Origin: Bacillota bacterium
GTDB lineage: Bacteria > Bacillota > UBA4882 > UBA8346
Assembly (NCBI GenBank): GCA_012735315.1
Contig: JAAYHS010000019.1
Span: 1 to 33,246 of the forward strand
Length of the DNA: 33,246 nt
Direction of reading: 5' to 3'
A model generated the notes under the pieces. That model was given only the letters and a program-made list of their open reading frames with translations. It was not told the DNA's origin and did no database searches. This document shows, in pieces, positions 1 to 33,246 of this stretch (positions are counted from its first letter, which is position 1; each line of letters opens with the position of its first letter). Made by a program: the position numbers and the translations under genes.

Positions 1-470
1 AAAATGATACCGGTTAAAACCGGTAAAAAACCTTGGACGGTGATAATAATGGGTTTTATATCGGTTTTAACCGATAAGATTAGTTGCAGCCACGGATTTC
101 AATCCGTGGATTGGGGATCGTGATTGGGAAAGATGGATTGGAGATTTTGGCAAACTAATGATTGAGGTAAAAAACATGAAAACCCGCCACGGGTTAGAAA
201 CCCGTGGCAAAAAAATGATACCGGTTAAAACCGGTAAAAAACCTTGAACGGCGATATATAATGGGTTTTAATATCGGTTTTAACCGATAAGATTAGTTGC
301 AGCCATGGATTTCAATCCGTGGATTGGGGATCGTGATTGGATAATGTGGATTAGTTATTTTGGTTAAAAGTGATTGAGGTAAAAAACATGAAAACCTGAG
401 AAAATAATAATACCGGTTAAAACCGGTAAAAAACCTTCTCGAACGGCAACATATTATCGGGTTAATAGAA
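1..470. repeat. Tandem ~200-bp repeat array of short palindromes (REP-like)
   Basis: Two nearly identical units start at about 1 and 212, and a third, rapidly diverging one at about 401. Each begins with the palindrome ACCGGTTAAAACCGGT (9-24, 220-235, 412-427). Units 1 and 2 then carry TATCGGTTTTAACCGATA (59-76, 272-289) and CCACGGATTTCAATCCGTGG (90-109; 303-322 with one C-to-T change). Unit 1 ends with a fourth palindrome at 186-208 (arms GCCACGGGTT / AACCCGTGGC, loop AGA) that unit 2 lacks. All four have CGGnTT-type left arms and AAnCCG-type right arms with tiny loops. No ORF covers the array. The layout resembles REP/palindromic-unit clusters; no RAYT transposase gene lies in the window, so the family assignment is inference. 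Confidence 0.8.
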
Positions 471-587
471 AAAAGTTCGTCTAGAATGAATTAAAATCCC
501 CTAATCCGTAAAATCCCGACTAATCCTGGTCCGGACGAATGTTTTAGACCAGACAACTCAACCCTAATAAGGGGGACTCTTAAATCA
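471..587. other. Intergenic stretch before the GT51 gene
   Basis: AT-rich sequence with no ORF of note. A short inverted repeat, TGGTC / GACCA, lies around 527-555, and a purine run (AAGGGGG) sits about 12 nt before the ATG at 588, rather far for a ribosome binding site. I see no convincing promoter here. Confidence 0.4.
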
Positions 588-1304
588 ATGAAAAAATTCC
601 TCAAAATCATCACCTTAACCTTTGGTTTTTTCCTTTTGGCCGTTTTAGGCTACTATCTAATCATTATTATCAAGGCGCGCGTGGAGACACCCCGCATAAT
701 CGGCCAAGCCTTGCGGGCTGAAAATATGGTTTTGAAAGTAAGCGACCTGAGCGAATGGCAACTGAACGCTTTGTTGAAGATTGAAGATCCGGCTTTTTAT
801 CGACATAAAGGGGTTGATTTGAGAACGCCGGGAGCGGGTTTGACAACCATCACCCAGGGCTTGGTTAAAATGTACTATTTCGAGCGCTTCGAAGCGGGTT
901 TGGCCAAAATAAAGCAGACCCTGATCGCCAGGTTCGCCTTGGACCCGTTGGTTGCCAAGGATCTTCAATTACAATTGTTTATCAATAATGTATATTTGGG
1001 AGACGTCAACGGTGAACCGGTCTATGGATTTGATAAGGCGGCGCGTGTTTATTACGGGAAACCGGTCAATCAATTAAGCCAAAAAGAGTATTTATCGATC
1101 GTGGCGATGATCAATTCGCCGCAAGGCTTTCATATCCTGAAACGGCCCGCCGCCAACGCGGAGCGGACGGAGAGGCTGATGAAGGTGGTATCCGGCGAAT
1201 ATCGGCCGAAACATTTGATGGATCTGTATTACGGGAAACTGGACCGGGAAACTCAAAAGTATCTGGCCCCGGCGTCTTATTTTCCGAAGCTTTATGAAGA
1301 TTAG
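588..1304 (+). CDS. Monofunctional GT51 peptidoglycan glycosyltransferase-like protein
   Basis: A 238-residue membrane-anchored glycosyltransferase of family GT51, which polymerises lipid II into glycan strands outside the membrane. Residues 5-29 form one hydrophobic N-terminal anchor. The catalytic motif I is present as EDPAFYRHKG (E66, D67), followed by motif II GLTTITQGLVK (residues 84-94; usually GxSTITQQ) and the FINNVYLG motif (131-138). The usual KxxE of motif III reads KIKQ (107-110), so the second conserved glutamate is glutamine. There is no transpeptidase domain, so it resembles MtgA rather than a bifunctional PBP. It stands alone, flanked by the palindrome array and a convergent methyltransferase gene. 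The family is clear; activity is uncertain. Confidence 0.85.
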   Translation: MKKFLKIITLTFGFFLLAVLGYYLIIIIKARVETPRIIGQALRAENMVLKVSDLSEWQLNALLKIEDPAFYRHKGVDLRTPGAGLTTITQGLVKMYYFERFEAGLAKIKQTLIARFALDPLVAKDLQLQLFINNVYLGDVNGEPVYGFDKAARVYYGKPVNQLSQKEYLSIVAMINSPQGFHILKRPAANAERTERLMKVVSGEYRPKHLMDLYYGKLDRETQKYLAPASYFPKLYED

Positions 1305-1396
1305 GCGGTTGAAGGAATGGAGACTACCCGGCTTAATTTTTGGATGTTGGCGCGGTGGCTGGAAGAGGAGCTATTAAGATAGTCGTCCATTCTCCC

Positions 1397-1430
1397 GGTA
1401 TGAATATATTTTTTTACGATAATTCATACC
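1397..1430. terminator. Inverted repeat between convergent genes, possible bidirectional terminator
   Basis: Arms GGTATGAAT (1397-1405) and ATTCATACC (1422-1430) form a perfect 9-bp stem around a T-rich 16-nt loop. It lies between the ends of the GT51 gene (+) and the methyltransferase gene (-), where a shared terminator would be expected. The tails are AT-rich but carry no clean T tract, so the call is tentative. Confidence 0.4.
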
Positions 1431-1515
1431 CTTTCAAATAAAAATGAATGGTTTTTTAAAAAATATGTTGTTTTTTCCAAAAAATGCGCCTAATTTTATT
1501 AGTCAAGTGTGTTTT

Positions 1516-2220
1516 TTAACTATCCATCTGCATTATTTCATTATCAAGTTGCATATTACAATTATGCAGGTGTTTCCCTGCTTCGATGATTATATTCCGC
1601 GTTCCCCAGAGCTTTTCCATAGGGAAATGCTTTACTTCCTCCAATAAGAAATGAGGCCTTTCACACCAAAAATCCGCTCCGTCCGAATACCGCCAATCTC
1701 TTTTTGCTTGCATGGTATCACAGAGGCCTGCTTTGAATACATCAAATATGAAAACGCCGTCTTCATTTAGCCCGTTATAAATCTTCCTTAACAAAACCAC
1801 CTGTTCGTCAGGGGTTAAAGCGCCGAAGTCGCAATAAATACAGATCGCCATATCATATCCCGCGCCGATATCGTCTTTGATATAATCTTTACATTGATAG
1901 TCGATCCGGAGATTTTCTTCAGCTGCTTTTCTTTTCGCATAGGAAATCGAACGTTCCGAGATATCGATTCCGGTGACGGAATATCCTTTTTTCGCCAACA
2001 ATGAAGCATATAAACCCGGGCCGCAACCGAGATCTAATACCTTTCCTTGAGGCGAATTATCTAAGATCCATTCAATTGTCTTTTCAATTGTATTTATGTT
2101 GCGGCTGGCAACGTCGTTACTCAAGTTAAGATGGGCGGATAACATGTTTTGCGAAATATAGTCATCCGTCCAAATGGAGTGGTCGCTTCTTTGATATGCT
2201 TTTAAGTCGTAAAAAATCAA
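1516..2220 (-). CDS. Class I SAM-dependent methyltransferase (short C-terminus)
   Basis: A 234-residue Rossmann-fold methyltransferase. Motif I is VLDLGCGPGLYA (61-72), the acidic end of strand 2 is D86 in GIDIS, and a motif IV-like segment follows (DMAICIYCDFGAL). The substrate cannot be told; the type resembles small-molecule methyltransferases. The start is TTG at 2220, with an in-frame stop a few codons upstream and no ideal ribosome binding site. After about residue 205 the usual C-terminal strands and helices seem replaced by a short polar tail, suggesting truncation; neither other frame restores a longer end. It follows a decayed alpha/beta hydrolase gene by about 35 nt on the same strand, so the two probably formed one transcription unit. 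Confidence 0.75.
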   Translation of the reverse strand: MIFYDLKAYQRSDHSIWTDDYISQNMLSAHLNLSNDVASRNINTIEKTIEWILDNSPQGKVLDLGCGPGLYASLLAKKGYSVTGIDISERSISYAKRKAAEENLRIDYQCKDYIKDDIGAGYDMAICIYCDFGALTPDEQVVLLRKIYNGLNEDGVFIFDVFKAGLCDTMQAKRDWRYSDGADFWCERPHFLLEEVKHFPMEKLWGTRNIIIEAGKHLHNCNMQLDNEIMQMDS

Positions 2221-2255
2221 GCGCTTTTTCAGCCCCTTTTGGTCGTTTTACGTAT

Positions 2256-3092
2256 CTAATCACCTTTGGAGCCCATTTCAATTGTAACCCTGTTTAACCA
2301 CTCTTTTACCGTCTCGGTAAAAAGATGCTCCTGCTCAATTTGGAGATTGTGAGCGGCCTTGTCAAGTAAAACAAAGGAAGCTCTGGGGTATAGATCAAGC
2401 AGTTTCCATATACCCCGGTAACCGACGATGGAATCTTGCCTTCCCGCCAACATGAGCGTAGGTTTCAAAAACGGCTTTTCAAAGGCATCCACATTGAAAC
2501 TCAGGGGTTCCCGGCAGTTTTCCAAAAACGAACGGTCGGCCATTTTCAGGCCAGGGAGAACTTCTGTTTTAAACCGTTCCCAGACCCGTTTGTTTTGGAT
2601 GGTGTTGATTCCTTTTCCTTCAAAATATTTCCGCTCTTCTTCCGTGAGACTTTCAAGGAGTGCGTTGTCTCTTTCTAATACTTGAAATTGACCTCCTTTT
2701 TCTTCCGGCCCCCTCATAGGCTACAACGGGACAAATTAAAAGAAGTCCATCCACGGATGAAGGACGTTTGTTGATTATAGCTCTGGCCAATAAACCTCCA
2801 TAGGATTCGCCGGCCAAAAGGAAATTTTGGTCGGGAATGACGGCATCGATAAAGTTTAAAACCAAATTAAGCATTTGATTCGAACCGGTAATCACGGTGC
2901 GCCTTTGGTTCTTCCCATTCAGGGTAAATCAAAATAGATGCGTTGCCACGTTGTATTGGTCGTTTTGAAGATAGGTTCCATGCACCCTTTCATCAATCTG
3001 TGGTCCGGGGACCGTCCGTGAATCATTAGAATCGGCTTGCCTTCGCCATGAATTTCATAATATATATTTATATCCCGTACTTTGCATTCCAT
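2256..3092 (-). pseudogene. Alpha/beta hydrolase, broken by a nonsense codon and frameshifts
   Basis: Three successive minus-strand frames together make one alpha/beta hydrolase. The first piece, starting at the ATG at 3092 behind AAAGGAG, carries the oxyanion-loop region (MIHGRSPDH). The second carries the nucleophile elbow GESYGG. The third carries the lid and the C-terminal acid/histidine region (LAGRQDS, DKAAHNLQIEQE). The reading is broken by an in-frame TGA at 2919-2921 (after YFDLP), by an apparent one-base loss near 2893 where CCGTGATT replaces an expected CCGTGGATT, and by another shift near 2700-2720. The spacing and order of the pieces match an intact hydrolase of about 280 residues, so this is recent decay. 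Sequencing error is the alternative for single positions, but three independent lesions make it unlikely. Confidence 0.85.
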
Positions 3093-3252
3093 ATTGTTCT
3101 CCTTTGGAACATGAGTCAAATTTACATGTAATTATCTTCTATAGCTTTTAGTTAACTCCTTTATGATTTATTGGAACATTGAAACACAGCTAAAAGAATT
3201 ACTAGTCCGGGCCGGGCATCAAATATTGCGTTGCAATCTTAATAATAAAAAA

Positions 3253-3271
3253 CCCGGACTATCAGTCCGGG
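3253..3271 (-). terminator. Rho-independent terminator of the OmpA-like gene
   Basis: The stem CCCGGACT / AGTCCGGG with a 3-nt loop, read on the minus strand, is followed by a run of T (3252-3243). It starts about 15 nt past the stop codon of the OmpA-like gene. Confidence 0.9.
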
Positions 3272-3285
3272 GTTAGCAAGATTTA

Positions 3286-4119
3286 TTATTTGGTCCCTTT
3301 TTCAAGAGCTTGTTCTTTGGTGGGGACGCTTTCCCACAGAGAGACATCCACCCGCCGGTTCTGCCACCAGGATGATTCATCATGGCCGGTAGCCAGCGGA
3401 TATTCTTCGCCGTATGCATAGATGACGATCCGATTGGCGTCGATTCCGTTGTCGACCAAATATTTCTTGACCGACTGGGCTCTGCGGGATGAAAGTTGGA
3501 TGTTATAATCCTTGGCGCCTCTTTCATCCGCATGTCCGCCCAGTACGATATGTAGGTCAGGGTTGTCCTTTAGAATTCGGACATTCAGATCGAGCGCGGA
3601 CGTTTGGTCGTCACGGATATTTGACTTGTCGAAATCAAAGTAAATTGGTTTCAAATCTTTGTTAGGATCGACCTTTACCACCGGTGTTGGGATCAGCGTG
3701 GGTTGTAGTTGCGGTTCCGGTGTCGGTTCGGGTTTGACTTCTTTAACCGCGGGAGCGTTGATGGTGAATGCGCCGGCTAAAACGGCCGGTTTTTCCTTTT
3801 TACTCATTGAGCCGATATTTACTACAACCACATCCCATTGGCCTTCGGCTTTTCCCGATAAATCGACGGCGCAAGTAATTTGTTCCTTGGCGACTTCGAG
3901 ATTGGTGGCGATAATATCGGGTTGACCCGCTTTAGTGAGTTTGACGTATGCCGATTTATGAAATTTAGCGCCTGAAACAACTATATTCACCGATTGGTTG
4001 TTAAGTCCGTTGTTTGGAGAAACGGAAGCGACTTCCGGTACGGGACAGCCTAAAGCGATAGCAGTGATACTAAGTAATAATACGAGCGATAAAACGGTTA
4101 CAATTAATTTTTTTTGCAT
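3286..4119 (-). CDS. TIG-domain and OmpA/Pal-like peptidoglycan-associated envelope protein
   Basis: A 277-residue exported protein. A signal peptide (1-24) ends in ALGC, so C25 could be lipidated although the -3 residue is not the usual leucine. Residues 27-122 look like an IPT/TIG immunoglobulin-like domain (PEVASVSPNNG start). A Pro/Glu/Thr-rich linker (123-150) leads to an OmpA C-terminal domain (155-265) very close to Pal: IYFDFDKSNI, GGHADERGAKDYN, LSSRRAQSV and NRRVDV. D198 and R212 or R213 match the residues that bind diaminopimelate in peptidoglycan. The gene is a single unit with its own promoter, ribosome binding site (GGAGG, 7 nt before ATG) and terminator. It probably tethers peptidoglycan to another envelope layer. 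Confidence 0.9.
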   Translation of the reverse strand: MQKKLIVTVLSLVLLLSITAIALGCPVPEVASVSPNNGLNNQSVNIVVSGAKFHKSAYVKLTKAGQPDIIATNLEVAKEQITCAVDLSGKAEGQWDVVVVNIGSMSKKEKPAVLAGAFTINAPAVKEVKPEPTPEPQLQPTLIPTPVVKVDPNKDLKPIYFDFDKSNIRDDQTSALDLNVRILKDNPDLHIVLGGHADERGAKDYNIQLSSRRAQSVKKYLVDNGIDANRIVIYAYGEEYPLATGHDESSWWQNRRVDVSLWESVPTKEQALEKGTK

Positions 4120-4188
4120 TTGATAACCTCCATAAGATTAAATTATTATGGCGAAGTAACAAATCACCTCCTTATTTTGTTTACACTT

Positions 4189-4217
4189 ATTATCCCAAAA
4201 GGTAAAATTTAGGTCAA
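4189..4217 (-). promoter_or_regulatory. SigmaA-type promoter of the OmpA-like gene
   Basis: On the minus strand, TTGACC (4217-4212) and GATAAT (4194-4189) are separated by exactly 17 nt. This predicts a leader of about 60 nt before the ATG at 4119. The leader also contains a second strong Shine-Dalgarno sequence, AAGGAGGTGA, at 4173-4164. Confidence 0.75.
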
Positions 4218-4442
4218 ACCTCGTCTATCTCTAATATTAGGTCTGGGGCATGATTAACCGACCGGGTCGATAATATAATCCAAATTAGATGGAAATATTA
4301 GTTGTGGGTTTATTTTAAAATAACGCAGTTTTTTGGGTTAAGTTTCCTGATAGTCACCAAAAATTGGAGCTTGATCTTATTAAGCCTCATTATTTGGGAT
4401 TTGTCAAGTAATAAATAATCCGGAAGGGTTTGAAGTTTTACG
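4218..4442. other. Intergenic stretch between the DUF815 and OmpA-like genes
   Basis: AT-rich, with no ORF, no strong hairpin and no repeat that I can see. It separates the end of the DUF815 gene from the promoter of the OmpA-like gene. Confidence 0.5.
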
Positions 4443-5687
4443 CTAAACTCCGGGTTTTAAGTTTGCCAACCCCAATTCCCCCGCCAATTGATCCACGAAT
4501 TGTTTCGCGGTGCGTCCGGAACGTCCGTTTTGGTAGTTTTCCCATTGGATGGCGCGGGCTTCGATTTCGGATGGGGGCAGCTTGATCCCTCTTTGAGCGG
4601 ATAACTCTTTGACAATCGTCAAGTACTCCTCCCGGGTGGGAGTCGAATAGGTTAAGGTAACCCCAAAGCGGTCGGAGAGAGAAAGTTTTTCTTGGATCAC
4701 GTCGTTGCCGTGGATTTCTTCTTCGCGATCGGCGAATGTTTCCGCGACTAAGTGGCGGCGGTTGGATGTGGCGTAAATTAACGTATTGGAGGGTTTGGTT
4801 TGCAATCCGCCTTCCAGAACCGCTTTCAAATGTTTGTATTTTACTTCCTCGTCTTCGAATGATAAATCATCCACAAAGAGAATAAATTTCAAGCCCCGGT
4901 CTCTCAAAGCCGCAACAATTGTCGCGAAATCGCTCAAATCTTCCTTATTGACTTCAATCAGTCGTAATTTTTCTTTGGAGAAATGATTGGTCAGGGCTTT
5001 AATCGACGAAGACTTACCGGTGCCCCGGTCGCCGTAGAGCAAAATATTATTGGCGGGCAAACCGTTGAGGAACTGCAGGGTATTCCGGATTAAAGTCTTT
5101 TTTTGGTGTTCGTAACCGATTAAGTGATCGAAGGTAATCTGATCGGGGTTTGTTACCGGTTTAAAACTCCGTTCCGTCGAATTCCAAATGAAAGAGTGAT
5201 ATTTACCGAAAATTCCGGCGCCCCGTTTTTGATAGAACTCCGCCAGCCATTGGAGGCAAGCGTCGATTTTACTGCTGTATAACGAGTCGAATCCGGGATT
5301 GAGATTAACCTCTTGACCGGGAACGATATGGATGGGGAATCCGGAAAAAGGTTCCCAGTGAAGTAAGGCGCCGAGTATTTTAAGGTCATGCTGGACGGCG
5401 TAAATGATATTGGCGGGTATTTTTTGATATTCGCCCCGTTCGCAGCGGAGCGCGAAATAGTTGGCGTCGTTTTCAATCAGCTCCCATAAAAAAGAGGCCC
5501 AAGCGTTTAAACTTTTCGGATAGCATTCCAGGATCGAACCGAGCCACCCGGAAAGAGGGGGGTTGAAGGGTTCAGCGGTGATTATCCTGATTAATTGGCT
5601 GATCAACGGGTCCTCTTTTAGAGAACGGTAAATAATTAACCGATCGAAAAGTTGAACGATTTTACCGGGTTCCAGCTGTACTTTCAT
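4443..5687 (-). CDS. DUF815-family AAA+ ATPase
   Basis: A 414-residue cytoplasmic P-loop ATPase. Residues 1-185 form a mostly helical N-terminal region. The ATPase core begins with the Walker A GDRGTGKS (219-226), then the Walker B strand KFILFVDDLSF with D273/D274, and a sensor-1-like YATSNRRHL. The length and the ATSNRRH signature fit the DUF815 family, which is widespread in Bacillota and whose cellular role is not established. The start ATG follows GAGGTGAT at good spacing. The LOG-family gene lies 138 nt upstream on the same strand, but no clear link between the two is visible. Confidence 0.9.
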   Translation of the reverse strand: MKVQLEPGKIVQLFDRLIIYRSLKEDPLISQLIRIITAEPFNPPLSGWLGSILECYPKSLNAWASFLWELIENDANYFALRCERGEYQKIPANIIYAVQHDLKILGALLHWEPFSGFPIHIVPGQEVNLNPGFDSLYSSKIDACLQWLAEFYQKRGAGIFGKYHSFIWNSTERSFKPVTNPDQITFDHLIGYEHQKKTLIRNTLQFLNGLPANNILLYGDRGTGKSSSIKALTNHFSKEKLRLIEVNKEDLSDFATIVAALRDRGLKFILFVDDLSFEDEEVKYKHLKAVLEGGLQTKPSNTLIYATSNRRHLVAETFADREEEIHGNDVIQEKLSLSDRFGVTLTYSTPTREEYLTIVKELSAQRGIKLPPSEIEARAIQWENYQNGRSGRTAKQFVDQLAGELGLANLKPGV

Positions 5688-5824
5688 TCAAAATCACCTC
5701 ATCGCTAATGACTGATTCGAGGCAACCTTGGAAAATACCTGCAACCCGGAGGATGTTAAATCATTTTTAACAAGGCAGGCTCAAACTTATTTTGCGATGC
5801 CGGCTTTAGAAACATAAAACCACG

Positions 5825-6556
5825 CTAGCATGGTTGGTTTAAGTAGCCGTTCTCCCTAGAGGCGTTAATCACTATTTGGGCTGCTTCTTCCGGATCCTCG
5901 ACTACTTGGAATAGCTTTAAGTCGCTTAGGTCAATGCAACCCGCTGCGACCATTTTTTCTTCCATCCAGTCAATCAATCCCTTCCAATAACCACGGTCAT
6001 AGAGTACTATCGGGAAATGATCGATTTTATCGGTTTGGACCAGGGTTAAAGCCTCGAAAAGTTCATCCATGGTGCCGAACCCGCCGGGCATAATGATGAA
6101 GGCGACGGCGTATTTGATGAACATCAGTTTGCGGACGAAAAAATAGCGAAATTTGAGGGCGATGGTTTGATAGGGATTCGGAAAGGGTTCTCTGGGAAGT
6201 TGGATGCCGCAACCTACGGAAACGCCGTTTACTTGGTATGCTCCCTTATTGGCCGCTTCCATAATCCCCGGGCCGCCGCCGGAAATGACCGCCAGTCCGG
6301 CTGTCGCCAGTTGCCGGGCGATGGCTTCGGCGGCTTGATAGTATGGGTTGGATTCGTTGAACCGGGCTGATCCGAAGATAGCCGCCGCCGGACCGATTTT
6401 GGACAAGGCGTCGAAACCTTCCACCATTTCCCCCTGAATTCTGAGTACGCGCCAAGGGTCTTGAATGGTAAAGTCGGGAATAGGGGGACATGGAGCTTGC
6501 AGCAGTTCTTTATCCTCGTTGTCAACCCATCCCTTAGGCTGCTGGAGTTGGATCAA
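5825..6556 (-). CDS. LOG-family protein (Rossmann-like, PGGxGTxxE)
   Basis: A 243-residue member of the LOG / TIGR00730 family, whose characterised members hydrolyse nucleoside 5'-monophosphates such as cytokinin ribotides to base and ribose 5-phosphate. The nucleotide-binding motif SGGGPGIMEAAN (92-103), the R142/K143 pair and the family hallmark PGGFGTMDE (157-165) are all present. This protein has about 40 extra N-terminal residues relative to the shortest LOG proteins. The start is TTG at 6556 with GGTGAG as ribosome binding site. The true substrate is unknown. It has a plausible promoter of its own (6595-6622), with a direct repeat between promoter and start codon. Confidence 0.88.
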   Translation of the reverse strand: MIQLQQPKGWVDNEDKELLQAPCPPIPDFTIQDPWRVLRIQGEMVEGFDALSKIGPAAAIFGSARFNESNPYYQAAEAIARQLATAGLAVISGGGPGIMEAANKGAYQVNGVSVGCGIQLPREPFPNPYQTIALKFRYFFVRKLMFIKYAVAFIIMPGGFGTMDELFEALTLVQTDKIDHFPIVLYDRGYWKGLIDWMEEKMVAAGCIDLSDLKLFQVVEDPEEAAQIVINASRENGYLNQPC

Positions 6557-6594
6557 TTTTTCTCACCGGAAATATTTTTAACCGGAAATCCGGT

Positions 6595-6622
6595 ATTATT
6601 CGCGTCGGACGGTGTCGTTCAA
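6595..6622 (-). promoter_or_regulatory. Possible sigmaA promoter of the LOG-family gene
   Basis: On the minus strand, TTGAAC (6622-6617) and AATAAT (6600-6595) are 16 nt apart. Downstream, the 9-mer ACCGGAAAT (+ strand reading) occurs at 6565-6573 and 6581-6589, a 16-nt period covering the likely transcription start. Confidence 0.45.
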
Positions 6623-6645
6623 TTTTTATATTTTACTTAAAAAGG

Positions 6646-6684
6646 AACACCCGCAGTTCCGCTTCTTAAGCGGCTGCGGGTGTT
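6646..6684 (-). terminator. Rho-independent terminator of the PL9-like gene
   Basis: The outer stem AACACCCGCAG / CTGCGGGTGTT encloses an inner stem CCGCTT / AAGCGG. On the minus strand it is followed by CCTTTTTAAG. It lies about 50 nt after the stop codon of the large secreted protein. Confidence 0.85.
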
Positions 6685-6732
6685 GGAATAACGGTTCTGA
6701 GTAGCTAAGTTTTTCAGAAGCCTTGTTTGTTT

Positions 6733-9039
6733 TTAGTATTCAAAGGCTCCGATATCCGGGGCGCTGCCGTTATAAGGTTCTCCGATATTAACGCCGCCGT
6801 CGATTAGGAAAGTTCCGGGCTTGGGTCTCAAAAGATTGATAATCGGAAGAGAACCGTCGGCTTGGCGCGGATTTTTAGCCAGTGAAGTATCCACGCTGTA
6901 GAACATATTGGCTGTGACCGTGCCGATCTGCCAGCTGTTGCCTTGCAAGAGGGCGCCGCTGGGCGTTTGGGCGATTACATTGGAAACGGCACTGCAATTG
7001 TTTTGGAATACATACTGTCCGCCGTTTTGCGGATTGTTGGGGAAAACGAAATTGCGATCGTTATTATAAGCGGTATTATGCCTCAAGGTAAGAGCGCCGG
7101 TGTTGTTGTTGTGATCAAAGCCTTTGCCTTTGTTATCAAAAGCTAGGCAGCGGATGACAACATGATTTCCGGCGATATAGTCTCCCCCTAACTTAAATCC
7201 GTTGCCGGCGCCTTCATAATTGGCCGGATTGCCGAAGACCGCGGGATTTCCGTTTCCAAAGGACCAGCAATTTTCAATTCTGACGGTGTTGGGAGCTCGC
7301 CAGAGGTCGAATCCGTCATCGGAATTTTCCCAGGCGCGGCATCCGACAAATTGGTTGCCGGGGCCGACCGCTTCTTTGCAAGCGAAGCCGTCCGCCTTAT
7401 TGCCCACTCGACCCCTAAGGTTGAAGTTACGGTAGCTGTCGCAATTTTTAACGAGATTGTGAGCGGCGGGACCTTCCAAATGGATCCCGGTAAGGCGGTT
7501 TTCGTAGGCGACGAGCCGTTCCAAAACATTATAACTGCCGTGAACCCGAAAACCGTTTCCGCCCGCTTTGCGTAAAGTGAGTCCGATGAGCCGCCAGTAA
7601 TTGGCGTCTAAACGGATTCCGTCATTACCGGCTTGCTCCGCTTGGGCGGAAAAATCGAGGATAGGAGTCTCGCCGGGGTAGGCGATGAGGGTAATCGGTT
7701 TGCTCGCGGTACCGCTCCGGCCGCTGTCGATCGTGATCTTGCTTGAGAAATAGTAAGTGCCGCCGCGCATATAGATGGTATCACCGGGCACAACCTTGCC
7801 GATCGCCGAAGTCAAGGTGGTTGGCTGGTTAATCGTTCCCGGATTGCTGCTCGTTCCGGAAGGCGACACATAATAAATGGAACCGTTAGTTACGGGAGTC
7901 GCGGTCGGCCGGGGCGTGGGTGTCGGGGTAGGGGCGCCGCCCGATAAAGCGGTGACTACCACATCGTCAATTTGACCGCTGGCGTAATTAAAAGTGACGC
8001 CGATTCTTCCGGAAGCAAAAGTGGAGTCGGTCGCCGTTAATTGTTGGACTCCGTTAACATAGGCTATCAAGGTATTGCCGTTTACGTCCAGCCGCAGCGT
8101 ATACCAACTCCCGGCCGAACAAGTATAACTTTTGGATGCCAGAGAGGTGGTGGAGCCGTTTACTTTTTTCCTGATCTCCAATTGGTTGGAATTGCTGAAT
8201 CTAAGGAAGTAAAAATTGTTGGTGTCTTGAAAACGCGCCATTAATCCGGCCATCCGGTTGGACCCATTGTAGCTGAGCACTTTGAGCTTGGCTTGGACCG
8301 AATAATTGGTCCAGGAAGACCCCGCATAGGCATAGCAATTGGCCGAAGTATTTGATTGTCGGAGGGTCCGTGAACCGTCGGCGACAACCGACCAAGTACC
8401 GCTGGAAGTGGTCCAATTATTGTAGTTGCCGCTTTCAAAATTATCGCTGAATAATGCGCTTTGACCGCTTGTCGGGGTCGGTGTGGCTGTCGCCGGTTTC
8501 GTCGGCGTCGGGGTAGGCGCCGGTGTGGGAGTTGCGCCTCCGATACTGATCATAGTCCAGCGTTGATTAGCGCTGGAGCTGCCGCTCCGTTGAAGCAAAT
8601 TGGCTCCGTTGGTGGTGCTTCCGTTGCCGTCCAAGTATAATCCGGTAGCGCGGTTTCGGAGCCGGATATTATTGCCGTCGGGGATAACTTCCCACTGGGC
8701 GTTGTAATGAGTGGTGTTCGCCCATTGGCCGCAAACGGAACCGCTGGATGTCCGTCTCATGCCGTCGATGAATAATCCGGTGCTCCGGTTCTTCAATTGA
8801 TAATAATTACCGGATACCCGGATGAATTCCCAATGGGAATTATAGTGGGTGGTGTTGGCCCATTGGCTTAAATCACTGCCGTTGTCGGCGCGCCCCATCC
8901 CGTCGATAAACATGGTGGTACGCCCGGCGTTTCGCAATTGATAATATCCGCTGTACGCAGCGTTTGCCGATGTGGCCGTGAAGCCCAGTATCAGCAAAAT
9001 CATGGCGCAAATCAAATTCCATTTAAAGATCCGTTTCAA
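6733..9039 (-). CDS. Secreted RICIN (CBM13) + LamG-like + PL9 pectate lyase-like protein
   Basis: A 768-residue modular extracellular enzyme. Residues 1-27 are a signal peptide cut after ANA. Residues 28-167 form a ricin-type beta-trefoil with repeated QW motifs. A PT-rich linker leads to a concanavalin-like/LamG-type domain (about 194-366), a second PT linker, and a right-handed beta-helix (387-768). D550 (KADGF) and D574, D575 and D578 (SDDGFDLW) have exactly the spacing of the four calcium-binding aspartates of pectate lyase Pel9A, and K616 in GNGFKLGG fits its catalytic lysine, so polygalacturonate is the likely substrate. The start is TTG at 9039, eight nt after GGAGG; a longer frame to 9273 is rejected because it would begin inside the promoter. 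Confidence 0.88.
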   Translation of the reverse strand: MKRIFKWNLICAMILLILGFTATSANAAYSGYYQLRNAGRTTMFIDGMGRADNGSDLSQWANTTHYNSHWEFIRVSGNYYQLKNRSTGLFIDGMRRTSSGSVCGQWANTTHYNAQWEVIPDGNNIRLRNRATGLYLDGNGSTTNGANLLQRSGSSSANQRWTMISIGGATPTPAPTPTPTKPATATPTPTSGQSALFSDNFESGNYNNWTTSSGTWSVVADGSRTLRQSNTSANCYAYAGSSWTNYSVQAKLKVLSYNGSNRMAGLMARFQDTNNFYFLRFSNSNQLEIRKKVNGSTTSLASKSYTCSAGSWYTLRLDVNGNTLIAYVNGVQQLTATDSTFASGRIGVTFNYASGQIDDVVVTALSGGAPTPTPTPRPTATPVTNGSIYYVSPSGTSSNPGTINQPTTLTSAIGKVVPGDTIYMRGGTYYFSSKITIDSGRSGTASKPITLIAYPGETPILDFSAQAEQAGNDGIRLDANYWRLIGLTLRKAGGNGFRVHGSYNVLERLVAYENRLTGIHLEGPAAHNLVKNCDSYRNFNLRGRVGNKADGFACKEAVGPGNQFVGCRAWENSDDGFDLWRAPNTVRIENCWSFGNGNPAVFGNPANYEGAGNGFKLGGDYIAGNHVVIRCLAFDNKGKGFDHNNNTGALTLRHNTAYNNDRNFVFPNNPQNGGQYVFQNNCSAVSNVIAQTPSGALLQGNSWQIGTVTANMFYSVDTSLAKNPRQADGSLPIINLLRPKPGTFLIDGGVNIGEPYNGSAPDIGAFEY

Positions 9040-9261
9040 ATTTAAAACCTCCTTTTTTATTTTTATGAGTTTTAATCGATTCCCGGAATCACCTCTTGAC
9101 CAAGTTTTTGGATAATCAGCTTTACTCGCGCCATAACGCGCGTAAAAATTCACTCGCTTAAGTTGTAAAAATAAATCATTAAAATGTAAATACAATTTTG
9201 GGTATTTAAGTCGCCTTTTAATTCTCTGTGACACTGACTCGGTGAAGAATTTCTCGGCTAA
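9040..9261 (-). other. Long 5' leader of the PL9-like gene
   Basis: About 215 nt lie between the predicted transcription start and the TTG start. A hairpin, TTTACTCGCG / CGCGCGTAAA with one mismatch and loop CCATAA, sits at 9121-9146. I could not match the leader to a known riboswitch consensus, including the c-di-GMP classes that would suit an extracellular enzyme. Confidence 0.5.
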
Positions 9262-9290
9262 ATTGTAACCCACATTGAATTTATTGTCAA
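9262..9290 (-). promoter_or_regulatory. SigmaA promoter of the PL9-like gene
   Basis: On the minus strand, TTGACA (9290-9285) and TACAAT (9267-9262) are separated by 17 nt, a near-perfect housekeeping promoter. Its -10 box lies within the first codons of the longest open frame, which supports the downstream TTG start. Confidence 0.85.
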
Positions 9291-9427
9291 AAATTTTTTA
9301 AAGATGGATTTCGAGTCGAAACACTAACGGGTTGCGCGGACTATTTCAAAACCGGGTTCGGCTTAAGGGGCTAGGCCACCGGTATATTTTTTCCTACTTT
9401 GAGCAGGCTGATGGCGGAGGTGAAAAA

Positions 9428-9670
9428 ATGTCTCCCAAAAAGGAAAAGTCAAGTCCAAATAGTCAAAATCCGGCCGCGCAAGCCAAGGAAAAATTGAAAT
9501 GGGAAACCGCCAGAGAACTCGGGTTGGATGACGATTTAGCCGGAGGCGGCGACGAGCTCACAGTGAGGGAAGCAGGTAAGATCGGCGGCAATATGGTCAA
9601 AAAGCTGGTGGAAAAAGGCGAACAGGAAATCGCCAAAGCCGAGGAAGACTTCAAAGAAACATCGGAATAA
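9428..9670 (+). CDS. Alpha/beta-type small acid-soluble spore protein
   Basis: An 80-residue DNA-binding spore coat-of-DNA protein of the alpha/beta SASP family, which protects forespore DNA. A Lys/Ser/Pro-rich start (1-22) precedes KWETARELG (24-32), the usual GPR protease cleavage region, and REAGKIGGNMVKKLV (47-61), the second conserved helix that contacts DNA. The tail is rich in Glu and Lys. The start ATG follows GGAGGTGA closely; a longer frame from 9332 lacks family similarity. It is monocistronic with its own terminator and divergent from the PL9-like gene. Such genes are normally driven by sigmaG in the forespore; I could not identify a clear sigmaG promoter. Confidence 0.9.
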   Translation: MSPKKEKSSPNSQNPAAQAKEKLKWETARELGLDDDLAGGGDELTVREAGKIGGNMVKKLVEKGEQEIAKAEEDFKETSE

Positions 9671-9679
9671 CATTAAAAG

Positions 9680-9698
9680 CGCAGCCGGAGCGGCTGCG
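9680..9698 (+). terminator. Rho-independent terminator of the SASP gene
   Basis: A compact stem CGCAGCC / GGCTGCG followed by TTTTAT, ten nt past the SASP stop codon. Confidence 0.9.
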
Positions 9699-9750
9699 TT
9701 TTATCTTATAAATAGCCATATCCTGATTGCAAATTGCCTCTTTAAATTAA

Positions 9751-9779
9751 TTGCCTTATTTTCCAATTTAATTTATAAT
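9751..9779 (+). promoter_or_regulatory. SigmaA promoter of the aro operon
   Basis: TTGCCT (9751-9756) and a perfect TATAAT (9774-9779) are separated by 17 nt. The implied leader to the aroC start is about 135 nt and contains two mutually exclusive short hairpins near 9841-9861. Confidence 0.65.
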
Positions 9780-9920
9780 TTAAACCAAGATTTAAAGGGA
9801 TTAAACGAATTTCCAATACTTTACGCGCGTTATTGAGTTGAGGGCAAGCCCTTTTTGGCTTTTATTTTTAAATGTTTACTTGTCATACAAATGAATTAAA
9901 CTCGAATGGAAGTGAAAAAT

Positions 9921-11123
9921 TTGATACGGTTTTTAACTGCCGGCGAGTCTCATGGTCAAGCCTTAACCGCTATTATTGAGGGTTTTCCGGCGGGACTGCC
10001 GATTTCCGTTGAAACGCTGCGGGAAGATTTGGACCGACGGCGGCAAGGATACGGCCGTGGCGGCCGGATGAAGATCGAAAGCGATGAAGTAAGCATCTTA
10101 TCGGGGGTCCGTAATGGTTTGACCCTCGGGTCTCCGATCACCTTGCTGATTTGGAATAAAGACTGGGAAAGATGGCAAAAGGTGATGTCCGTTACCGCCG
10201 TCGAGGATTCGGAAAGAGTGGCGATCGCTGCTGATGAACGGCTGCAAGAAATCGCTCCCCGGGTGACCAAAGCCCGTCCGGGGCATGCCGATCTGGCCGG
10301 AGCCATAAAGTATCAGCAAAAGGATCTCCGGAACATTCTGGAGCGGGCCAGCGCCCGGGAGACGGTGGCGCGGGTGGCGGTAGGCGCCGTAGCCCGGCGG
10401 TTCCTCAGTGAGTTCGGGATCACGGTTTTTAGCGGAGTGGTAAGAATCGGAACCGAGGCGGCGACCGATATCCCCGCGGATCTCGATGAATACCGGGAGA
10501 ATGTGAAAAATTCACCCCTATTCACTCCGGATCGGAGCGCTTCGCAACGGATGATCAACGCTATTGACCAAGCCAAGGCAGCCGGCGATTCTCTGGGAGG
10601 GATCATTGAGTTGCTGATCCAGGGAGCGCCGCCCGGCCTGGGAAGTCACGTTCATTGGGAACGGCGTTTGGACGCCCGTTTGGCTTGCGCCTTAATGAGC
10701 ATCCCCGCCATCAAAGGGGTGGAGGTCGGCCTTGGGTTCAAAGCGGCCGAGCTACCCGGTTCCCAAGTACACGATGGGATTTATTATGATGGAAAGCGGG
10801 GATTTTACCGCGAAACCAACAACGCGGGCGGCATCGAGGGGGGGATCAGCAACGGGGAATTGATCCGGCTCCGTCTGGCCATGAAACCGATTCCCACCCT
10901 CTATCGCCCCTTGAATACGGTTGATATCGAGACTAAAAAACCGGAGAAAGCCGCCGTAGAACGCTCCGATGTCTGCGCGGTTCCGGCTGCGGCAGTGGTG
11001 GCCGAGGCAATGGCCTGTTGGGTGATGGCCGAGGCTATGCTCGAAAAATTCGGCGGCGATCATTTGCGGGAGACTAAGGCGAACTTTGATAATTATCTGA
11101 AACAAAATAAGATATTGAAATGA
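9921..11123 (+). CDS. aroC: Chorismate synthase
   Basis: Catalyses the last shikimate step, 5-enolpyruvylshikimate 3-phosphate to chorismate, with reduced FMN. The family signatures are all visible: GESHG near the N-terminus, RRRQGYGRGGRMKIESD-type segment, RPGHADLAG, RASARETVARVA, GGIEGGISNGE and RSDVCAVPAA. The length of about 400 residues is normal. I prefer the TTG at 9921, which gives the usual MIRFLTAGESHG start and has GGAAGTGA five nt upstream; the ATG at 9906 has no ribosome binding site. It is the first gene of the aroC-K-B-Q run, although 145 nt with a short ORF separate it from aroK. Confidence 0.97.
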   Translation: MIRFLTAGESHGQALTAIIEGFPAGLPISVETLREDLDRRRQGYGRGGRMKIESDEVSILSGVRNGLTLGSPITLLIWNKDWERWQKVMSVTAVEDSERVAIAADERLQEIAPRVTKARPGHADLAGAIKYQQKDLRNILERASARETVARVAVGAVARRFLSEFGITVFSGVVRIGTEAATDIPADLDEYRENVKNSPLFTPDRSASQRMINAIDQAKAAGDSLGGIIELLIQGAPPGLGSHVHWERRLDARLACALMSIPAIKGVEVGLGFKAAELPGSQVHDGIYYDGKRGFYRETNNAGGIEGGISNGELIRLRLAMKPIPTLYRPLNTVDIETKKPEKAAVERSDVCAVPAAAVVAEAMACWVMAEAMLEKFGGDHLRETKANFDNYLKQNKILK

Positions 11124-11183
11124 TATTTAATGCTTTTTTCATCCATCCCTAAACCCGGGATGAAAAGGATGAAGGTTTCCAAA

Positions 11184-11249
11184 ATGGATAATGAATCAAA
11201 GGAAGATGACCAGTCGCTTGCGGCTGTCGAAGAATCGTTAATATCATAA
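11184..11249 (+). CDS. Possible 21-residue acidic small ORF between aroC and aroK
   Basis: An ATG at 11184, eight nt after GAAGG, opens a 21-codon frame rich in Asp, Glu and Ser that stops at 11249, 19 nt before aroK. An in-frame ATG at 11160 would extend it to 29 residues but has no ribosome binding site. I recognise no family. It could be translated as a spacer or leader peptide, or be chance. Confidence 0.25.
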   Translation: MDNESKEDDQSLAAVEESLIS

Positions 11250-11268
11250 ATTGCGCGGGAGCTTATCA

Positions 11269-11793
11269 ATGAATCTGGTGCTCATCGGTTTTATGGGAAC
11301 CGGTAAATCTAAAATCGGAAAGCTGTTGGCCGGAGAGTTGGGTTATGAATTCGTCGACACCGATTTGGTGATCGAAACCGAGTGCGGCCTGAAGATCGCC
11401 GAGATTTTCGCGACAAAAGGAGAGGCTTTTTTCCGGGATTTGGAGCATCAACTGGCCCAAAGATTAAGCGGGACCGATCATCAAGTAATCGCCACCGGCG
11501 GGGGGTGGGTATTAAATCCCGCGAATTTAGAATTATCCAGCGCCAATGGTTTTATCATTTCGCTGATCGCCGCGCCGGAGATTATTTATGAGCGGATTAA
11601 GGCCGAGAATCATCGGCCTTTATTGGCCTGCGAAGATCCGTTGGCGAAAATCCGCCAAATCATGAGTCAACGCGCTAACCTTTACCAAAAGGCGGATTTG
11701 GTGATGGATACATCCGAAAAAACCCCGGAAGAACTGACGGCAGTGATTATTGAAGCATTAGTAAAGAGAGGCGTGATCAATGCAAGAAGTTAG
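11269..11793 (+). CDS. aroK: Shikimate kinase
   Basis: Phosphorylates shikimate at the 3-hydroxyl using ATP. This 174-residue protein has the Walker A GFMGTGKS (7-14), the shikimate/Mg site D30-T-D32, R56 in FFRDLE, the GGG turn (77-79), R116-P in the lid, and R135 near the adenine site. The start ATG at 11269 follows GGGAG by about eight nt; an upstream in-frame TTG at 11251 adds six non-conserved residues. Its end overlaps the aroB start by 14 nt, so the two are translationally coupled. Confidence 0.95.
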   Translation: MNLVLIGFMGTGKSKIGKLLAGELGYEFVDTDLVIETECGLKIAEIFATKGEAFFRDLEHQLAQRLSGTDHQVIATGGGWVLNPANLELSSANGFIISLIAAPEIIYERIKAENHRPLLACEDPLAKIRQIMSQRANLYQKADLVMDTSEKTPEELTAVIIEALVKRGVINARS

Positions 11794-12874
11794 AGTGGAG
11801 TTAGGCGAGCGGAGTTATTCGATTTTAACCGGTACCGGTTTGTTGGTCCGGAGCGGTTCGTTATTCAAGGAACGCGGCGTAAAGGGAAAGATCTTGACGG
11901 TAACCAATCCCACGGTTGCCCAGTGGTATTTAACGCCGTTATTGGACAGTCTGGCGGAGGCCGGTTATCAAGCTGAAACCGTCTTGATACCGGATGGGGA
12001 AGAATATAAATCATTGGAACAGGCCGGCCGGATTTACGATAAGCTGGTGGACGGAGAGTACGACCGGAAATCGGTGTTGGTCGCTTTGGGAGGCGGAGTC
12101 ATCGGTGATTTGACCGGGTTCGCGGCAGCCACATATATGCGGGGAATCCGGTATATTCAAATTCCGACCACTCTGTTGGCCCAGGTGGATTCGAGTATCG
12201 GCGGGAAAACCGCGGTTAACCATCCCAAGGGCAAAAATTTAATCGGCGCTTTCTACCAGCCGAATTTGGTAATAAGTGATGTGGGAACTTTTCGGACATT
12301 GCCGGAGCGCGAGTTTAGCTCGGGAATGGTTGAAGTGATTAAACACGGGATGATCCTGGACCCCGATTATTTTGAGAAGCTGGAGCATGAAGCCCAGGCG
12401 ATTAAGGCGCGGGACCCGGAGATAATGGCTGAAATCGTCGCCGGTTCCTGCCGGATTAAAGCCGCTGTCGTCCAAGAAGATGAAAGGGAAACCGGGCGGC
12501 GGGCGATTTTAAATTTCGGGCATACCATCGGCCATGCTCTGGAAAGCATCACCGGTTATCAACGGTTCAAACACGGCGAGGCGGTGGCGTTGGGCATTCT
12601 GGCGGCGTTAAAAATTGCGTTGCGCAATAAGATATTGGATGACGCCGCGCTGTATCCAAAGGCGGCCGCGATGTTTGAAAGCTTGGGATTGCCGACTAAA
12701 TTGCCGGCGGGAATCAGTTGTGAGGGGATTATGGCTTTGCTTTATTTGGACAAAAAGGTCGAGTACGGGAAGATCCGCTGGATACTTCCGAAGTCCTTGG
12801 GACAAGTGCTGATCTCCAGTAAAATTCCGCCGGAAACGGTGAAGGATACTCTATCGGAATTAGGGGGAGTATAA
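11780..12874 (+). CDS. aroB: 3-dehydroquinate synthase
   Basis: Converts DAHP to 3-dehydroquinate with NAD and a divalent metal. This 364-residue protein shows the NAD-binding turn [13 protein letters not shown] (about 104), the [20 protein letters not shown] block, the metal ligands in [18 protein letters not shown] and KHGEAVALG, and the usual C-terminal helices. It overlaps aroK by 14 nt and is followed two nt later by aroQ, so aroK-aroB-aroQ form a tight cluster. Confidence 0.97.
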
Positions 12875-12876
12875 TC

Positions 12877-13317
12877 ATGAATGTTTTGGTGCTTCACGGG
12901 CCGAACCTGAACCTGCTCGGCAAGAGGGAACCCGGGATTTACGGCAGTGGGACCTTGGCCGATTTAAACCGGATGCTGGAAGAAACGGCCCGGGAATTAA
13001 ACTTGGAACTCAAAATTTTTCAGAGCAATTCCGAGGGGGCTTTAATCGATTATATTCAACAAGCGGCGGAATGGGCCGATGGGATTCTGATTAATCCGGG
13101 AGCGTATACCCATTATAGTTACGCGCTCCGGGACGCTTTGGCCGGAGTAGGCCTCCCGGTAATCGAGGTCCATCTCAGCAACGTCCATAAGCGGGAGGAG
13201 TTCCGGCATCATTCGGTAATTGCCCCGGTAGCCGTGGGGCAGATTATCGGCTTCGGTTTCGATAGTTATTTGTTGGGATTGAGGGCGCTTAAGGGATTGC
13301 TGGATAAGTGGCAATAA
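12877..13317 (+). CDS. aroQ: 3-dehydroquinate dehydratase, type II
   Basis: Dehydrates 3-dehydroquinate to 3-dehydroshikimate through an enolate. The 146-residue length is typical of the dodecameric type II enzyme. N10 and N12 in [10 protein letters not shown]17 and the catalytic Y22 in the flexible loop (KREPGIYG), N73 in [10 protein letters not shown], and E97/H99 in EVHLSN are all present. It ends the shikimate run; aroE, aroA and aroG are not in this window. Confidence 0.97.
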
Positions 13318-13414
13318 AGTTGCATATAAATCACGCTTTGGCTATTAATTTCCTGGTTTAATAATAATTTAGCCGCAGAGACGCGGGGTGGACGATTATC
13401 GGGAAGGAGTCGGA

Positions 13415-14488
13415 ATGATGCGGCGTCTGGCAAATTTGCGAGAGCAATTGGCGGATTTGAGTCTTGAGGGAATGCTGATCACCAATTGGGAGAACCGCCG
13501 CTATCTGAGTGGTTTTACCGGCACGGCGGGCGCGTTGGTCATCGGCGTTAAGGAGGCTTTTTTAATAACCGATTTCCGTTATTGGGAACAAGCGGCCCTG
13601 GAGAGCCCGGATTTTGAATTGTATAAAGGGGGACCGCGATTATGGGAGAGCGTCAAGGAGCTGCTTGCCGGACTAAAATGGAAACGGGTCGGGTTCGAGG
13701 CCGGGGCTCTTACTTATAAAGATTACCGCAGTTTGGAGGAGCTAGTGGCTGCCCTAGCCGAGTTGGTACCGGTAACCGATTTGGTGGAACAGCTAAGACA
13801 AACCAAGGATGCTCAGGAAATCGAATTAATTAAGAAAGCGGCGGCCATCACCGATTTGGCCTGGGAGAAAACTATCGGCATGATTAAACCCGGCGTTCAG
13901 GAACGGGAGCTGGCTTTGGAATTCGATTATCAACTGCGGTTGAACGGCGCCGAGGGAAGCGCTTTTCCGACCATTGTGGCTTCGGGCAAGCGCGCGGCTT
14001 TGCCCCATGCGGCCCCCAGCGCCAAGGTGATCGAACCGGGCGAGTTGGTGTTAATCGACGGCGGCGCGGTTTATCAGGGTTATCACGCGGACATGACCCG
14101 CACGGTGTTGCTGGGAAAGGCCGACCCCGAGCAGCGCCGGATCTACGATTTGGTACTCAAGGCCCAGGTTGAAGCCTTAAATAACTTAAGAGCCGGTCTC
14201 ACCGGCCGGGAAGCGGACGAGTTCGCCAGGAAAGTGATCGCCGCGGGAGGCTACGCCGATTATTTCGGGCATGGGCTGGGACATAGCGTGGGTTTGAATA
14301 TTCATGAAAATCCGCGGCTGTCTCCGACCGAATCCAATCAGATTCCTAAAGGAGCGGTGGTAACCGTTGAACCGGGGATTTACCTTCCGGACTGGGGCGG
14401 GATTAGAATTGAGGATTTGGTGGTGGTGGAGGAGCACGGGATTCGCAACCTTACGGGATCCCCTAAGGAAAAGTTACTGGAGATTTAA
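13415..14488 (+). CDS. M24-family Xaa-Pro aminopeptidase/dipeptidase
   Basis: A 357-residue metallopeptidase that removes residues next to proline. Residues 1-130 form the creatinase-like N-terminal domain and 135-357 the pita-bread catalytic domain. The dinuclear metal ligands D215, D226, H290, E319 and E333 are all present, as is H198 in the LPHAAPS motif. I chose the ATG at 13415 (AAGGAG five nt upstream) over the GTG at 13388. Placement directly before efp is a conserved Bacillota arrangement, where the gene is often called pepP, pepQ or yqhT; exact specificity cannot be read from the sequence. Confidence 0.93.
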   Translation: MMRRLANLREQLADLSLEGMLITNWENRRYLSGFTGTAGALVIGVKEAFLITDFRYWEQAALESPDFELYKGGPRLWESVKELLAGLKWKRVGFEAGALTYKDYRSLEELVAALAELVPVTDLVEQLRQTKDAQEIELIKKAAAITDLAWEKTIGMIKPGVQERELALEFDYQLRLNGAEGSAFPTIVASGKRAALPHAAPSAKVIEPGELVLIDGGAVYQGYHADMTRTVLLGKADPEQRRIYDLVLKAQVEALNNLRAGLTGREADEFARKVIAAGGYADYFGHGLGHSVGLNIHENPRLSPTESNQIPKGAVVTVEPGIYLPDWGGIRIEDLVVVEEHGIRNLTGSPKEKLLEI

Positions 14489-14569
14489 GAGTTCGGCGTT
14501 TTGTAGAAATTTGCCGATTAGCCGCTAAGCCCCGGGAGCGCGGAGCGGACTTTTCGGGGAGATAGCCCC

Positions 14570-14599
14570 TCGACAAAGGGACAGGCTTTATGATAGAAT
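14570..14599 (+). promoter_or_regulatory. Possible sigmaA promoter of efp
   Basis: TCGACA (14570-14575) and TAGAAT (14594-14599) are 18 nt apart, 56 nt before the efp start. Just upstream, GC-rich sequence at 14530-14570 can form small hairpins of the GGGG / CCCC type. Confidence 0.5.
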
Positions 14600-14654
14600 A
14601 TTTTTGGTTTTTGGTTGGCAGTTAATGTTTGATGTTCCATGAGGAGGATAACAG

Positions 14655-15221
14655 ATGGCGATTTCGGTTACTGATTTTAAGACGGGCTTGACGATTGAGG
14701 TTGACGGCCAATTATTTCAAGTGATTGAGTTTATGCATGTCAAACCGGGGAAAGGGGCGGCGTTCGTTCGTTCAAAACTGAAAAACATCCGGACCGGCGC
14801 GACCGTGGAACGGACCTTCAACTCCAATGAAAAAGTGGAACAGGCCCGGATTGATTTTCGGGAGATGCAATTCTTGTATAAAAGCGACGCTGATTATGTG
14901 TTTATGGATATGGAGAATTATGAGCAGTTAACCATTCCTACCGATAAGATGGGCGACGCTCCCAAATACTTAAAGGAAAATATGACGGTTGAGATTCAAA
15001 TGTTTCAAAATGAAATCCTCGGGGTGCAACTCCCGAACACGGTTGAGCTGGAGGTTGTGGAAACGGATCCCAACTTTAAAGGAGATACCGCCACCGGCGG
15101 GACCAAGCCGGCTACCTTGGAAACCGGCGCTGTGGTTAATGTTCCGTTTTTTGTTGAAAACGGTGATGTGATCCAGGTGGATACCAGGACCAACCAATAT
15201 TTGAAGAGGGTTAATAAATAA
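14655..15221 (+). CDS. efp: Translation elongation factor P
   Basis: Binds ribosomes stalled on polyproline and stimulates peptide bond formation. The 188-residue protein has the three beta-barrel domains of EF-P. The tip loop of domain I reads KPGKGAAF with K33 at the position that is modified in many bacteria. The C-terminal domain ends with the signature [16 protein letters not shown]. The ATG follows GAGGAGGA at good spacing. Gene order M24 peptidase-efp is conserved in Bacillota. Confidence 0.98.
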
Positions 15222-15332
15222 GTTTTCGTTCCGAGTTCCGCGTTTCGCGTTTCTAGTTTTGGGTTCAGCGTTTTGGGTTCGGTGTTCCGCGTTTCTAGTT
15301 CAACGTTCCGTGTTTTGCGTGTGAATGTTGGG
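15222..15332. repeat. GT-rich word-like degenerate repeat downstream of efp
   Basis: About 110 nt made almost wholly of variants of GTTCCG, GCGTTTC, GGGTTC and TAGTT. GCGTTTCTAGTT occurs exactly at 15247-15258 and 15289-15300. The sequence does not code and forms no clear hairpin. A related stretch lies at 17935-17985 inside the spoIIIA operon. Confidence 0.7.
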
Positions 15333-15380
15333 AAGACTTTGGTATTAGCCGAGTTTTTGTTGTGATTGGCTTATTAAATG

Positions 15381-15396
15381 ACGGACTGAGGTCCGT
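15381..15396 (+). terminator. Rho-independent terminator downstream of efp
   Basis: Stem ACGGAC / GTCCGT with a 4-nt loop followed by TTTTTTC. It lies about 160 nt after efp, beyond the GT-rich repeat, and separates efp from the CD1247-like gene. Confidence 0.8.
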
Positions 15397-15469
15397 TTTT
15401 TCTTTTGGCTCGGTCGCGGAATAACCGCTTCCTCGAACCGGAATACTATCTCCGGAGGGAGGACTAAAA

Positions 15470-15907
15470 ATGAGAGAGTTAAGAGAAAAAGCCGCTTATA
15501 TGCGGGGGATATTGGAAGGGATCGATTTTAACGGTGACGAACGGCAACAACGGCTTTGGGAAAACCTGATTGATTTTTGCGACGGCTTAGCCGACGAGCT
15601 TGGCGAATTAAGCGATTCCCAAAATGAATTTGCCGATTACATTGAAGCCATCGATGAAGATTTAGCCACCCTGGAAAAGTATTTTTATAATAACCAAGAC
15701 GAAGATCTCGACGAGAGTCCAGAAATTATCTTTACCAGCGAGGGAGAGGGCCGGGTTGTGGAGATGAATTGCCCTTTCTGTGATCAAGGAGTTTATTTCA
15801 AGGATGAAATGGGGGAATATGAAGTGGTCTGTCCGGAATGCGGCAAAGTAATCTGGAACAGTCAACAAAGGGAAGCGACTCCGGCAAGCCGGAACGATGT
15901 CTTATAA
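15470..15907 (+). CDS. CD1247-type N-terminal domain protein with a zinc ribbon
   Basis: A 145-residue acidic cytoplasmic protein. The N-terminal helical part (1-75) matches the CD1247 N-terminal domain commonly encoded next to spoIIIA in clostridia. The C-terminal part is a four-cysteine zinc ribbon: C101-PF-C104 and C121-PE-C124. Between them lies an acidic linker. The ATG at 15470 follows GGAGGGAGG. Its function is unknown; position between efp and spoIIIAA suggests a sporulation or cell-cycle link but does not prove it. It is separated from spoIIIAA by a strong terminator. Confidence 0.88.
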   Translation: MRELREKAAYMRGILEGIDFNGDERQQRLWENLIDFCDGLADELGELSDSQNEFADYIEAIDEDLATLEKYFYNNQDEDLDESPEIIFTSEGEGRVVEMNCPFCDQGVYFKDEMGEYEVVCPECGKVIWNSQQREATPASRNDVL

Positions 15908-15939
15908 AAGAATATCCTCGGGATTTGTCATAAAAAGAT

Positions 15940-15972
15940 GCCCGTCTCCATAGATATTATCTAAGGACGGGC
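15940..15972 (+). terminator. Rho-independent terminator after the CD1247-like gene
   Basis: Stem GCCCGTC / GACGGGC extended by a TAGATA / TCTA inner part, then TTTTTATTT. It ends about 30 nt before the spoIIIAA start, so spoIIIA transcription must either read through or start within or just after it. Confidence 0.85.
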
Positions 15973-16004
15973 TTTTTATTTGATAACGGAAAGATCGAAT
16001 TAAG

Positions 16005-17036
16005 ATGAATCAAGCAAACGGTGAAATCAAAAAATCGGGAAAGGGAGAATGGAGTGACGCGCTCCGTTTTTTTCCTTCCGATTTGCGCCAAATTTTAGCT
16101 AAGGCGCCCGCTGAAGTCCAATCCAAACTGATTGAAGTGCGAATCAGAGTCAACCGGCCGTTGGAATTGAATTTCGGAAGATACAGCAGTTTAATCACAC
16201 CGGATGGGGATTTGACCACCGACTGTCGGCGGGCCGTAATTAACGGCGTCGAAGATCTCCGGAAAACGATCAATGCTTTGACCACCGGTTCGTTATATGC
16301 CCTTGAGAATGAATTGGTTCAGGGATATTTGGCGCTGCCCGGCGGGCACCGGGTCGGCGTCACCGGCCAGGTTATTTATGACGGCGTCAAAATCAGCACG
16401 ATCCGGAATATTTCCAGTATTAATTTTCGGATCGCCCGGGCCGTCACCGGGATCGCCCGGCCGGTTCTCCCTTTTTTGTGGAAGGGAAAGCGTTTTTTAA
16501 AAACATTGATCATCGGACCCCCGGCTACCGGAAAAACCACTTTATTAAGGGAGATCATCCGGGAAGTCAGCTCCGGAGTGCCGAGTTTGGGAATTCCCGG
16601 GATTCATGTGGGTTTGGTCGATGAACGTTCCGAGATCGCCGGTAGTTACCGGGGAATACCCCAACTGGACGTGGGATTGCGCACGGATGTGCTGGACGGC
16701 TGTTCCAAAAGGGACGGGGTTTATCTGCTTTTAAGGGCTATGAATCCTCAGTTGATCGCCACCGACGAAATCGGCAGGGAAGACGATATTCGGGTAATTG
16801 AAGACATCATCAACGCCGGAGTCAGTTTTATCGCCACGGCCCATGCCCGGAATTTGACCGAGGCGATGCTTCGGCCCGGTCTTCAGAGAATACTCCGGGC
16901 CGGGATGGTGGAAAGGGTGGTAGTGGTCGGCAACAGCTTGGGGATCGGCACCGTTGAAAGTATTAAAGCGGGAATTAACGGTCCGGAACTGCTCTCCGCC
17001 CCGGGGTTAACGGAGGTTAGAGAATGCTCAAACTGA
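16005..17036 (+). CDS. spoIIIAA: Stage III sporulation protein AA (secretion-type ATPase)
   Basis: A 343-residue ATPase of the mother-cell SpoIIIA complex, related to type II/IV secretion ATPases, needed to keep the engulfed forespore active. The Walker A is GPPATGKTT (171-179), the aspartate-rich strand is VGLVDERSE (202-210), and LIATDEIG (250-257) is the Walker B region. The N-terminal 150 residues match the SpoIIIAA-specific domain. The ATG has only a weak upstream purine stretch. It overlaps spoIIIAB by 13 nt. Confidence 0.96.
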   Translation: MNQANGEIKKSGKGEWSDALRFFPSDLRQILAKAPAEVQSKLIEVRIRVNRPLELNFGRYSSLITPDGDLTTDCRRAVINGVEDLRKTINALTTGSLYALENELVQGYLALPGGHRVGVTGQVIYDGVKISTIRNISSINFRIARAVTGIARPVLPFLWKGKRFLKTLIIGPPATGKTTLLREIIREVSSGVPSLGIPGIHVGLVDERSEIAGSYRGIPQLDVGLRTDVLDGCSKRDGVYLLLRAMNPQLIATDEIGREDDIRVIEDIINAGVSFIATAHARNLTEAMLRPGLQRILRAGMVERVVVVGNSLGIGTVESIKAGINGPELLSAPGLTEVRECSN

Positions 17037-17542
17037 CGGGAGCGATCTTGATCATCGGAACCAGTAGTATGATCGGGTTTATGTTGGCGGAACGCTTAAA
17101 AGAGCGCTGTCGCTTGCTGCGGGTTTTGATCAGGTTGTTAAATATATTGAAGACGGAAATCAATTACCGATCGGGATTACTGGCGGAGGTTTTCACGCGG
17201 GCGGCGCGGGTGGTCGGCGATGGAAAAATAGGCGGCTATTTGCGGCGGATCGCCGTTAATAGCGAATACGGTTCGGACTATAACTTCGTTGAGCTTTGGG
17301 ACGGATTTTTGCATGAAAAGGGGATGGCGCCCCTCTCTGAAGAAGATATCGAGATTCTCAAGGAATTGGGGAATTACTTGGGCTGCACCGGTCGGGAGGA
17401 CCAATTGCAAAAAATAGCGATTGCCCAAGCCCGGCTGGAATCGAATCTGGAAGCGGCCGATCTGGACCAAATGAGACTGGTCCGGCTTTACCGGTATTTT
17501 GGGTTCGCCGCCGGAGCGGTGTTGGTTTGTCTGTTGCTATGA
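17024..17542 (+). CDS. spoIIIAB: Stage III sporulation protein AB
   Basis: A 172-residue membrane protein similar to GspF/PilC-type inner-membrane components of secretion systems. Hydrophobic segments at both ends (about 4-24 and 153-172) enclose a helical soluble region, the layout of SpoIIIAB. Length is standard. Translation is coupled to spoIIIAA through a 13-nt overlap. Unusually, 192 nt of degenerate repeats separate it from spoIIIAC. Confidence 0.95.
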   Translation: MLKLTGAILIIGTSSMIGFMLAERLKERCRLLRVLIRLLNILKTEINYRSGLLAEVFTRAARVVGDGKIGGYLRRIAVNSEYGSDYNFVELWDGFLHEKGMAPLSEEDIEILKELGNYLGCTGREDQLQKIAIAQARLESNLEAADLDQMRLVRLYRYFGFAAGAVLVCLLL

Positions 17543-17734
17543 CCACTGATGGACCACTGATAACGCAGATGACAGGGATGACGCTAATAGCGCTGATGGG
17601 ACATTGATGGTGCCGATAATGCGTTACCCGGCATAAATAATATGACCACAAACGAGGTTGGGCAGAAGTGATGGACGATAAACGATGAAAGACACAAGTG
17701 ACGAACGACGAGCGACGCGAAGGGGAGAAAATCA
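17543..17734. repeat. Degenerate repeat-rich spacer between spoIIIAB and spoIIIAC
   Basis: The first half is built of GACCACTGAT and GATGACnnnGATGACGC-like words (GACCACTGATG is directly repeated at 17541-17562). The second half, about 17668-17720, is built of GACGATAAACGATGA and GACGAACGACGAGCGACG-like words. It has no credible ORF. The last ten nt (AGGGGAGAAA) supply the spoIIIAC ribosome binding site. Confidence 0.65.
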
Positions 17735-17929
17735 ATGGATATCAATCTCATCTTTAAGATCGCCGGGATCGGTATTTTGGTATCGGTTTTAAATATGGTT
17801 TTGAAACAGGCGGGGAAGGAGGAACAAGCGCAAATGCTGACTCTGGCCGGGGTGATTATCGTGTTGATGATGGTGATTCAACTGGTGCAAAGATTATTCA
17901 CCGACGTCCGGTCGGTGTTTGGGTTGTAA
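17735..17929 (+). CDS. spoIIIAC: Stage III sporulation protein AC
   Basis: A 64-residue integral membrane protein with two transmembrane segments (about 5-23 and 33-54) joined by a short KQAGKEEQAQ loop, matching SpoIIIAC in size and sequence. It is thought to build the membrane part of the SpoIIIA channel with SpoIIIAD and AE. The ATG follows GGGGAGAAAATCA. It is flanked on both sides by unusual repetitive spacers. Confidence 0.96.
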   Translation: MDINLIFKIAGIGILVSVLNMVLKQAGKEEQAQMLTLAGVIIVLMMVIQLVQRLFTDVRSVFGL

Positions 17930-18047
17930 TTTCGCTTTGCGTTTCGAGTTTCGGGTTCCAACGAAGCGTTCCGAATGAAGTCCGTTAACGAGGGACATGG
18001 AACAAGGCATCTTCAAATCAGCGAACTAATTCAGGGGAGGCTGGAGA
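17930..18047. repeat. GT-rich degenerate spacer between spoIIIAC and spoIIIAD
   Basis: Contains the words TTTCG, GCGTTTCGAG and GGGTTCCAACG (about 17935-17985), akin to the repeat after efp at 15222-15332, then non-repetitive sequence leading to GGGGAGG near 18036. Confidence 0.55.
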
Positions 18048-18431
18048 TTGTCCTTCTTTGCGGTGTTGGGTTTCGGTTTGGTGGTTACCGTTTTATTGAT
18101 AATTGTCCGCGAGGAACGGCCGGAAATGGCGGTTCCGCTTTCAATAGCCGCTTCCGCGCTGCTCATGATCGGCTTGTTCAAAAACATTGCCCAAATTCTC
18201 AATCTTTTTGAATCGCTGGCTTCGAGGGCCAAGATTAATTCCGGATATTTGAGACTGGTTGTAAAAATAGTGGGGCTGGCCTATCTGGCCGGGTTTGGGG
18301 CGCAAATTTGCAAAGACGCCGGAGAAAACGGCATGGCGACCAAGATTGAATTGGCTGGGAAAATTTTTATCTTAAGTTTAGGCCTCCCGATAATGATCGG
18401 TTTATTGGAAATCATTATTCAAAATCTTTAG
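18048..18431 (+). CDS. spoIIIAD: Stage III sporulation protein AD
   Basis: A 127-residue membrane protein with about four hydrophobic segments and the SpoIIIAD signature around VVKIVGLAYLAGFGAQICKDAGE, here given in part: LAYLAGFGAQICKDAG. The start is TTG at 18048, giving MSFFAVLGFGLV, with a GGAG ribosome binding site close upstream. Length fits the family. It acts with SpoIIIAC and AE in the mother-cell membrane. Confidence 0.95.
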   Translation: MSFFAVLGFGLVVTVLLIIVREERPEMAVPLSIAASALLMIGLFKNIAQILNLFESLASRAKINSGYLRLVVKIVGLAYLAGFGAQICKDAGENGMATKIELAGKIFILSLGLPIMIGLLEIIIQNL

Positions 18432-18452
18432 AAACGGCATGTCTGTAACAAT

Positions 18453-18516
18453 CTCCGTGCCTCCGTGTTTCTGTGGCCAATAAATGAATTAGCCACGGAG
18501 ACGCAGAGACACAGAG
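18453..18516. repeat. Imperfect long inverted repeat between spoIIIAD and spoIIIAE
   Basis: Two 25-nt arms (18453-18477 and 18492-18516) pair at 19 of 25 positions around an AT-rich 14-nt loop; all six differences are transitions. The arms consist of CTCCGTG / CACGGAG-like words and end in GTGGC / GCCAC at the loop. Partial copies lie at 13371-13386 (GCCGCAGAGACGCGG) and 26279-26311 (GACGGAGAGACACGGAGAC). Confidence 0.75.
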
Positions 18517-18547
18517 TTAAAACTTTAAGATCCGCCGGGAGTAATCG

Positions 18548-19693
18548 ATGAAGCGTTGGTTGATATTCCTATTCATTTCAATGGCGATTATGATCTTCGG
18601 GGGGAACGCCGTCGGCGCCGCTCCGAGTTTACCGGCGGAGGTAATCGACGCGGTTGATTTGAGTGAGTTAAAAACATTCCTAAATACAGTCGACGAGGAT
18701 GTTCAACGGTACCTGCCCCGGTTGGACCTGAAATCATGGGGGCTCACCGGCCCCAAATGGGATTTTTCCCGGATCGGCAAAGGCCTAATCAGGTTTTTCT
18801 TGCGGGAGGTTATCTTCAATTACCGGTTGTTGGTGCAGTTGTTAATCGTGGCGATGGCGTTGGCGATTCTGGAAAACCTCAGGCACGCCTTTGAAGAAGA
18901 CAATACCGGCCGGCTGGCTTTCAGCGTCTGTTTCTTGGTGGTCATGGGGATAGTCGTCAATTGCTTCCGGATCACCTTTTCCGTTGCCAAGGGCGCGGTA
19001 ACCGAAATGACCGGCTTCATGTACGCCATTACTCCGATATTATTCAGTATCGTGGCCGCCGGGGGCGGGGTGACCACCGCGGCTATCGTACATCCGTTGT
19101 TAATCTCCAGCGTGGGGGTGATCGGGGGCTTGGTCTCCAATCTGGTTTTCCCGTTGATCATGTTCGCCGGAATTTTAGGAATGGCGAATCATTTGACTGA
19201 AGGTTTCCAAGTAAATAAATTGGCGCGTTTTTTTAAACTGGCGTCCGTAGGGATTTTAGGCGTAATGATGGCGATTTTTATCGGATTGGTTACCATCCGG
19301 GGTTTTACCGCGTCGGTCGCCGACAGCCTCACCCTGCGGGCAGCCAAATATTTAACTTCCACTTTTTTACCGGTGGTGGGAGGGGCGCTTTCCGATACGG
19401 TGGAAATGTCCGCCGGTTGCGCGGCGGTGCTCAAAAGCGGTTTGGGGGTTTACGGCTTGGGATTAATAACTTTGGTCACCGTATTCCCTCTGCTCAAGAT
19501 CTTGGCGGTGGCGCTGATTTTTCAAATGACGGGGATTATAACTCAACCGCTGGGCAATAACCGGCTTTCCGACGCTTTACAAACCGTCAGCGATGTTTTC
19601 TTTCATCTATTCGGCGCGGTTACCGTGGTTGGGTTGATGTTTTATATCGCGTTGGCGATCCTGGTAGGCGCCGCGAATTTCGGTCTCAGGTGA
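18548..19693 (+). CDS. spoIIIAE: Stage III sporulation protein AE
   Basis: A 381-residue polytopic membrane protein with a cleavable-looking N-terminal hydrophobic segment (about 4-24), a soluble region to about residue 85, and then roughly eight hydrophobic segments. Conserved SpoIIIAE stretches such as GILGMANHLTEGFQVNKLA-like residues 218-236 and FLPVVGGALSDTVE are visible. It is the large membrane permease-like part of the SpoIIIA-SpoIIQ complex. Its last codons overlap the GTG start of spoIIIAF by four nt. Confidence 0.96.
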   Translation: MKRWLIFLFISMAIMIFGGNAVGAAPSLPAEVIDAVDLSELKTFLNTVDEDVQRYLPRLDLKSWGLTGPKWDFSRIGKGLIRFFLREVIFNYRLLVQLLIVAMALAILENLRHAFEEDNTGRLAFSVCFLVVMGIVVNCFRITFSVAKGAVTEMTGFMYAITPILFSIVAAGGGVTTAAIVHPLLISSVGVIGGLVSNLVFPLIMFAGILGMANHLTEGFQVNKLARFFKLASVGILGVMMAIFIGLVTIRGFTASVADSLTLRAAKYLTSTFLPVVGGALSDTVEMSAGCAAVLKSGLGVYGLGLITLVTVFPLLKILAVALIFQMTGIITQPLGNNRLSDALQTVSDVFFHLFGAVTVVGLMFYIALAILVGAANFGLR

Positions 19694-20241
19694 GCGGCTT
19701 GAACTATCTTAGCGCTTGGTTGCGGCAATTGATAATTGCATTAGCGCTGGCCGGATTTTTGGAGATGCTGATTCCGGAAAACGGTCTCAAAAAAACGGCG
19801 AAATTGGTTATCGGCCTGATGGTAATGTTGATTCTGATTCAGCCCTTGCTCCGGATTTTCAAAATTCCTTTCGAATGGGACCGGATCATAATTGAGGAAC
19901 GGATTGGGGGCGGAACGGATGCGCAACCGGTTCTCGACCGCGGTTTACAAATTCGGGGGAAATGGGAAAAAAGTTTCCGGGCGGAACAACAAAAAATTAC
20001 CGGGGAAAAAATCCGGAGCATAATCGGGTTGATCGATGAGATTGACTTGCTGGAGATACGGTTTACGAATTCGGGATCGGGGCCCGGCGCGGTTTTAATC
20101 AAAGTAGTCCCGGCTTACGGCAAAAACTTATCCGGAAGCAAAAAAGATCAACTAACCGCCAAAATCAAAAATTCGGTCCGGTTGATCAGCGGTTTTTCCG
20201 GGGATCAAATCGAGGTGAATTGGGTTGAAAGAGACCAATGA
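19690..20241 (+). CDS. spoIIIAF: Stage III sporulation protein AF
   Basis: A 183-residue protein with two N-terminal transmembrane segments (about 9-25 and 36-55, ending LMVMLILIQPLL) and a soluble C-terminal domain, the SpoIIIAF layout. The GTG start overlaps the spoIIIAE stop as GTGA; a TTG at 19699 is an alternative. The 3' end overlaps spoIIIAG by 17 nt. Confidence 0.93.
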   Translation: MSGLNYLSAWLRQLIIALALAGFLEMLIPENGLKKTAKLVIGLMVMLILIQPLLRIFKIPFEWDRIIIEERIGGGTDAQPVLDRGLQIRGKWEKSFRAEQQKITGEKIRSIIGLIDEIDLLEIRFTNSGSGPGAVLIKVVPAYGKNLSGSKKDQLTAKIKNSVRLISGFSGDQIEVNWVERDQ

Positions 20242-20824
20242 AATTAAAGAATCGAAACTGCGCGAGCTTTGGAGTGATTTTCAAGCAAAACCACTTTCCA
20301 ATTGGGTCTTGCTGGGATTAATCGGTTTAGGAGTGGTTTTATTAATCGGCGGCGGGGATCATAAAGAATATGCAAAAAAAACAATTGAGCAGGACCGGGT
20401 TAATCCTCGAATCCTCGAAATCAATCAGGAATCGGACGAGCAAAGCTTGGAAAAAGAGCTGACCGAGACTTTGTCCAAAATAATCGGAGTCGGCGAAGTA
20501 CGGGTCGATATTTATTTGAAGGCCGGCAACCGGAATGTTTGGGAGCGGCAGACCCGGATCAGCAAACGGGTTAATAAGGATCAAGAAACGCTTCAAACTG
20601 AAGAGAGTTCCAGCGACGAACTGATCTTCGCCAAGGATCGGGAAGGACGCGACGCCCCGGTTTTAAAGGAACGGCTGGCTCCGGAGATCGAAGGGGTGGT
20701 AGTGGTGGCGGAGGGCGCGCATGACGGTCGAATTCGCAAAATGCTTACCGATACGGTCACCACCATCTTAGGGCTTCCCGGCCACCGGGTTTTAATAATT
20801 CCCGGAAACTATCGGAAGGAGTGA
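20225..20824 (+). CDS. spoIIIAG: Stage III sporulation protein AG
   Basis: A 199-residue bitopic membrane protein. One transmembrane segment (about 26-43) is followed by an extracytoplasmic ring-building domain of the EscJ/PrgK type, with VGEVRVDIYLKAG as its recognisable strand. SpoIIIAG assembles into a large ring in the intermembrane space between mother cell and forespore. The start is TTG at 20225, with GAGGTG seven nt upstream inside spoIIIAF. It overlaps spoIIIAF and abuts spoIIIAH. Confidence 0.94.
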   Translation: MKETNEIKESKLRELWSDFQAKPLSNWVLLGLIGLGVVLLIGGGDHKEYAKKTIEQDRVNPRILEINQESDEQSLEKELTETLSKIIGVGEVRVDIYLKAGNRNVWERQTRISKRVNKDQETLQTEESSSDELIFAKDREGRDAPVLKERLAPEIEGVVVVAEGAHDGRIRKMLTDTVTTILGLPGHRVLIIPGNYRKE

Positions 20825-20829
20825 ACGAG

Positions 20830-21342
20830 ATGAAACAATTTATCGAGACGCTTAATAGTCGAAAATATTGGACTTTTATAACCTTGGTCATTTGCGGGTT
20901 ATTATTCTGGCATGGCTACCGGCAAGCGGTCCGGGTAAGCCGGACCGAAATCCCTCCTCTAAAAGATCCCGCTCCGCCGGTTCCCCGTGAATATAATCCG
21001 GGCGATTCTTTATTGGATCTAAAAATCGAGAGGGACCGAGAGCGCAGCCGGGAAGTTGAAAGAGTCCAAGAAATATTGGATAAAATCGGTCTTTCGGACC
21101 GGATTCGAAATGAAGCCGAGGAAGAATTATGGCGTTTAACCCGGATCACTTCCAAAGAACGCGAACTGGAAAATCTTTTAATGGCGAAAGGTTTTAAGGA
21201 ATGCATGGTTTCAATCGGCCGCCGGTTGGTGACCATCGCGATTTCGGGACGGCTCCAATTTGATGACGTCCAAAACATTGCCGCCACCGCCGCCGAGGTT
21301 ACGGGATATAATTTGGATCAAATTCAAATAATGGAACGGTAA
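20830..21342 (+). CDS. spoIIIAH: Stage III sporulation protein AH
   Basis: A 170-residue bitopic membrane protein that binds SpoIIQ of the forespore membrane. One transmembrane segment (about 13-30) is followed by a Pro-rich stretch, a charged helix (ERDRERSREVERVQEI), and the YscJ/FliF-like domain (about 115-170) that interlocks with SpoIIQ. The ATG at 20830 lies eight nt after AAGGAG; a GTG at 20821 adds three residues. It is the last spoIIIA gene; accB follows after 120 nt. Confidence 0.94.
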   Translation: MKQFIETLNSRKYWTFITLVICGLLFWHGYRQAVRVSRTEIPPLKDPAPPVPREYNPGDSLLDLKIERDRERSREVERVQEILDKIGLSDRIRNEAEEELWRLTRITSKERELENLLMAKGFKECMVSIGRRLVTIAISGRLQFDDVQNIAATAAEVTGYNLDQIQIMER

Positions 21343-21462
21343 ACATAATGCATACGGATAAATGTAAAAGATAAAATAATTTTTAAAGGAGGAAAAAATT
21401 TCTCACTGGTGAATACATATACATATTTAATGCTTTTCCTATCCCAGTAAGGAGGACAATGA

Positions 21463-21948
21463 ATGAACGTAAAAGAGATTAAGGATTTGGTGAAGATACT
21501 GGATGGAACGGATATAACCGAATTTACGTATGAAAGTGAAGGAAGCAAGATCGCGATCAAGAAAGGGGCAAGCGTCCCTCATATTCCGCATCAGGCTCCT
21601 CTAATGCAGTATCCTCCCGTTAATATGACGGCGTTGCCGGCTTCGGCTCCTCCCGCCCCTCAGGCTAACCAGGCCAATGAAGATATAAATGAGGGACTTG
21701 GGCCAAACCAAGTCTTAATTATTGCCCCCATGGTCGGGACTTTTTACCGCGCGCCGAGTCCGGAGTCGGAACCCTATGTCCAAGTGGGAGAAATAATTGA
21801 AGCCGGACAAGTTGTTTGTATTATTGAAGCGATGAAATTGATGAATGAAATCGAAAGTGAATGGGACGGCAAAATCGTCCAGGTATTGGTTGAAAACGCG
21901 CAACCGGTGGAGTATGGCCAGCCATTGTTCGTTTTGGAGAAAATTTGA
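21463..21948 (+). CDS. accB: Biotin carboxyl carrier protein of acetyl-CoA carboxylase
   Basis: A 161-residue carrier of the first step of fatty acid synthesis. An N-terminal helix ([13 protein letters not shown]) is followed by a Pro/Ala-rich linker (36-75) and a biotinyl domain (83-161). K125 in [11 protein letters not shown] is the biotinylation site. The ATG follows TAAGGAGGAC. Placement right after spoIIIAH and before accC is conserved in clostridia. The 120-nt upstream region is AT-rich and has an extra AAAGGAGG at 21385-21392 with no start codon in range. Confidence 0.97.
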
Positions 21949-21980
21949 CCTTACTCAAAACCGGAGGTGTCGTGATCAAG

Positions 21981-23333
21981 ATGTTTAAAAAGATTTTAAT
22001 CGCCAATCGCGGTGAAATCGCGCTTCGCATTATAAGGGCCTGTAAAGAATTGGGTATCGGCACGGTTGCTATTTATTCGGAGGCCGATAGGGAATCTTTA
22101 CACGTTCATTACGCCGACGAGGCTTTTTGCGTAGGGCCCGCGCCCGGAAACCGGAGTTATTTAAATATTCCCAATATTATTAGCGCCGCCACCATCGCCG
22201 AAGTGGACGCGATCCATCCCGGCTACGGTTTTTTAGCCGAGAATGCCCGTTTCGCGGAGATCTGCGAAACCCATCGGATCAAATTTATCGGTCCCCCGGC
22301 GGAAGCCATTGAAAGAATGGGCGACAAGGCGGTAGCCAAACAAACCATGAGGGATGCCGGGGTTCCGGTGATTCCCGGTTCGGACGGAGTGATTGAAACT
22401 GAACACCAGGCTGTGGATAAGGCTGAAGCCATCGGTTATCCGGTGATCATCAAAGCCTCCGCCGGCGGCGGCGGCCGCGGTATGCGAGTGGTTTACAATC
22501 AAGAAGAGTTGCTCAATGCTTACCGGACCGCTCAGAGCGAAGCCGACGCCGCTTTTGGAAATCCACAGGTTTATATGGAAAAATACTTTGAAGAACCGAA
22601 ACATATCGAGGTTCAGCTGCTGTTGGACGAATTCGGAAACGGCGTCTATTTGGGCGAGCGTGATTGTTCGATCCAGCGCAGGCATCAGAAGGTGATCGAA
22701 GAATCTCCCTCTCCGGCGGTTACTCCCGAAATACGCCGTAAAATCGGGGAAGCCGCTCTTAGGGGAGCAAAATCGGTGGGATATACCAATGCAGGGACCA
22801 TGGAATTTTTACTCGATAAAAACGGCGCGTTTTATTTTATGGAAATGAACACCAGGATTCAGGTCGAACATCCGGTTACCGAAATGGTCACCAATGTCGA
22901 TTTGATTAAGGAACAAATCAAAGCGGCCGCCGGGATGAAGCTCGGACTGACCCAAGACCGGATTTTAATTCGGGGTCATGCTATCGAGTGCCGGATCAAC
23001 GCTGAAGATCCTCAGAAGAACTTTCAACCGTCGCCGGGTAGGATCAATGCCTATCATGTTCCGGGAGGACCCGGAGTGAGGGTGGATAGTTGTGTTTACC
23101 AGGGTTATACGATTCCGCCGTATTATGACTCAATGATCGCCAAATTGATTGTCTGGGACGAAACACGCGACGCGGCCATCGCCAGAATGATCCGGTCCTT
23201 GGAAGAGTTTCAGATTGAAGGGGTTAAAACTACGATTCCTTTTCATTTGGAAGTTTTGAACAATGAATATTTTAGAAGGGGTGAGGTCTACACCAATTTT
23301 ATCCAAACCAGAATTTTCGGCGCTGAAAAGTGA
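21981..23333 (+). CDS. accC: Biotin carboxylase subunit of acetyl-CoA carboxylase
   Basis: A 450-residue ATP-grasp enzyme that carboxylates the biotin on AccB using ATP and bicarbonate. It starts with [17 protein letters not shown] (pre-ATP-grasp domain), has the glycine-rich loop [13 protein letters not shown], the K-H-I-E-V-Q-L segment, and the metal and biotin-binding motif [16 protein letters not shown]. The ATG at 21981 gives the usual family start; GGAGGTG lies 11 nt upstream. The frame extends upstream to 21945, overlapping accB, but those residues are not conserved. accA and accD are elsewhere. Confidence 0.97.
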
Positions 23334-23388
23334 CATATCCGGCGCCTGTTCCGCTTAAAATTTGGTGTGGAGATTTGGAGGTGTAGTG

Positions 23389-23772
23389 ATGTCGGATCAA
23401 GTTGAAAAATATGAATCGGGTAGTATCAGAATCGCCAGTGAGGTTGTTAAAATAATCGCCGGATTAGCCGCTACCGAAGTCAAAGGCGTTGCCGGAATGA
23501 GCGGTGGAATGGTCGACGGTTTCGCCGAATTGTTGAAGAAGAAGAATTTGGCAAAGGGTGTCAAAGTAGAGGTTGGCGAGAAACAGGCCGCCATTGATTT
23601 ATTCGTAGTGGTTGAATATGGCGCCAAAATACCGGAAATCGCTTATCAAATTCAGGAGAAAGTTAAGAAAGCGATTGAAAGTATGACCGGCCTTGAAGTG
23701 GTGGAGGTTAACGTTCATATTCAGGGAGTCGAAATCCGCAGCGAGGAGACGCCGGAGACCAGGGTTCTTTAA
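23389..23772 (+). CDS. Asp23/Gls24-family envelope stress protein
   Basis: A 127-residue DUF322 protein. The family pattern is clear: GSIRIASEVVKIIAGLAATEVKG in part (SIRIASEVVKIIAGLAATE), a variable middle, and VVEYGAKIPEIAYQIQEKVK followed by EVVEVNVHIQGVEI. Family members localise to the membrane through AmaP and are linked to cell-wall stress. The next two genes encode exactly these partners (AmaP-like and DUF2273), so the module is complete. The ATG follows GGAGGTGT. In clostridia this gene usually sits between accC and nusB, as here. Confidence 0.93.
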   Translation: MSDQVEKYESGSIRIASEVVKIIAGLAATEVKGVAGMSGGMVDGFAELLKKKNLAKGVKVEVGEKQAAIDLFVVVEYGAKIPEIAYQIQEKVKKAIESMTGLEVVEVNVHIQGVEIRSEETPETRVL

Positions 23773-23961
23773 ACCGGGTTTTACGGATTGATTAGTTAGG
23801 CGTATCGGCAACCGGGGAAATAAGTCCGAAAATATCCGAAAACATTTGACGTTTCAAAACGGTTATCTTTATTTTACTAAGGGTAAGATGAGATACAAAG
23901 TTTAAGTTTTATTAAGATTGATAATTTGGATATTTCAGTGAAAGGAAGGGTTAAACGATTC

Positions 23962-24501
23962 ATGAATGTTGGTGAACGGTTAGTCAGTTTATTGGCCGGA
24001 ATTATTTTGTTCGTGGTCGGAATAGTATTTTTCCTGCTAACCCTAGGTTTCGGACAAGCCGGTATCTTGCTTGATAATTTAAAAACACTCTCTCCCCAAG
24101 AACGGTGGTGGGCTTTTGGAGTCGCAGGAATCTCCGTATTATTGGCGATTTTGGCGATTAGAATGGCCTTGAAAATGCAAAGGGTGGAGAAGACCATCAT
24201 TCACCAGACTCAATACGGCGAGATTCGGATTGCGGTTTCAGCGGTGGAGAGTTTAGCGTTGCGCGCCTGCAAACGTATTAAAGGCGTGAAAGACGCGCAT
24301 GTGGGAGTCCGGGCCGATTTGACCGGGTTGGATATTTTTATTGAGGTGATGGTTGCTCCGGATCTGAGTATCCCGCAAGTTTCTGAGGAGATTAAGGCCG
24401 AAGTCGACAAGTATATCTTCGAGACCGTTGGAATTCGAGTCAATTCGGTGAAAGTGTTGGTGACCAAAATTGCCGCCGAAGTCCGGGCACGAGTAGAATA
24501 G
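23962..24501 (+). CDS. amaP: AmaP-like membrane anchor of Asp23
   Basis: A 180-residue protein with two transmembrane segments (about 6-28 and 48-68) and a C-terminal Asp23-like soluble domain, the layout of AmaP, which holds Asp23 at the membrane. The soluble part shows alternating strands and helices with VKDAHVGVRADLTGLDIFIE. I prefer the ATG at 23962 (MNVGERLVSLLAG); upstream in-frame GTG and TTG codons at 23938 and 23926 are possible. It follows the Asp23 gene after about 190 nt, in which TTGACG at 23847 could begin a weak promoter. Confidence 0.85.
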   Translation: MNVGERLVSLLAGIILFVVGIVFFLLTLGFGQAGILLDNLKTLSPQERWWAFGVAGISVLLAILAIRMALKMQRVEKTIIHQTQYGEIRIAVSAVESLALRACKRIKGVKDAHVGVRADLTGLDIFIEVMVAPDLSIPQVSEEIKAEVDKYIFETVGIRVNSVKVLVTKIAAEVRARVE

Positions 24502-24519
24502 AGAAAGGGGTAGCTGTTC

Positions 24520-24747
24520 GTGGAAGAATTATTAAAAGAATTCCTGCCGAAGCTCTCCCTTTACCGGGCCCGTATTTTTGGGAGTATAGTCGGTTTCATC
24601 GCCGGATTGTTGTGGGCGTTTATGGGGTTTCGGAGAGCGTTGGCCTTTGTGTTGTGTATTTTTTGCGGATACTATCTGGGTAAAAGAGTCGACCAGAAAG
24701 GCTCTTTACGGGAGATCTTCGAAAAAGTCTTTCCTCCCAAAGAATAA
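24520..24747 (+). CDS. DUF2273 small membrane protein
   Basis: A 75-residue protein with two closely spaced hydrophobic segments (about 20-36 and 38-55) and the family stretch GSIVGFIAGLLWAFMGFRRA. DUF2273 proteins accompany Asp23 and AmaP across Bacillota and are believed to help anchor the complex. The start is GTG at 24520. Spacing of 18 nt to both amaP and nusB indicates one operon. Confidence 0.92.
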   Translation: MEELLKEFLPKLSLYRARIFGSIVGFIAGLLWAFMGFRRALAFVLCIFCGYYLGKRVDQKGSLREIFEKVFPPKE

Positions 24748-24765
24748 CTTGAAAAAGGTGGTACT

Positions 24766-25197
24766 ATGACCCGGCGCGCTGCCCGTGAAGAAGCGTTTAA
24801 GATAATTTTTCAAGTCGATTTGGGAAGGAGTTCATGGAAAGAAATTTTATCCCATAATCTGGACGATTTAAATCTCAGTGAATCGAGTCGGTTGTTTTTA
24901 AGACAGTTAGTGGAAGGGACCATAACTCATTTGACCGAGATTGACGCGGAAATCGCCAAATATGCGCTTGACTGGAAGTTGGAACGGATGTTAAGCACCG
25001 ACCGGAATATTTTACGGATGGCGGTTTATGAATTAAAATTTCGCAACGATATTCCGGCGGGCGTCGCCGTCAATGAAGCGGTTGAATTGGCTAAAGTATA
25101 TGGAGACGAAGAATCGGGAAAGTTCGTCAACGGCATTTTGGGAAACATAGTCCGTGATCTGGAAGGGAACGATTTGGTCCATAAGGAAGACCCTTGA
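24766..25197 (+). CDS. nusB: Transcription antitermination factor NusB
   Basis: A 143-residue all-helical RNA-binding protein that works with NusE (S10) at boxA in rRNA antitermination. The family signatures RRAAREEAFKIIFQVDL at the start, TDRNILRMAVYELKF in the middle and INEAVELAKxYGxxxSGKFVNGILG-like residues near the C-terminus are present (here VNEAVELAKVYGDEES). The ATG follows AAAAAGGTGG. It ends the asp23-amaP-DUF2273-nusB unit at an intrinsic terminator; the xseA/xseB genes that often follow are absent. Confidence 0.95.
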   Translation: MTRRAAREEAFKIIFQVDLGRSSWKEILSHNLDDLNLSESSRLFLRQLVEGTITHLTEIDAEIAKYALDWKLERMLSTDRNILRMAVYELKFRNDIPAGVAVNEAVELAKVYGDEESGKFVNGILGNIVRDLEGNDLVHKEDP

Positions 25198-25247
25198 ACG
25201 AGGCCGGCGGGGTTTGATTGATTTAGCAATGGGCGAAGTCATTAACA

Positions 25248-25266
25248 ACGGAGGAAATCCCTCTGT
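25248..25266 (+). terminator. Rho-independent terminator after nusB
   Basis: Stem ACGGAGG / CCTCTGT (one G-T pair) with a 5-nt loop, followed by TTTTTTAAT. It lies 50 nt after nusB. Confidence 0.8.
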
Positions 25267-25345
25267 TTTTTAATAATTATGAGGTTTTATCATTGCTCCG
25301 GCAAACTTGAGCCGGTTTAAAACATGGCAGGGAAGAACGGAATTA

Positions 25346-26272
25346 ATGATTATCGGGATCGATACCAGTTGTTATACCACTTCGGTGGCGGTGATTGGCG
25401 AAAACGGCGTGTTACATGCCGAACGCCGGCAAATGTTGCGCGTCAAACCGGGTAAGCGCGGGTTAAGGCAGTCGGAAGCCGTTTTTCAACATCTGCAAAA
25501 TTTCCCCCGGTTGGTGGAAGATTTAAAGATCAGCCAAGTGAAAGCGGTAATCGCTTCCTCCCGGCCCCGGCCGGTTTCCGGTTCTTATTTACCCGTATTT
25601 AAAGTCGGCGCGGCTCTGGGGGAAACTTTGGCACGAGTGATGGGAGTCGCTTTTTTTGAAACCAGTCACCAGGAAGGTCATCTCCGGGCCGGTTTTTTTG
25701 ACCGGGAACTACCCGACGGGCCTTTTTTAGCATGGCATCTTTCCGGAGGAACCACCGAATTGCTGTTGGTTAAAGGAGTAAAGGGCGGTTTTGATATTTG
25801 TAAAGTCGGGGGAAGCTCCGATCTCCAGGTGGGCCAATTTGTCGACCGCATCGGAGTGGCCTTGGGCGGGCCGTTTCCAGCCGGAGCATATCTGGAAAAA
25901 CTGGCGCGACAATCCGATACTTTGGAGTCATTACCGGTGGCCATCAAAGATTTGACGATTAGTTTTTCCGGACCGGACTCCGCCGCTAAGCGGCTCTTAG
26001 ATGCCGGGATCACTCCCCAGGAATTGGCCCGGCGGGTATTCAATTGTATCGTTCACGCAATAGCCGAGGTTACGGCGGCGGCGGCCGATCGTTTTCAGGT
26101 GGACCGGGTGTTGCTGGCCGGGGGAGTGGCCTCAGCCGATCTGATCCGGACCGCTTTGTTAAAGGAGGCGGTTCTAAAAGACGTCGGACTGATCTTCGCC
26201 CCCAAGGAACTATCCGGGGATAACGCGGTGGGGGTGGGATTGATCGGCTATGATTTAATTAATCTGGGGTAA
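25346..26272 (+). CDS. TsaD/Kae1-like protein (M22-type ASKHA paralogue)
   Basis: A 308-residue actin-like ATPase-fold protein related to TsaD, the subunit that makes the t6A modification of tRNA. It keeps the two metal-binding histidines in SHQEGH (H108, H112), the GGTTEL phosphate loop, the LAGGVASADLIR motif and D292 in SGDNAVGVG. It differs from TsaD in the first motif: GIDTSCYTTS rather than ETSCDET, so D6 and Y10 replace usual residues. Clostridia often carry such a second copy, annotated as peptidase M22 or O-sialoglycoprotein endopeptidase, beside nusB; its role is unknown. I prefer the ATG at 25346 (MIIGIDTS); a TTG at 25307 is possible. Confidence 0.85.
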   Translation: MIIGIDTSCYTTSVAVIGENGVLHAERRQMLRVKPGKRGLRQSEAVFQHLQNFPRLVEDLKISQVKAVIASSRPRPVSGSYLPVFKVGAALGETLARVMGVAFFETSHQEGHLRAGFFDRELPDGPFLAWHLSGGTTELLLVKGVKGGFDICKVGGSSDLQVGQFVDRIGVALGGPFPAGAYLEKLARQSDTLESLPVAIKDLTISFSGPDSAAKRLLDAGITPQELARRVFNCIVHAIAEVTAAAADRFQVDRVLLAGGVASADLIRTALLKEAVLKDVGLIFAPKELSGDNAVGVGLIGYDLINLG

Positions 26273-26331
26273 CCGAAAAGACGGAGAGACACGGAGACAT
26301 AGTTAAAAAGTTACCGGAAAGGATAGAAAAA

Positions 26332-29025
26332 ATGAGCGCTCGCAAAATGATCATTATCGATACCTATAGTCTGGCTAATCGGGCTTTTTTCGCGCTGCCG
26401 CCGCTGGCGACCAGTGACGGCCGGCCTACCAATGCCGTGTATGGAATGGCAATGATCCTGTTGCGGTTGTTGGACGAATCCAACCCCGAGTATCTGTTGG
26501 CAGCGTTGGATTCGAGCGCTCCCACCTTCCGGCATCGGGAATATGAGGCTTATAAAGGACAACGTTTAAAAATGGAGGAATCATTACGGACTCAGATTCC
26601 GATCATCAAAGAGTTATTGGCGGTCTTGGAAATTCCCGCCCTGGAAAAGGAAGGCTTTGAAGCGGACGACCTGATCGGGACTTATGCCAAACAAGCGGTT
26701 AAAAAAGGTTTGGAAGTTGAATTGGTCACCGGGGACCGGGACGCTTTTCAATTGGTTGAACCGGGAATCATCGTAAAGTACACCCGGAAAGGCATTACCG
26801 AAACGGATACCGTAGATGTGGATTATATTTTGAACCGCTATCAATTGACTCCGGAACAGTTAATCGATTTAAAGGGATTGATGGGGGATTCTTCGGATAA
26901 TATTCCCGGCATCCCCGGATTTGGGGAAAAAACCGCCTTAAAGTATCTTCATCGTTTTGGTTCAATTGACGGTATTTACGAAGGGATTGACCAAATCGAG
27001 CGGAGCCGGGACCGCGAATTATTGCTCCAATACCGGGATCAAGCATACTTGAGCAGGAAGTTGGCGACGATCGTTACGGATTTAGAAACACCGATCGCCA
27101 TTGAGGAATGTTGCCGGCGGAAACCCTATGATCACCAAAAATTACTCGATTTTTGCGTTAAATATGAGTTTAAGTCCTTGGTTAAGCGGTTCTCACAGGA
27201 TGGCGAAGACCGGCTGGAAGCGGGGTTCGGGAATTTGGCGCCGCTTGAATTCAAAATTCAAACGATTGACGCTTCCGATTCGGATTCGGTTGCGGAACGA
27301 CTAAGCTCCGCAGGACGCTGCGCAGTTCAGTTTTTGACCGCCGGGAAGGAAAATTTATTGGGATTGGGATTAAGCGACCTCAAGGACAACTGGTTTTATC
27401 CTTTTTCCGGGGAGGAGTCGCTGCCGGAAAGTTTGGTCCGGACGTTGCGGGACGACCAAATTATTAAAATCGGTTATGATCTCAAAAAACAAGCTCGAAT
27501 CGCTTCCGACCACGGCATCGAAATTAACGGGGTTTTGGAGGATGTATTAATCGCCGGCTATTTGGTTAACGCGGGAATCGGAAGTTTGGAACTGGAGGAT
27601 TTAGCCAAGCAGTATCTCCGGAAAACGATTCCCGTTCAAAGCAATGAACGGGGTAAGGTCATCTCCGTTTATGAGCTGCCTGAAGGATTAACGGAAGAGG
27701 TTTTGCGTGAAATTGCCGGAGGCCGTCTGCAAGCGGCGCGGGAATTGCGGAAGATTTTTCGGGAATTGATGGCCGAGTTGGGATTGGAATCGCTTTATAA
27801 TGATATAGAAACGCCCTTGATCCGGGTGCTCTTCAATATGGAGAAAGCCGGCATCAAAGTTGAGCCGGAGACGTTGCGTTCCTTCGGCGCCGAGTTGCGA
27901 ACCCGCCAACACCAATTGGAGCAGGAAATATTCGGGTTAGTCGGAGAAGAATTCAATCTTAATTCCCCTAAACAACTGGGAGTCATTCTTTATGAGAAAT
28001 TGGGGTTAAAAGCGCCTCGGAAAACGAAGACCGGTTATTCCACCGATGCTCAGGTATTGGAAGAATTACGGGATCGCCACCCGGTGGCGCCGAAGCTCCT
28101 CGAATACCGGCAGAATATTAAGCTGCAATCCACCTATATCGACTCTTTAATCAGTTTGATCAATCCAAGGACGGGCCGGGTTCATACCACCTTTAACCAA
28201 GCGGTCACCACCACCGGCCGTTTAAGCAGCACCGAACCGAACCTGCAGAATATTCCGATCCGTTCCGAAGAGGGCCGGATGATTCGGAAGGCGTTCGTAC
28301 CCAAAGCCGATGATTATTTGTTGCTGGCCGCCGATTACTCCCAAATCGAACTGAGGGTAATGGCGCATTTTTCCGGGGATCCGGCTTACCGGGAGGCTTT
28401 TTTAAAGGGCGAGGACATCCACAAATTCACCGCGGCCGCGGTGAACGGGGTAGAACCCCAACAGGTGACCGGGGAAATGCGGGAGCAGGCGAAAGCGGTC
28501 AATTTCGGGATTATTTATGGGATCAGCGGTTTCGGGTTGGCTAAAAGTATCGGAGTGAGCCGTAAGGAAGCCGAAGCTTTCATTGAGGCCTATTTTCAAC
28601 AATATCCGGGAGTCCAAAAATATGTCGCGGAATTGGTCGAACAAGCCCGCGCTTCCGGCGAAGCCCGGACTCTGATGGGGCGGATCAGGAAATTACCCGA
28701 TCTTTATTCCCGGAATTTTACGCTCCGTTCTTTCGCCGAAAGAATGGCCCGGAATACGCCGATTCAAGGAACCGCCGCCGATATTATCAAACTGGCCATG
28801 GTTAAAATCGGACGGGTTTTAACGGAACGGCCCGGGTTGGGAGAGCTTTTGCTACAGGTTCACGACGAATTGATCTTCGAGGTCAAGGAAGAGAATTGGC
28901 GGGAATTGGCGCGAATTGTGAAAACGGAAATGGAAGGCGCGGTTAACTTAAGCGTCCCTTTGGTGGTGGATTTGAAATTGGGCAAAAACTGGGGTGAAAT
29001 GACCCGGGTCCGATTGGAGGAATAA
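26332..29025 (+). CDS. polA: DNA polymerase I
   Basis: An 897-residue repair and Okazaki-fragment polymerase. Residues 1-290 are the 5'-3' exonuclease (YSLANRAFFALP, GFEADDLIGTYA, TGDRDAFQL, GLMGDSSDNIPGIPG). Residues about 300-475 are the proofreading-type fold, but the expected D-x-E pair of the first motif is replaced (CAVQFLT), so it is probably inactive as in Bacillus and Thermus. Residues 480-897 are the polymerase: motif A ADYSQIELR (D668), motif B AKAVNFGIIYG, motif C VHDELIFEV (D845). Three nt separate it from mutM. Confidence 0.98.
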   Translation: MSARKMIIIDTYSLANRAFFALPPLATSDGRPTNAVYGMAMILLRLLDESNPEYLLAALDSSAPTFRHREYEAYKGQRLKMEESLRTQIPIIKELLAVLEIPALEKEGFEADDLIGTYAKQAVKKGLEVELVTGDRDAFQLVEPGIIVKYTRKGITETDTVDVDYILNRYQLTPEQLIDLKGLMGDSSDNIPGIPGFGEKTALKYLHRFGSIDGIYEGIDQIERSRDRELLLQYRDQAYLSRKLATIVTDLETPIAIEECCRRKPYDHQKLLDFCVKYEFKSLVKRFSQDGEDRLEAGFGNLAPLEFKIQTIDASDSDSVAERLSSAGRCAVQFLTAGKENLLGLGLSDLKDNWFYPFSGEESLPESLVRTLRDDQIIKIGYDLKKQARIASDHGIEINGVLEDVLIAGYLVNAGIGSLELEDLAKQYLRKTIPVQSNERGKVISVYELPEGLTEEVLREIAGGRLQAARELRKIFRELMAELGLESLYNDIETPLIRVLFNMEKAGIKVEPETLRSFGAELRTRQHQLEQEIFGLVGEEFNLNSPKQLGVILYEKLGLKAPRKTKTGYSTDAQVLEELRDRHPVAPKLLEYRQNIKLQSTYIDSLISLINPRTGRVHTTFNQAVTTTGRLSSTEPNLQNIPIRSEEGRMIRKAFVPKADDYLLLAADYSQIELRVMAHFSGDPAYREAFLKGEDIHKFTAAAVNGVEPQQVTGEMREQAKAVNFGIIYGISGFGLAKSIGVSRKEAEAFIEAYFQQYPGVQKYVAELVEQARASGEARTLMGRIRKLPDLYSRNFTLRSFAERMARNTPIQGTAADIIKLAMVKIGRVLTERPGLGELLLQVHDELIFEVKEENWRELARIVKTEMEGAVNLSVPLVVDLKLGKNWGEMTRVRLEE

Positions 29026-29027
29026 CG

Positions 29028-29846
29028 GTGCCGGAACTACCGGAAGTTGAGACCATACGGCGGACGCTTCTCCCTAAATTAACCGGCGCCACGATCCTTT
29101 CAGGCGAGGTTCTCCATGAAAAAATGGTGCTGGGAATTACGGCGGAGGAGTTTTTGAAACGGGTATCCGGCCGAAAAATAACCGATCTTCAACGGCGCGG
29201 CAAGTATTTATTGTTGGAGTTGTCCGCAGGAACCGTAATCGGAATTCATCTCCGGATGACCGGCCAGCTGACGGTGGAAGCCGCCGATGAACCACCGGCC
29301 AAGGCGACCTATTTTCGATTGTTCTTGGATGACGGTACCGAATTGCGTTTCCGGGATCAGCGCAAGTTCGGCAAGGTTTTTCTTTTTGAAAAGGGAAAAC
29401 CCCCGGCGTCCCTGCGGAAGCTCGGTCCGGAACCGTTGAGCCCCGAATTTTCGGCGGCGGCGTTTAAAAAAAGGTTGGCGCAGCGGAAATTGGCGGTAAA
29501 GAAGGCTTTGCTGAATCAGGAGATCGTCGCCGGGATCGGGAATATTTATGCCGATGAAGCCCTTTTTGAAGCGGGAATCCATCCCGCCCGCGCCGTAAAT
29601 TCCTTAACGGACACGGAAATTGACGCCCTTTTTCAGGCGGTAATAAAAGTATTAAGCGCCGCAATCGAATCGCGGGGGACCACCTTTCGCGATTATCGCG
29701 ACGGGGAAGGCCGGTCGGGGGCTTATCAAAACAAACTGAAGGTATATGGACAAAAAGGAAGGCCTTGCCCCAAGTGCGGCAGTTTAATAGCGAAAATGAA
29801 TTTTGGCGGCAGGGGCACGCATTTTTGTCCCCTTTGTCAAATATGA
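29028..29846 (+). CDS. mutM: Formamidopyrimidine-DNA glycosylase
   Basis: A 272-residue bifunctional glycosylase/AP lyase that removes 8-oxoguanine and Fapy lesions. The N-terminal catalytic Pro2-Glu3 is in PELPEVETIRR; K58 lies in RGKYLLLEL; HLRMTGQL, DQRKFG and NQEIVAGIGNIYADE follow. The C-terminal zinc finger is CPKC ... FCPLC with R in GGRGTHF. The start is GTG at 29028, directly after polA, and coaE begins 16 nt after its end, so polA-mutM-coaE is one operon, a common Bacillota order. Confidence 0.97.
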   Translation: MPELPEVETIRRTLLPKLTGATILSGEVLHEKMVLGITAEEFLKRVSGRKITDLQRRGKYLLLELSAGTVIGIHLRMTGQLTVEAADEPPAKATYFRLFLDDGTELRFRDQRKFGKVFLFEKGKPPASLRKLGPEPLSPEFSAAAFKKRLAQRKLAVKKALLNQEIVAGIGNIYADEALFEAGIHPARAVNSLTDTEIDALFQAVIKVLSAAIESRGTTFRDYRDGEGRSGAYQNKLKVYGQKGRPCPKCGSLIAKMNFGGRGTHFCPLCQI

Positions 29847-29861
29847 ACAGCGGAGGCCGGG

Positions 29862-30452
29862 ATGATTGCCATAGGACTCACCGGTGGAATCGCCACGGGT
29901 AAATCGACGGTTGGAGAAATACTGCGCCGCAAGGGGATCGAGGTCGTCAGCGCCGACGAACTGGTCCACCAGGCGCTGCTGCCCGGCGGAGGGAGTTATC
30001 ATTCGGTAGTCAAAGAGTTCGGCCGTGAAATTTTGCTCCCGGACGGCAAAATTAACCGTAAATTATTAGGGGAAATCGTTTTTAAGGATGACGCCGCCCG
30101 CCGCAGGCTGGAACAATTAACGCATCCGGTGGTAATTGAAGCGATCAAGCAAAGATTGGAATCCGGCGCGCGGGCGGGAAATAAAATCATAGTTGTGGAA
30201 ACGCCTTTACTTTTCGAAGTAGGGCTTTGTGATTTATTCGATTATATTTGGGTCGTTTCTTCCACCCGTGAGCGTCAGCTGGAGCGGATTTGCAAGCGGG
30301 ACCGGTTGACTGAGGAAGAAGCCGAACGGCGCATTGCCGCCCAGTTGCCGCTGGAAGAAAAAGAAAGAAAAGCCGATGCGGTGATTTATAATAATAATGG
30401 TTTGGAAGCCTTGGAAAAACAAGTGGTCGATTTATTGAAGACTTTGGAGTGA
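29862..30452 (+). CDS. coaE: Dephospho-CoA kinase
   Basis: Catalyses the last step of coenzyme A synthesis, ATP-dependent phosphorylation of dephospho-CoA. The 196-residue protein has the P-loop GLTGGIATGKST (5-16), SADELVHQ with the substrate-binding Asp, DGKINRKLLGEIVF, ETPLLFE and the lid segment ERICKRDRLTEEEAERRI in part (RDRLTEEEAERRI). Its stop overlaps the next gene's upstream GTG, and the spacing indicates continued operon structure. Confidence 0.97.
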   Translation: MIAIGLTGGIATGKSTVGEILRRKGIEVVSADELVHQALLPGGGSYHSVVKEFGREILLPDGKINRKLLGEIVFKDDAARRRLEQLTHPVVIEAIKQRLESGARAGNKIIVVETPLLFEVGLCDLFDYIWVVSSTRERQLERICKRDRLTEEEAERRIAAQLPLEEKERKADAVIYNNNGLEALEKQVVDLLKTLE

Positions 30453-30457
30453 TTTTT

Positions 30458-31147
30458 TTGGAGGAACGGCAGGCTGGAAACCGAAGCTGGGCGCTGCTTT
30501 TAGTGTTGTTCATGATTATCTGGCATAAACCGATTTTAAAAATCTTTTTTGTCTTGGAATATCAAGATGAAATCATTAAATATAGCGATTTTCATAATTT
30601 GAATCCCTCCATGGTCAGCGCGATGGTCTTTGTGGAAAGCCGTTTTAACGCCAAGGCCGTTTCTCATAAAGGAGCGATGGGGTTAATGCAAATTATGCCC
30701 CGCACCGGCGAATGGGCGGCCAAGGAAATGGGAGCTGAAAAATTTAAGGTAGCCGATTTATTGAACCCCGAACAAAATTTAAAAGTGGGGACTTGGTATT
30801 TGGCATATCTTAAAAAGTATTATCAAGACAACGATTATTTGGCGTTGGCTTCCTATAACGCGGGACACCGGAACGTATCCCGGTGGATCCGGGAGGGGAT
30901 TTGGGACGGCGATTACGTTAAAATTGAACAGATTCCTTTTCCGGAGACTAAAAAATATTTGATCAAAATTTTACTTTTTAGAAAAGTCTATCATTACCTT
31001 TATCCCGAATTGAACCGGCCGCGGATTGATAAAATAGCCAGTTTTAACTTTGGGTTTTTCCCACAGTTGGGAGTGGGTCCTGCTTACGACTTTGAAGCTT
31101 ATTTTGATAAAAAATCTTGGAATGGAAATTTTTTTATTATTTCTTAG
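30458..31147 (+). CDS. Membrane-anchored lytic transglycosylase (SLT family)
   Basis: A 229-residue cell-wall enzyme that cleaves peptidoglycan between MurNAc and GlcNAc. An N-terminal hydrophobic segment (about 10-31) exports or anchors it. The SLT domain follows: SAMVFVESRFN with the catalytic Glu, SHKGAMGLMQIMP, NPEQNLKVGTWYLAYL and LASYNAGHRNVSRW. I prefer the TTG at 30458, five nt after GGAGTGA; a GTG at 30449 overlapping the coaE stop is the alternative. A short aromatic-rich C-terminal extension follows the domain. This gene after coaE is a conserved clostridial arrangement. Confidence 0.92.
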   Translation: MEERQAGNRSWALLLVLFMIIWHKPILKIFFVLEYQDEIIKYSDFHNLNPSMVSAMVFVESRFNAKAVSHKGAMGLMQIMPRTGEWAAKEMGAEKFKVADLLNPEQNLKVGTWYLAYLKKYYQDNDYLALASYNAGHRNVSRWIREGIWDGDYVKIEQIPFPETKKYLIKILLFRKVYHYLYPELNRPRIDKIASFNFGFFPQLGVGPAYDFEAYFDKKSWNGNFFIIS

Positions 31148-31170
31148 ATAAAGATTTGAAAGGGTAAACG

Positions 31171-32490
31171 ATGCCGAAAATTGCCGTAACTTCGTTGGGA
31201 TGCGCCAAGAATTTGGTTGATACGGAAATAATGTTGGGTCAATTGAACGAAGCCGGTTGGGAGGTTACCCAGGATTTCCAAAGCGCGGAGTTGATCTTGG
31301 TTAACACCTGTGGTTTTATTGAAGCGGCCAAACGGGAATCGATCGCGGAGATCCTGAAAATGGCCGAGTACAAAAAGCCGGGTTTCGGCAATTGCCGTAA
31401 GTTAGCGGTTGCCGGTTGTTTGGTCCAGCGTTACGCCGCCGAATTAAGCAAAGAAATACCGGAAGTGGATTTTTGGATAGGACTGGGACAGATCGATAAG
31501 ATCGTCGCGATCATAAACGGCGAGAAATGCCCCGATTTCAGCGAACCTCCCTTTTTAAACCAGGCCAATTTACCCCGGTGGCGGGCCACGTTAAAACATA
31601 CCACTTTCATCAAAGTCGCCGAGGGTTGTGTCCGTAATTGCGCTTATTGCGCGATTCCCCTAATTAAGGGAGGTTTTCGGAGCGTTAAACCGGAGGCGAT
31701 TATCAATGAAGTTAAACAAATGGTTGATCAAGGCGTTCGCGAGTTTAATTTGATCGCCCAGGATCTGACGATGTACGGTTATGATTTGGAACCGAGGACC
31801 AGTTTGCCGCGGTTACTGGAACGATTGATCGTCGAAGCCAAACCGCCATGGATTCGCTTATTATACGCCAACCCCTTCGGGGTCGGCCCCGAGTTGTTAA
31901 AAATGATCGCGGAGGAACCGAGCATCTGCAATTACTTGGATTTGCCGTTTCAACACATTAATGCCAGGATTTTAAAACTGATGAACCGCGTCGAGAGTCC
32001 CGAATTGCTCCGGGAAAAGCTGGCTTTGATCAGGGAGATAGTCCCGGATATCGTCTTGCGGACTACCTTTATCGTGGGTTTCCCTACGGAGACGGAGGCT
32101 GAGTTTTTAGAATTAGCCGATTTCGTCGCTGAAGGAAATTTTCAACATGCAGGAGTTTTCGCCTACAGTCGCGAAGAAGGAACTAAGGCTTATTCGCTAC
32201 AACCTCAGATCAGCGAGAAGATTAAACAGCGCCGCCGGAAATTGCTCATGGAGAAACAGCAAAAGATTTCCGCCGCGTTTTTAGCGCGAGAAATCGGGAA
32301 AGAAGCCCTGGTTTTAATCGACAAAATACTTCCCGACGGAAGAGCGGTCGGACGTTCGACGGCATTCGCCCCGGAGGTGGATGGGGTTATTTATCTGGAA
32401 CGGACCGGCCGTCAACCGGGCGAGTTTGTGAAAGCCCGGATTACCGGCAGCGGCGCCTATAATCTTACCGCTGTGGAAATCGATAGTTAG
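31171..32490 (+). CDS. rimO: Ribosomal protein S12 methylthiotransferase RimO
   Basis: A 439-residue radical SAM enzyme that methylthiolates an aspartate of ribosomal protein S12. The N-terminal methylthiotransferase domain carries C11, C47 and C83, which bind one iron-sulfur cluster. The radical SAM core has C153, C157 and C160 in CVRNCAYC, which bind the other. A C-terminal TRAM domain (about 374-438) completes the family layout. RimO is distinguished from MiaB by the start SLGCAKNLVDTE and by FDLPFQHIN-like text, here LDLPFQHIN. The ATG follows AAAGGG. Confidence 0.96.
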   Translation: MPKIAVTSLGCAKNLVDTEIMLGQLNEAGWEVTQDFQSAELILVNTCGFIEAAKRESIAEILKMAEYKKPGFGNCRKLAVAGCLVQRYAAELSKEIPEVDFWIGLGQIDKIVAIINGEKCPDFSEPPFLNQANLPRWRATLKHTTFIKVAEGCVRNCAYCAIPLIKGGFRSVKPEAIINEVKQMVDQGVREFNLIAQDLTMYGYDLEPRTSLPRLLERLIVEAKPPWIRLLYANPFGVGPELLKMIAEEPSICNYLDLPFQHINARILKLMNRVESPELLREKLALIREIVPDIVLRTTFIVGFPTETEAEFLELADFVAEGNFQHAGVFAYSREEGTKAYSLQPQISEKIKQRRRKLLMEKQQKISAAFLAREIGKEALVLIDKILPDGRAVGRSTAFAPEVDGVIYLERTGRQPGEFVKARITGSGAYNLTAVEIDS

Positions 32491-32550
32491 GATGCTATGA
32501 TCAGAGTTAACAGCCGAAGCGAAAGGTTCGCCTGGTTGGGGGAGTTAATG

Positions 32551-33102
32551 ATGAATTTGGCAAATTGGATCACTGCGTTTAGGATCTTACTAGCGCTGCT
32601 ATGTGTGGGGATTTTATTTTGGAATATCCCGGCCAGAGATTTGTTGGCGGCGATCATTTTCATTATCGCCGGCCTCACCGACGGCTTGGACGGCCATCTA
32701 GCCAGGACGCGCAAGGAAATCACCGCTTTCGGCAAGTCGTTCGACCCCTTTGCGGACAAGGTGTTAATCATTCTTACCATTGTGGTCTTGGCTAATTTGA
32801 ATCGGCTGCCTTGGGCGGCGGTTTGGATCATCATCGGCCGGGAAGTATTAATCACCGTTTTACGTTATTTTGCGGGGAAGAAAGGTTTATCGGTGGCGGC
32901 CAGCCCTTGGGGCAAACTGAAGACCTTCTTCCAAATAATCGCGGTTTCTCTGGTTATGCTGGATCAGTTTATCCCCTTTCCTTTGGGGATCTGGGTATTA
33001 TGGTTCGCCGTATTCTTGACGGTGTGGTCCGGGATCGATTATTTATGGCTGTGGCGGGCCGCTTTTATTCAAGGTTCTAAAGAAAGTTTTTCGGCAAAGT
33101 GA
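32551..33102 (+). CDS. pgsA: CDP-diacylglycerol-glycerol-3-phosphate 3-phosphatidyltransferase
   Basis: Makes phosphatidylglycerol phosphate in the membrane. The 183-residue protein has the complete CDP-alcohol phosphotransferase motif: D44, D47-G48, A51-R52, G61, D65 and D69 with canonical spacing, plus about five hydrophobic segments. I chose the ATG at 32551 (MNLANWITAFRILL), six nt after GGGGGAG; the frame runs back to 32497 but the extra residues are hydrophilic and not conserved. rimO-pgsA order is typical of Bacillota. Confidence 0.95.
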   Translation: MNLANWITAFRILLALLCVGILFWNIPARDLLAAIIFIIAGLTDGLDGHLARTRKEITAFGKSFDPFADKVLIILTIVVLANLNRLPWAAVWIIIGREVLITVLRYFAGKKGLSVAASPWGKLKTFFQIIAVSLVMLDQFIPFPLGIWVLWFAVFLTVWSGIDYLWLWRAAFIQGSKESFSAK

Positions 33103-33202
33103 ACCGATTCGCGGAGGGGCGATTTCAATCACCGACAATCTGCTCCGCCTGTCGGTGGGATTGGAAGAGCCGGAAGACTTAATCGCCGATTTGAATCAAT
33201 AA
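33101..33202 (+). pseudogene. Orphan C-terminal fragment of a trans-sulfuration (Cys/Met PLP) enzyme
   Basis: Immediately at the pgsA stop, in another frame, 33 codons read EPIRGGAISITDNLLRLSVG and then LEEPEDLIADLNQ before a stop. This matches the extreme C-terminus of cystathionine gamma-synthase/lyase and O-acetylhomoserine sulfhydrylase-type enzymes (consensus ITDGLIRLSVGIEDVEDLIADL). The rest of the enzyme is missing: upstream sequence is the intact pgsA 3' end. It has no start codon or ribosome binding site, so it is a remnant. Confidence 0.8.
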
Positions 33203-33246
33203 TGGTTGGCCCGTACTGGTTAGATAGTCGCAATAATTCCGATCAA

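Follow-up and report, generated by a model that had tools for sequence, protein, structure and literature searches.

What is the array of palindromes with which this contig of a Bacillota genome begins? The window analysed here, 33,246 nt in length, is the whole of contig C78, one of 216 contigs in a 2.95 Mb genome (G000), and the start of the contig falls inside a repeat. It encodes an OmpA-domain protein, which suggests that the host belongs to a diderm lineage of Bacillota. A preliminary description had read positions 1-470 as a tandem array of four different palindromes in a fixed order and offered three options for it: a composite REP-like element, a protein-binding array or a structured RNA. 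We found that the window starts with a repeat of ~145 bases that runs in tandem for two and a half copies, each built of four hairpins that follow one another in fixed order (P1 GCCACGGGTTAGAAACCCGTGGC, P2 TACCGGTTAAAACCGGTA, P3 TATCGGTTTTAACCGATA and P4 CCRYGGATTTCAATCCGTGG).

All three units lie on the plus strand. Unit 1 (1-119; covariance model match 1-119, E = 1e-16) includes the inner-left hairpin P2 (8-25, TACCGGTTAAAACCGGTA), detected by the palindrome search and in the alignment of copies; the inner-right hairpin P3 (59-76, TATCGGTTTTAACCGATA), all pairs of which are invariant across 13 aligned copies; and the outer-right hairpin P4 (90-109, CCACGGATTTCAATCCGTGG), detected by the palindrome search and showing compensatory changes. 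A segment of flanking DNA amplified with the element (110-185, plus strand) separates it from unit 2 and recurs as a direct repeat at ~323-397. Unit 2 (184-332) is a complete element, matching all 151 positions of the model (E = 3.6e-28, for a copy that belongs to the training set). Its hairpins are P1 (outer-left, 186-208, GCCACGGGTTAGAAACCCGTGGC), in which a GC to AU compensatory change distinguishes 5 of the 13 copies; P2 (219-236) and P3 (272-289), both located by palindrome search and alignment; and P4 (303-322, CCATGGATTTCAATCCGTGG), located by comparison of the sequence repeats and containing one G-T pair. Unit 3 (404-468) is eroded: it was recognized as a direct repeat with a weak model match (385-465, E = 0.013) and retains one good palindrome (P2, 411-428) alongside a degenerate P3 (453-468). 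The first gene beside the array, outside the element, encodes a transglycosylase (588-1304, plus strand; domain match to PF00912). Further along, the minus strand carries at 2256-2960 an alpha/beta-hydrolase-like coding region that may be interrupted; its 153 aa ORF matches only the end of the Pfam profile.

Apart from the P4 with the G-T pair, which makes an eighth, there are seven palindromes in 1-470 whose arms are 8 bp or longer (range 8-10 bp) and whose loops measure 2-3 nt. This compares with 0.07 per shuffle, and at most 2, in 300 dinucleotide shuffles of the same stretch, so that the array as originally described is borne out; the remaining 32.7 kb of the window holds seven palindromes by the same criteria. 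Direct repeats with periods of 211-213 and 192 agree with the two to three units of ~200 bp that had been proposed, but the first of these is cut by the contig edge and the third is eroded. The palindromes have in common the core CGG(n)TT..AA(n)CCG. The design CGGnTT/AAnCCG given earlier for all arms is thus correct for the outer palindromes (CGGGTT/AACCCG or CGGATT/AATCCG) but not for the inner ones, which are CGGTT/AACCG and lack the n.

The last 100 bases of contig C98 from the same genome are identical to window positions 1-100, and C98 supplies the P1 of unit 1 that is cut off by the edge of the window. The most likely cause of the break between C98 and C78 is therefore an assembly fork arising at this repeat. 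With the two contigs joined, the array is at least ~500 bp long and comprises two full units and the eroded third. Other contig ends in this genome also fall in four-hairpin repeats (the end of C132 and the starts of C143 and C167, in addition to the end of C98 and the start of C78). Four-hairpin repeats explain contig breaks in these metagenome assemblies, and because several contigs begin or end in them the true copy number is probably above our count.

A DNA search identified related stretches in the same genome on contigs C98, C143, C1, C132, C18, C188 and C212. We built a covariance model (R1) from 13 full copies only, which share fixed order and polarity and align end to end; they come from this genome, a genome of the same genus (G001) and one of the same family (G008). 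At E ≤ 0.001 the model matched the own genome 17 times, or at 16 distinct places once the end of C98 and the start of C78 are joined, and some of these matches are other families (types B and C) rather than the window-type repeat (type A). In the relatives, with the two strands merged, there were ~11 matches in G001, 11 in G008, and 7 and 4 in two further genomes of the same family (G006 and G003, respectively). The preliminary description was to count as refuted if the unit were confined to this locus, lacked related palindromes in the rest of the genome and gave no transcript; relatives were found at many loci. The 15 own-genome copies whose flanks were checked all fall outside any ORF of at least 100 aa. 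The family is thus dispersed, intergenic and multicopy, as REP sequences are, but REPs usually exceed 100 copies per genome, and the 16 places found here fall short of that, with further copies perhaps hidden by assembly breaks.

The consensus of the 13 copies is P1, ~12 nt, P2, a spacer variable in both length and sequence, P3, ~11 nt and P4, for a total element length of ~145-180 bp. The outer hairpins read GCCACGGGTT..AACCCRTGGC, and the inner ones ACCGGTTAAAACCGGT on the left and ATCGGTTTTAACCGAT on the right. P4 is preceded by CAG or AAG and followed by ATTGRG or CTTGAG, and the bases before P1 are variable, often CAA. No GTAG or GTGG foot was present at the feet of P1-P4 when read in the alignments. 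Solo half-elements with one outer and one inner hairpin also occur, as REP singlets do, so that the family has both the inverted halves around a spacer and the solo halves of REPINs. A strict pattern of inner plus outer palindrome retrieved only own-genome copies from the genomes of the family, being too strict for the relatives. A looser pattern run on 84,980 genomes retrieved nine stretches, six in Bacillota MAGs and three in Chloroflexi/Anaerolineaceae. No clean empty site was recovered; comparison of a G008 locus with G003 aligned only paralogous small genes.

When the four local hairpins were imposed on the 13 copies, 95.2% of the pair cells were standard pairs, compared with 28-43% in slid controls. 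Both sides had changed in 13 cells, against 4.3 in shuffles, and none of 500 shuffles reached the observed value. In P1, GGGTT/AACCC is replaced by GAGTT/AACTC in G008 and in one G001 copy; in P4, another set of copies has GGGTT/AACCC in place of GGATT/AATCC. Each hairpin is therefore maintained separately, and not as a long P1:P4 stem. Single copies can form such a long-range stem (30-34 of 36 pairs), and RNA folding favors it. As a conserved structure, pairing of P1 with P4 and P2 with P3 was rejected: P1 and P4 vary independently, and the inner hairpins are not mutually complementary in types B and C or in G012, a genome from another family of the class. Judged from the aligned sequences, the conserved feature is the set of local hairpins.

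The R1 model also matched, over nearly its full length, families in the own genome that have the same architecture and different palindromes. Type B (C3, C190, C89 and part of C160) is composed of CAATCAAAGGGTTAAAACCCTTTG, AGCCGGATGAATCCGGCT, AGCCCCATTGATGGGGCT with variants, and AGCCGTGGTATTTATGCCACGG; the matches on C3, C190 and C89 have E-values of 4e-10 to 2e-8. Type C (C47, C167, C109 and C17) has GCCGCGGGTTGAAACCCACGGC, AGCCCGGTTCCACCGGGCT and CCGGGGGTTTTAACCCCCGG, with an inner-right hairpin that is weaker in some copies, and was matched at E = 6e-4 on C47 and 0.002 on C167. Yet another set of four hairpins occurs on C44 of G003. From set to set the palindromes are exchanged but their order, outer-inner-inner-outer, stays the same, and the inner pair is unlike in every set in which both are clear. 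We also noted that in G008 and G003 the element lies within a larger frame of terminal inverted repeats (TIRs), described further below (L184, L185, L082, L183 and, with the left end only, L076); the different hairpin set on C44 sits within this same frame. In repeats of G003, a small palindrome CGTGTTCAAGAACACG and its variants have apparently inserted in the outer hairpin, and a variant lies inside one four-hairpin repeat in G006, so that repeats are nested in repeats (outer-right hairpin of L127; L187:980-1030; L131:520-560).

The preliminary description had also called for a search for a RAYT gene. One Y1_Tnp gene was found in the own genome, on C17, where it directly follows a type C unit and runs in the same direction, but it is not of the RAYT class. 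In G001 (C290, C95), G003 (C243) and G008 (C350), remnants of this same transposase are found no more than ~150 bp from type C repeats. Type C is thus found upstream of the Y1 gene or beside remnants in four genomes of three genera (G000, G001, G003 and G008). Given roughly a dozen repeats in a genome of 3.7 Mb, we estimate the chance of a single such adjacency at the order of 0.001. No type A copy was found beside a Y1 gene, and the link to the window runs via its sister family. By domain the protein is Y1_Tnp/IS200 (NCBIfam name IS200/IS605 transposase), and its relatives by sequence include the solved IS608 and other transposase structures. RAYT transposases have an NP-type tyrosine motif. 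This one does not: its motif, YVLNQKKHH, is of the IS200-type Y..NQ.

Close relatives of the protein (E ≤ 1e-12) occur in 2 of 398 genomes of the phylum, the own genome included. G012 encodes a relative with 36% identity, the tyrosine motif YILKQEIHH and an intact DHVH motif. Upstream of its gene are an unrelated four-hairpin unit and another, truncated copy of that unit; the rest of the G012 genome contains only two weak partial matches to it. The catalytic tyrosine is kept in both proteins. In the own genome, however, the HUH motif lacks three residues including the second His (DHI---LSI). Because part of this motif is lost, the array in the window is probably a fossil, and the broken motif suggests that the transposition system is dying in this genome.

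In combination, the architecture, the dispersal to intergenic sites, the covariation of the local hairpins and the linkage of type C to a transposase gene, all directly observed, favor the reading that the array arose by local tandem amplification of a non-autonomous, REPIN-like repeat, which an IS200-type Y1 transposase would mobilize in single-stranded form. We regard this as the probable origin. Single-stranded hairpins are the substrates of IS200/IS605 and TnpAREP transposases, and for IS608, ISDra2 and TnpAREP the cleavage sites are chosen via a guide tetranucleotide 5′ of the hairpin (PMC8266576, PMC6006769). Each element here would have two ends, with an outer and an inner hairpin at each and the variable spacer between. 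As single-stranded DNA it would form four local hairpins. The enzyme, a Y1 HUH transposase from the IS200/IS605 superfamily, would bind those at both ends and cut beside them, after which the element would be moved or copied into another intergenic site. The unlike inner hairpins may mark left versus right, and the outer hairpins with their conserved unpaired neighbors (AG before P4 and TTGRG after it) are natural candidates for cleavage determinants. The window's family would have been moved by the genome's own Y1 transposase or by a lost relative, and would now be immobile locally, given the broken HUH motif in the one Y1 gene found there. The tandem units with amplified flanks are similar to the REP clusters described as singletons or dimers reiterated with flanking DNA segments (PMC3733652).

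Among the options first proposed, the composite REP-like element is the best, in that the repeat is dispersed, intergenic and palindromic and has a sister family with a Y1 transposase gene as its neighbor; it is not a classical REP. REPs and REPINs (BIMEs) with their RAYT/TnpAREP transposases (PMC3116915, PMC2817692, PMC8266576) are likewise short intergenic palindromes in inverted paired halves and solo halves, amplified in tandem with flanking DNA, with one Y1 gene per genome flanked by related repeats, in the present case those of sister type C. Here, however, each half has two hairpins of unlike sequence and there are tens of copies at most, not hundreds; because the GTAG/GTGG foot and a RAYT-type tyrosine motif are both lacking, we did not file the element as REP/RAYT proper. 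TIRtrons and TIR repeats (Di Nocera, 2013; PMC3733652) are also non-GTAG, include some double palindromes, flank Y1 genes and are dispersed as singles, dimers and groups; in the consulted part of that study the named examples are from Proteobacteria and Acidobacteria, and neither a four-hairpin order with distinct inner hairpins nor several co-resident families of this kind were found there. The class 3 TnpAY1 repeats (Quentin, 2018; PMC6006769) resemble ours by features, with a Y1 protein intermediate between IS and RAYT, a Y..Q motif and several atypical flanking hairpins that are dispersed, but their foot CnGA was not seen here and they are mainly from Planctomycetes, Acidobacteria and Proteobacteria. 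IS200/IS605 elements and their non-autonomous derivatives depend, as proposed for this repeat, on a Y1 HUH protein acting on hairpins near both ends, and their left and right ends differ. The characterized elements have one subterminal hairpin per end. The repeat described here has two, with no gene inside and no cleavage site recognizable from the sequence. The closest known systems are thus REPIN/BIME, with the same organization of halves, TIRtrons with double-palindromic TIRs and the class 3 TnpAY1 repeats, and the four-hairpin unit, which comes in several sequence families that coexist, seems to be a new form of such repeats.

Movement as double-stranded DNA would make the element a MITE of a DDE-type transposon, with the hairpins as structured TIRs. 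The halves are indeed imperfect inverted repeats, and four copies in G008 and G003 (C171, C259, C464 and C44) lie inside a ~250 bp unit with near-perfect TIRs (CAATGTCATCARGCTA / TAGCYTGATGACATTG), of which a fifth copy, on C34, shows the left one. However, this frame is limited to G003 and G008 and the window's copies are without it, nor is the inner-left hairpin an inverted copy of the inner-right one in types B and C. The combination of TIRs and target duplications that marks a DDE MITE was not found, inspection of the window-type copies having revealed no target duplications, and the transposase gene linked to the architecture is Y1. We thus consider a MITE unlikely. The bare possibility that the array is an artefact, given its place at a contig end, is already refuted by complete copies inside contigs (C1, C18 and C132:23250) and in independently assembled genomes, and chance or misassembly can be given virtually no weight.

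Neither of the other two options in the preliminary description gained specific support. An array of binding sites for a chromosomal protein, kept for a host function such as the nucleoid or gyrase sites proposed for BIMEs, would account for the intergenic position, conserved palindromes and tandem clustering; we hold it to be improbable, as palindromes swapped wholesale between families under a constant architecture fit recognition of structure better than binding by one double-stranded DNA-binding protein. Slightly more doubtful again is a structured regulatory RNA or transcription terminator. Unit 2 folds at -61.5 kcal/mol (z = -6.5), and there are five terminator-like sites on the minus strand where 1.1 are expected, but such terminators would be of no use to the first gene to the right, which lies on the plus strand. 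Moreover, there was no Rfam match at the gathering threshold, sub-threshold hits were to scattered unrelated families, and promoter-like sites were no more common than in shuffles.

A broader form of the REPIN-like reading, which we advance only tentatively, is that the repeats belong to a modular superfamily of quadruple-hairpin elements, in which palindromes are replaced wholesale while the order is kept, the inner hairpins always differ, mobilization is IS200-type and a REPIN-like lifestyle has arisen independently. If the REPIN-like reading is correct, parasitism of this kind on a single-strand transposase would not be confined to GTAG/RAYT systems, and two unlike hairpins per end would provide a new test of how Y1 enzymes discriminate left from right.

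In Chloroflexi/Anaerolineaceae MAGs (L086:3000-3270, L091:4100-4600 and L094:1400-1600) we noted other loop-poor palindromes (TCCTATGAATCAATTCATAGGA, AACCGGTTTCAACCGGTTT, ATCCATGGATTTGAATCCATGGAT and others) that also form tandem arrays with a fixed order. No Y1 gene was seen near them, and they are possibly a convergent system. These arrays sit between NADH-dehydrogenase-like and MurJ-like genes (named by eye), and pieces of the array are dispersed in the HGW-Chloroflexi-3 genome.
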